Of a stretch of 64,000 bases of DNA, positions 1 through 64,000 are shown piece by piece. The stretch comes from Caenorhabditis elegans. Lineage: Eukaryota; Nematoda; Chromadorea; Rhabditida; Rhabditidae. The DNA is taken from contig NC_003279.8 of the NCBI RefSeq assembly GCF_000002985.6, positions 4,960,001-5,024,000 of the forward strand, in the 5' to 3' direction. The translations under genes and the position numbers were made by a program. Below the pieces are notes generated by a model. It had not been told where the DNA came from and made no database searches. It saw nothing but the letters and a program-made list of their open reading frames with translations. Positions within the stretch are counted from its first letter, which is position 1; each line of letters begins with the position of its first letter.

Positions 1-71
1 GTTATATTTAATGAAAAGCGAATTGCGTACTCCACGTGGACAACTTTCAACATACGAAACCTTCTTTTCAG

Positions 72-1309
72 GAGCAGAAGAAGTATTTTGAAGAGCTCAT
101 CGCTGAGCAGATGGCGGCTAGGAAGCGAGAAGAACAAGACGATCAGCAGCACGAGGATGAGGAGAAGGAACGCCGAGAGCGGTTGGCTTATGGAATTGCC
201 GCGAATCCGGTACGTTTTATTATCGATTTTTTTGCAACGTGGCCTAGAAAAAGCGAGAGCTCGGCCAAGATCTTTGAAGGTGTCCGAGTTTTCGCATTTC
301 GCGGCCACGACGTAAAAACGGAATTATTAGCATTGAAAGAGCATTGAAAAACCGCAGTTTTAAATTTCAGTATGTGGTAGCAGAGAGCAAGACTCCCAAT
401 GGAAACGTCACAAAAGTGATGGAGAAACGACGATCCGCGGTGGCCCCGCCCATCACACCAGCCCTCGGAGCAGGCTCGACCAACGGACCATACGAGAGTC
501 GGACCAAGACCGCTCAAAAGGAAGAAGCAATGAGCTGTCACTTGCAAGTGATCGCCGACAATTGGGGACGTGGAAAGGAGCTCATTTCGCTCATCAATGA
601 TTTGGATCTCCCTGCGCCGCTGGTGACGACAGAGGAAAAGGCGCGGTACGCTTTGGAGCTCGTGCAACATCATGTGGAGAAAATGACCGAGCAGAAGGTT
701 TTCCTGCACGGATATCTTGATGGTGGACCGCCGTTCGTTTGCTCATCGGAGACCTTGGCGAAGGAGATCTTCAGCGATACCCGTCTTGAGCTGAAGCTTG
801 AATTGACGTCACCGGTGCACATGAAGATGGACGTGTTCTCTGTGAAATTGGAGCCACAACAGAAGACAGTGCTGCCAGAACCCACCAAGGAAACGCCGAA
901 AACCGACGCTCTCCTCACACCGAGATCTCATGTAAGTTTAAAGGCACACGCTGGGTCTCACAACGATTTTTGTTTTCAGATTAAGGGAAGATCAATGGCG
1001 GCTGAATCGTCGAAGCGCAAAGCCCCGAAGCTGTCCACTGATTTGACGAACTTGGTCCCACTGCTCCAACAAGCTCAGATGCTTCCAGTCACCGAAAAGG
1101 CCACCAAGGAGAAGCTCCAGACTCCGGTTAGCTTAAATCTCATGATCTTTTTATCTAAAATTTCAAATTTTCAGAAGCAATCGCCAATGCCAGGCACCCC
1201 GGAAAATACGTCGCTCCCACCGTCCTTGATTAAGAAGAAGAAGAAGGAGTCGACATCGGAACAAGCAGCGCCGGAAGCGGTCGTCACTGTGGACAAGCCA
1301 CACGATTGA
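72..1309 (+). CDS. Uncharacterised charged protein, 3' part of gene (5' end outside window)
   Basis: Four exons are seen: about 72-209, 371-931, 980-1126 and 1175-1309. All splice in phase 0 and end in TGA. The first visible exon follows a TTTTCAG acceptor, so the start lies off the left edge. The visible part (about 325 residues) opens with a highly charged helix (QKKYFEELIAEQMAARKREE, then a Glu/Asp/Arg run), likely coiled coil. A more globular middle contains WGRGKELISLINDLDLPAP and KARYALELVQHHVEKM. The tail is Pro/Lys/Ser-rich with a poly-Lys stretch (IKKKKKE) that resembles a nuclear localisation signal. No catalytic motif, signal peptide or membrane segment is visible. I do not recognise the family. 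A possible poly(A) signal AATAAA lies at 1505-1510. Confidence 0.85.
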
Positions 1310-1695
1310 AGTTCTTCTGAGCCCCCGACTTTCCCCCGTTTTTAGGTCCTTTATTTTTTCTATGGAGCCCCATTTCCCCATTTCTATGCTCATCGTTCCC
1401 CACAATTGTATAATTTATGACCTCGTATAGTCCCATGTATTTTTCAAACTCCCCGTCCGTATTTATTTCCCCACACATTTTCACTTTTATTACTTTTCTC
1501 TGATAATAAATTTTTTTTGTCAAATTTTGTTTCTCTTTCGACATCAAGGAACTTTCAGTTTAATGATTTAGTGGATTTAGTGATTTAGTGGGTTACTGTA
1601 GCTCTTAAAGGCGCACTCATTTTTTTACGGGCGAAATTCAGGTGTTTTTAGGAAGTCTGTTTGCCATCATATTTTATCAGATTTTTTTGGCCCCA

Positions 1696-1818
1696 GCTCC
1701 CCTTTTCGTTGCTCCCCTTTTCGTATCTCCCCTTTTCGTATCTCCCCTTTTCGTATCTCCCCTTTTCGCAGATCCCCTTTTTGCAGATCGCCTTTTCGTT
1801 CTGCTCCCCTTTTCGTGG
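1696..1818 (+). repeat. 15-bp tandem repeat (CCCCTTTTCGTATCT)
   Basis: About eight copies of a 15-bp unit CCCCTTTTCGTATCT, degrading at both ends (variants with GTTGCT and GCAGAT). Because the period is a multiple of three it keeps a reading frame open, giving a spurious PLFVS-repeat ORF. Confidence 0.9.
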
Positions 1819-1915
1819 GGCCTCTCACGTTTTTCAGATTTCGAATCTTTTTCAGTTTTTGGAATTTTTTTGGACCTTTACAGGATCTTTTTAAGATTTA
1901 CAAGAGACATTTTAA

Positions 1916-2225
1916 TGGTGCGTCCATAGTCTGCGGAAAACGGGAATTTCCCGCGTACGGAAGCGTCCATAGTCTGCGGAAAAACCGGAGTTCCTCGCTT
2001 TTTTTTCCTCAAAATTCAAAAAAGTAGGCGTGGCCAACCAATCAGCTGTTGTTTCTTGTTTTCCCATTGCTCAGCTTAAAATTTTACAGCCTCTAATTGG
2101 TTGAACACGCCCACTATTTTGAAATTGACCAATAACAAAGCGAGAAACTCCTTGTTTTTTTCCGCAGACTATGGACCCTTCCGCACGCGGGACTTTCCCG
2201 TTTTCCGCAGACTATGGACGCACCA
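1916..2225. mobile_element. 310-bp palindromic MITE, PIF/Harbinger-like
   Basis: The two ends are inverted copies: TGGTGCGTCCATAGTCTGCG on the left and its reverse complement on the right, continuing through GGAAAACGGGAA. A second inner copy of GTCCATAGTCTGCGGAAAA lies on each side, so each arm is a nested repeat. TAA flanks the element on both sides (1913-1915 and 2226-2228), fitting the 3-bp TWA target duplication of PIF/Harbinger elements. No transposase is encoded. The superfamily assignment rests only on the target-site duplication. Confidence 0.8.
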
Positions 2226-2440
2226 TAAGCAAGGGTCTAACTTCTTTCAAAAATTTCGTTAAAATTTTCACGGTTTTCTTCCACACCGCCCATAAATGTC
2301 GCGGGCAGTACGGTATTTTCTGTTTTCTGTTTTTAATATTTTCCCTACTTTACTCTTTTCTTCTATTGAAATGCGTTGTAGTAAATACCTTGAAATACCT
2401 TGTTGTTTTCCATTCTCCTACGTAGCGTATTTTCACCTTA

Positions 2441-2451
2441 TTCATTACAGC
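2441..2451 (+). promoter_or_regulatory. Trans-splice-like acceptor for pid-4
   Basis: TTCATTACAG ends one base before the pid-4 ATG, after a T-rich stretch and with no plausible upstream coding exon. This is the usual form of a C. elegans SL1 addition site. The spliced leader type cannot be told from sequence. Confidence 0.55.
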
Positions 2452-4238
2452 ATGAACACGCATAACGCGAGGGATTCGGACGACGAATCGCCATTGGAAA
2501 GCGAGGAGCATTTGAAGCGTTTCTTCGCAGGAAGTAAGTTTTTCGTTAAGGAAATGTTAAATAATATGCATTTTTTTCAGGAAACCTCTATAGTCAGACG
2601 AAGATCGATGACGCACGGAAGAAGAGCCACGATGCAAAGTACGCGAAAGAGGTGGAATGGGATGCAAAAGATACTGCAAAAGGCAAGCCGGTGTTCAAGA
2701 AGTATCGGCAAGAGATTGCCGATAAAACTAGCCGATGCGACGCCCAATTCATCAACAATCTTCACACCTACTATGGCAATGGTAGTGAATTGAGAGAGCT
2801 CCCCGAAACTCACTATGCCGTCGATTTCATGGTATAGTTGAATATCATCCTTCAGAGATGTGGTTCTCAAAAAAATAATTCCAGGGAACCACCATCGCTA
2901 CCACGGAAATGACCGCCGAACTGAAGAAGTTAAAGGTGATATATACAACAATGAACAATCACTAATAAACATAATTTGCAGGTGCTCAAGAAGAAAACGG
3001 CCACATCACAATTCGTTCGGGAGCACAGACAGCTCGGATTCATCCCTACTCCTTCGCGAAGATCGCTATCTTGTACTGGCCGTTTCATGAACTTCGAAAC
3101 GAAATGTGATGAGCGCCCGGACAGAACGAACCCAGAATTTTCGGTTGGAAACAATAATTTCCTGAGCGCAACAATCTCCAATCTCGACGAGGATTTCAAA
3201 ACACCATCGAACTGTGAGCATGTAGCCTCCATCGTGCCCAAAGAGATTTCAAATGCGCTGACTGCATTGATACCTCATGTGAATGTTTTCGATTACGAAA
3301 AGGGAGAGATGGAAATCGGAAAAGTCCTCTGCAGCAACAAAAATCTTCATGCGTATGTGATCCCTAAACAACACGATCAGGAGCAAATGCTGAAAGATTT
3401 TTCCGCTCGATTCTTGGCTTGGTACAACAAACTATCACATCTTCAAAGAGATACGTTTGGAACCGACAAAGACCCCAAAAGATCAGGAAAACAAGAAGAT
3501 GGGAAGCCGATGAAGCCATATTTTTGGAGAGTCAATGTTATTTTGTGCCTCCAGGAGTTTCAGGAAGAGGGTACAATGTTCCGAAGAGCTCGTCATGTCT
3601 GTGGTATTCGTCCTCACAAAAGTCAACCCGGACTCGATTTGTATATCGAGATTGACACAGGAAGTATGAGAGCTCTGAAGACGAATTATCTGACTGTGAG
3701 AAAATTGCCGCAGGAGTTCGCGAATGTCCCAACTCCAATCCTTGAAGTTCGATTTGAAGGTGCCAAGGTGAGCAATTTTTCTCATACACATCCAGTGTAT
3801 CTTGTTTTTTCAGACCGAAGAAGATGTTGCCCGGAGAATCGCGCACATCAGGAAAACGGGTCGTGCATACATCAAATCATTTGATACAGGAAAACGGAAG
3901 ATCTACCAGAACAGCTTTTTTAATGGCCAGCCAAAGGATTGGAGTAACATCGAAACAGCTGTGGTATAAATTTATATTACTCTTTTTCAAAAACGAAATC
4001 CTATTTTCAGTTGCTGCCACCAAAAGAAAGCTCAATGTCGAAGCTGTTCTGTGAGGATAGGGATTGCATGGGACTATGCTGCACAGATCAATGGCTTGAA
4101 AATGCGGAATCATCCCCGGGCATCTCCACAATTCCAGCGTCATGGATCGCCGATAAGAATAAGAAGCCATTCGTGGACAGATCTCCGCAAAAATTCAAAT
4201 TTCCCGCGAGCGGCAGCTATATGAAGCCGGCCAACTAG
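2452..4238 (+). CDS. pid-4: Extended-Tudor protein, PID-4 (small-RNA/germ-granule factor)
   Basis: Six exons join cleanly (about 2452-2533, 2581-2831, 2885-2935, 2982-3767, 3814-3963, 4011-4238) to give about 515 residues. The N-terminus is acidic (DSDDESPLESEE), then Lys-rich and charged. The region from about residue 310 to 440 looks like an extended Tudor domain: FRRARH, a DLYIEIDTGS strand pair where canonical Tudors have FIDYGN, then LRKLP-like VRKLPQEF and ILEVRFEG. From memory, C. elegans PID-4 (W03G9.2) is an eTudor protein that binds PID-2 and acts in heritable piRNA-induced silencing together with its paralogue PID-5. The tail-to-tail app-1 neighbour supports this naming, since PID-5 carries an APP-1-like domain. 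The domain is seen; the gene name is recalled and not searched. AATAAA is at 4366-4371. Confidence 0.8.
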
Positions 4239-4892
4239 TGCTTGATATTCAAGCTTTAATTATTTTTCATCTGTGTCATCAAACCGTATTCTAGTTTACT
4301 TGTTAAGACCCGTTGGTCCGTATTTTTGTTTCTTTTTTTTAAATATTTCAGTTTACGAATCAACAAATAAAAATTATTCATTTTCAAGAATTTGTAAATA
4401 CAGGAAATCGAGGAGAAGTTAAAAGCGAGAATCTTGGATCTATGAGAATGCAGTTCACAACAGCTTCATCAGTTTCGCAACAGTTTTCAATTCAAATTCG
4501 TTATTAACCTTACATCCAATCCTGGCTCACTTGTAAGCACTTTGGCTTGAATCTCTGCACCGATGTCAAAATCCGACAGCAAAATGTCGTCAACCAAACA
4601 TTCTAGCTTACAGTTGTTAAGACCTGCTAGCCGGCATTGTTATTTATGTTTCAATTTTCCAACTAACAAAAGAAAAAGATTCATTCTCAAGTATTAGTAC
4701 AGGAAATCTACGGAAAAGCGAGAAAGAACGACAGGAGAAAAAAAGGGGAATACGGATGAATCATTCGGGGAGAATAAGTTTTACACCAGGATCCAGAAAT
4801 TGTGATAAAAAATAGTTAATTGAGCACAAATTTGCTCAACAAGACGTTGACCGGTTAAAATAATATAAAACATGTTGTAATTGTTCCAGATA
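4239..4892. other. pid-4/app-1 convergent spacer with local tandem duplication
   Basis: The spacer holds both 3' UTRs. A block of pid-4 3' UTR sequence (about 4280-4420) recurs at about 4585-4712: both copies contain TTCTAG-TTAC, GTTAAGACC, ATTCATT-TCAAG and ACAGGAAATC in the same order. Between the copies is a degenerate app-1 exon fragment (4456-4562). So the order is UTR block, app-1 relic, UTR block copy, real app-1, i.e. a partial tandem duplication. Confidence 0.75.
4456..4562 (-). pseudogene. Degenerate app-1 exon fragment
   Basis: This stretch aligns along its whole length, at what looks by eye like about 75-80% identity, with the app-1 exon at about 5149-5262. Shared pieces include CAACAGCTTCA, CAACAGTTTTCAATTC, AATCCTGGCTCA and GTAAGCACTT. 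The matching exon codes for the segment with TIEPGFYAKEKYGIRIEN, which holds two metal-ligand glutamates. The copy has small indels and stops and lacks the rest of the gene, so it cannot be functional. It lies in the same orientation as app-1. Confidence 0.8.
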
Positions 4893-7070
4893 TTTAGATT
4901 GGTTTACAGGCTTCTGCGAGCCATTTCAGCTCATCCGTTTTTCCGCGTTTCTGAAGATGTTCACCAACTTCCTTCAGAACCCGAGCGTGGTATTGATTGA
5001 GCCAATTGATTTCCTCTTCAATCAGAAGAGACTTGTCGACGATCGAAGTTTGAATAGGCACCAAAGTGAGAGACTGAAATTAATAAGTTTATAAAGTTCC
5101 TGGGATCTGGGTATACCTTGAATGTCAAGAAGTTCTGAGCTTTAGACATGACAACAGCTTCAACTGTTTCGTAACAGTTTTCAATTCGAATTCCGTACTT
5201 CTCCTTGGCATAGAATCCTGGCTCAATGGTAAGCACTTGGCTGGCATGAAGCTCTCCACCGGTTGGAACACTACGATGACCGATTCCGACTGAAAATAAA
5301 TATTCAAACAGTTACATTTACTGTTTTCGTCTTACTCGGTCCTTCGTGTACGTTAAGGTAGTGTCCAACACCGTGTCCAGTACCATGTTCAAAATCGAGA
5401 CCAAGCTTCCATAAAGCATCACGAGTCAGCGTGTCCAAACGAGAACCATAGATACCATCAGGGAACTTGGCCCGTGCCAAATTAATGTGTCCCTTCAATA
5501 CAAGAGTATTGTGCAGAATGAACTCTTTCGGTGGGTTCGTGTACCACACAGTTCTCGTCACATCGGTTGTTCCATCTCCATAATGAGCTCCAGAATCGAG
5601 GAGGAACACCTGATTGGCTGCAGCCTTACGATTGCCACTTTCTCCGAGAGGCTTGTAATGGGGAAGTGCTGCGTGATCTCCGACAGCTGATATGGTATCA
5701 AAACTGAAAATAAATATAAATTAAATGTAGTTTTAAATATTTAACAAACGAACCTCAAAGTAACATATTTGTCTTGAAGACTTCTCAAATGGTCTATCTT
5801 ATCAGCTAACTCGATTTCAGTGTATCTTTTTCCAGAGAGCAACTCCTTTTCGAGCCAGCAAAGGAACTCAACAAGAGCAGCACTATCACGAAGCTAGAAA
5901 GAATTAAATTATATCCTAAACGATGCTGTAGCCATTCTTACATGACTGTTTCTCATTCCTTGCATTTCATGATCGTTTTTGGTGGCCTTGGCGGTCTGAA
6001 AAAGATTAAATTTCAAAAATTTCAAGAAATTCATGGAATTACCTGAACCAGGGAAGTGTCAACCATCGAGTTCTCTTCGCCAATAATGCTTCCAATAGCG
6101 TAATTAGTTTCTGGTGTGAGATAAACCATGTGAGGCTCTTTGCTCGCTTCTTTTGCCTTGAGCCAATTGGATATCCATGAATAGACTTCTCCGTATGGAT
6201 GAATCGATACATTCGATTTGTGGAAATGGGCTCGAGATTTCTCATCGAGTTTCTCATTGTCGATAAATACGTGAATCTCGCGCATTGCCACGAAGAGATA
6301 TGAATATGCAAGAGGATTGTACGGGATATCACTTCCTCTAATGTTCAGAAGCCACATAACATCATCAAGAAGAGTAAATACAGCTGCGTCGCACTTTTTT
6401 TGTTTCAGCTTCTCCCGAAGATTCTCGACTTTTTTTGAAGTTGTAAGACCAGTGTCTTCAACATCGAGCACGACTACCTGAAAAGTGGAACATTAAATCC
6501 CGCAGTATAGATCTATCAACTTACTGGCTCACCAGCGAGTCTTGGCCGATCAGTCCAGAACTCGTCGACTAGATTTCCAGGAATCGAGACTGGTTGAAGA
6601 CCTGCTGCCTTCAGACGTTTAAATGTCTTGGAACCAGCGTCGAACGTCGACAGAGTTGGATCAAATCCAATAACGGATCCACGCTCGAGCTCTCTCACAA
6701 GCCAATCAACGACAGTAATCGAATCGGGCTGTCCTTGTTTCATCAATTTCCAGCTGTTGGAATCAAGCTGATTCCCGGCTTGAGTGAAATATCGGCCATC
6801 AGTCCAAAGGAGAGCTTCTCTATCGGTAACAACAACGTAGGCATTGGAACCACTGAAACCAGACAGGAATTTCACTCGAAAATCGTAATCGGCTAGATAT
6901 TCGCTCTGAAAATTAACATTTAGAAGATTATTTGAAGCCTAAAAACCAACATGATGAGCGTCAGTGCTTGGGAGAAGATACGCGACCATCGGCTTGCTGG
7001 AAGTGAGCGCGAGAACCCGTTCCGAATGGAACAAGGATCTCAATTTTGCGAGTTTTTCCAATGCTGTCAT
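4893..7070 (-). CDS. app-1: Xaa-Pro aminopeptidase (aminopeptidase P), APP-1
   Basis: Eight exons, about 616 residues, running from ATG at 7070 to TAA at 4893-4895. It removes N-terminal residues that precede proline, using a dinuclear metal centre. The pita-bread (M24B) fold ligands are all visible: FLLDSGAHYGDGTTDVTR (two Asp), GTGHGVGH (His), TIEPGF and IRIENC (two Glu). The N-terminal half has the creatinase-like domains (FLSGFSGSNAYVVVT, LLWTDGRYFTQA). Length and motifs fit cytosolic aminopeptidase P, with no signal peptide. A TTTTTTTTCAG acceptor (about 7090-7099) precedes the ATG by about 20 bases, probably a trans-splice site. It is convergent with pid-4; a catalytically dead APP-1-like domain is known in PID-5. 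The gene name is recalled from C. elegans. Confidence 0.96.
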
Positions 7071-8006
7071 CACTCCAATTCTGCCCGATCTGAAAAAAAA
7101 AGAAAATTAAAGCTAAACTTGTAAAGAGAAATTTAAAAACCAAGCGTCTAATCGTCTGCACATTTTTCTCGAATTTTAGAGCTGATAACGAATAAAACCA
7201 ACGACGAAATTGTCGATCAATCGTTTTAATACGCAATCACAAATGGTTTTATACATACAGAAATCAAAAATCATCTCTGAATTCTATTGAATGAAAACAA
7301 CAGAGGATGTGGAAATTTTTTGAGAAGAAAACTGAAAAATAACTATTTTTGAAGTCTAAAAATGTTTTAAAATGAAAAATTAACTGCCGAATCGAGAACG
7401 AACGCTGTTCCAAAAAATGAGAAGAGTATCTACGGACTCGAGATCTCTAGACTCAAGAAGTGGAAACTTGGAAAACCGCAAAGGAAACGTTTTGAAATAT
7501 CATTAAAAGACGAAAATTTCAATGAAAATGTTAATTTCACTGTGGATCATTTAAAATATTAACTTTATTCGTGTCCTGATACGAATTATCCACGCTTTTT
7601 TTCAGAAATTTTTATGACACGAGGTCTCACAGGCCTCTAATCGGTGGTGACTCGAAAGCTGAGAAGGCGCGCTCTATTGATGGGTCAAAAAAGGAGGAGA
7701 TTTGAAAATGAGTTTCGCTCGAAATTCAGGTCTAGAATTTTAGAAAATAACCTTTAAAAAATACTCATAATAAATTTGTTGAACAAACTGTGAACAGCAA
7801 AACCCAAACTCGCATCGCGGTTTTTTATTTCCTCTCCAAAAATTTACGCGTGCGAAAATTAATGAATAATGAAAATTTCAGTCTGGAAATTCATTCTTTC
7901 GTATTCAAAAAAATTAAGAAAAAGAAAAATTGTTTTTTTTCAAAATCGTAATTTTTAGCACGATTACATCTGTCTGTGTGTCTACAAAATTAAAAAATAA
8001 AATTTA
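7071..8006. other. Intergenic, 5' of app-1 and 3' of kinase gene
   Basis: AT-rich. It contains the app-1 acceptor near 7090 and the 3' UTR of the kinase gene. I see no open frame with plausible splicing and no RNA gene. Confidence 0.6.
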
Positions 8007-10245
8007 TCAATGAAGCTCAAATGATTTCGGCGGCAAAATCTTCTTTCCAATACTTCTAGTGGATTTCGTGGAAACTGCAGACGACAGTTGTGTGCTCTCG
8101 AGTTTTCTTTTTTGAACCGTATTATCCTCCGGAACAATAAAATCTTCTTTGGCTCTTCGTGCCGCCCGTGCATTCTTCAGCAACTTCTCTTTATTCGCTT
8201 CTTCCTCTTTCTTCTTCCAGTTCTTTTCAATCTGTTCAATCTGAAAATTGGAAAATTTAATACGTCGAATAACGTATTCTATACCTTATGCGCCGATGGT
8301 GTTCTCGCAATATATCTCCTTTTCACTTTCTTACTGGTTTCAGATCGAGCAGATGGTGTCGCCGGCTTGGCTTCTTGTTTTCCCTGAATGTTTCAAATAT
8401 ATCTCTTGTCTACGGCACCTACCTACATGCCTATCTACCTGCCGCATGCCTGCCTAATAACGATTTATTATTAATATTGAGCTCCCCCATGCCTGCCTAC
8501 GCGTTTGCATTAGAACTACACGCAACACACACTTACCTGATTCTCAGATCCCGTATGCCTATTCTGACCTCATACCTACCTGCCTAGGCGCACCTCAAAA
8601 CTGCATTTCCTATGCCTGGCTTCATACATGCCTTCATTATTCATTCCCTGGTTCTAACTTAATGCCTGCCTGTCTACTTTCTGCTTGCCTAACTTTGTGC
8701 CTTCCTCATGCCTACCCCTCGTGCGCCTGCCTATAGGTCTGATCTCAACCTCATATCTGCATATCTACGTGCCTACCTCATGCCTACCTACAACAACTTT
8801 CGCCGTAAATCTCACCAAAAATCCATTTTCATCCTCAACAATCGTATCATCTTGAGCAGTATTCAGTCCCTCTTCCTCTGTCGTTTTACCAGCAGCTATA
8901 ATTTCTTCCATTGTTATATTTCTCTCATTTTGCGGAACATTCAGCAACTTTGACAGATCCACTTCAGTCATGTCTTTCTCGATAACAACTGGCCTGAACA
9001 TATTCAAATTATCTTAATAATATTCAAAATATTTAAAAACTTACAAAGTTGAAGTTTTCTTCTCAAAATGGCTTTCATATCGTCCACCTTTCTCCCAATC
9101 AACTTTCATTTGAGCATTGAAATTTCGTCGAACAAAAATATTCATGAGAAGATCTCGAAGAAGTGCATAATCTGGATTCGTTTGATAACGAAGAACTGAC
9201 AGGTGTTGAGCAAACATTGCACATTCGGACTCAAGGCCATTGAATAGCTCCGTGACATCTTCTTTCATAACAATCACCTTCTCTTCTTCCATTATTCCCG
9301 TCCTGAAAAAAAATGATTAAAGATTTTTTTAACACGAAACGCCACTTTAAAGGCACACACTAGGACTGTATTTTTATCGGTGGGGCTCATATTACTTCAA
9401 ACTTTTTTCCAGATTTTTACAGAAGCTTCAAAAATGAAAACACCACTCACCATGGCAGTGATCCCTTCACAAATTCGACAATCATATAAAACAAGGACCA
9501 CAAATCATCATGTCTTCCTTGTTCTTTTCTTTCTTGAGCAGCCACTGAACAATATCTAAGAGTACCTCGAAATGGAACAATTCTCCTTGGTTTCCGTATT
9601 CTCAATCCTCCATTCTCCCCATCTTTCACCAAATATTGACGAGAAATTCCGAAATCTAGAACATGAACAAGTCGTTGTTTCGGTGTTCCAAGTGCTCCTA
9701 TCGCAAAGTTCGCCGGCTTCACGTCTCGGTGCACAAATCCAATATCATGGATTTCTTTAATCGAATCCAATGCTTGAATTCCCATGACTAAAGTGGAAAA
9801 AGTCGAGAATTTATTGGTAGGAAGAGTCGCTCGAATTGCATCAAGTGATGGTCCTAAAAGTGTCATAACAATGAATTGATAGTTGTCGCTTTGTCCTTTA
9901 TCAATAAGTTCCACACAGTGGATAGAATTCTTTTCATTGAGTTTTGAAATTATTTTGTGTTCCATTGGCAGTGTTGGATCCTCATCAAATACGGTAGTTT
10001 CAGCCTGAAAGTAGTAATTTAAAAGAATGTCAAAATCTATTATTACCTTGCACGCAAATCTTCTCCCTGGGCACTTCACCATCGCAACTTCGTAAATGAC
10101 TCCACATCCACCTTCTCCAAGTTTTCTAAATGCCTGGAATATTTGTTTTTAACTTATTGAATACAACTATGTTTTTATCCCAACTCACCAAATATTTTCG
10201 GTTTATAACAGATGCAACTTTGATTTTTGGTCTATTCGTCGTCAT
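8007..10245 (-). CDS. Tau-tubulin/casein kinase 1-like (TTBL) protein kinase
   Basis: Seven exons, about 488 residues, ATG at 10245, TGA at 8007-8009. The catalytic domain has a Gly loop (KLGEGGCGVIYE), the ATP lysine in RRFACK, the catalytic loop VHRDVKPANFAIG and the metal motif LDFGISRQY, so it should be active. The GTLRYCSVAAQERKEQGRHDD segment replaces APE and is typical of the CK1/TTBK group, expanded in nematodes with many male-germline members. After the kinase domain comes an acidic linker (TTEEEGLNTAQDDTIVEDEN), then a basic Lys/Arg/Glu helix (KNWKKKEEEANKEKLL) and a Ser/Thr-rich tail. The intron at about 8392-8815 is filled with TGCCTACC-type repeats. The start is 178 bp from a divergent gene, so the two may share a promoter. 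Confidence 0.92.
8395..8815. repeat. Degenerate TGCCTACC-type repeat in kinase intron
   Basis: Dozens of imperfect CCTACCTGCCT / CATGCCTACC units run through this intron, mixed with unique sequence. Similar or inverted units (GGCAGGCATG, GTAGGTAGGCA) recur at about 32889-32940, 46205-46570 and 48330-48405, indicating a dispersed repeat family. Confidence 0.75.
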
Positions 10246-10422
10246 TTTTTGAATCTTCGGCAAATCCGAGCATAAATTTTGATAGAAATGACTAACAATT
10301 GTGGTGTCTTGGAGAGAAAACCAACGAAAGAAAAAAACGTCAAATTGGTTAATGGTTCAGTTCACTGGGAATTTCACGGAGTATTCGAAAGGCATACTAT
10401 ATAAAATTCGAACTACTAGTGA

Positions 10423-12226
10423 ATGTATTCTTCAGCTTTAAGTTCTGGAGATCTACGGGATTGTAGAAGATATGCAAGAGCTGTAATTTCAGCATCATTC
10501 ATTGCATCGTTAAGGCATGTACAGGTAAGAAAACTTTAAAAAATTGAATTTTTTGTGCCTCGGTGCTTTTTCAAACAATTTTCTATCAAATTTAGCTCAA
10601 CCGATTTTTGAACCAAATCTTGTATTGAGATAGAAATTTAAATTTGGTCAATATTTCGCTATTTCGCATTAACTTTTACGTAATTCTGGAAATGTTCGCT
10701 TTTTATTTCTATTTCTGGAACTAATTTTGGAAAGAAGTACACCTGGTAGATCGACTTCCGTTAATTTTCTATGATTTTATAATTCATTTTATAACTCTGT
10801 TCAGTTTTGGTTTTTCATTCTCCTCACGGAACACTATTACTTAAGTGTTAAATTTAACATTGATCCCCAAATTACAATTACAAACAGTTTTCAGACCCTC
10901 AAAATTTCAAAACCTGAGAAAAAATTGATAACTTTATTATTCAGACTCTGAAAAATCTAGACCAATCTGTGGAACAAGTCCGTCGAAAGTTGTCAAGACA
11001 AAAGCTTCCCAGTAATGCTCCAAGTGACTCATCTTCATCGACAGCTACTACAACTCCGAGGTTTAGTTTTTTAATATTGGAGGAGAAAATATTTGAAGTT
11101 TTTAATCAACAATCAAAAAGTGGCAATTACTTGTTTTTGCCATTTAAAAAAACTATGTTTTAATTTCAAGCAAAATTAAAAAATTTGTTTTTCAAATTTT
11201 CATAGTACCAACTATCAATTTCAGAATAAAAGTTATCACAATACCAAAAGAACATCGCCAGAAAACACTTGAGCAACCGATTCGTCCCAAAAACTGGTCT
11301 CCGATAACAGATGGCAAGAGAGCAATAAATGCAATGATTGATCAAGTAGGGAAAAGTTTCATTTATTTAATTTCAATTAATTAAAATCTTGAAGATGTGG
11401 AGTATACCATACGCGCCATGTAAGTACGTCGTTCAATTCATTTGCACTGTCTCATTGAATATGCTTCAAAGGTACATATGCGTTTATTTTAACAACTTTC
11501 AAAATTCAAAAATTTAATCATCGCCAGTAGGGACTCTGTATAAACCCACGCATGACCAAATAATAATCTAATTAAACACTCTGAAAATATTCAGATTTTT
11601 CAAAACTTTCAGTTGAAGTTTTGGTAGATTGCCAAATTTTCAAAAACAGTGGATCTTTTGAAGTTAATTTAGTCTCACCGCAACTGTGTTAAAGCATAAC
11701 CACCTACTGAAAAATGTTTTTGGTTATTAGTTTTTAGAATTCAACGCTCTCCTCGCTATCTAACTACATGTAATTTATTTAGAAGTTAGAGGAAAAAATT
11801 AGTTTGTCTAAAATATAAAATAAATATTTAGTTTTCAAATGCCACAAAGTTTGAAAAACTGCTTTATACTGAGATAAATGATTTTTTTTCCAGACACAAG
11901 TACTGTGTTAGATGGCAAAATGGTCGCCGATCTGCAATGTTTTATGTGAATATTGATGAAACAAGATGGGACACTAATGTTTGGGTCAGCTTTCCTGGGG
12001 AAACCAAAGCACAGCGGTAAGATTTTCAAGTCGCTTTTTATTACCCCTCATTCTGAAATTTACACAAAAGTATTTTGGAACAGTTTTGTGATACTGACTT
12101 TTTAGAAATGCAATATTTCTATTCAATGAGAGTTTACTAAAACTGTCTGAAATTATATAACATATTTTCAGACCACACTCATCATCTGCCAATTTTCAAC
12201 GCTTCCTGCAAAGAAATCTCTTCTAA
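10423..12226 (+). CDS. Small basic nematode protein, unknown function
   Basis: Six exons join in phase (10423-10524, 10945-11060, 11225-11345, 11395-11471, 11894-12016, 12172-12226) into 197 residues starting MYSSALSSGDLRDCRRYARA. Reading through the GTAAGT at 11420 to a donor at 11472 keeps the frame; using 11420 gives an early stop. The protein has an N-terminal amphipathic helix, a Ser/Thr-rich stretch (SSSSTATTTPR), a central KNWSPITDGKRAINAMIDQ segment and a C-terminal beta-rich part (KYCVRWQNGRRSAMFYVN, DTNVWVSFPG). I recognise no family. The clean phase across five introns and ordinary codon use argue for a real gene. It is divergent from the TTBL kinase. Confidence 0.7.
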
Positions 12227-15200
12227 TACATTTTCAGAATTTATTTTGTAACACTATTAAACATTGAAATAACTCTATGTCAGAATTATTTCTTTTCAAT
12301 TGTTCCATAAAACTCTTAACTCCCGTAATTCAGTATGTGTGTTTCCAAAACCAAACACCATGCAACTACTATTATTGTTATTGTGACAGAAGGTATATAA
12401 GCGGAATCGAGTGAGTATTATGTGCATTTGCGCAGGTGAGCTATAGTAAGCGGGAGAGGGGAATGCATTAGGGAGGATTCAATTCAATTGGGATCTAATG
12501 AAAGAGAGGAATGATGGGAAATGAGAAGAGAGAGGAGCGAAAATAATGAATATATATATATATGTATATATATAATATTCAATGAACATTTGAAAGTGGT
12601 GACAGGATAGAGATAGTAATATGCCAATTATTTCAACTAAGAGAATAAGTTGGAAATAAGCATAATGACTAAATTAACTTGATTAATGAAAGTTAAACAA
12701 TTCAGCGTTCACTTGAAAGTCTTTTTTCTGTTGCACATTTTCAGATTTTTGTAGCTTTGCAATATTCCGGTGGTAGGTTATTGAAGCGCTTTGTCATCTA
12801 AACAGAGCTCCAGTCTTCTGCCAAACAGTACACAGCTTTATGTAGAGCATTGATGACTTTCCGTAGAACATTGTCACTTTTCTGATATCTCAATAAAATT
12901 TTGCTAACTCAAATTTCAAAATTTGAGTTTCTTTTGAAATAGTTCCCACTTGAAATCTTATTTTTCAAAAAATCTTTTCATTTTTCTCAATGAAATATAA
13001 AGGAATATTTAACGAGATGAGAATCCTAAAACAGCTGGCGTTGTGCAATTTCTTCCGGGCGGCTTCTTCTATCTTTCCCCTCCATCCTCTCTCAATTTTT
13101 TCAATTAACAAACGCTAATTTCCAAGGTTTCGACTTGTAATCACGTTTCTTACCACCACAGAGACTACACAATAATACCATATGCCAATTGTCTGTGTCT
13201 CCTTAATTAACATGTTCTCTCACATTTTGTCCAGTTACTGCCACCCGTGTGTATGCTAATCCGAACCAACCCTACTCCTCCCCTCAACGGTGGGTGGGCT
13301 CCTCTTGTTTAGTATTCATTTGTTGTTTATTATGGGTCGTCTTTTGGTAGAGGGTTCATGTTCTATTTAGTTTTCCAATGAAGACGTCTTCAATGTGTCA
13401 TTTTCCTTTGTTTTCACCCATTTTGACCATTCGAAATCTGTTGAGGAGTCTAAATTCCCGCTCTTGTATTATAGTACTTGTAGATCACACAGACATGGGA
13501 CATTCTGACACCACGTGAGCATCTCATTCCCGTTATTTCGCAGTTTTTCAAAATTTTCAAACTTTTCTCTGGAAAAAACTTTATAGCGTAAAAAATCAAA
13601 GAAATAGCAAATCAGAGGTTTTTGGAATTACTACTGCGAGAGCGGGACCGTATTCTTGGCACAAAATCGGCAAAAAATGGTAAGCAATGTTCTTTTACGA
13701 GGTTCTCTTACTTTTATTGCGATTTCAAAAGCATTCTATTTGAACATGACTCATTGGCCGTTTGATTTATTTCGCTAAAAATATCCGTATCTTCTTCCTC
13801 TTCTCTATTTCAACAACATTCTTTGTCAACTTTATTTTATCATGTCATAAAATGTTCAACACTACTGTATTTCTTCAAAAAAAAAATTGAAATACTATAG
13901 AAAATTCTTCACGAGATTTATTTCGATCTACCTTGTAGTCTGGACGCGAATACATCTATCGTTGTTCCTGATTCTGTTTTATTGAGTAATGAGGTAGATC
14001 AAGAATAAATTTGAGTAATTCAAGTTAAATTTATTCGAATCTAAAGATAAAACTTACCTCTACCCATTTTGAAATATCGGTGTGTTTCTGCGGCATATTC
14101 TTGGTCGGTTCTTTTGTGCGCAATATACCTAAAGCAAAAGCAACAAGTAGTGTATATTTCTCTCGTGACCCGTGTACTCTGTGTTCTTTTTGAATTATTG
14201 CATACATTATTCCCGAAAATCAACTGATTCATTCACAAGTTTTCGTTGTCGCTCCGTCTCCGACAGTTCGCTGGTTAGTGTATTCGTTTCCGCCATTTTC
14301 CCCCTCTTCGGGAGGTCGTTTTGAAAACAAGTCAGCCCCCTGTTCGCCTTTTTCTTTAGTTTATAATTGCCATTTCTAACTTTAGCAGCAGTATTTTAGT
14401 AGCAGTGGAAAAAAATTTAAATTGCCGCTAACGAAAAAGTCATCACAAAATTTGTTTTTGATCTCTCCGACAACACAGTCTCAACAATAAAAAGTACGAT
14501 AGAAAGATTTGAGTAGGGCGCCAGTCAGGAAGAAAATAAAATACACTATATTAGTCAGTGAATTTTAAAGCTCATCTTTTTTCACTTATTTTTTCAAATA
14601 TCTAGATCTTTAATTAATTTATTTTGAAATAGTCATCACCTTTTTTCTCAGACAGCAAAAAAGCACATGACAGTTGTTTTGTGACATCTATCATCAGGGA
14701 GCTTCCCATGTCAGAAAAAAATTAGTGTTACACATAGACATACATCTGCAAGGCGTCGAAGAGGGGTGCCGTCTTGTTTCGTTTTCCCTCCACTGACCAC
14801 CATCTAATCTGCCCGCACGTCGGCCCATTTGTTTCCACCCAAAGGTCACTTTTCTTCATATTCTTCTTCTTCTTATTTTCCGCTGCTGTTATTCTTGCGT
14901 GTGTCTTCCTCATTGTAGCGCTCATTAATTGTCTTGAGCTGCCTGCGTCTCTCTGATCTCAATCATCTCTCGGTGTAGCCAAAGCATCTCAATATTATTA
15001 CTGCGAAGGATCAAAGAAATAAGTAAGAGAAGAACACGGCCAATTCACACCGTTATATTCCTTCCTTTCTATGTATTTACAAATGTTCCCCAAGTCTGTC
15101 ACAATTTGTTTAGAATTTTGTCTCCTCAATCTCTCCCCCGTCTACCCATTCTTACAAATCTCTTTTTGTCGTTTTCTTCACGCAACACCATCAAAAAAGA

Positions 15201-18200
15201 TTATAAATACTCGAAGAAGCACACGCGACATGCCTGTGTCTGTCCGGAGAAGAGGCTTTTACTATTTTGCTCATTTTCTCCCCTCAGAAGCCGTCCCAAA
15301 GCACCTCTGAACATCTACTTGTTTTTTTTCCAGCTAGAAGTGTTTTTACTTTCTCTTTTCATTTCCCGATATTCCTTTTTGACAAATTAAATTACGCTAG
15401 TCTTTCCATCTTTCTATTTCTTTCCATCTTTTCGAACATATGCTCATAAAATGAAGAAAAATCTATTTTATTTGGATTTTGATGTCCACAGTTGGCATTT
15501 ATTTCAAACTCTCTATGTTTAGTACCGGAATCTGAAACTTTGATTTCTTTAATACCAAAAATGGCATAAAACTCCCTAGATTTGTAATTAGATGTTCTGA
15601 AATTCCCCATTAAAAAAGTTGTAGCGGTCCAAACATTTTTGAAGATAGGCTTATGTTCAGCTTTGTATGACATTTTTGCCAACTTTTTTGCCAACTTGTC
15701 AGTTTATTTAGGTACATTTTGGTGCACAATATTGTATTATATTTATGCACCCATCAACCGAAAAAACATCTCAATCAACGAAACAACACCTACATAATAA
15801 ATAACCAAATATGCATTATATCTGACTTTGTCAAAATGGCAGTTTGAGATTTTAGCTGAAAATAGGTGTTTTTCAAAACTTTGAATTCATACAAGAAAGC
15901 CCTATTTTAAAATTTCCAAATACTCTTCACGTTTCATAGAAACCTACTTCCTGGGTTATAATAATATCCAAATGACGTATCCATTCTCCTGAAGACGTTC
16001 CGGTCCGGAGATTGTCGGTGGCGAACGCACGATATATCCATCATTTGCGTGCCTGGTTGACAGCTTCCACTCATTTCCGGAAAGAGAGGCGGTGGTTCTC
16101 TTCAAGATGCACCACACCGATAAGTGCACAATACGCATTGTGTCGTCTTGTCGCCAAATTCCAATTTCGGACATCCCTACAATTCGAACTTTTTTCTTAC
16201 TTTTCTTTCTTCTCTTTTCCCCTCCTTTTTTGTCCGCCGAAAAGAACTTGTTCATTTTGCATGTACATCTGCATCTCTACTCTCTCGCCAACCCTGGAGG
16301 CTTTCCTCATCTCATTACTTAATTATGCCTCCTCACTTCCCATTCCACTCGACTTGTATTCATTCTTGTGCTCCCCGAGCTCCGGAAGGTCGACGACTGG
16401 TCCAATTATGTGCCAACTCCTCTCTGTCGTTTCTCGCGCATCTCATCGTCTCATCACCAATTTATTGTCGGATGCAGTAGCAGTTTGCCTATGTGTGTGA
16501 ATGTGTGTACGTGTGTCACTTTCAATTTATGGCAAATATCGTGATCATCGCGGTCCGACGTTGACAAGTAATGTCGTTCTTCATGCGTTGCCAAAATCTT
16601 TTTTCCCCAACATTTCTCTCAAAAATCATTGTTAGAGGATGCGCGGAATGAATGAGTACTCATGCTCCCCCAATTGAAATAAAAATGAGCGACGCTTACG
16701 GATTCAAGTGAGAGCGTTTAATTGATTTTTTTGTGTTTCTGATGCATCTTGTTAATGTAAATATCTAGATCGTCCCTCGAGTGTGAAAATCGATCAACTA
16801 TGGATAATTAGATAATCTAGAATAGCTAGAATGGTTTATAAAGTGCTATAGGAATTGGAAAGAGTTTATAGCGAACTACCATCATAAACTATCGAATTAG
16901 GTCAATTTCGGGTGGTTCTAAAACTTGAAAACTCGTTCTATTTTTGATATTCTAGCATTGCCTAAACTATCTACATTTCCAACTTTTATAGTTTTATGGA
17001 AATTTTGAAAATGAAACTAGGAACGTTGAAAAAGTTTTAAAAAAACTTTGACCAATCAGCGAATCGCTCCTCCCACTTTCGGACCAATCAGAGCTCGAAG
17101 ACGTTGATTGGTTTGAAAATAAGCGTGCTTTTCATTTTGCAGGTGTTTCAAATTGGGCCAAAATAATGCCCAAATTTTCACTCGTTCTCGATATTTTTTA
17201 TAGTTTTATGATGTAGTAATGCGGATTTTCAGACTATTTTGGGCACTTCAGAGTCCCATTCACACTACTCCACCTTTAATCTATTTATCCATATCCTATT
17301 ACAAGGTGTTCAAAATCGAGGAAGTCCCTGAGAGTTCTTGCCGGAAAAAATCCGCGGCCAACACATAAAACATAGAAAAAGTGTCAGAACATGAATTTTG
17401 TCATGCTCATCATCTTAGTTTTCAATGTTCTGTTTACTTCTGCCGACCTGGCGTCCACTTGAAACAGGCGCCTCCCCACCTCCTCTGCGCGCACATAGCT
17501 TTTCTCTTCTACCCGCGTACAGTTGTTTTGTTTGTCGGCGAGCTCAGTCTCCTCTATGTTGCTCTCTGCATGTCCTTTCATATCTGGCAGACGAGAACAC
17601 ATACAATATGGGCGGGGAGTTTGATGCGCAATGTGACGACAGTTGTAAATTTATTGCAATCATTTTATTGGTTGGTAGTTGAAATGTCTTTTTACCCGGT
17701 TCCTATCCAATTTCTTCTTTTCTCTCATAGTTTCCCGGAAATGGCAATTTATTGTTCGCAGTCTCCAAAAAAGAGAACAGTTTTCATCACAAACACTTTG
17801 TTCAGTACTTTGCAACGTCCGTTCCAATCATATTTGCACTTATTTAGTCTATTTGTGTTGGTTTTCGCACGTTTCGACGCGACGTGCTTTTCGTTTTGCA
17901 TCCATCCATTTTCGCCATTGGAATTGCGGAAATTGAGTGTCCCGGCCTTGACTATACTTTTTTTTGAAATATTGTTGGTTTTTTCTGTCTTCCGAATGAT
18001 GTATATTTGAATATTTACTCGTATCTTTTTTTCCTTTTTTTTCTTCGCTCTAGCGAGGTCATGTTTTATCTTTCAAAGTCGGTCGGTTTTGTAAATTGAA
18101 ACCAGTCAGTGATTAGAACAAATCATTTGTCAAGACATATCGTCTTTTGATCTGTTGAAAGAAATCCTTAAATTTTAAAATGTCATGTTTAAAAATATCT

Positions 18201-18464
18201 AAAAGAATCCTAAACATCAACATGTAATAACAGCTGTGTTCTGCAAAAAAGTTGCTTTCACGAAAATTTCAAAGTGCTCAGACACTTGTTGCTTTTCCCG
18301 CTGTAATTAATGGTGAGCAACAAACAACATCAAAGTTCGCGAAAGTTGTGGAAAAAGTTCGCGACGCCCGAATAATTTTTCTACCGATCGGTTTTTATGA
18401 ATTTTGAGAAACTCGCAATGAAAAATCTGGTTTTAGTGGGTCTAAAATTTGTACGCAGAATATA
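12227..18464. other. 6-kb gene-free stretch upstream of snf-1
   Basis: No ORF here joins into a convincing gene. It includes an alternating TA tract (about 12549-12573), long pyrimidine-rich stretches on the + strand (14840-14900, 15060-15450, 16190-16480, 17470-18050) that create Ser/Phe/Leu-rich spurious ORFs, and CCAATCAG-type boxes near 17045-17110. It is probably the regulatory region and/or a long 5' UTR intron of snf-1. Confidence 0.55.
12549..12573. repeat. (TA)n tract
   Basis: A short alternating TA run interrupted by single G bases, about 320 bp downstream of the preceding gene. Confidence 0.85.
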
Positions 18465-19674
18465 CAGTGCGTACAAGTTCTATACGCCACCCCCTAAATT
18501 TATGCCTGTGGCCACGTCTGTGCTTTTTAAAAAATTTCTGTTGATGCCATTCGATTCCAAATCTTAAAAAACCTATAGGCCCAAATTTTCATGACCTTAC
18601 CTCAATAATTAAAAAAATTAGGTCAATAAATCGAAAAATTGGCCGTACAACTTCTATACGCCACCCTCGATTTTTTGATGATTTTTCAAAAATTTACAAT
18701 TTTTGAGAAGAAGTTGAACAGCACATTAATAAATTTGAGTGAATTTCGGTGCACAGTAGCTTTTCCTACAACCATAGAACAATTTTGTCCCAATTCGTAG
18801 ATCCATGGAGTGCCAATGGCACCAGAGGGCCTGAAACGTGGATTTCTGCTCCCACGTAGATATAACCTCAAAAGTTTGAGGATATGTTCTAGATACTATT
18901 CAAACATTTCATGCAAATTTTGGCATAAATTGGACTGTTCCTCGTCTCGATAGAAACACATTCATGTAAGGTCTAGCCACTTTTTGGCTACTGGAATGCT
19001 TAGAGGCCGAAATCACGGCGCCCTTGAGCGCTTGATGATAGTAACCTTGATTGTTGCGTTCAAGAACAATACTACGAAACCTGCTGTAGCTCAATCGCAA
19101 AAATGCATCCCCACTGGATTCATGTGCACCGTGATTTCGGCCTCTAAGCATGCCAGTAGCCAAAAAGTGGCTAGACCTTACTGAAATGTTTTACTATCAG
19201 CACGAAGAACCGCCCAAATCAGACCAAAATTTACCTGAGATGTTGGAATAGTGTCTAGAACATATCCCCACACTTTCGAGGTTATATCTCACGTGGGAGC
19301 CATAATCCACGTTACAGGCTCTTTGGCGCTCCACAGTAAATCGGGTTGGGACAAAAATGTTTTGTGGTCGTAGGAAAAGTTACTCTTTGCTGTTATTCAA
19401 TCAAATTTATAAATATTCTCTTCAACTACCTCTTTAAAATCAAAAGTTTTGAAGAAATCGTCAAAAAATTGAGGGTGGCGTATAGAAGTTGTACGGCCAA
19501 TTTTTCGGTTTATTGACCTAATTTATTTAGTTTTTGAGGTACGGTCATGAAAATTCAGGCTCATAGGTTTTTTAGGATTTGGAATCAAATGGCATCAGCA
19601 GAATTCTTCTAAAAAATTCAGACGTGCCCACATGCATAAATTTAGGGGGTGGCATATAGAACTTGTACGCACTG
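18465..19674. mobile_element. 1.2-kb palindromic Tc1/mariner-type element
   Basis: The whole 1210 bp reads as one inverted repeat. The left end CAGTGCGTACAAGTTCTATA is matched by its near-exact inverse at the right end, and the correspondence continues inward to CTAGCCACTTTTTGGCTACT near 18975 and its inverse near 19150-19172. The centre is about 19070. The target-like dinucleotide TA flanks both ends (18463-18464, 19675-19676). No transposase is encoded. Ends beginning CAGTG plus the TA duplication are typical of the Tc1/mariner group; a palindromic element such as Tc6 is a possible relative, but I cannot confirm that by eye. Confidence 0.88.
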
Positions 19675-20329
19675 TATTCATTTCTCTTATTCGAAATATT
19701 TTTATGAAATGTTCATAATATTTAATTGTTTAACAAAAATTTAATTGGTGGTACGCTAATAATCAAATTTTCTAAAATTTTTACTATTTAAACTAACTGC
19801 CAAAGTTTCTAAACCTGTAGCCTTTCCAAATTTAAAAAAAACCATTAAGTTGAAAATATTATTTTTGCACATGCTCTTCATCAGAAAGTTCCCATCTACA
19901 AAGTCGTGATTTTTTGTTACTCAATTATAAAGTTGCCAAATAACCTATAGGCTACTGTTTTTTTTTTCTAAAAAAGAGTATTGACACTTCAATGTTTACA
20001 ATATCTTTTTGTCTAAATCTCTGTTCTCTTCCAACTCTCCTCCCAAATACGTATTTCAAGTATACATTCCTGCAGCCTATCGTGTGTTTTTCTTTTTCCC
20101 CCACAAATTGCCACTTCAGCTTTTGTTTCAATTTAATCAAAACACACTATTTCTCTAATCCTCTCAATATTTTTCCTCTACGCTTGTTATCACTCCGTTC
20201 TCTTCCTCACCACCCTTTTCTTCCTTCTCTTTCTCTTTTCTCCATGTTTTTGTGTTGGCTTCGTCGTAATTTCTCCATCGCCAATTACTAATTCCTCATT
20301 CTACAGGTAGAGCCAAGTTTCGAGCCGCG
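19675..20329. other. snf-1 upstream region
   Basis: AT-rich then pyrimidine-rich, ending in CTACAG at 20301-20306 about 24 bases before the snf-1 ATG. That acceptor is either a spliced-leader site or the end of a 5' UTR intron. No gene is seen. Confidence 0.6.
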
Positions 20330-23300
20330 ATGTGGTTCGAGGAGAGCAGCTGGTCGAATCTTCGGCTTACTGATCTCGTTGAGGAATGGAGGGATTTGTG
20401 GCCGTCAAAAATCGAATTCATTGTGTCAGCAATGGCATATTTGTTCGCAATGACAAACTTCCTTAACTTGCCAAAATTGATACTCGAAAATGGAGGAGGT
20501 ATGATTTCGGATTTTTTTTTGGTCTCTTTTTATGATATCCTCATCAGGGCTGTCACCAAATATCTTCAACAAAAAATATTGTTTGGATTTTGGACAAACA
20601 AACAACCACATTTTCAGAAAGTTTTTTACCTGGAAATTTACCAAAGCTTGTACTGAAAATTTTGAAAAATCTGATAAATTTATATGGCTCTATGAATTTT
20701 TTGAGTTCACTTCGTTCAATAAATTTAGTTTTTTTTTTAATTTTCAAAGCTCGAAATATTTTTTAAAAAATTGAAAAATTAATTTGCCATTTTATTAAAT
20801 AAATTCTTTTCAGTAGCATTTGCGGCTGCATATGCAATAGTCGTTGGGGTTCTATGTATGCCAACAATGGTTATGGAGATGTCAATTGGACAAGTGACCG
20901 GACGAGCGCCTGTTCTTGCTTTTTATCATCTGTTTCCCGTCTTCCGAGGTTCGTTTAGTCTCCCTCTGCCCGTTTACAACATTTCACTTACAAATTTTAT
21001 GACTGAGAAAATGGCAGAAGGCAAGGGGAAAAATATTGAAGTTTCGAAAGAACATGTGCAAATGCCAAGGAGTTGAGATGGGGATGTAACGGGTTTTCTA
21101 GGATTAAAGTTTGAAAAAAATCTGATTTTAAATTTGAACACAAATAAACCATATAAATACATTTTAGCTATAGCTAATCGAAAGACCTTTTCAGGAATCG
21201 GAGTTTCTCAAATTCTGTTCACAATGGTCGTACTTGCCTGTATGACAAAGTTCCTCTCAACTCTATGCCTCTTCCTCTACTACTATTTTTGGACATTCCA
21301 TGCTGGTCGAAGTGGTCTCCCATGGCTCAACTGCAAGGCTTTCCCAGAATTTGTCTCCCAACCGTGTCGAGAAGCTGGATCAATCACGAATATTACTCAG
21401 ATCAACAACAGATTGAACACGATTCAAGCGGAAAGTTCGATGATGCAGTTTCTAACGTAAGTGAGACAGTTTTGAAGTGTAAAATTTGGTAAAACGACTA
21501 CAAATTGGTAGAAGATTCTTGGGCATTTTTTTTCCATTTTTTGCAGTTTTTAATAGTATTGAATCTAGATAGATGCCCGAAAATTAGTATTTCCTAGGTA
21601 TTTTTCTGATTTTTGAAAAAAAATTTAAAATTATATCTCTAATTTCAGAACTTTGGAAAGACCAAGCGAATCGATTGCCGATTTCAAAGATTTTCAATAT
21701 CCAATTTTAATTGCACAAGGAGCCATTTGGATTGCCATCTTTGTGGCAATTTGCTTTGGAGTTCGATTCGTTGGAAAGACTGTTGCATTTGTTCTGATGC
21801 TTGCATTCTCGTCTCTTCTTGTGTTCTTCCTTCGTTCAGCTACACTCGGAGGTGTCACAGAGATTCTTGAAATCTACTGGAAGGCTACTGACTGGGAAAA
21901 GCTTGCCGACTATCAAGTTTGGAGACTCGCTATTGAGCAGGCGATTCTGGGAACTGGAATTGGATATGGTGCATTTATTACAATGAGCAGTTATATGAAG
22001 AGGAGTAATAATCTTGTTTGGTTAGTTTTTTTTTATTTTTGAAAAATGGCAAAAGTGAAAAATTGCCAGTATTTATATATACTTTAAAGTACTTTTTCGA
22101 TGATATTTATCAAAAATCACTAACATCAAAGTTTTCAGTTTTTTAAACAAAAATATCTTAAATATTTAGAAGTATTGAAGCTTTCTAATTTCAAAATCAT
22201 TCAATTTTTCAGTGATTCGATCTTCCTGTCAGTGTGGCATCTCATCATCTCATTTGTGCAGACAATGTCTATCATTTGTATCGTCGGTTATTTGAGCATG
22301 AAACTTGGAATCCACCCAACTGAACTATTGGAGACTGGTGAAGATCAAATGTGGTACATGTTGGCGTACGTGTCGTATCTACCGAAACTCTGGTCAGGGG
22401 TTCTGCTTACCATCTGCATTTGCACAATGTTTTCAGTCATTGTAAGTTCAGTATTTGATCAAACTATAGCCAGTTGTTTTTGCACATTTAATTATTCTAT
22501 ATGCTGGATATCCACGGTTCATTTATTAAATTTTCAGACCATCTTGGCACTTTCGGTACTATCCACATTTGAGGATGCTTTTGGCGAGAATTGGTCCAAG
22601 TGCTGTCGTCGATTCTTCCTCGCTTTATTCGTTTGCCTATTCTGCTTCGGATTGACTGTATACTTTGCAACAAACGCGGGTCGTCATGCTTATGAACTTG
22701 CTACTAGAAGCATCAAATACTGTACAATATATTTCATACTGACAGCTGAACTTTTTGCGACAGCTTGGTTCTATTGTGAGTTGCTTTGAAATTAAAATTA
22801 TAAATATGTAAAATTTGGAAACATTCTCAAGAAAATAAATTTATTCCAGGTGCTCACAAACTCGGAAAAGATCTTCACAACATGATGAGATCAAGATGCT
22901 GCTCCTGTTTCGGACACTTCTTCCTCTACTTCACCTACTTACTGCCAATATTACCAGCGGGTGTTGCATTCCTCAATGCACTGGACTACAAATTCTCCTC
23001 ATTCTCTGCTCCAATTCACGAGTGGAAATATTCGGAATATGTTGGAATCGCCATCGCAATGGTTCCACTGATACCAATTCCGTTGTATTTCTTCATGACG
23101 ATTCTGTGCGCATGCTGTTGCAAAGGGAAGGATCATGCCAAGACTTGCAAGGTAATTTTTTAATGTCAGGGGTTGTGTAGTATACTTTGGCAAAAATATT
23201 TACCAATACGTTTTCCATGAAGTTCTTAAAATGATCATTTAATCGAAGTTGAGGCTTAGAAAACCCCACATTCCTAAGCCTAATATGTGCAAAAAGGGTC

Positions 23301-23520
23301 ATGTAAAATTTGAAATTGCTGCACAAGTACCTCAACAATCATAATAATTATAGCGAAATATGTTTTTTTTCAGAGAATTCGAACAGTATTCGCTGCACGA
23401 CTTCAGAACCACCACCATCGAGACGAAAAAGCGCAGCCGATTCCCCGATACACGTCGAATGCTCCAGGCTATTTATTACTTCCACAGGCTCCACTCGCCG
23501 AGCCAGAGATTTACGCGTAA
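20330..23520 (+). CDS. snf-1: Sodium:neurotransmitter symporter family (SLC6) transporter, SNF-1
   Basis: Eight exons (20330-20498, 20814-20948, 21195-21456, 21649-22020, 22213-22441, 22538-22775, 22850-23151, 23374-23520) join in phase to 617 residues, the usual SLC6 size. About twelve membrane segments are visible. The large extracellular loop has the family Cys pair (LPWLNCKAFPEFVSQPC) and a potential N-glycosylation site (NITQ). The TM1 signature, normally GLGNVWRFPYL, reads AMTNFLNLPKL: the central Asn is kept, but the Trp-Arg pair is Leu-Asn. So the substrate, gating or activity may be unusual. The tail is soluble and ends PEIYA. A poly(A) signal AATAAA lies at about 23940. The gene name is recalled from its position next to app-1 and paf-1. 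Confidence 0.95.
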
Positions 23521-24137
23521 ACTTCTGCCAATGCAATTTCTCATTATCACCGATCTTCTTCTCTGCGATGATTTCCAATCGATCTCGCTGCGAACACTGA
23601 CAGTCAATTATTTTTTCAATCTACCACCTCTTCTATTTTATACAACGAACTACTCCACTAGCTGCTAGAAATTTGAATCTTGTGCATATCCACTCGGTTT
23701 GCCGCCTTTTCTCTTTCCTGTTAATCCGAACTTGTTTCATTTCTTTTCTGTTTCGTTTGTATCTTCGTATCCTTCTGCTCTTTCCTGCCTTATGTCCCTG
23801 TCTGTCATCATAATCTTGAATATGTTTGCTTGAATCAAACTATTTACCATCATTCTTCCTAATTATGTGAAATTTTGTGAATATCTACCGGTGCTCCTCG
23901 CAGTTCCTTTTCTTCTTCTTCTCTTTGTTTTATACAGCTAATAAATATTTTTAAATTGGGTGCAGAAACTTTTATTTCGTTAAAAATCTCCTTAAAAATA
24001 AAGTAACACAATTTTGAAGTTAGTCGAACAAAACAAACAAAGCTACTCGAGTTTGGCAAACAGTGAAAATAAAAGATCGAAATTTGAACATTGGCATTTT
24101 TCTATCCATTTTCATTTCAATCTACAAATTAATAATA
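23521..24137. other. snf-1 3' UTR and upstream of UPF0057 gene
   Basis: Pyrimidine-rich 3' UTR with AATAAA at about 23940-23945, then about 190 bp before the next ATG. No further feature is seen. Confidence 0.6.
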
Positions 24138-24725
24138 ATGAGCCAAAATATTCCTGAAACTGTGGAAAAAACTGACACCGATTTGCTGATTATGGCCTTG
24201 CTGCTTATTGTTTTTCCGGTGAGTAGTTCAATAAATAGATAACGAAACATTTTTAAAGATACGCTTCTGGGTCTCGTCAAGACTTAAAGATAATATATAG
24301 TATACTAAATCCGAAAAAATGTGTCGGTTCAACGAGCTTGTGTGCTCTAGTTTTTAGTTTTTCATAGTTAACAACCCGATTTTTTTTGAAACATCAATTG
24401 GTCCAATTGTAAATATTCCAGCCAAAAACTTTAAGTTAAAACTTTAATTATTTATCCCTAGACTTCCAAACACATTTCCCGATTTTCAACATTTCAGCCA
24501 CTTGGAGTTCTTCTAAAAAGCAATGGATTCACCCCTCCAGTCTTCATCTCATTTTTCCTCTACTTTCTATTCATACTTCCTTCCTATATTTTCTCAGTTT
24601 GGTATTGTTTTGTTCAACAACGAAAGGACAGTATACTCCCGCTTAGTTCCAATGATTTTCACAATAATTTAGCATTAAACAGTATTTCTGCAAGTGTCTC
24701 TCATAAGGATATCCAAGTTTATTGA
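24138..24725 (+). CDS. UPF0057/Pmp3-type small membrane protein
   Basis: Two exons (24138-24218 and 24498-24725) give 102 residues. Two hydrophobic segments are joined by the family hallmark: LLIMALLLIVFPPLGVLLKS, then a second helix PVFISFFLYFLFILPSYIFS followed by VWYCF. UPF0057/Pmp3 proteins (yeast Pmp3, plant RCI2) are tiny plasma-membrane proteins that affect membrane potential and salt tolerance. This one lacks the usual Cys-rich loop and adds a hydrophilic tail of about 35 residues. The splice falls exactly between the two prolines of the FPPLG motif. It lies about 620 bp after snf-1 and is convergent with paf-1. Too short for simple ORF detection, but the motif makes it convincing. 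Confidence 0.82.
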
Positions 24726-24818
24726 TGTTTTGAATAATAAGTTATTTCATGAAATTTTATTTACTTCATTGAAAATCTGACGTTCAGTGTTGATCGATTA
24801 ATAGCTCATTTCTGGAAC

Positions 24819-26616
24819 TCACACAATGAGTTTCACCCGACCGTAAATCTCATTAGTGATGAATGTAGTGTACTTTTCATCTTTCAACTTCTGAACACCA
24901 TCTTTCCCATCTTTCAAAAATGACAATGTGAGTTCAATTGCAGATTGCATACAGAGATATGGCTCAGTAGGTCCCTGAAAATAAAATACGCTATTTAATA
25001 ATCGAAAAATCAAGAGATTTATCTCTTAACTTTAAAAAAATTATTTGTAATCAAATTTAAATCACACTGGCTACACCTCCAATCCTCTCGCGGATTGGTG
25101 GGTTCTCGTCTAATTGAGTGGTCACATGAAATTTATGTCAGTTTTGAGTCGAAAAAATTTTACTCTCTAATTTCTAACTTTTTGATATGTATTTTAGTCT
25201 ATAACTTCTCAAATAAAAATCAATTACATGAACTCCGAACTGCTTGGCGAGCCAATTTGGAAAAACAAATGGGAAATCGGTAAAACTCTGATGAACAGCT
25301 CCACTTAAAGTCAAGAGAATGTTTCCTTCGTTATTTGGAAGAATTTTCCTCATAACTTCCAAATTCTCATTCCACTGCCAATCTCCAACATTTAGGAACA
25401 TTATCGGCTGTTTTGCCTGCTCCTGTTGATTTTGATCCAATGGATACATCCATCCATCCAATACAATTGCTTTTTGGAAATCCGAGGAAGAAGAGGCAAT
25501 GCTAGTTGCACCTCCAAAAGAGTGACCAATAATTGACGCAGTCGTCGTGAGAAGCTTATTCTTGAAAAATTCCAGATTTGCGTTGTTTCCAATGATAACT
25601 TTATCTTTAACGTTTCCAGAATCCAACTGCTCCAAGATTTTAACCGCCTTCGCACATTCTTCGGCCCGTTTCCCGACCTTAAAAATAAATTTACAGGGAA
25701 AATTAAAATTGAAAACTCACCTGTTCATTTCTTATCTTAAACTGATCCTTATCATTTCTGTCGACTAACTTGATTTTCATAGGTTTCTCAACAAGAGTCC
25801 CATTTTTTTCAACAAGTTTATAGGTCCAGCAAGCGGAAGAATCTCTGAAACGATTTCAGTGAAATCAATAGGCTACATTGAAGCGATCCATTAGAACTCG
25901 AAGAATCTTTTAACAGCATACCTATGCTCAACAGCAGCGACAACATATCCATGTGAAGCAAGAGATGTGCAATATGTTGAGTAGAATGTTCGAGAGCCGC
26001 CAAGACCGTGTGAAAACACTAAGACTGGCCATTTGTCACTTTTCGTGGATAGTTGTGCATTGTCAATACAATCCACTCTAAAATTTATCTTTTAAGTTGA
26101 ACATTGAATTTTATTTTACCTTTTGTCGCCGATGACTAACGATGAAATAAGATCCATTTGATGAGGGGAATGTCCCAGATATTCTCCTACACCATAGGCG
26201 TATTCTGGTCTAGGTATCCACACAGGGAGAGATGAGGGGCCAGTGATCTGCAAAATAACATGTAGTTTGACATAATGTTGTAGCTTTGAAGATATATCAA
26301 TCGGGCATTCTGAAGCCATCTTATTACTTCAGACTGGGTATAGGCTGCGCCCAAATTTAGCTGGCTAAGTCTTGAAAATCCTAGGTAATATTTTTGGGCC
26401 AATCTTGAGTAAGAAAATGGCGCCGAGAAATCACAAAAATTATTATAATAGAAGACATCGAATTTAACCAAAAACCTCAGAATCCGTTGGAAAGAACAAT
26501 CTCATGAAAAGTCCCGAGCCAGCTGCTTCCTCAATCATAAGATCCATGCATCCGACTTTAAATTGCCCAGGCATCTTACGAGTAAGTATTTGAGGTGATG
26601 AGAGGTATCCACCCAT
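24819..26616 (-). CDS. paf-1: Platelet-activating factor acetylhydrolase (group VII PLA2), PAF-1
   Basis: A multi-exon gene from ATG at 26616 to TGA at 24819, about 390 residues. It hydrolyses the sn-2 acetyl of PAF and oxidised phospholipids. The alpha/beta-hydrolase triad is visible: Ser in GHSFGGATS, Asp in [13 protein letters not shown] and His in [13 protein letters not shown]. Upstream is the oxyanion-region motif [13 protein letters not shown] and the family segment [20 protein letters not shown]. There is no signal peptide; the N-terminus MGGYLSSPQ fits an N-myristoylation consensus (MGxxxS), as in intracellular PAF-AH II. C. elegans has two such genes; the name is recalled from the position of W03G9.6. 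The 3' end is convergent with the UPF0057 gene. Confidence 0.95.
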
Positions 26617-26955
26617 GTTTTATCTGCAATTTTCAGTTTCTCTGTCAGTAGCGTGGCATCAACTTACAGTCAATTTTTAAGTTTCCTAGAGAAAATAAAT
26701 TTGAAACGTTTGATGAAAATATTGTGAAATAATTTGTATCCAAGACATTGGACGGAAGTTTAAATAATGCCTCACGGTTTAAAACAATGTTTTTTTCAAT
26801 AATTCTGACTGATTTTCTAAAATTTCTTTTAAAAAATAATTTTTGAGGCAATTCAAGTATTTTTTTTTCCATTTGAGAAACTAGTGAAAATGACAACTTT
26901 ATCACACAAAAATAGGCTGTTAAATGAAAATTATCCCAGTGGCATCTTATCGTAG
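26617..26955. other. Spacer between coiled-coil gene and paf-1
   Basis: AT-rich. It contains the 3' UTR of the coiled-coil gene and the paf-1 promoter (both genes on the minus strand). No motif stands out. Confidence 0.5.
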
Positions 26956-29397
26956 TCAATGATGTGCAGACTTCTTCTTTCCAGATTTGACAGGTTGCTC
27001 CAATGGAGGTGTTCCAATACTATCCCTCCTTTCCTTTCTATTTCTTCGATTTTTCTGCTGCCTCAACTTCAACTTCTCCTGTAATGCCATTGCTTGTTTC
27101 TCCCTCTGCAGATTATTCCGTCTTTCAAATTGTTTTCTCGTTTCATCATACTCATCCAACTTCTGCTTCACATCTCCAAATAATGCATCTTTCGAGGGCA
27201 GCGGAGCCAATTTGTTCAACGGTGTTACGATGTGCCCATCGGATTTTCCCAGGTCCAAAATTCCTTGAACATCCGCTTCCTTCAACTTCTCCACGTCTCG
27301 AAGAGCTTGTCGTTCCAGCTCTTTCAATTCTCGCTCCAGTTCATCATCTGCCACGTCATCATAATCAATTTTCATGTCGATATCAAGTTGTGCCTTGGCC
27401 TTAATATGAGTACAGTTTAGTTTTGTAATCCTTCAATTATTTTAAGCCAACACTTACCAATTTTTTCATCAAAGTAAGTCTCTCTTCTCTCAATGCCTTC
27501 TGTTTCTTAATCAACTCATTGTTTGCTTGATCCAAATCTTTTCGAATTGTATCATTTATCACTTTATCAAACCATTGAATCAAAGCGGCTACTTTTTGTT
27601 GAGTCTCTTGGAATACTTTTAGAGCCTGAAATAACTTCAATCACAAAGTTTTAACAATTTTCGTATTTTTCCTATTAGATATTCGTATTTTTTCAGTTGA
27701 TAATTTCTTGATAAAACTAACGAGAGCCGAGATGTAAGCTGTTAAAGTAAGGCAAGGAAATGCAAGTCTAATAGAAAAGATTAAAAAATCTACCTTTTTC
27801 ATTTCAGAATCATTATCCACATTGCGAAAAGCCTTGTTAACAGTATCTTCGAGGAGGGCAATCTCTTTTTCAGTTCCGTACGGAAAATCAACTTTGTTCA
27901 AGTACATTCGACAAGATTGAACGTTCTGCGCGGCTGCCACAAAGTTGTTCCGAGCTTCTGCAGCGGCGAAATAACGACCTCTTTCGTTTCTTAAAGTTAC
28001 AGGTGATTATTTTGGTAGGTGGCCTTGTGTGTGCACATTAAAACATACTCTTTCTCAATTTTCTGAACATCTTGCCATCGATTGATTCCAAAAGTGAGTT
28101 GAGTGAGAGCATGGACAAGTAGAACTCTTCCATTTGCCCATTTGAACATGGCAAGGGAAACTCGCTGCTGCCAATCTACCATATCATCCACCTAAAAGAG
28201 CAAATTAAAGGTGAGCAGCCAAGTATTCTTCAAAAAACCGAATTTCTTAATGAGACCTCTTGAAAATTTCACAACAATTTTTTTTAATTTTCAAGAAAAA
28301 GGCAGAATTTTTGAGAGAATCTGCGGCCCTGATGGACATATCACAAGTTAACTGTAAAGGGTAATTTTTATTTTTGTCAGGAATGAAGTCGATTTCCAAG
28401 CCAATGGAATTAAAACAAGACGGCTTACCTCTCCTTCCAGAACATTTTCCTTTTCCGAAGCATAATCTGTTCCAAATATCGCTTCCAACATCTTATCCTG
28501 CTCTTCATATAATGCATTTAAATTGTCTGTTTGTTGCTTATAAATTTCTTGAATTTTGACAGCATTATCATAGTTAACTCTTGCAATGTTCAACTCTTTC
28601 TGAACTGTTTCCTGTCGAACCATTGCATCCTCGTATTCAGCTTTTTCTTTTAAATATCTATCATCCCATTGTCCTTGTTGTTTCAAATAATCTCTAACGG
28701 AAGGTTGTTCAATATTTTTGAGATCTGTTTTCTCTCGTTCTCTAAAATTATTAACTTTTTCTTCGGAAGTTCCAGTGGAAATTCGATATAATCAATAATA
28801 AATAATAAATTCATACGTCTGTTTCTTCAACTCTTTCAAAACTGCCTCCAACTGTTCAACTGTATTCTTCAAATTGTCTGCATAAATTGTTTGCGACTCA
28901 AACTTCTTCAAAACATTCTTCCGTTCCAAGCGATTTATGGCTTTCTCAATGTTGATATAATCCTGGAACAAAACACATTTTCTCTCAAGTCTTTTTTAAG
29001 AACTTACCTGAACAACTCCCTCTGTCAATTTCAGCTTTCCACCTTTCGGAACGGCATCAGATTCATTCGACGGAGTCACTTTGGCATTTCGTTTTCCAGT
29101 TCCTTTTTGTTTTGGTGTTTCACCTTTTGCTTCATCGTCACGAGACTTTCTTTCCACTGGATCAGCCCATTTTTCAACTGGTCCCGGTTTTTCCTCAAAA
29201 TTTATATAGTTCTAAAAAGTCTCAAAAATTTCCTCAACAATTTCTAGTTGATATTCCAGGAAATTTTTCTTAAAGTTTTTCTTTCAAGTTTGTCATAAAA
29301 ATAAGTGTGAACAAGTGGAAGCAGTTCTAAAAATTTTAAAATTTACCTTCCGAATGTCCTCCACCGGATCCGATCGCTTGGATGGTGAAGAGCCCAT
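26956..29397 (-). CDS. Putatively N-myristoylated coiled-coil protein, unknown function
   Basis: Eight exons, roughly 560 residues, ATG at 29397. The N-terminus MGSSPSKRSDP matches the N-myristoylation consensus with a following basic patch, suggesting membrane anchoring. Next is a charged, disordered stretch (about 20-85), then nearly continuous helix/coiled coil: IEKAINRLERKNVLKKFESQ, QKELNIARVNYDNAVKIQEI, a more ordered central part (DWQQRVSLAMFKWANGRVLL, KWANGRVLLVHALTQLTFGI), then more coiled coil (DDELERELKELERQALRDVE). It ends in a Lys/Arg-rich tail. I do not recognise a named family. It lies about 300 bp downstream of dyf-1 on the same strand, so an operon is possible, but no acceptor-like AG immediately precedes its ATG. 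Confidence 0.85.
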
Positions 29398-29699
29398 AAT
29401 CAGCAAAAAAAAATAAAATACACCTTCAACTATTCAATTTGCTTGTTGTGTTCTTTTTGTGCATCTCCCAAAAAAGGTGGAGACATTCTCGGAGCCATGG
29501 AGATGTGCATGAAACCTAGGAGACGCCCAGCGACGGGCACATGAGGGTCCACAAGAAAAGGAAAAACTTTATGAATACGTCATAATACATATACATTTAT
29601 ATGAATGATATATACATTCGGATGTAAAGGAAATACTTTGCAGACATATTACATTTCTCACGAAAGTTCAATATTGGAGTGTTTAGGGGTGTTGAAAAA
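29398..29699. other. Short spacer between dyf-1 and coiled-coil gene
   Basis: About 300 bp holding the dyf-1 3' UTR and the upstream region of the coiled-coil gene. It has a G/C-richer patch (29480-29560). No clear SL2-type acceptor is seen. Confidence 0.45.
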
Positions 29700-32600
29700 T
29701 CAATCATTGAAAACCATTAACAAGGCCGCTTTGATCATCCTGGCTTCATATGTAACATTACATTTAACTTTTGATTCTCCAGCTTGCTCAAATAAGTCAT
29801 CTGGAACCGTGTAAATATTACGTCCAGGAACTTCACAGCTGGTTAGAAATTGAATAACTTCCATGACAACTGAATCTCTCATCACCAACAAATTCTTCGC
29901 CATGAGCTCAATAGCAGCCACTATACATCTTTTTGCGTAGTACCATGTATCGACTCCCAGCTTCTTCTCAGGCGGTTCTAGTGCCTTGACGACGCGGGAA
30001 ATTCCGAATTCAAAGTTACCCTGAAAGATGGAACAAATTAAAATATGAAAATGCACGCGTTTAACAAAATCCCCCCACCTTACTACAGTACAAACTTCCA
30101 ATAACCAAACTAATTATGGAATTATGGAAGAACTTCTCATTAGGCTTCATCATTAACGCAGCTTCCTCTTCATTTTCTACAGCTTTCAGAATAAGTTCAG
30201 CTTCATCGGTTTGATTCGTCATAATGTAGCAAACAACTAAGTTGGCAAGAATCATGGCAGGAACTTCCAAAATCTAAAATAAAAATTTTTAACTGAGATT
30301 TCCAAATAAGCTCTTACTCCATCGTCATATTTCTTATGAACAATTGGTTCATAAAATGCAGCAGCGTCTTTATATTTCTTTTCCTGCATGAAGATTGTGT
30401 GAGCCACATTCAATTTCCAAGTGTCATGCTCTTTACAGTAGTCCACGGAATTCCTTCAAAAAATGTCGCTAGGTAGGCAAAAAAAAGCCAACCTTTGTTA
30501 ATGGGGTTTTGTTAAAGCTTTAATTAAAGTTCAAAACATCCAAATATCATAATGAAACACTCTAAAAATTTTCAGCCAACGTTTTGATAGATTGCCAATT
30601 TTTCAACAAAAAGAAGACATTTTTGAGTAACTTACAGCAATGTCGTATTTTCGAGCCTAATTAATGTTTAGATTTGAAAAAAATGTTAAACAAAATTAAA
30701 AATAAAACTCGTATAAAATATTGTTTTTATCGGCCCATTTTTACAAGCCTTTTACCTGAAAAGCTTCTCAACTGCTTGATAATCTCTTTTGTCCCAATAG
30801 TATTTGGCGTAGGTCATCAGTACAGGAAGGTACATTTCCAGTGAATCATCGTAGGATTCAATAAGATTTCTCATTTCTAAAGAATCATCGCTGTCCGTAG
30901 TTTTCTGCTCCTTTTTTATTTGAATTTCAATTGCAGTTTTCCGGAGTCGATCGAGACATTCTTTTTCAAGTTTCTCTAACTTCTTCAAACTTTCTTCTGG
31001 GTTGGTTGGCATGTAGATCAGAGCTTCGAGAAGGTTGAATTGATACTTGAATATAGTTATATTAAATTAAACTATAACTACTGCAAACCTCATTAAGACA
31101 ATAAAAAGTGTGACTTGGATTTTCAGCAAGTACGTCTGCCGCTAAGCCGAAATAATCATTCTTGCAATAAAGAAACAAAAGATTTGCAAACGTTTCTTGT
31201 GGAAATGGATTGATACCGAGTAGAAATTGAAGCTTAGCCGAGCTGTCTCCAAAATCACTGTTTGCATTGCTAATTGCCTGAAATTTACAGATTTGGGGTT
31301 ATTAAAAATGTTTTTAGGGATTTTGGCTAAATGTACTGAAAATTCACCAATTAGAAGTATATTTATCTAGTTGCAACACTCTAAAAGGTGTTAGAATCTT
31401 CAATATTTTGGCACATTACCATATTTTTGAGAAATTTGAAATTTTTGCAAATAATTTTTTGGTCGACTACCAAACTTATAGCAAGTGAAAAGTAAGTAAT
31501 TGAAACCCTCTTTTTAACTGTAAATGATAAATTCCAAAATATTTTGACATGAGGGGATTTCACATAAACTTACCAAATTGTGCAATGTAATTGGATCGGC
31601 ATCGTGCTCATTTCTAGGTGGCATATCAGTTAGGCTCTCCTTGGCTGCTTTGACTAAAATTCTACGTTTTATTCAGAAAATTTCCCTGATTCTGCTTACA
31701 ATCTTTGGTTCTGTAGTAAATTGCGAATTTCAGGTTGAACGCCTCAATCAACGCCGACTCGTGGAGTTTTTGTGTGTTTTGTATAAAATTTACATCGATT
31801 CCCTCAGTTACCATTCCAATGTTGAATTCTGAAACTAGTTTTTATAGATACTACTAAAAATTGATTTGATCAACCTGGATGATCCTTGACACCTCGATTG
31901 ATAATTTCAGAGATTAACTTGAGAGCACTGTCATAATCACCACGACGGTAATGACAAAGTGCAATGGAGTAGGCAAGGCCAGACTGGAAATTGATTTTTT
32001 CAGAATTAGAATTATATTTGAAAATTTGGAAAAAACAGTTTCTCTCCTGCGTGTTTTTTTTCTAAATTTCAGGACACTCTGGGCATTTTAAAGCCAAATC
32101 TCCGTTTACTCAAAATTATGATAACTCGATTTTCTGAAAAACATACTCCGAAGGCCACTCAGCTTCTTCTCAGACAAGTCTTTCAATATCGATATCTCAA
32201 GTTCTACTCTACTGCCTACTTTATTCAAACACATCAATTTTGGCGCGCAAATTTTTCCTGTTGGAAACGTCAGTTTGTCTGTGTCTCTTATGCTGTCCGC
32301 ACTATCTTCTCACGGTTGGTTCTCAAAGGTCAGTACGTTCATCTTGTGGCAAGCTGAACCCAACTACATAGCTATTATCAAATAAGAGTTATTTTTCAAA
32401 TAATACTTTTTTAGTTTCGCGCACTGAAATTTTTTGAAAAATGCATTCTATTGGGTAATTTTGAACTTTAAGATATTAACTTTGAACTCTTATAGTTTTT
32501 TTAAATCATAGATCATATCTTTAAAAAAAGTTTCTACCTGATATCCCGAAAACTCTGTAGCCTCGTTGAACTTTTTCAATGCTTCTTCATAATTTCCTTC

Positions 32601-34579
32601 CTGAAAACAACCTTCTAACTCTTGCTCCTTAATTCTATTCATATTTACCTTATAATCAATACAAGCAGTATTTATTATGACTGCCGCATCGTTTTCCGGC
32701 AGTTGTTCAACCAGAATTCTGCAGTTCACAAGATCATCTTCCTGATATTTTATTGCGGCCTCCAGCTTGACACTTTCATTCAATAAATTTTCATCTTGAA
32801 TCTGAAATTGATATTGATCAGTTGAAAAAACCGGAAGACTTCATCGTTTTGGTCAGTCTTCAGAAATCTTATTGTCATCTCAGTGTATGGTAGGTAGGCA
32901 CATCTTCCTGCCTATGTGCCTATCTCATGCCTGAATCCCTACTTATCTGTAATTTTTTATGAAACCGCCGATTTGGTGTATTGACGTTTAAAAATACGCA
33001 TTTAAACTTTTTGGCCAAAAGTTCAACTTGAGATTGAAGAAAACAAATTTCCTATTTACAATAAACTAGTACAACTTTTGAAAAAGCTGAAATGTTTTTT
33101 TACTGAAATTTTATAAAATATTGAATTTTGGTTATCTCTATCCTATGTATGTTTATCTTTGGCATCTGTACCAAAACTCAAATTCAAGATTCATCTACCA
33201 AAATTCGAATTGATTTTCAAAATTCAATTTCAGTCTTCCTTCCCTTTTTTAAACGCTATATTCACAATTTCATTTGATTTTTTTGTGAAATTAAATTCCC
33301 ATCATTCACTGCAGTTGTCTTACCATAGAAACCACAGCTAACGCATCTGCTGGTCTAAACGCGTTGTACAGTGACTGAGCATGGTACAATTTATATTGAG
33401 AGTACTGTGGGAAGTTGTATGAAAGTTGAGAGTAACAGTCCGCTGCATTCATAAAGTCTTGAGTGTAATAGTAGCAATATGCCAAAAGTGATAGGGCAGC
33501 AAGGTTCTGAAAAGTAATTTCTTCTGTATTTCATAGAACGTTTATTTATATCTGTTTAAGTTTCCGTAACTCAAATTGTGTTGGGAAAAACTGAGAAGAA
33601 TAACAATAATCTTTTTGAGAAGATACTTGCTAAACTGAGAGCTCAGAGACAGAGAGAGACTGTTCAGAGATAAACTGAGAGATCAGAGACAGAGAGAGAG
33701 ACTGTTCCGAAATAGTCAAAATTCCCGTTTTTCGTCTCGAGCTCTTGTTATCTCTCGTATATTCATTGCCAACAGACTATATGGAACACTTTTATATACA
33801 TCTGGGTACTGTATTTGTTCTTAACAGCTGCCCTATGACGTCAGCAAATGGGTGGAGTAAGCGCGCTCTAGCGCACATTGAGAACAAGAAAACAAAACTG
33901 TGAGCCAAGCTCATTTGTTTTTTTGTTTTTAGAGCAAAAAACTAGTTTTCCGGGATTTTTTTGAAATTTTTATTGATTACTGTTAAAACTTTATCATTGA
34001 GAAACATATAATCAAATTGAAAAGTGTTTTTTAGATTTATTTTCGCACTGAACTTCCACACAAAGTCTTCAAAGAAACAAATTATTCTGAAGCATAATTT
34101 TCCCTTTCCAAAACGTTTTTTAAAGTTTTCTAATTATCTAAAGTATTGTTCAATTTATTTACTGAACGTTTTATCGTTCATTGACACGTGCACCGAATCA
34201 ATACGCTGTCCATCCGTTTCTGTCACCCACCTTCGGGTTTCTTTCGTGTTGATACTGAAGAATTCGTATCGCATCATTGAATTTATGTTCATGAATCTGA
34301 ATTAGATGATAACTGTGACAATTTAACGAAAAGTAAACGTTTTTCGTTAAGTTTTTATGTTCTTGATCGATTTTTCTATTTCAATTAGAAAAAAGGCACT
34401 TAAATTTAGTGAAATGGAATTTTCTTTTAAAAATTTTGCACATTCGGAATAACCGTCAGCTACAGTAACATCCAGTACTTCAAATGTTTACACAATTTGA
34501 TTACATTTTGTCTAAAACTCACCAAAGTGTAAATTGTACTTGTAAACTCTCCTTCTTTAATATTCAGCATCGCATTCAT
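29700..34579 (-). CDS. dyf-1: Intraflagellar transport IFT70/TTC30 homologue, DYF-1
   Basis: At least ten exons run from ATG at 34579 to a stop at 29700. The start MNAMLNIKEGEFTSTIYTL matches the IFT70/TTC30 N-terminus, and TPR helices follow throughout: FNDAIRILQYQHERNPK, LAYCYYYTQDFMNAADCYSQ, ALKKFNEATEFSGYQ, SIALCHYRRGDYDSALKLI, AADVLAENPSHTFYCLNEYQ. The C-terminal part carries a long Lys/Glu helix (SLKKLEKLEKECLDRLRK). IFT70 is an IFT-B core protein that wraps IFT52. In C. elegans DYF-1 is needed for OSM-3 kinesin function in distal sensory cilia. One intron of 48 bp lies inside the EGNYEEAL repeat. An X-box about 95 bp upstream explains ciliated-neuron expression. The gene name is recalled. 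Confidence 0.95.
33631..33710 (-). repeat. Two-copy 40-bp tandem repeat in dyf-1 intron
   Basis: Two adjacent copies of a purine-rich unit beginning TAAACTGAGAG and containing CAGAGACAGAGAGAGACTGT, differing at only a few bases. Confidence 0.85.
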
Positions 34580-36843
34580 TTTGACAAGCTTACACAGAAA
34601 TATAGCAAAATAGTGATAAGTATCAAAATATGAGCACTGAACCCTCCCGTTCAACTAGTGTCAGCATAATAATATCCATGGTAACCCGAAGAAACAGAAA
34701 ATAGTGTATAGATGAAGAGACACTGAAGAAGGGGGAGCCTGTGTGTTTTGAGCAGATGGAGAGCCCAATGGAGCTATATTTGAAATTTTAGGCCAAACAT
34801 ATTTTTCTGCAGATAGTTTTTAAAAAGTGAGTTTTAGCATTAGTTTTGCTAGAATTTCGTTCAGTAATCATTTTCTAGTGTTAATTTATTCTGTGAATCC
34901 ATTTGGCAAGTTTTTAAAATATGTCTTCAAAAGAGTACGGTAGTTTTTTATTTAATTCGCAGTGTTTTTTTATTTTTATTTTTAATAGTAGATGAGAAGA
35001 AACATCAAAAATTGTGCTTCCAAGAGTCGACAGTCAAAATTCGTTAATCTAATTTGAATTTCGCGCGAAAATGTTTCAAATGATTCTCGGCCGTGTACTC
35101 CTCTCGGACAATTAATAAATTGTTTAATTTTGGATGTTTGTAGAGGTTTTTCGTGTTTTCTCATGATTTTACGGGAATCCTTTTGATTTTTTTGGTTAAA
35201 AACAAATTATTGGTGGTCTATGAATGCATTTTTCACTGTAAAATAGTGGAAACCGCCGTTATCCTCTTGAGAAAGTTCTAAAGTTCCATAAATTGTTCAG
35301 TTTCGCGGTTTTTCATTGAATAATTTGTAATTATTGTTTTTCGAACGTACAATTATCAAAAGAAAATCACGAAAAATCGCCAAATATTCCAAAATTCGAT
35401 CGAATGGAGGTTTATTCTTCATTCCCTTCAAAATAGATTTATAATAATCTCTTGTTCGAACACTCCCTCTTCCCGCAGCGAAAGTGTAATAAAATGTCCA
35501 ATAATCTAGCTAGATCTAGTTCAATAACTCATCAATTATATTGCCCTTTGATGTAGTTTTATAATGTCATAAAGTGCACACTTCTAAGAGTGGGCAGCTA
35601 AAAAATGCACTTGTTGCTCTTTTTTTCGCACCCTTCATACTTTTTTGGATCGATTTCTTTCATTTGATATTCATAATGACCTAATGTTTCCGCTGTACAC
35701 TGTATCTGCACTCACGTGATGGGTCTCGCCACGGTAATAATATTACAAAATGATTTTGCCTATGCGTCTTTGAGTTTACTGTAGAAAATTAGTAATACAT
35801 TTTTCAGCTCTACTTCTTTCTTCGCAGATTATTTTTCTGTGAGAACAAGAATACACAATTTATCCATTTCCATTCAATGAAAATGTATGACAGCGTGATT
35901 TCGATAAATCAACAATTGAATCCTTTTTCTTTAAACTTATAACTTCAATTGACATATTTTTAATTTCATTGTAAAACTTGGAATATAATTTCGTTGGTTT
36001 CAGTCTCTCATCCGTTCCAAATTATAATTCCAAACTCTCGAACGCGGAGACATGCGCACGCTCCTCTTCCTTTCCCTCGAGTAGGCGTCGCTCCTTCTCT
36101 TTTATTGATTTGTCGTGCTCTCCGCTCTTGTTTGAACGCGACCAATATGACTCATTTTTTTAATATTTAAAGTTTTTAAGCACATGCATAGTGCATTGCT
36201 CGCTTTCTACCTCTACGCGTTGTTCATGGCTCTAAAAACAAAGAGCGTACATTTTTTGAAATTCTATTTAAATAAATAAAATTATTATTGAGAATTCATC
36301 CGAAATATCTGTGAAATATCAAGCCAAACATATTTTTTATAATCCTAAAGTTAATAAAATTAAAATAAAGTATAGTCATTTTGTAAATTTGCTCAAAATG
36401 ACAGAAAATGGACCGTAATAACCAAATATAGATGTTAAACATGCATAGAACTTTTCTAAATTTTTTTTTTAATTTTGCAAAAAGGTTCTTACGGTACATT
36501 TTTAATCAACCATTAAGTTTTACAAATCTTCATAGGTATAATTTTTTAATGAACAAATTGTTTGACTGGCAATAACCACGCATTCCTTCATTCGATTCCT
36601 TATCGAACCAGCCGTCTGTCTGAATATGATGTGAATTTCTTTTTTATTCTGCGTCTCCTCAATTGACATACTCTCTACTCAGTTTCCCAGAACGAAGTCT
36701 CTCTCATCTGACATTATATCTTTTTTGCGCTGTTCGTTTCACATTTTTCTTTCTCTCTCTCTCTCTGATTGGCGATTTCGAGATAAATCGATAATCTCGA
36801 TCTTTGCTAAACTATTTTAAAACACAAAAAATCATTGCAGGGT
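34580..36843. other. Divergent promoter region, dyf-1 / mes-3
   Basis: It contains the dyf-1 X-box near its left end, then AT-rich sequence. Towards mes-3 there is a pyrimidine-rich stretch with a CT run (36750-36768) and an acceptor ATCATTGCAG (36831-36840) three bases before the mes-3 ATG, probably a trans-splice site. No gene is supported. Confidence 0.6.
34672..34685. promoter_or_regulatory. X-box (DAF-19/RFX site) of dyf-1
   Basis: ATATCCATGGTAAC fits the X-box consensus RTHNYYWTRRNRAC at all 14 positions. It lies about 93-106 bp upstream of the dyf-1 ATG, the usual distance for DAF-19-regulated ciliary genes. It is on the divergent side from mes-3, which starts over 2 kb away. Confidence 0.88.
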
Positions 36844-39800
36844 ATGACTCCGGCGACGGCAGAGGTGAAAGTTGGAGGGAGAAAACGGAAGAATGGTTAG
36901 TTGGAGAATAGGACATTTACTGGAATTTACAAAAATCAAATTCTTAAAATCAATTTTTAATTAATTTTGAAACATAAATCCCAATCGCGCCGAGACCCGC
37001 GTATTCTAACACAACGCTCACCTTTAAAAATAGTTAATTTTTTATTCGAGAAACTCGGCCTGAAACTTTTTATTTAACTTCTTGTTTAAATTGTAATTTA
37101 AACTATTATAATTAAAGTTTTTCCTGTTTTCTTAATTTTTCCACCAGTGAAAATTATTTTCGGCAATTCTACAAAATTACCTATTGTGCCATTTTGTTCC
37201 ATCATATTTTATTACAAAACAGTGTCAAAAAATAGAAAATTACTTGAATTATCTAAAAATAACATTTATTTAAGCTGAAAAAATTTGAAAAATTGTTCAA
37301 AAATGGCTTGAAATTCGATGTTTCGTTTAATCAGCAATTGGCAACTCTCAGGCCATTTTTGAACACTTTCCCAAAATTTTATGCTAAAATAAATGAAATA
37401 AATGTTATTTTCAGATCAATAAAGTAATTGTCTATAGTTTGAAATTAATTTTTTTTCTGTCAAATTATAGTAATTTTTAGCATTTTTGAATTAATACTTT
37501 AAGCTTATTTTTGCAGATGAGCCGGTTTTTATCAAGACAAAACAATCGAGGTCAGCTCGTCGAGAAGAAGAAAAAGAAAATCTTTTGAACAAATCTCTTC
37601 CGTCAACTCCAACTTCATCAGAGGCCGGAAGTTCTCGGGAATCTTCAAATCCAGTCACAAGCTCCAGTAGACGAAAGAATCCACCTACCAAATTAGAAAA
37701 TATTCAAAAAACGTTGCCGACTTGCAGTGACGGACGTTAGTTTTAAAAATCATTAATTAAAATCTCAATTTTTCTATTAATTCACATTTTTTCAGTTGAA
37801 ATTCGCAATTATGTGAAAAAATATGGATTGCCGGAAGATAACAAGTTTCTCGTTCGTAATGTCTTCGACAAACAATTATTATTTGGAAAGAAATATGTGT
37901 GTAGAAGGCGTGTGATTAAAAGCATCGATGAATTTTTCCCGCGACTAAAGACCGATGCGGTTTGTTTGAATTTTTGATGGATTCATTTGCAAAATAAATT
38001 TTTCTTTCAGCACAGAGAAAATGGTTTATATAATTTCTGTACTCTACAATTCATGAAAATATCCTCCTGGGGAAGTTCGATGGATGAGAAGATTTGTTAG
38101 TTTATTTTTGAAAATTTTGAAAAATTTGAAACGAAATCTCGATAAAAACACTTAATTCGAAAAAGACCAACAGAAAATCACTTTGAACTAAAAATATCTA
38201 TTCAATATTGATTGAAACCATATTTCACAAGAAATAAAAGTCTTTTTGAAATTTGGTTTTAAAAAAAATTATTTTTTTAATTAAAAAAGTCAAAAAAAAT
38301 TGAAAAGTTCTGATTTGCATTATAAAACAAAAAATGAATTAAACTCAATAAATATATAGCCAGAAAACGCGAAAATGTCGGAATTCGCTTTTTTTTTCAG
38401 TTTTTGCAATTTCCTAAAATCACACAAAATTTATAAAAATTATTTTTTTCCTATAGTTTAAAGCAAATTTAATGATTTTGAAATGTTTGAGGTTTTTTTT
38501 CAAAAAGTAAGAACAATATTTCCAAAAAAATGAAATTATTTTCTAATTGTAAATTAAGATTCAAAAATACACACACACATAGTTTTTTTCGGTTTTAAAA
38601 TTATTTTCTCATTAATTCATTAAAAAAAAGAACATTTTCAGATGTTACTTCTGCTGCAATTGTTCAAAGCTACGTGATAATTGTCGACGATAATGATTCA
38701 GTCACCTGCATTGAAAATGGAATCTCAGTTATTCCAATGGCGAATAGAACGTTACCATCTATCTCCTATAACAGTTCAAATGTAAAAAATATCACTTTGA
38801 CGGGCCCTGAACTGAAAAAGGCAAAAAACGTATATCTCGCAGTGATTGTGAAACGAAAAACACCAAAACTTGGAGAAAATCGAGTTGGGACAAGTGAGTG
38901 AAATCATTTCTTTTTTTTAAATAAAAAGTTTCTTTTGTAGGAGGAAAATCAACTCGAGCATCATTCGAAACGGCTGCTTCCTCAGAAAACTTTCAGCAAC
39001 TTGTTCGTTTTGGGTGCACTTTGATGTATGATAAGGATGCTGAAATTAACTGCCTAAATGACGGAGTTCAACGTATTATCTTACTGTAAGTCGCTTTAAA
39101 ATTATAAATGCAAAAATTTAAAAACTTAAAAATTCAAAAAAAATTAAAATACTTTAAAAGTTTTTTTTTCCAAAATTTATCCGAAGGTGAATCTATAAAA
39201 TTAAACTGGCCTGCTAATTTTTTAAAAAGGGGGTTTTCTGAAGATTTTGAGCGAAAACTGTTGTCAAAATAAATAAAAAACTGAAAAACATTTTTTTTCG
39301 AGAAACACGCGCTCAAATTGACGGGTATACGGTAGAAAATATTTTTTCAAAAAAAATTGTATAATGAAAAATATTGCTCTTGATTTTTCCAGTGATCGAG
39401 AAGAAAAGCCAGCGTATTTGAAAATTTTCGGGAAGGCCGATGAACCGGAACTCGAGAATGCTTGGATGAATAATGTTAAGCATTTGGAGTTTATAAGCGA
39501 TACAAATTATAACAAAGAGGTAACGATGAAGAGTTAATAAACTTTTATAAATAATTGATTTTTTTCTACAGGATTCTCATCTCGCTCGTCTAATCTTCTC
39601 TTCAAATACTCATAATTATTTCGATAGACCGGACATTTCAAAATTCTCTCCATGGCAGCCGCGATCCAGAAGGACGACACTAAAATCTGGGTGAGAAATT
39701 CGATTTTTTCTCTTTTTTTAATTTTGTTTTTATCTGGTTTTTGCACGACCGTAATCCCGCACGCTTATTGTGTTTTCCATCATTTTCAGAATCTCCGTCG

Positions 39801-42350
39801 AGCCAGGAACGAGTTGCGATGAGGATTGTGGATCGCAATATGAAGAGTTCGTTTTTGATCCCTACCACCTGATTTTTTGTTTGAATATCTAATTTTTAAA
39901 TCACTAAGTTTGCTGGATTTTTTCCCTTACAGAATTTCTAATTTCGGGTGCATTTCTTCTTTTTTCTTAGTTGGCTGTAATTGATACCTTCCAAATAGCT
40001 TGTCGTGATTTTTGAAAACCGTGAAGCTGCATTTCAGAATTTTTGAGTTAAAACTGGGGGGTTTTGTCCAAAATTACAGAAGGCAATCTGCATACACCGG
40101 ATAGAACTTCAAAAAAAATCATCTAAATTTTATAGTTAATCACTCACTACATTGGATATTCGCGGAACTTCATGTTTCTATCCAACCATAGATCATCTAA
40201 CTGTTCTTCAAAATTGTTTAGAAAATATAATTACAGTACAATCACTCTCAAGCAGTTACTCCTTGGAACGAAAAAGCTATGCGGAAGACGTAAGAGACAT
40301 TTGACCCGACTCACTTCAAGATGGCCGTGTTTTTCAGTCGATCCGACGAAGGTAATTCTTAAAAAACTATAATTTCAAAGCTTAAGTGCAATTATTTCAG
40401 ATCAATTCATATTTCAATGAAACTGGTGTCACTTTGCTGGAAAATTCGTGTTCCTACCGTCCTGGAACTCAACGAAGCATTCCAATAAAACCTACCCGAG
40501 TGATCAGAGTTAGAGAAGAAACTCCAGTTTCCGTTCCAATTGAGGTTATTACGATTGAAGATGATTCAGATGATTCACCATGTTTTTCTGCGAGAAATCG
40601 AGCACCAGGTGGAACACGGAAATATGGATTAGATTTTATACAATCTTCGGGTCATATGCCATATATTCGTTATGTTTATATGAACAGGTAATTTGATTTA
40701 ATGCAATCCAGTAAAAAAATATATGATTTGCAGAGCAAATGACTTAGTGCCCCAGCTGAATGGCGAAGAAAATGGAAAAATCGAAGGTCTTATGGAAGCA
40801 TATCCGATGAATAATGCTCACATGTATTCAGATATTGAGTTCCTGAGAAAAGAAAAAGTAAGAATTGTTTTTAAAAAAAAGACATAAAAGTTGTAATAAT
40901 TTTCGCTTTTTTCACTAAAATCGAAAATGGAATTTTTTGTTTCGATTTACTGATTTTTGCAAAAATAAAACAAAACTTTAAGATTTTTCTTTTTTCCGAT
41001 ATTTCGAAAAAATTGCATAATTTGTTTTCTTTTTAGAAGCAATTTGTATGTATTTCTGAAAAAGCGAACAAAATTGTTTCCTGAAGGCGAAATCTATTTT
41101 TCCCTCAAAAACCCAAAAAAAAAAAAAAAAGTGAGAAAGGAAAAATTGAGAACCTTTCATTATATTTTTTGAATTTTTTGAATTGACTCCAAAAACAGGA
41201 AAAAAAAAACAAAAAATCCCAGCCTTGATTACGATATTAAAAATTTTCTATTGTGACATGTTGCTCCAACAATTTGTATTTAAAATTAATGTCAAAATAT
41301 AGAAAAACACTCGAATTATCTGGAAATAACATTTATTCTGGCTGAAAATTTTGAAAAAGTACTCAAAAAATGTCCTGGAAGTTGCTGATTGCCAATTATC
41401 GAATTATTGAATTTCAGGTAATTTTGAACACTTTCTCGAATGTTTTAGTTGAAAAAAAGTTATTTTCAGATAATTCTAGTGATTCCTGCACTGAACACTA
41501 AAAAAAACTTGTCGCCGCAAACAAAAAAAATTAAAGCAAAATTACAAATTTCAGTTGAATCTTCCGAAGAATGCTCAAAAATATGGCGAAATGACAATTC
41601 TTGACTATCCACTAACGAAGACGGAAACGGACGAATATAATAAAAAGATGTCTGTGATGAATGTCAAAGATTTTGCGGTTAAACCCAGAAAACCTATTCC
41701 AACAGTCGGAAATACCACTTTAAGTTTGGATTTGGAAGGATGTCCTATATCGACATTTTCAGAAATATTCTTCCCAAGTGGAAAAACTGAACTATTCAAT
41801 ATTCTATGCAGACAGTAAGTGTTATAATATTAAGTCATATATTAAAACCCAATTTTTGAAGTTTCTACTCTGAAGCTGGACAACGCCCTGGATGCTTCTC
41901 AGCACAATGGAAATCTAGAGTTTTGGTGAGTTTATTGAACATTCAGGACTAGATTGGCAAACGTACGGAATTGCTTAGTACAGTATTTTTGAATCAAAAC
42001 CTTTAAACTTCTTTTCAACGAAAATGAAAATTATTTTCAGAGTCTTTGATTCTACAAAAAATGAATTAGCGTACTAAAATAAGCATCTCAACACTTTTGC
42101 CAAGATTTGCCTTAACTTAGAACGCATTTTTGAATTTTTCATAAATAATTTTCAGACTGGCTTCATCAACAAATACCATCAGTACATTTTCGACATGAAA
42201 TTGAATTCTTTATTCGAGAAACAAATAAATCTCATCGCTATGGTCAGCCCTGACTGGAAATTAGAAGATTTTGAATTGCCCATGGTTCGATATAAGCAAT
42301 TGAAAAAAGAATGGAAAAATCGCCAACGAGATATACCATCTTCTAATTAG
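36844..42350 (+). CDS. mes-3: MES-3, Polycomb repressive complex 2 subunit (SUZ12-like)
   Basis: A gene of a dozen or so exons from ATG at 36844 to TAG at 42348-42350, about 750 residues. The N-terminus is basic and Ser-rich (GGRKRKNDE, ...SRRKNPPTK), then mostly globular segments with no classical motif: EIRNYVKKYGLPEDNKFLV, SAAIVQSYVIIVDDNDSV, SENFQQLVRFGCTLMYDKD, TITLKQLLLGTKKLCGRR. The C-terminal half ends LKKEWKNRQRDIPSSN. MES-3 works with MES-2 (E(z)) and MES-6 (ESC) to deposit H3K27 methylation in the germline, and structure predictions place it as a divergent SUZ12. A segment VITIEDDSDDSPCF resembles a SUMO-interacting motif. Introns are long and A/T-tract-rich, and two contain MITE copies. 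The gene name follows from the dom-3 neighbour and recalled operon structure. Confidence 0.92.
37205..37470. mobile_element. MITE copy in first mes-3 intron
   Basis: Two inverted arms of about 100 bp: ATAACATTTATTTAAGCTGA on the left and TAAATGTTATTTTCAGAT on the right, with GCCATTTTTGAACA mirrored by TTCAAAAATGGC. A short loop (TTTAATCAGCAATTGGC) separates them. Outer limits are approximate. Confidence 0.7.
41290..41480. mobile_element. MITE copy in a late mes-3 intron
   Basis: Same family as the copy at 37205-37470: AATTATCTGGAAATAACATT, GCTGAAAATTTTGAAAAAGT, GCCAATTATCGAATT, then the inverse AAAGTTATTTTCAGATAATT. More degenerate and shorter; limits are approximate. Confidence 0.6.
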
Positions 42351-43464
42351 ATTATCCCCTTTTTTCCTTGTATCTTTTTCTTTTTGGAAATCCTGTGTTT
42401 AATCTCTTTTCCATTTATCAATCAACTATACCAAATCGTGGTGGGTGGCAATTCTACTAAATGACATTAAAAATTAGTCTGAAAACATAGAAAATAATTT
42501 GATTCTTCTGCAAATAACATTTGTTTCAGTTGAAACACTTGAAAAAATGATTAAAAATTACCTGGAAGTTGGAAATTGTCGAATTTTGCTATTCGGCAAT
42601 TGGAAACTTTCAGACTATTTTTGTGCAATTTTCAAATCTTTCAGCTGAAATAAATGTTATTTTCATATTTTTAAATAAATTAATTTTCTATTTTGAGACT
42701 AATTTTTAATGAACAATATTGGCCAATTTATGGAATTGCCAAAAGTAATTTCCACCCACCGCTGATCCCAAAAATACTACAATTTTTAGCACCTTTTGAC
42801 CCAAAGAACGTCGTACTTCAATGATCTTCCAGATTACACGAGTCATCACTAAGTTTTTCTTCATTTCTTTTTCTTTCATTTAAGTTTTTTTCTATCCATT
42901 TTATAAGTTCTTTCCTTGATTGTTCTCTGCTCTACAACTCTTCTTTCTACTCACACTCCATGGATGTTGTGAAGCTTCTGTTATTTTGGAAATTTTATAA
43001 TTTTACACAACTATTTGTACTATCCACTTTCAAGTTTTAATATTATCATTTTATCTCTCTGTTTTTTTAATCAATATTTTGACAAAAAATTTCATTTGCC
43101 AAAATTTTTTGTAACAATCAACTATATCATTAATGCCACACCTATAAAATGCTTAAACATATGTCCGGATTTATTGGGAAGTTAAGAAATAATTGTCGTA
43201 TGGTCAGAAGTTTAAAATATACCTCAAGCTTTAAAAAATCGGTTATAACTCCAATCAAGGATGCCATGGAAAATTTTTGGCACTCGTCGTATTTCCGAAT
43301 TTTCGACAATTCGACAAAAAAAAGGCATTTTTTGAAAATCTTAAACTCAAAATCTCCAACTTTTCCAAACTACAGTAATCCTACAGTAACCCTACATTGT
43401 GGTCTACCGCTGCTCCAAATTGTCAAAAACATTAAAATTCAATCATTTAGAAAACACTAAAAAA
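42351..43464. other. mes-3/dom-3 intercistronic spacer
   Basis: About 1.1 kb between two genes reported to share an operon. A MITE fills 42440-42761. Another repeat-like segment (about 43260-43390, with CTACAGTAATCCTACAGTAA) follows. ATCATTTAG at about 43442-43450, 15 bases before the dom-3 ATG, is the best trans-splice acceptor. The 103-codon ORF at 43149 looks like repeat-derived noise. Confidence 0.6.
42440..42761. mobile_element. MITE with GGTGGGTGG termini
   Basis: The most complete copy of the family also found in two mes-3 introns. The ends are GGTGGGTGGCAATT and AATTTCCACCCACC. Inner arms carry AAAATTAGTCTGAAAACATA / TTTGAGACTAATTTTTAATG and AATAACATTTGTTTCAGTTG / CAGCTGAAATAAATGTTATT, in inverse order. 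No transposase is present. Its AATAAA-containing arm falls in the mes-3 3' region. Confidence 0.78.
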
Positions 43465-44884
43465 ATGTCGCACTATGGCGGAAATCCACGTGGAAACTCA
43501 TCACACCAGTTTGGACGAAAAGATTTCCAACAATCAGATTCTAAACACATTCCGAAGATAACTGGTCAGCCGCTACCTAGTGAGTTTGTAAACTCTTGAA
43601 AACTTTTAAAAAATGAATAATGTTTCAGATGAAGTACAAATTCCGTTTGACAATATGATTTACGAGACAAGAAATCCACCGAAATTCGAGAAACAAGCAA
43701 AGTTCATCTCAGAGTACTGTATCAATTATGACAGGTTTCCGATATTATAGAGATTTTGAAAACTTGATAATTTTCAGGAAGCTTCAACTTGGAAGAATGC
43801 GAGCCAAAAAGTTCCATGATAAACTTCCTCCAAACAATTTGTCGCTGGATCTAGGAAAAGGTTTTGAAACTTTTGATCCAAAAGAAGGAGATGAAAAGAT
43901 TATAATGCTTCTTGAATGGATTAATCAAATGGCTCCAGAAGGTGGAAGACTTAAGAAAGTTATTCACGAGGCTGATGTAGTATGCTGGAGAGGATTGATT
44001 ACAAAGATATGTTCAACAATTTACAATAAAGAAGAAGGATGGAGAATAGACGCGATTAAACGAAAAGGCGTCATTTTTCTGTGTGAAGAGAAGACAGAGC
44101 AGGCCAAAAATAGGTAAGAATTTGTGTTTTCTTTGAATATTCAATAGTAACATTATTTAAGAGATCTCAATCAAACCGACTTGGACAAAAGAATGAGCTA
44201 CTGGGGACACAAGTTCGAGCAATATGTTACGCTCGACGATGATGCGGTACGTATTATTGGGACGCAGAAAAATGTATATGCGTCTTCATAATAAATCAAG
44301 AAGAAATCCAACTTCAAATAATTTTTAATCCATTTAACTTCCAGGAACAACCAGACACTTCAAGTCCAGTGACAACGAAAGAAGAGTATGCAGTTGTATT
44401 TCGGAATGATCTTCAAACTGATCAACGTCTTAATCCTGAAAAAAGGTCAATTGGGATATTCTATTCGGGAGAAGTTGATTGTCTGGATAGACACGGAAAT
44501 ATGCTCGAGCTAAAAACTCAGAAAGGCGAGCTCGGTCATGGATTCTACAAATACTCAAAATCCTTCAAATGGTGGCTTCAATCATCATTGGTCAACGTCG
44601 ATCACATCATCGTCGGACTTCGAACACAGGAAGGCCACGTCAAATCGTTGACGTCACTGCGTACCCGAGAGATCCCACAGCGAGCCTCATGGAATTTCAG
44701 AGCCGGCTTCGAGTTTCTCTCCACAATTTTCACTTATATTCTTAACTGCCTTGAGAAGGACGGAGATGCGTGTGTTATAGAATATCGCAGTGAGATGGGT
44801 ATTCATAAAGGAATTCAAATGAGAAGAGTACCGGTAGATGAATTCGATTTTGTGCCGAATGAGTTCCTCGAAAAGTTTTGTTGA
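43465..44884 (+). CDS. dom-3: DOM-3, DXO/Rai1-family decapping exonuclease
   Basis: Five exons (43465-43579, 43629-43734, 43778-44113, 44162-44246, 44345-44884) give 393 residues, the usual family size. DXO/Rai1 proteins remove incomplete or NAD caps and degrade the RNA 5' to 3'. Seen motifs are WRGLITKICSTIYNKEEGWRI near the substrate pocket, WGHKFEQY, the metal-binding Glu-x-Asp in SGEVDCLD and Glu-x-Lys in LELKTQKG, and FKWWLQSSLVNVDHIIVGLR. These catalytic residues are intact. The N-terminus (about 40 residues) is Gly/Ser/Gln-rich and flexible. The gene follows mes-3 on the same strand and is named as its downstream operon partner; an acceptor-like ATTTAG lies just upstream of the ATG. 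Confidence 0.94.
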
Positions 44885-45326
44885 TAAATATTTTTATTGT
44901 TGTATAATTCTATTTATATGAACTGTTTTTGAGAAATTCTTTATTCAGACACCAGACTTTCAATAATCCATCACAGCGATTTCGGTCGATCCCATTTTTT
45001 TCTCAGGTGTACACGAGCGATCTCTTTTCTTTCTTCTTTCAGTCTCCAGAGTTAATTGACTTTTACTGGAAATTCAAATTTAATTATATTTATTTAATTA
45101 TAATTATTACTTTATAAAGTTGATTCTCCCAGACGCGAAATTGTACAATTTTTACTTTAAAAATACGGTACCTGGTCTCGACACGACAATCTAATTTAAT
45201 TTAAAACGGGCGCCTTTAAAGACGCACGCCCTTTTCCTCTTAACATAAATTTGTTGCTGCGAGACCGGGTCTTGTAGTTTTGTGATAAAAATCGAAACAT
45301 TTCGCATCTGAGTATTAGATTATTTC
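44885..45326. other. Spacer between dom-3 and membrane-protein gene
   Basis: The two genes are convergent. It includes a repeat-like segment with GGTCTCGACACGACAA (about 45174) and an inverse-like GCGAGACCGGGTC (about 45258), spanning TTTAAAGACGCACGCCC, a sequence type common in C. elegans intergenic DNA. No gene is seen. Confidence 0.55.
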
Positions 45327-46012
45327 TTACCAAGATCTCATCAAAAACACATAGAAACAAAAGATGCCGAGAACAATTTTCCAAAGAGTCACTACAAGAG
45401 CGACAATGAACAGATAAAATACTGAAAAAAAAGGTTTTTTCTTGTTAAAGTCTAAAAATGATTCTCTTCTCACCACAATTCTCATATTTCTTATCGATGC
45501 CAAGTGAAGGCAAACGTTGAAGCAAATAGATTGTGTCCATGAAAGTCAACGACTCGAGCCCAATGGTTATTCCTGAGAAAACCGTCAGTACAATGTAGAT
45601 GATTCGGACCGATTTGAAAATTAGAACAAATGCGAGCAAACCAGCAAAGATCTGAAAAAATTGGATTTTAGTTTTTGGAATCAGGGCGGAGCTGACATCA
45701 ACAGCTGCGAAACATCTTCTCGTTATGATTGCGACTTCCCGGGTTCTGAAAAATGTTCAAACTTTCAAAAAGTTTCAAAAATCCAACTCACTCGAAATTA
45801 GAAGTGGCAGCATAAAATTGAGCAATTCCGAAGAGAATGCAAAAGACGCAATACAGGCCTTCAGGCCACAGTCCGAATCGATCCCTCTTCTGGTTCGGAC
45901 CAATATTGTGCTCATCGACAATCTCGAGAACAGACACATTTGAATTTTCATGCTTCGTTTCCTTATTTGAACTTGAATTTGAATCCTTCTTCATCGATTT
46001 CTTAGAATTCAT
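45327..46012 (-). CDS. Small multi-pass membrane protein, unknown function
   Basis: About four exons from ATG at 46012 to TAA at 45327-45329. The N-terminal 50 residues are Ser/Lys/Asn-rich and cytosolic-looking. Then come hydrophobic segments GLYCVFCILFGIAQFYAATS, IFAGLLAFVLIFKSVRIIYI, a further segment (IVLTVFSGITIGLESL) and FYLFIVALVVTLWKIVLGIF, i.e. about four membrane helices, ending FLMRSW. A 45-bp stretch (about 45656-45700) could be a very short intron with a poor donor (GTCAGC) or be read through in frame; both keep the protein open. Family not recognised; the arrangement resembles other small nematode four-helix proteins. Confidence 0.7.
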
Positions 46013-46833
46013 TTTTTCGTCTTTTTAACGACGAAAATGAGGGAATGAATACATCTCAATTTTTAATTATTTTCAATTGAAATTTTACTTTAAAAAAAAC
46101 GTGGAACGGGTTATTCGATTTGAAAATTTATTTTTCTTTAAAATTTATCCACGATTTTCTGTTTTAGAATCCAGTTGTCGTAATTCTAAATAATTTGAAA
46201 TAAAGCTGAAATCACTTCCCACAGTAGGTAGGCATGTGAGCTAATTGTAGGTACTAGGCATGCCCTTTGCAAAGACAGGCATGCAGACACTTTGTCATCA
46301 GGCAGGCACGTAGGCAGCCAAGGAATTATGATGTGAGCAGATCCACGTTAGCTTGAAAATGTGTCTGCCTACCAAAAACAGACGCTCAACAATTCTAGGA
46401 AAAACAATTCTTGCATTTCTTCCTTGAAAAATATGACAAATTAAACGCCGCCTGGTCTCGATTCGGAAGATCCGGGTTTCTGGTCACAGATGGTTTCAGG
46501 TTTCAGTGGAGACATACAGGCATAAATTAGGCACGCAGGTGGCCAGGTAGGCCTGCCTGCCTATCTACACGTAGATTATTTCATACTGACCAGTTTCCTA
46601 TCAAATTCATAGTTTGTATTTCTTGAACGTGAACTTTTTCCCTCCCCCCCCCCGCAATTTCAATTGTCCACGTATTCCAAATTGCAAGTCCAGAAAGAAA
46701 AAAATGTTTATCATCAATACCGCCCGAATCATTCCGTCCTTCATCGACAACTTCCATCTCTATCATAGCATTTTGAGTAAGTTATTTCTCCATCATTAAC
46801 ACTTCTCAACAAAATCATCATCAGGAAAAGAAC
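46013..46833. other. Intergenic region with TGCCTACC-family repeats
   Basis: Contains GTAGGTAGGCATG/GGCAGGCACG-type repeat units (about 46205-46570), a CCTGGTCTCGATTCGG segment and a poly-C run (46643-46651). It ends in CATCATCAG (46816-46824), an acceptor 9 bases before the next ATG, probably a trans-splice site. Confidence 0.6.
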
Positions 46834-47919
46834 ATGTCACTCACAAAAGATGGTTCCGTAGCTGTGACCATTCTCCAAGCAATCATCTTCATTCAATTCG
46901 GCTTGTGCGTTGCGATCACAATTCTGACAACCGTCGGAATCTCATTTGGGTATCCGGTGGCTTCTCATTACCTTATGGCTCTTCTTCAGGCATTGGTGGC
47001 AATTCCGGGAATTGTGTACATTGTGACACAGACAAACAGTTAGTTTTGCTTCTATTGAGTTGTCAACTGCATGGAAGGCACCTCCACGTGGAGATCGGAA
47101 AATTATGATTTTTCTGTAAAATACTCAGAATATGCCAGAATTTCTTCCAAATTGACAAATGCGAGACCAATCAGTAGAAGTGTACAAAGTTCGATGTCGT
47201 TGATTGGCTCGAAAGAGGGTGTGGCATCTCATTTAGGAGGAAATTCAATTTTTAGACATTTTCATTGCGTGATATTTCAACATATTGAAATGTTCTGTCT
47301 ATTTTAAAGAAAAATATTCATTTTTGGAACTAACAGAAATGTCTTCGGCAACTTTTGCAAAAAATCGCTTGTAATATTTCAGTCTGGGTGGCAGTCTACA
47401 TCAGCTTCCAAGTGGTAACCGCCGCGTGTGAAGTCTACTGGCTCGTCTACTTGATCTTCGACAATCAACCCGCTGGATCTTGGATCGCACTTGCAATTAT
47501 CACAGCCGTCAACATTTTGGCAGCTGTTGTCGGTGTGTGGTTCCGCAAAACTGCTTTGAACCTTCCATGCCTTGATAAGAAAACGAAAAAGGCTGGTGAT
47601 GCGAAGAAGGAGAAGCCCAAAATGAAGGGTATCAGATAATCGATTAGCTTAAAAAATTATAATTGAAATTTCAGCCCCATCAACTTCAATGAGTGATATT
47701 GAGAAAAGTAAATCCAGAGCTGCCTCCAAATCCAACTCGTCTTCTTCCATCAAATCGATCAAAAAGTCTCCAACTGAAAAGTCGGAAAACACTGATAGAT
47801 CTTCAAAGGGTAGTCTGAAAATCAGAAAGAACAAGAACAGCAAGTCAGTGTCAATGCCTTTGGATAGCCGTGAAACCACTTCCATCACCTTCAAGACAAG
47901 CAATGTCAGCGAGGATTAG
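46834..47919 (+). CDS. Four-helix membrane protein with Ser/Lys-rich tail, unknown function
   Basis: Three exons (46834-47038, then about 47383 to 47630, then about 47673-47919) join to about 230 residues. Four membrane helices are visible: VTILQAIIFIQFGLCVAITI, LMALLQALVAIPGIVYIVT, VAVYISFQVVTAACEVYWLV and WIALAIITAVNILAAVVGVW. A cytosolic tail follows that is Lys-rich (KKTKKAGDAKKEKPK) and then Ser-rich (SKSRAASKSNSSSSIKSI). If the second intron is retained, the protein ends about 80 residues earlier at KMKGIR, so two isoforms are possible. I recognise no family. Confidence 0.82.
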
Positions 47920-48792
47920 GTTTCAAGGGAAAGTCTGGTCTCGTCGAGAATATCATTTCTGTTTTGGTTGTAAATGAGTAAAGTGATTTTTATTTAATAA
48001 TTACATCGTTATCGAAGCATTTAAACTGACTCATGAAACATGTATATTTCTCTTTTTTGCGTTTTACTAACAAGGCTCCTGCAACTACTCGAGAAATATA
48101 TAATTCTCCGTTAGCTTTAAAGGAAAGGAAACCCCCATATAAAAATTATAACAGTTCGCATATGAAGCATCGCGGGTAGCAGTTTAGGAATTTGAGAAAT
48201 ATGCCATATTTTGGCATTTTGCATGCTTCTGCTAACTTGAAACTTTATTCGTAAATTTTTAATCGTGAACATTTCATTTTTTAGTTAGTTACAAGAAGAA
48301 GTCATTCGTAAGATTTCTGTGTTTCATTGTATCTACCTGTCTACAAGGCAGCCTACACGTGCCTTATACTACACGAACCTACTGCCAAAGTACACAGGCA
48401 AAAGGCATGGCTAAATTCTGACAAAACGCTTCGGAAAAAGTAAAAAGCGGATATTTTTGCCTAGATCCAGGATAAAAAGATCACAGAGAACCTAAAAAAT
48501 CATCCGCTTTTCATTAAAAATCACTGAAACCTAATTGTTCTTGATTGTTAACCTTTTTCCATTGTCGTCTTAACAGTAAGCAGTCGGACAACTTAAACGA
48601 ATCAAAATGAGAGAAAAAAGAAGACTGTTGGCAGTACATTCCTACTATACCTGATGACGATGTAGAAAAGTGTAGAACAAGAAGAAAAAGAAGATGGAGA
48701 AGTAGAGAAAATGTGAAAAAAGGGAAAAAAGCAGTTGAGAAAGAGAGGCGGTGAAGAAGTGCGCAGACCATCATTTTGAGTTGAACCTACCG
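47920..48792. other. Intergenic region upstream of UGT gene
   Basis: AT-rich with a short TGCCTACC-family repeat patch (about 48330-48405) and a purine-rich stretch (48600-48755) just before the UGT start. No gene is seen. Confidence 0.55.
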
Positions 48793-51700
48793 ATGGTCTT
48801 CATCTGCTTCTTCTCACTGCTTGTAGTGGGATCTCTCGGAGCAAAGATAGCTCTGTTCCCATCAACTGGATGCTTCAGCCACGATGTCATGATGAAGCAG
48901 GTGAGATTTTTTGAAACTTTAAATGGTTTCCTTGTTATCTTATCATGTTTGCCACTTTTTCAAAGATGGCATTTCAAATACCTTCGTTCTGTTATTTTCG
49001 GCTAGCAATATTTCAGATAAACAACTGTTAGATGTAATTCAATGCGACTTTTACGCTTCTTTAACTTTGATTCTCTATGAGAGTTTTAATTGTTTTTTTT
49101 TGCTGTGACGAATTAGAAATGTACAATGAATCATAGAACAAAAAAAAAATTTAATTATAATTTGGTTTATACTAAAATTTTTATTAAAAAAAATTATTAT
49201 TAAACAATATTATTTAAACCTGAAGAATTACTTTGATAAATATTAAATTTACAAAGTAAAAACAAAAAAACTTGAGAATTTTGCAAATTTCACAAAACGA
49301 CTGTTAAATCTCAAAAGTTCAGGTTGGGATATCAGAATAATTTTGGATTTTTCCTTAAATCTCTATTTACGTACATTTGAAAACTTATTTAAAAAAAAGT
49401 ATTACTGCGATTATTCTATGGTTTTTCTGGTTTCCACACGATGCTAATGTTTTTAATAGTTGCTCAGTGAGAAGTCGGCGGTTAGGCTGACAAAACAAGT
49501 GCTGAACTAACCAAAAATATTTTTTCAACTTCGAAGTTTTTTAAAGATTTCCGTACACAATCATTCTGATCTACTATATAGTAATGCTATTAGTGGAAAT
49601 GCGGTAGATTACTGTGCGTTAATAATTCTACTTTAAACAATCAACAGAAGCTTTACCAGTTGAAATTAAGAAATATTGCTTTTGATCTCTATTTAAAAAA
49701 GAAAAAAACTCCATTTCAAGGTTGGCGAGCAGCTAGACGAAAATGGGAATAACATCACATGGATTCAGACATATCTTTATGACTTTGGTTTTGGCGAAAT
49801 GCAAATTCCAGATCATTGGAATAGACTCTCAATTGTTGGAATTGATGAAAGAGGTAGGTCATTCGTCTGATAAGGAATTGAATCATTTAGGTCTATTTTG
49901 TTTTCTGTTTTGTTTTCATCCAAATCACATACCGGTGACCAACTAATTTTATGATTTCTGGTTTAGTGTTACCGTTTTTTTGACGTCACAGACAGTATTT
50001 AGTTTGGAAAATACCGACGGAACAACCCCGTCGGAACAGAAAGATTGACTGTGATCATTGTACTCGATTACACCTCATGGTCACACGGATCAACATAGAA
50101 TTTAGTTTTTATGACTTGCACGCAGGTTAATGAATTTCAAAGATTGTCCATATATCAGTCGTTATCTGACAGAAAGAGACGTGATAAGTTGTGAATTAAA
50201 GGGCCTGGCGTGCGCCATTTTGTACTTTTTGACCTTTCATCGTCTGAACTAGTCAGGAAATACAAACACAAATTGGAAATTTTTTTAGATTACTTAAAGA
50301 ATGGGAATCTTGTTTTAAGAAATATCTAAAAATTTGAACAGAAACTTGAAAGCAGATATTATTTACGGAGGAAATAAATTTCAGCCAACTACCTTCAAGA
50401 AAACACAGGCAGATTGATTTGGAGGCAAAATGTTCCATTTGACTTTGACAGGCCATTCAATATTCAAGGAATTAAGGATTTTGTGGTGTAAGTTGATAAA
50501 TTATTGATGTTCAAAACTATGTATACATTTAAAATTGATTTTTTTTCTCAGAATGTTGCAACGGCATCAGGAGTACTGCACAGTTATGATGGATGACCCG
50601 AGATATCAGAGATTGAGAAATGAGAACGTTTCCGTCGCTGTGTTGGATCACTTTTTGCAGGTATTTGTTGTTTGATCAGTTGCCAAATGGAATTGTGACG
50701 TTGAAAGCAGTTCAATGAGTAATAAACTAAATTGGAGGGGAATGACCTGATCATTTGTTCGGGAGATCATAGACTACTTGACCGTGTGACTGAACATTTT
50801 TCTGATGTGTTAGGTGTTCTAGGTAGAGCTGGAAAACCAGAAGCACGGTTTTTCAAAAGTATTTTTTCGAGATATCATTGCAGGTTCCACATTTTTTGTT
50901 TGAAAAAAAACCATGGCAGCTGTCAAATTAATTCTTGAAAAATCTCTGTAACACCAAAAAAACATGCAACGGATCGTCCAGTGGCCGTCCGCGTTAGTTC
51001 GGTTGTTAACCCTTATAGTGAAATTTTATTTCCAGGAATGTATGGGAGGTCTGGCTCATTTGCTCAACGCCTCTGTCATTCAGTTTTCAAACTGGCCACT
51101 GTCAGATGGTTACGTGACCTCCTTGAATCTTCCAGCCTCGCCTGCATCTGTACCGAAAACGGGTAAGTTCTCTCTCTCTCATGTTTCCCAAATTTTGAAG
51201 TAATTTCAAGTGTTGTTTTGATAACATTTCAGGTACTCACCACTCGAGTAATTCAATGAGTTTTCTTCAAAGATGCAAGAACGTATTATTTCATATTGCT
51301 ATATTGGTTACACGTTTTGTTCAAATGAAAACACTTGATACGATGTTTTCAAATAGAAATTATCCATGGGTAAGTGGTTCCTTTTGAGGGAAAACTGTAA
51401 AAAGGACAATATTATCTGGTGGAAAATTGTCTGGAAAATTACCATCAACAAAATGCAGAGACCCGCTTCTGTAAAATCTATGTGAAAATTTTGAAAAAAA
51501 AAATCCTAAGTGGGGGAAGTAAAAAACTGTACTAATTAAATTAAAACAAATTTACAGATCCAAGTTGAACTTAACGAAGCGCAACGTCCATTATTCGCAA
51601 GTCGTGCTGAAATGATTTTCGAATCAGTAAGACCAATCAATAATAGAATCAAATTCTTTGGAGCTGCTTCTACAATGTAAGTTATTATGTGGTATTTGTT

Positions 51701-53374
51701 TTAAAAGAAATTTATTACAAAAAAAATATTGAATAAAATTATCCATGAGCGAATTTTATTGCAAGGAAAGTAATATATCTCATTTACGTATGAAAACTAT
51801 GTCATGTGAAAAAATGCCTTTTGAATAGGCAATTCCAAAAAACTTTGCGGTGCTGAAAATTGGCCAATCTGCATCATTATGAATGATTGAAAATTATTTG
51901 CAAAAATGAGAGAAATACTGAAAAAAAAATTTTTTGAGTTGTGTTAAAAGAAGAATAATTATAAAAAAGATTCAACATTCCAAAAAGTTTCTAATTTTCA
52001 AATTGTCCAAAACCTGCAGAAATCCGCTTTTGTGGCAACTTTGGAGATTTCTCTGGCACTTATTTTTTGTAGTTATCTCTCTGTTTGGAGGTCAGGAAAA
52101 ATATTTGAAAAAATGTAACTGAATTTCAGGGCTCCAGAAAACTATATCAGCTCCTCAAATCATTTTCAAATCCCTTCTACAGTTTCTTTTTCGGAACCTG
52201 TCCTTCTCAGCGCCAACAGTACTAACCTAACAGCCGAATGTACCACATGTCACAAGTTGGAATCTAGACTTCGGAGACGTTCCTATATGTTTAATATGGT
52301 AACAGATCGAACTGTTATATATAATAGACAACGAGAACTTCGTGACAAATATCCAACAATCGATTGGGATCGCGTTCACTCGGAAAAATTCGTTCTTGTG
52401 ACATTTGGAAGTGTTGCACAAGTTGATAAAATTCATTTCGAACTTCTCCGATCTCTTCTGGAGACTTTTGCAAAACAACCCGGACTTATTATCTGGCAAT
52501 CAAATTTAAATGCTCAAGAAATTAAAGAAATTCACAATTTAACAGTTCCGGAAAATGTTATGGTGAGCTCATGGGTGCCAATAAAAGAACTATTGGCTCA
52601 TGATAACATTGAATTTCTAATTTGTCATGGAGGTATCAATACTGTCAATGAACTTGGATTATTTGGAGTTCCGGTTCTTGGAGTACCATTACAAGGAGAC
52701 CAAGCTTCGAATTTAGCGCGAGTTGTTGATTTGGGAGCAGCTGAATTGATGACAATTATTGACTTGAATGATGGAAAATTGGATGAGATGATGGACAAAA
52801 TGAGGCGGAATTTATCTAGGTAGGTTTAGAAAATGTTAATAAAAAATAAAACAATTAAAAAAAACTGAAAGTTAATGTAGAAATATCGATTTTTAGGCCA
52901 TTTTCGAAGTTTGAGCGAATTATGTTTTCCGTTATCAAGTTTTTTATTTTTTATTTTTGCCAACATTGAAAAAAAAAATCAAAAAACTTTTTTTTAATTA
53001 ATAGAAAATTCTTAAAATTCTTATGTTCGCTGGTCGAGGTTGTTTTTTAATTCAAAACTTGATAGTATCACCCGTAAAAACTATATCAAATTGCAAGCCC
53101 TTATTTCTCTATCTGTCAAAAAATGGACAGCAAGTTAAAATTAAATTTTTTCAGATACTGGACAAGAAGTGAAAAGCTATCAAAAATGCTTTCCCAACTT
53201 CGTTCATTCCACACCGGATACCAACAGTTCTGGCTTAATTGGGTTGCTAGACACGGAAAACAGATTGAGCACAAGAAGTTTGTGAGATATGAGTACTTGG
53301 GTGACATGGATAATCGTCTTTGGTTGACTATATTTGGTTCAATCGCACTAGTAATTCTTCTAGTTTACTTCTAG
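48793..53374 (+). CDS. UDP-glycosyltransferase (UGT family, GT1), ER membrane
   Basis: Nine exons give about 520 residues. I start at 48793, where MVFICFFSLLVVGSLGAK is a clean signal peptide; an in-frame ATG 42 bases upstream would add 14 polar residues. The N-terminal acceptor half has SHDVMMKQVGEQL with the likely catalytic His. The C-terminal donor half carries the UGT signature: VMVSSWVPIKELLAHDN, then FLICHGGINTVNELGLFGVP and LQGDQASNLARV. The position usually Gln (WxPQ) is Ile here. A single membrane helix (LWLTIFGSIALVILLVYF) ends the protein with no cytosolic dilysine tail. UGTs conjugate lipophilic compounds with sugars in the ER lumen. The specific worm gene is not assigned. Confidence 0.92.
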
Positions 53375-54350
53375 AATTTTTTTTAGAAATTACAAATTTC
53401 TTATGATTTTCTAAAGGGTTGGAGGTTCAATTTTGAAATATCTAATTTAATTTACTATTGAATCCCCCACCAATTTTCCCCAGAAACTATTTCTTTCTCA
53501 TATTTATGTCTTTGTGTAAGAGATCTCAGAACTTTATTGGCTTCGATGATGATTGCTTTATGATAGGTTTTGGTTTTTAATAAAAATTAAGTGAACGGAA
53601 AGATAAATAAATAATATTTGATAATACAACACAAATGAGGTATCAGCAAGTGAGATGGAACAATGAATTAGTGAAATGATTTGGAAGTCATATTGTACAT
53701 ACATATTTAGAGGCAAGTAATAAATATTAAACATTTTAAAATTGTAATAAATTATACGAATTATTGTGCATAAGTATAGTTTGGTTAAAGCTGGATTCGA
53801 AAATTATATGAAACCCTAAAGTGAAACCCTTGCCAGTGCAAAATTTTAGATTGAGGCGGTTCTTAATTTCAAAAAAATTAAAACTTAAACTTAAATTTTT
53901 ATCATAAAAATACAGAGGAGACAAAAAAATGATTCCAACTTTTTGAGATAACTTTCCAGAACCGCTGGGATACCTTTAAAGACACATGAGTATTTTTTGG
54001 TACCATATAAAAATAATCACATGTTCCATAGAATAGTGCCAGCGTGATAGAGTTATCAAATATCATTGTGAAATATTTCAATAATTACTTGGTGTTTTTT
54101 TTTAAATTTACAAAAAATACTTTTTTAATGGTTTTAGTTTACGCTCGACATTTTCAAAAAGTCCTAATTTCTCGAAAATCGGAAATATGCTTTAATTGTT
54201 CACTTAGTTTTTTAGACTTTTTGACCCATTTAAAATTATTTGACAAAATCCATCACTGGCACTACCTTTAAGTACATCTAACAAGGGTTTCAATTATCAC
54301 GGAAAGGTAATGTTGATTTATACATGATGTTCATGGTGTTTTTGTTTTTT
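53375..54350. other. UGT 3' region with MITE
   Basis: Convergent spacer. TAATAAA (53579) is a candidate UGT poly(A) signal. A 231-bp inverted-repeat element (54034-54264) follows. The rest is AT-rich with no gene. Confidence 0.6.
54034..54264. mobile_element. Short inverted-repeat element flanked by TA
   Basis: The left end TAGTGCCAGCGTGATAG and right end CTATC-like ATCACTGGCACTA are inverse copies (about 25 bp with mismatches). TA lies at both outer ends. It encodes no transposase; a Tc1/mariner-type MITE is the simplest reading. Confidence 0.6.
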
Positions 54351-56260
54351 TTACTCAATTTTAGTTGGTTGACTAACGACTAAAACGGGCGTCGGATCCA
54401 TTATCGGTTCTTGAATTGGTTCAAGAATATCAGCAGTGTTGCTAATCACTTCTGCGCTCGGCTCATCTTTGGATTTGACATCATGCGTTGGATGAGGTGT
54501 GTGTACTTCTGGTGGAACTGGAGAAGGAATTTGACTTGAGTTCACGGAAGCATGAGGTCCTAAAATAAAATATCTGGATGACAAGAATGGGAAAATTTAT
54601 TACCTTCTGTTGAAAATTCAGAGTTAACTTCTGGCACAATCTCATTGTCAGGTTCAACTTTAAGACTTGTTTCAGATGGTTCAATTGGAGGAGCTCTAAA
54701 AATGAAAACAGTCAACTTTGTGAGTATCCCTCTGCCAATTTACCCATTCTGATGATGTACTACATCTGCCGCCTGCACCACGGCTGCCACTGCTACCTCC
54801 CCGTTCGAAGTGCTCACCACTGCATCGTCATTTCTGAAAAGAAAACCAGCTGTTCATTGAAAACAAGTCATGTGAGAACATGTTGACAATCATGTTACCC
54901 ATTATTCATCTCCCTGACACCCGCACATTCATGTACCAACTAATCAACTTTTCAGATGATAATTCATTTTCTGTATGTTTATTATCAATTTTTGTGACTA
55001 TTATCAATTTCTCTATGATGTTTGGGCCTTAACTTATTCATGTCTATTCACTATTTATTTTTGATCACGATTTGAATCGTAATAAATACAATACAATACA
55101 ATACAACACTGAAAATGAAAATCGAGTAAAAGATGAAATTACTTACTTGAACCAAAGATTTTCTTCATGAAGAGCTTGTTGCTCATTATCAGTCCAATAG
55201 ATGTCTCCTGGGAAATTTGAATTTTTGAGTTAAAAGTACAAATTGTCGTAAACTCTTATTGGTGTATAACACTAATTATTTTTGGAAATTTACAACAATT
55301 TTAGAAATTGCCGAAAAATTGGCGAATTGGGTAGTTACCGATGTCCCAACTTGAAGGAGTACTGTATGCGGTTTTTTGCCTTCAATAAAATATTTGCTTA
55401 ATCTAAAAATAACTTATAATGCATAAAATTCAAAAATAATACTTTCAAAAATTAAAAATTGTTTGAATGCTGCAAATTAGGAAAAATCCGAAAAATTATC
55501 GATAATATTTTTTCTGACAATCTCCAACTTTATTACAACTTTTGAGTGCTTTTCAAATTGTTTCAAGTGAAATAAAAGTTATTTTCAAATAAAACAAATA
55601 TTTTTCCATGTTCTATCACTAAATTTTAATAATTTAAAAAAGGGAGAACATGCCGCACTGTCCCATCTCATTACCCATCCTTACTCACTTTTATGTAACG
55701 AGTACTGTGTCTTAAACAATTTAACACAATCTGCCACTCTACTCTGGGCTTCCCTGCCACGAAAAACGAGAAGCATCCACGCATCGTCTAGCTGTCTGCG
55801 TTTCTCGTCCTTCAATAGAGTTGACTTCTAAAAACAAAAGAGATAAAGCAAGAGTGGGTTAGAATAGAGAAGGATCTCTCTCAATTTTCAATTACATCTA
55901 TCAGGTCCTGGGTCGGTCGGAGGAGCTTTATGTGTACGGGAAGAAGGTGGCGATCTTCGAGCGCTGCGATCAGTTTTCCCGTTAGAGCACGTGTTAAGAC
56001 GTTTTGTGTGCATACGATGAACACCTGGAATTCATTTGCATTTTACTTAAAAGTCTACCTGTTCGAAATTTATTTTTTCTCAACAAATAAAATTCTAGTT
56101 AAATTTTTTGCAATGATTTTTACAGCAAAAAACTCACATTTTTCAGCTGTTGTTTTCCAATAACTTCATCACTAGAATCAGCAACCTGCGCACTTCTCCC
56201 ACAACAACAAACCGAACGCATCATCTGCACAATGATTCGGTCGCCTCGGTCAATGCTCAT
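54351..56260 (-). CDS. Protein with degenerate nucleoside-diphosphate-kinase-like domain
   Basis: Seven exons from ATG at 56260 to TAA at 54351. The N-terminus has a Cys cluster (RSVCCCGRSA) suited to palmitoylation. Residues from about 43 resemble an NDK fold: VFIVCTQNVLTRALTGKLIA corresponds to the first strand and helix (FIMVKPDGVQRGLVGEII in active enzymes), then LPVHIKLLRPTQDLID, then DDAWMLLVFRGREAQSRVAD where NDKs have GPVVAMVLEGENAV. The active-site stretch with the phosphorylated His is absent, so catalysis is not expected. The C-terminal third is Pro/Glu/Ser/Val-rich and disordered (IPSPVPPEVHTPHPTHD). The join across 55203-55700 is the least certain. The domain call is by eye only. 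Confidence 0.7.
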
Positions 56261-59002
56261 GAAGTGGAGACTACACAAAACGGGAGAATTGGAGATGGGA
56301 GACTAGAGGAAACTGCAATTTGAAATTTAAGGAAATGGGCGAGATTTGACAAGATGGAAATGGGAATGGAAAACTGGATGATGAGAAACGCCAAACTAAA
56401 GCTTTTCAAGTTAAAACAAAGATTTTAATATTTTCTTGAGATATTGAAAAACTGCAATTTTTTTAGAAACCATTTTCAACCAAAAATTGTTTTTCCCTGA
56501 TTTTGTTGCATTGTCTGCTAAGGAAAAAATCGGTTTCATCTTAATTAAGGATCTCTAAACTTTGCAGGGCTTTGAATGTTCATACTCAAAAATTTTCGAA
56601 GAAATAAAAAAATTTTTGCCAGAACTTTCGCAGAAAGTTCAGTAAAAGCTAAAGCATAATAGTTTTGATTTCAGATTTTCAGTTTATTCACCTATTTTGA
56701 GTATTTTGTTTCCCCACGGTCTCTACTCCATTTATAATTTTGTACAAAATGTTAATATGCTTTAAAAAAAATAATTTTTAATTTTTAAATTACGCTATTT
56801 TTACTTTTTTTACCCAATTTTCTCTTCAAAAATTCGTTAATTGGCAAAACGGGTTCTAAATAAAATAAAGTTTTGGCAATTGTCTCTTGTGGAAGATACA
56901 TTGTTGCTCAAAAATAATTGCAAAAAAAAACTTGTGAGCTCCAATTATAAAAAGTACAACAGTTCCCGAAGGTAAAACATAAAAAATGATCTGGTTCAAA
57001 TGGTAAACGAGCTAGAGCCAACGGAAATAGTATGACACAAAAAGATTGACACAAGAAGTATAAGGGCAGAATGACAAAATAGGGATAGAGAAAGAGAAAA
57101 GGATTAAGTTGGAATTGAGAACTACAGGAAATTGAAAAATGAGAGATAAAATAGAAATGAGGTGGATTTATGAACTCATTGAATCTGAAAAGCTCTCTGA
57201 AATTGAAATTGAAATCAAACAAGAATTCTGACGTCAAATAGATTTATAGACAATAAGATGACAATGGTCAAGGGAGAGATTGAGGAAATGGAGAATGAAA
57301 ATAAAAAGGTTTTCATACGTAAATCGACTTTTTTTGAACATCGATCATTGGTTCAAAGGATTCTATTTTCTGGCACAGGTTACATGTTAATGCATATTGA
57401 ACAGTTGAGAAGTGCATTTTGGCCGTTTCTGGTGATAGATTGAAATTTAAAAAGTTATTTTATCAGATTTTTCAAAAACTTGGCTAAATTATGTGGAGCC
57501 TATTTTTGAAGAATATGTTTTCCAACAATAAGAGTGACCGAGTTTTCTCAGGTTTCAAAAGTAATCTAAGACATGTAAGAAATAATTTAATTTAAAAAAT
57601 TTTCAGCAAAAACTGGTGAGTTTTCTCACAATCAGAGTGATGTTTTTTGATAAGTCGTGTGAGCTAAAAATATATTTTTTTTTAAAGTATTTAAAAGAAT
57701 TGTGTATTTTATTTAAATTTTTATTTTCAGAGAATTACTGCAGTTCTGATTTCAGCAGTTATCTTTCAAAAATACTCTAGAAAAACACTTGTTTTTGTTA
57801 TTTCTGAGTTGAAGCAAGGTAGCTAAAGAATGAAGCAAGGAATTTAAAAACAGTGTTTCAGAATGAGAGACATAGAATTACAGTAAACCAGATACATTAT
57901 AGACATTGAGAGCATCCTAATATTTGTACCTACTTCAAAGAAACTAACACGTGGCGCTTTGAAAGGGAGTGAGAGAAAGAGAAACGGAGGGACAACTCTA
58001 TGTCTGTCTCTTCTTCTTCTTATTTTCTAATTTATATTTACATCTGCTTTCTTCTTCTCGTTTTCCCATCTGATGGTTTCCATAGTAAGTATCTGGGCTC
58101 TGATAAGCAAAGAGACGGCAGAGAGACTCGTGAAGGGCTTCTGGAGCAATAGTAGCTGCATGTGATGGACACTATTTGGAGTCTCCACCGTTAATCCCTT
58201 TTCTATTCCTGGAGGGATATTGGTGGGAAAGTGGATAGAAAAAGATAAAGCCTATGTTACACTAAGTTTATATAGAAAAGAGTTGAGCACAGATAGAGAA
58301 AAAGAGAGGGATTTGTTGAATTTAGATTTGGAACAATTGAAATAGTGAAAAACTGTTTTGCAAGTTCACAAGTATCCTGAAATTCATTCGTAGAAAATCT
58401 ACATAGAGAATTGTCACTTTACTTTTGCAAATTTACAAAAACTGTCCTGTTGCGCTAAAACGGTAAAAACTGTAATGCCGCAGAGTAGAGGTCTCATTTG
58501 CAGTGATTTAATACATTTTCCATTTTTCATAATTTTCATTCTATTTAGAGACACTTCACTTTCAAACAACAAGGTTGCAACGGTGAATCTCTATATTTAT
58601 AGAGATTTGTCATTCCATTCCCCGTAGATGGACTTTTCCCGTTTTTTTAGGTCAAGAGAAAACGGAGCACTATACTGCGGATTTGATGTTGTGTTAAAGG
58701 ATTTGAGAAGTCTAGTTCTTCTGATTATTTCCTGATTTTGGCCGTTTCAAATTGGTCACACTCTTCCAATAAGCCTGTGGATGTACAAAGACTTTTATTC
58801 ATTTTTATTCATTCAAAAGAATGACAAGAAAATTAATAAAAAGTGAAATGAATTTAACATTTCAAGAAAAAGGAAATTATGAAAAGTTGGTGACTGGTCC
58901 CCACAGTTGAAGATTGTAGATCAGCGCTGAAAAATAAAAAGTTAGTTTTTGAATAAAATCAAAAAAAGCTCGAACACTTACATTTTAAAGGAATTAGAAA
59001 AT
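56261..59002. other. 2.7-kb intergenic region upstream of NDK-like gene and 3' of pat-10
   Basis: AT-rich. It includes a purine-rich stretch (57030-57300), a CT-rich run of TTCTTCTTCTT (58010-58060) and a 13/14 near-match to an X-box (about 58077-58090) too far from any start to be convincing. The ORFs here are short and do not splice into a gene. Confidence 0.5.
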
Positions 59003-60063
59003 TTAATCAGACTCTCCAGCCATCAACTCCCAGAACTCCTCGAACTCAATCTTTCCGGAACCGTCCTCGTCAATCTCGTCGACAGCCTCCTCGAGTTGTT
59101 GATCGGTGAGGTCATCGGCGATTTCTTTGAGAAGAGCCTTCAGAGTTGGTCGAGAAATATATCCGTTACCCTGAAAAATTAATAATTAAAGAATAAAAAG
59201 CAAAATCTAAAAGTACAAACCTCCTTGTCGAAAAGACGGAAAGCTTCACGAAGTTCTTTCTCCAATGTTTCCTTGTCGACAGTGTTTGCAACGGTGTACA
59301 CGAGAGCGCAGAACTCGTCAAACTCGAGCTTTCCGGAACCGTCAGCGTCGAACTTGCGGATCAGTTTACGAAGGGTCTAAAAGAATGAAGTTAGATGCCA
59401 CATAGATTTAGAAAAATCAAAATCATCAATTCTATAACTAAATTTCATAACATATAGTTATATCTTACTTTAGTCGACATAATAAATGCTTTTGTTCAGA
59501 TGGAATATCAAAATTAATTATTTCACAAACATTAGTAACATGTTTTAGTGGCGAAAATTAATTGAATTCAGTTGAGAAACAAGCCGCAGAAGATAGGTCG
59601 GATAAAAACAAAATTTTAGGCAAGAGTAACCCATTTATATTTTCGGTTATCTTACTCAGTTGGCCTACCTAATCATTACCGTGAAACCTAAATTTAAAAG
59701 AGTTGAAAACTTCCTAATTTGAATTATCACTCTTCTGAAGATCCCCTAACTCTACATAAACCAAAAGTTCCAAAATGATTTACCTTCTCATCGAAATCCT
59801 GTTCCATTCCATGCATGATTTGACCGATCTGAGTGGCCATGATGTATCCTTGCTTTCCTCTGTCGAAGGCATCGAAGAACTTTTGGTATTCTAGAAAGTT
59901 TTAATGATGATTTTTCAATCATAAATATAAAATATCTTACCCTCAATTTGGGATCCGTCGATTTCAGCAAGAATCTCTTCGATATCCTCAGCCTATAAAA
60001 GTATAAACATATAAAAATTCAAAAAGAAATTTATTGAAGACATGAGAAAGCGGGACTCACCAT
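59003..60063 (-). CDS. pat-10: Troponin C of body-wall muscle, PAT-10
   Basis: 161 residues. The first coding exon is only the ATG (60061-60063), immediately followed by a GTGAGT donor; the second starts at AEDIEEILAEIDGS. Four EF-hands are present in order: the first is degenerate (DRGKQGYIMATQ), and the others have DADGSGKLEFDE, DKEGNGYISRPT and DEDGSGKIEFEE. The second and fourth loops look fully calcium-competent; the third has Ser-Arg-Pro after Ile and may be weak. The protein ends ELMAGESD. As calcium sensor of the thin filament it acts with troponin I and T; loss causes paralysed arrest at two-fold stage. The gene name is recalled and fits position and sequence. Confidence 0.95.
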
Positions 60064-60876
60064 GTTGTCGGAGTTTGTTGTGCTCTGGATAAGCTTCGTC
60101 GGGCAGAAGCAACGGCGGGAGCGAGTAGGCGGAGGAACCCGAGGGCGGGCTTTTCTTTCTCACAACGGCATCATCGTCTCCTCCACAAAACACATTCTTG
60201 GTGTTACACTGGGTGACAGATGCTCCTGATCAACGGGCATGAGAGATCATAGAGGGCGAAGAGACGCAGAATGATATCTGTGTGGAAGTTGACGATGATT
60301 TTTGCGAAACACAGGATTCGAGAGACAAGGCTCTCCGAGAAGGAAGGGGAAACGGGAGGAGAGTACGAAGAAAGATTGGGGGGACAGGCAACCAAGGATC
60401 AATAAAAGTCCAGGAAATAGAAAAAAAATAATATAATTGGAGTAGAATTAAGTACAGAAATGGAGTTGACAGGCAATATATGTAATTGAACTTTCCCAGA
60501 ATACTTGGATTCTTAGCTGTACATGGTGACCAGAACATCTAGCCTTTTTGGGCTTCAGAACACAACAACGTTTTTTTTTCAGTTTTTTTAAATGTGCACT
60601 GAGTATGTATATCTTTACAGTTTTATATCAAACGTTTAATTTGAATACTATTTTATAATTCTCAAGTTTCTCCAGTAACTTTTTATCGCGTGACACACCA
60701 TTTTGAATTTAAACTTTATGTTTTTCCAATTCAGTTTAGTCGAGGGGGAGGAGGTAGATTTCTAATCATTCTTATTTATCATTTGACACTAAATTTCCGG
60801 ATTTCAAAAGGAAACCATAATCGTGAGTTTGGAGCTAACAAGTAACTTCGGAAAACGTTATTTCTTTTGAAGAAGA
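60064..60876. other. Divergent promoter region, pat-10 / PDZ gene
   Basis: Contains the pat-10 5' UTR (a G/C-richer patch at 60090-60200) and upstream sequence for the + strand PDZ gene. Which elements serve muscle expression cannot be told by eye. No other gene is seen. Confidence 0.5.
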
Positions 60877-63166
60877 ATGTCGAAGAAAAAAGTGCAGAAT
60901 ACGAACAAAAAGATGAAAGAATGTTGGCTGACACCGATCCCACAGAATGTGGAAACTGTAAATATGACAGTTTCATTCAAGATTGATGAAAAAGATGTCG
61001 GAAAGCCTGCGAATGAAGTTATTAGAATTAATGAGAATTCGATGGTTTCTTTCCTATCAACAAACTCGTTTTACAATGGATTGATATTGAGTAAGTTTCC
61101 AACGGCCGGATAACCCGAAACTATTTTGAAGCGGGCCAACTTCATAACAGAATCTTGCAACTTCTTACAAACCATTATTTACTTTAGTTTTCTAACAAAT
61201 TTCTGCAGCTTTTCAGATGACTCTTGCAATTTCTTTTGGCAAACTTTATGAAACATTTCGCTTAGAACTGCTCCGGTTTTTGCAACTTTGTAACATCTCT
61301 TGGCAATTGTTTATAAATGTTTGTTTCAAGTTGCAAGAGTTTGCTATGAAGTTGTGATGTTTTGCCGAACAAATGTATATTTATCCCCGATAAAATAATA
61401 GGCAAAAATTGGTTTGACTGGTACAAGGGTTTCAAAACTCTTCTGTCCACAATTATACATTTTGAGCCAGGAAAAGTCAATTTTCCTCGGAAGACTCCCT
61501 AGTTTCTTTTCCACTTTACACTTTTCCAATTAATGTATTAAACCAGTTTAAAAAACTAGATTAAAAATACTTTTCTTTCAGGCGACAAAATAGTCAAGGT
61601 GAACGGTGCCAGTGGAAATATATCCAAGTATCAGACAGAGCTCATGAAAGGTGAAACATGTAGTGTTGAGGTTACAAGACGGAAAAATATTATCCCAGCG
61701 ACCAGAGAACGGTTGAAGAAATCGGGATGTGTTTTGAGACGGGACAATACGTGCTTTGTTATTGAAGTTGAAAAGGTATAATTGAAGAAAAATCGACATG
61801 ATTATCTTATTCGAAAATATACGAAATCTGAACTTTGCAATGAGGTTTTGAACGGAGTTACAGAATGACCAATTAAATTCTAGAATTTTGCATGTTTTTT
61901 GAGTATGAATTGTTTTTAATTTAAAAAATTAAAGACGAAATTATGAAAGTTTTTTTGACGAAATGTGACGAACTGCTTGTTGCTTGACAACAAAAATTCT
62001 CATAAAATAATTGTTTAAAATAACTTTGGATTATACCTAGAACTTATGTCCACCCCTTAATAAATACCATTTACTCCAGACTTCCGCAATGAAAAGTGCA
62101 ACGGTTGGAGTTACAGTGACATATATTCAAAAACGTGGCATAGTAACTCGAATCGAGCCCAGCTCACTCGCTTCGATATTCTTTGGTCGTGGGGATCTGA
62201 TAATGGATATAAATGAAGAATCCATTCTGAACGCAGAGAAAAATGACGACTTCATTCGTGAGAAACTGTCGGGAATTTTGAAAGGAGAAAAAGTCACATT
62301 TTTGGTTGAAAGACCGGTTTCTGTGGAATCTGCAAACACTCTTCGTCATTTGATTGAGTCAGTTGCTCCAGATCCAGATGTTAAGATGGCAAACGACGCG
62401 ATATGTATTGGTCGGGTGAGGACTTTTTCTTCAAATTGTACCGGCTGAACGTTTGCTTGGAAAACCGGCGTCCGGTTTTGCAAGATTTAGGACGATCCGT
62501 ATGCTGGAGCTTCAACAAAAATATTATTATTAAAATAACTAAACACTGGGTTTCTTAAAATCAGAAGTATACAGTAAGCCTGAAACTTGAGAAATTGGTC
62601 ACCTCAGTTTCCACATCTACTCGGTAAATTATTGCTCCGAGAACATGAATAACGCGTGTTTAGACCACTGGATTGCAATCAAGTCGCCGAATTTCAAAAA
62701 TTCTTCTGGAATAAATCTCTAGTCGTCACCCGCCTGCACTTTCTGAGCAGCTATTTGTAGAGTAATTTAAAGTGGAGCCAAACTAGAAAATATACAATTT
62801 CATACTTTCTTAACAAGACATACGCATTTTTCTTTCAGAATGCAAGCAACATGCACTATAACGTTCTGAAAAAGTTGCAACCAAAAAGCATTTTAAGTCG
62901 GGATGTCTTCAAAGGGAAAAATCCTCGTGAAAAGAAACCTGGCAAGAAGTTGAGTAAAGAAAAGGATAACACAATAAAAATATCGGTGAGTTCTTAGCTT
63001 AATTTGAAGGTTCAACATTAATATTCAGACTGCAACATCCACGGCAAACATTTCAACGGATGTGGCTGAAGATGAAATCGATAATTTGAAAAACGTTGTT
63101 ACCAAGAGTCATGCAGTTAGATCGGGTGATGAAGAGGAGGAACGTGGAGCTTTTGATGATGAATGA
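60877..63166 (+). CDS. Two-PDZ-domain nematode protein, likely germline/sperm scaffold
   Basis: Five exons (60877-61090, 61582-61775, 62080-62415, 62839-62985, 63029-63166) join in phase to 342 residues. Two PDZ-like domains: residues about 27-103 (MTVSFKIDEKDVGKP, NGLILSGDKIVKVNG, CSVEVTRR) and about 140-215 (VGVTVTYIQKRGIVTRIE, RGDLIMDINEESI, VTFLVERP). In both the GLGF loop is poorly conserved, as in the nematode-specific PDZ family expressed mostly in sperm. The tail is Lys-rich (REKKPGKKLSKEKD) then acidic (RSGDEEEERGAFDDE). It may be the locus called sst-20 (F54C1.9), but that is from uncertain memory. Confidence 0.88.
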
Positions 63167-64000
63167 GTATTTGATCTTTATTTTTCTGAAAATGAAATTT
63201 TATTTATTGGTTTCATATTTTGTTGAACATTCTTGGTAATGCTTGTGCTTTTGTGAAACGATAATAGTAATTGTTTTACTAACAAATCATTCCATGCTGA
63301 ATAAATGAGATGCGAATTTCAGCTGATCGGGATAACCTTGTATGCAACAAATTTTGAAATATAAAATCACATAATGCTGAATTGACAACTATTCCAAAAA
63401 TATTCCAAAACTTTGAAATATTTTCATTTACAGTGAAAATTGTCTATTACTCGGCTTCACCTAACATAATTCTAGAAGTCTGTGGAAAGACCAATTGTTT
63501 TTCCTGAAGTTTTTTTAAATTTTAGTACGTTCTATGTATTTGTACCTAAACATTCTAGGTGTTCGAATCTGCGGTGTTCTATATCCCTCAAAATTTTTTG
63601 TCGCAAATAAAACCTTTTCGACCAATCAGTGCCTAGCCCCTCCTACTTGCTAACCAATTATCGAAGTGCCCTAAGAAAGTCTGTAACCATCGCCCGCTCT
63701 TTCCATTTTTAAATTCCGCGCTGACCATTCTGCCGTCGTTTCAAATATGTACGCATCTTATCATTACTAAATACCAATATTTGATTCCCCCATTTCTTTG
63801 TTCTCATTCGGTTTTTCTTTCTCTTCCTTTTCATCGTCGTCTTCTTTTTTCCCATTCTTCTCTTCTCACTTCTGATCTGAGCACCAAAATGTGTCTCATG
63901 TCAAATGTGGAATGCAAGGAAGTAGTAAATTGTAATTGGGTGGGTGAATGTCTCATGCCAGCCCATAATTGGATTATAAATCTTAACGGGGGTCTCTGTC
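63167..64000. other. 3' UTR and right-edge intergenic sequence
   Basis: AATAAATGAG (63299-63308) may be the poly(A) signal. A CCAATCAGTGCC box near 63622 resembles those at 17047 and 17090. The last 200 bp is pyrimidine-rich and could lead into a gene outside the window. Confidence 0.5.

Follow-up and report, generated by a model that had tools for sequence, protein, structure and literature searches.

The 655 bases between the stop codons of the convergent genes pid-4 and app-1 (4239-4893) hold two copies of the 3′ untranslated region (UTR) of pid-4 and a dead exon of app-1, and together these form a partial direct tandem duplication across the pid-4/app-1 junction, in which two blocks recur with order and orientation unchanged (Table 1). 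We consider it very probable that this scar goes back to one direct tandem duplication whose first copy was then shortened and decayed, and that the event came later than the origin of pid-5 and had no part in it. A preliminary description of the window, as we call the whole stretch of 64,000 nucleotides analysed here (positions 4960001-5024000 of contig C1, in a genome of 100,286,401 bases and 7 contigs), had pointed out both blocks. Its account of a partial tandem duplication with an app-1-derived relic is supported; its further proposals, that the locus duplicates as a unit and that the scar bears on pid-5, are not.

Table 1. Features of the pid-4/app-1 locus, in positions of the window.
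Feature	Position	Strand	Remarks
pid-4 coding region	2452..4238	+	6 coding exons, 515 aa, stop 4236-4238; predicted by splice-site enumeration leading to an open frame
UTR copy A (pid-4 3′ region)	4272..4431	+	AATAAA at 4366-4371; aligned with 4585-4724
app-1 exon 7 relic and acceptor side	4437..4585	-	acceptor AG lost, frame broken; aligned with 5137-5297
UTR copy B (second pid-4 3′ region)	4585..4724	+	AATAAA absent from the + strand; AATGAA at 4680-4685 on the - strand
Single-copy spacer, copy B to app-1 stop codon	4725..4893	.	no second copy
app-1 coding region	4894..7070	-	8 coding exons, 616 aa, stop 4894-4896; predicted by splice-site enumeration
app-1 exon 7 (penultimate, 7th of 8)	5117..5289	-	source of the relic; predicted gene model, alignment
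app-1 leader (19 nt) and acceptor AG	7071..7091	-	AG at 7090-7091; acceptor position common to the pid-5 fusion exon

The models of pid-4 and app-1 are predictions based on open frames and splice sites rather than on transcripts. The name pid-4 rests on its use in the preliminary description and on the likeness of the gene to the first half of pid-5, and the translation of app-1 exon 7 matches the solved chain of C. elegans APP-1 (PDB-code: 4s2r). Upstream of pid-4 lies a palindromic repeat with arms of 70 nt (1915-1984 and 2157-2226, 94% complementary), and the palindrome at 1915-2226 is likely a MITE-like element.

In local alignments the two UTR copies reach a score of 351, compared to a maximum of 208 in 500 dinucleotide shuffles, and the relic reaches 394 with its app-1 counterpart, compared to a shuffle maximum of 210 (again 500 shuffles). 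The intervals named in the preliminary description likewise exceed all of 500 dinucleotide shuffles, with scores of 360 for 4452-4570 against 5145-5265 (shuffle maximum 163) and 300 for 4280-4420 against 4585-4712 (shuffle maximum 190), which confirms that the dead exon and the duplicated UTR are present between the two genes. The relic core is identical to app-1 at 92/110 aligned bases, and identity between the UTR copies lies between 109/137 and 111/136, the divergence figures varying with gap costs. The relic ends are weaker in the outermost 15-25 bases, and stricter scoring retains 4457-4562 against 5151-5261. A MAFFT alignment with pid-5 as the third row gives 110/152 for relic and app-1, because the badly matching ends are included. 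A stretch of 23 nt (4561-4583) matches 5274-5296 at 74%, up to and across the app-1 splice acceptor. Since this match continues a few bases into the intron, it points to a copy made from DNA; a processed (retro) or cDNA copy was rejected on the same observation, the similarity passing the exon border to the intron side by few bases only.

Could the relic have been inserted from elsewhere, as a fragment of pid-5 or some other relative of app-1? In a three-way comparison of relic, app-1 and pid-5 over 151 columns, 68 columns are all alike and 10 all different, while 42 are shared by relic and app-1 only, 11 by relic and pid-5 only, and 20 by app-1 and pid-5 only. With 42 against 11 diagnostic sites the relic is nearer to app-1 than to pid-5, as a local duplication demands and as the preliminary description had supposed. 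Protein searches of the genome with app-1 and pid-4 gave no matches outside this locus and that of pid-5 on contig C5, and the UTR copy beside the relic is likewise local, which leaves an insertion from elsewhere next to no credibility. A whole-genome DNA search with 4280-5262, a search that skips very common words, returned two places, this locus and a set of app-1-like exons on contig C5. The latter match covers positions 4987-5239 of the window, which are the real app-1 exons and not the relic. A second copy of 4725-4893 was found neither in the spacer nor by the whole-genome DNA search.

The relic bears no sign of coding constraint: the acceptor is lost, and the gaps that break the frame (14 and 2 nt, or single-base gaps in another alignment) are not multiples of three. 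The full list of codon changes has 36 entries, 26 of them nonsynonymous, from which 11 at window 5121-5138 were dropped for doubtful alignment; the 25 kept for the relic core fall on codon positions 1, 2 and 3 in numbers of 7, 8 and 10, and 19 are nonsynonymous, including three changes to stops. The relic is best read as a neutral app-1 fragment, a pseudo-exon. We weighed this against the idea that it has been kept for a function, either as an alternative app-1 exon or as an antisense source of small RNAs against app-1. The relic would be antisense to app-1 if read together with pid-4, and it shares one exact run of 15 nt with app-1, but this longest exact run is shorter than a small RNA, and the sole pid-4 AATAAA in the spacer (4366) is upstream of the relic. 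No Rfam family matches at 4100-5400 at gathering score. With the acceptor lost, the frame broken and the changes spread across codon positions, a retained function is very unlikely.

The order of copy A, relic, copy B, single-copy spacer and app-1 fits one direct duplication if approximately 400 bp were lost, and copy B begins at about 4585, where the relic ends, like a tandem junction. A direct tandem duplication would have begun approximately 33 nt past the stop codon of pid-4 and reached roughly as far as the border between intron 6 and exon 7 in app-1, and the shared 3′ junction would thereby have been present as two copies in tandem. A loss of approximately 400 bp would then have removed from the first copy what remained of the spacer along with exon 8, intron 7 and the end of exon 7 of app-1. 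The app-1 exon fragment left in this copy would have decayed unconstrained, while copy two stayed the working end of app-1. A simple tandem duplication has equal offsets, whereas here the offset is 303-314 for the UTR block and 694-713 for the exon block, so that one has to assume either that copy one suffered a deletion or that a second jump took place. The breakpoints are no longer legible to the base.

An alternative route to an identical product would be one replication error involving two template jumps. Such a repair or template-switch patch, in which the app-1 exon piece and the pid-4 UTR piece were copied in one complex event and no duplication was followed by deletion, accounts for the unequal offsets in one step; it requires two jumps, however, and as its product is the same as that of duplication and deletion, nothing here separates the two. 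We regard it as possible though doubtful, and we infer a single duplication event followed by a deletion. Divergence per site is 0.17-0.19 between relic and app-1 and 0.21-0.24 between the UTR copies, and such similar values for the two blocks are as expected of one event, with app-1's own exon changing slowly.

The two copies of the UTR block raise the question of where the transcripts of the converging genes end. As judged from the signals in the DNA, pid-4 and app-1 might once have shared one overlapping 3′ end, of which the duplication would have given each gene its own copy, but we hold this to be improbable. Copy A has retained AATAAA for pid-4 and copy B is without it, and the AATGAA of copy B on the opposite strand sits 208 nt past the app-1 stop. 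Among worms, AAUGAA is common as a variant signal. A further candidate signal, AATTAA, follows the app-1 stop after only 72 nt and counts against this reading. If the reading were true, the duplication would have uncoupled the converging genes at their 3′ ends, and it could relieve overlap and double-stranded RNA between a gene of the small-RNA pathway and its neighbour.

The scar and pid-5 differ in age. The preliminary description had suggested that the duplication be dated against the pid-5 split, and the two ages proved unequal: the divergence of 0.17-0.24 per site within the scar compares with synonymous sites that are saturated both between app-1 and pid-5 (pS 0.79, 565 codons) and between pid-4 and pid-5 (pS 0.76, 338 codons), both values being too high for a distance to be computed. 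Where a tblastn match contains a stop, columns within 25 residues of it are omitted from these counts. At a mutation rate of 2.33e-9, given in PMC12440214, divergences of 0.17, 0.24 and 0.4 per site correspond to approximately 36, 52 and 86 million generations, and according to the same paper the split from C. inopinata dates back approximately 428 and that from C. briggsae approximately 530 million generations. With the rate of 9.0e-9 from PMC6086898, which puts the C. inopinata split at 142.73 million generations, the scar would be 9-22 million generations old. Orthologs of pid-5 are reported in C. remanei, C. brenneri and C. briggsae in PMC7849312. On either clock, with ages derived from divergence and published dates, the scar is estimated to be several times younger than pid-5, unless it was refreshed by gene conversion; conversion between a copy and its source could make the scar seem too young.

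Could the scar nevertheless have been left by a process of duplication at this locus from which the pid-5 fusion arose? Both parents are adjacent here, pid-5 holds relatives of both, and the scar crosses the very junction between them. In passages of PMC7849312 it is stated that pid-4 directly adjoins app-1, and it is suggested there that pid-5 formed by joining the two; C. japonica, in which pid-4 also adjoins app-1, is reported in the same passages to have yielded no pid-5 ortholog. The joining idea is repeated in a passage of PMC10377022, and an origin of pid-5 in some pid-4/app-1 rearrangement has already been suggested in print. Against a role for the scar stand its age, its orientation and its parts. 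Its divergence is far from the saturation seen for pid-5. It is a direct repeat of converging tails, and a direct duplication of two such tails cannot yield a fusion on one strand. It holds only 3′ ends, and a pid-4 3′ end together with an app-1 5′ end on one strand is not found in it, whereas the end of app-1 used at the pid-5 joint is the 5′ and not the 3′ one. The copying took in no more than the two 3′ tails, and duplication of the locus as a unit is not supported.

Strong local direct repeats are, moreover, common in this genome. When 20 10-kb pieces drawn at random were each compared with themselves by blastn, 10 contained non-overlapping direct pairs that scored 45 bits or more and were separated by less than 2 kb, and 8 contained pairs of at least 97.8 bits, the score of the relic; the random pieces are unannotated, so that transposons and gene arrays are counted in, and the control counts single pairs and not the two-block order of the scar. 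Among the window's first six 10-kb pieces three have a pair (the scar, 41278/42466 and 59031/59309), and only the scar reaches 97.8 bits. The other two are a diverged local direct repeat (41278-41471 and 42466-42668; 80.6 bits, shift 1188) and a short one (59031-59071 and 59309-59349; 41 nt, 85% identity, shift 278). Taken with the frequency of such pairs, the age and the geometry of the scar make a connection with the origin of pid-5 highly improbable, and the link is not supported. Tempting but wrong evidence on pid-5 is thereby removed, as the visible scar is recent and unrelated.

The fusion point of pid-5 itself gives a sharper and testable account, in which the last coding exon of pid-4 is joined to the first exon of app-1 through the app-1 5′ acceptor. 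The pid-5 locus (contig C5, L003) has its pid-4-like part at 2062-4295 and, downstream on the same strand, its app-1-like part at 5006-7147. The joint, as modelled, is one intron of 692 nt (L003:4283-4974), preceded by the last pid-4 exon in shortened form and followed by a 139-nt exon (4975-5113). The first exon of app-1, which extends between the 5′ acceptor (7089) and the donor (6951), likewise measures 139 nt. In the app-1 first exon and in the pid-5 fusion exon alike, the distance from the acceptor to the codons EKL and DKL is 31 nt, and app-1's 19 nt leader corresponds to codons in pid-5. The equal exon length, the EKL/DKL spacing and the leader read as codons indicate that app-1 and pid-5 share the acceptor position. 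It seems that pid-5 splices into app-1's own 5′ acceptor, and this reused acceptor is probably a spliced-leader site; in those parts of the literature that were searched for app-1 and trans-splicing, the word trans-spliced was not found. Most simply, pid-5 arose when a whole app-1, turned round, was placed downstream of pid-4, and a donor in the last pid-4 exon would then splice to app-1's own 5′ acceptor.

Five comparisons of the spacer and the parental flanks with the pid-5 intron and flanks revealed no leftover similarity, the real score being reached by 53, 55, 10, 54 and 10 of 60 simple shuffles, respectively. The fusion intron is nearly filled by a palindromic MITE-like repeat (L003:4314-4957, arms up to 96% complementary), which belongs to a dispersed family; with 40 of 1243 candidates scored, the genome gives at least 74 matches.

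The scar may finally be set beside two known systems. With pid-5 (Y45G5AM.2), as described in passages of PMC7849312, it has in common a relationship to the same two genes. It differs in that pid-5 is much older, lies on another chromosome (contig C5) and consists of near-full-length parts, with app-1 on the strand of pid-4. A description of the relic itself was not found in those parts of the literature that were searched. Partial local tandem duplications and pseudo-exons are a class present in the C. elegans genome, and the scar resembles its members in being short, direct, local and made from DNA, with one copy decayed. It differs from them in covering the tails of two converging genes and in missing approximately 400 bp inside the first copy. 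The scar is a real but ordinary local duplication of this class, young, neutral and partial, across a convergent gene junction.
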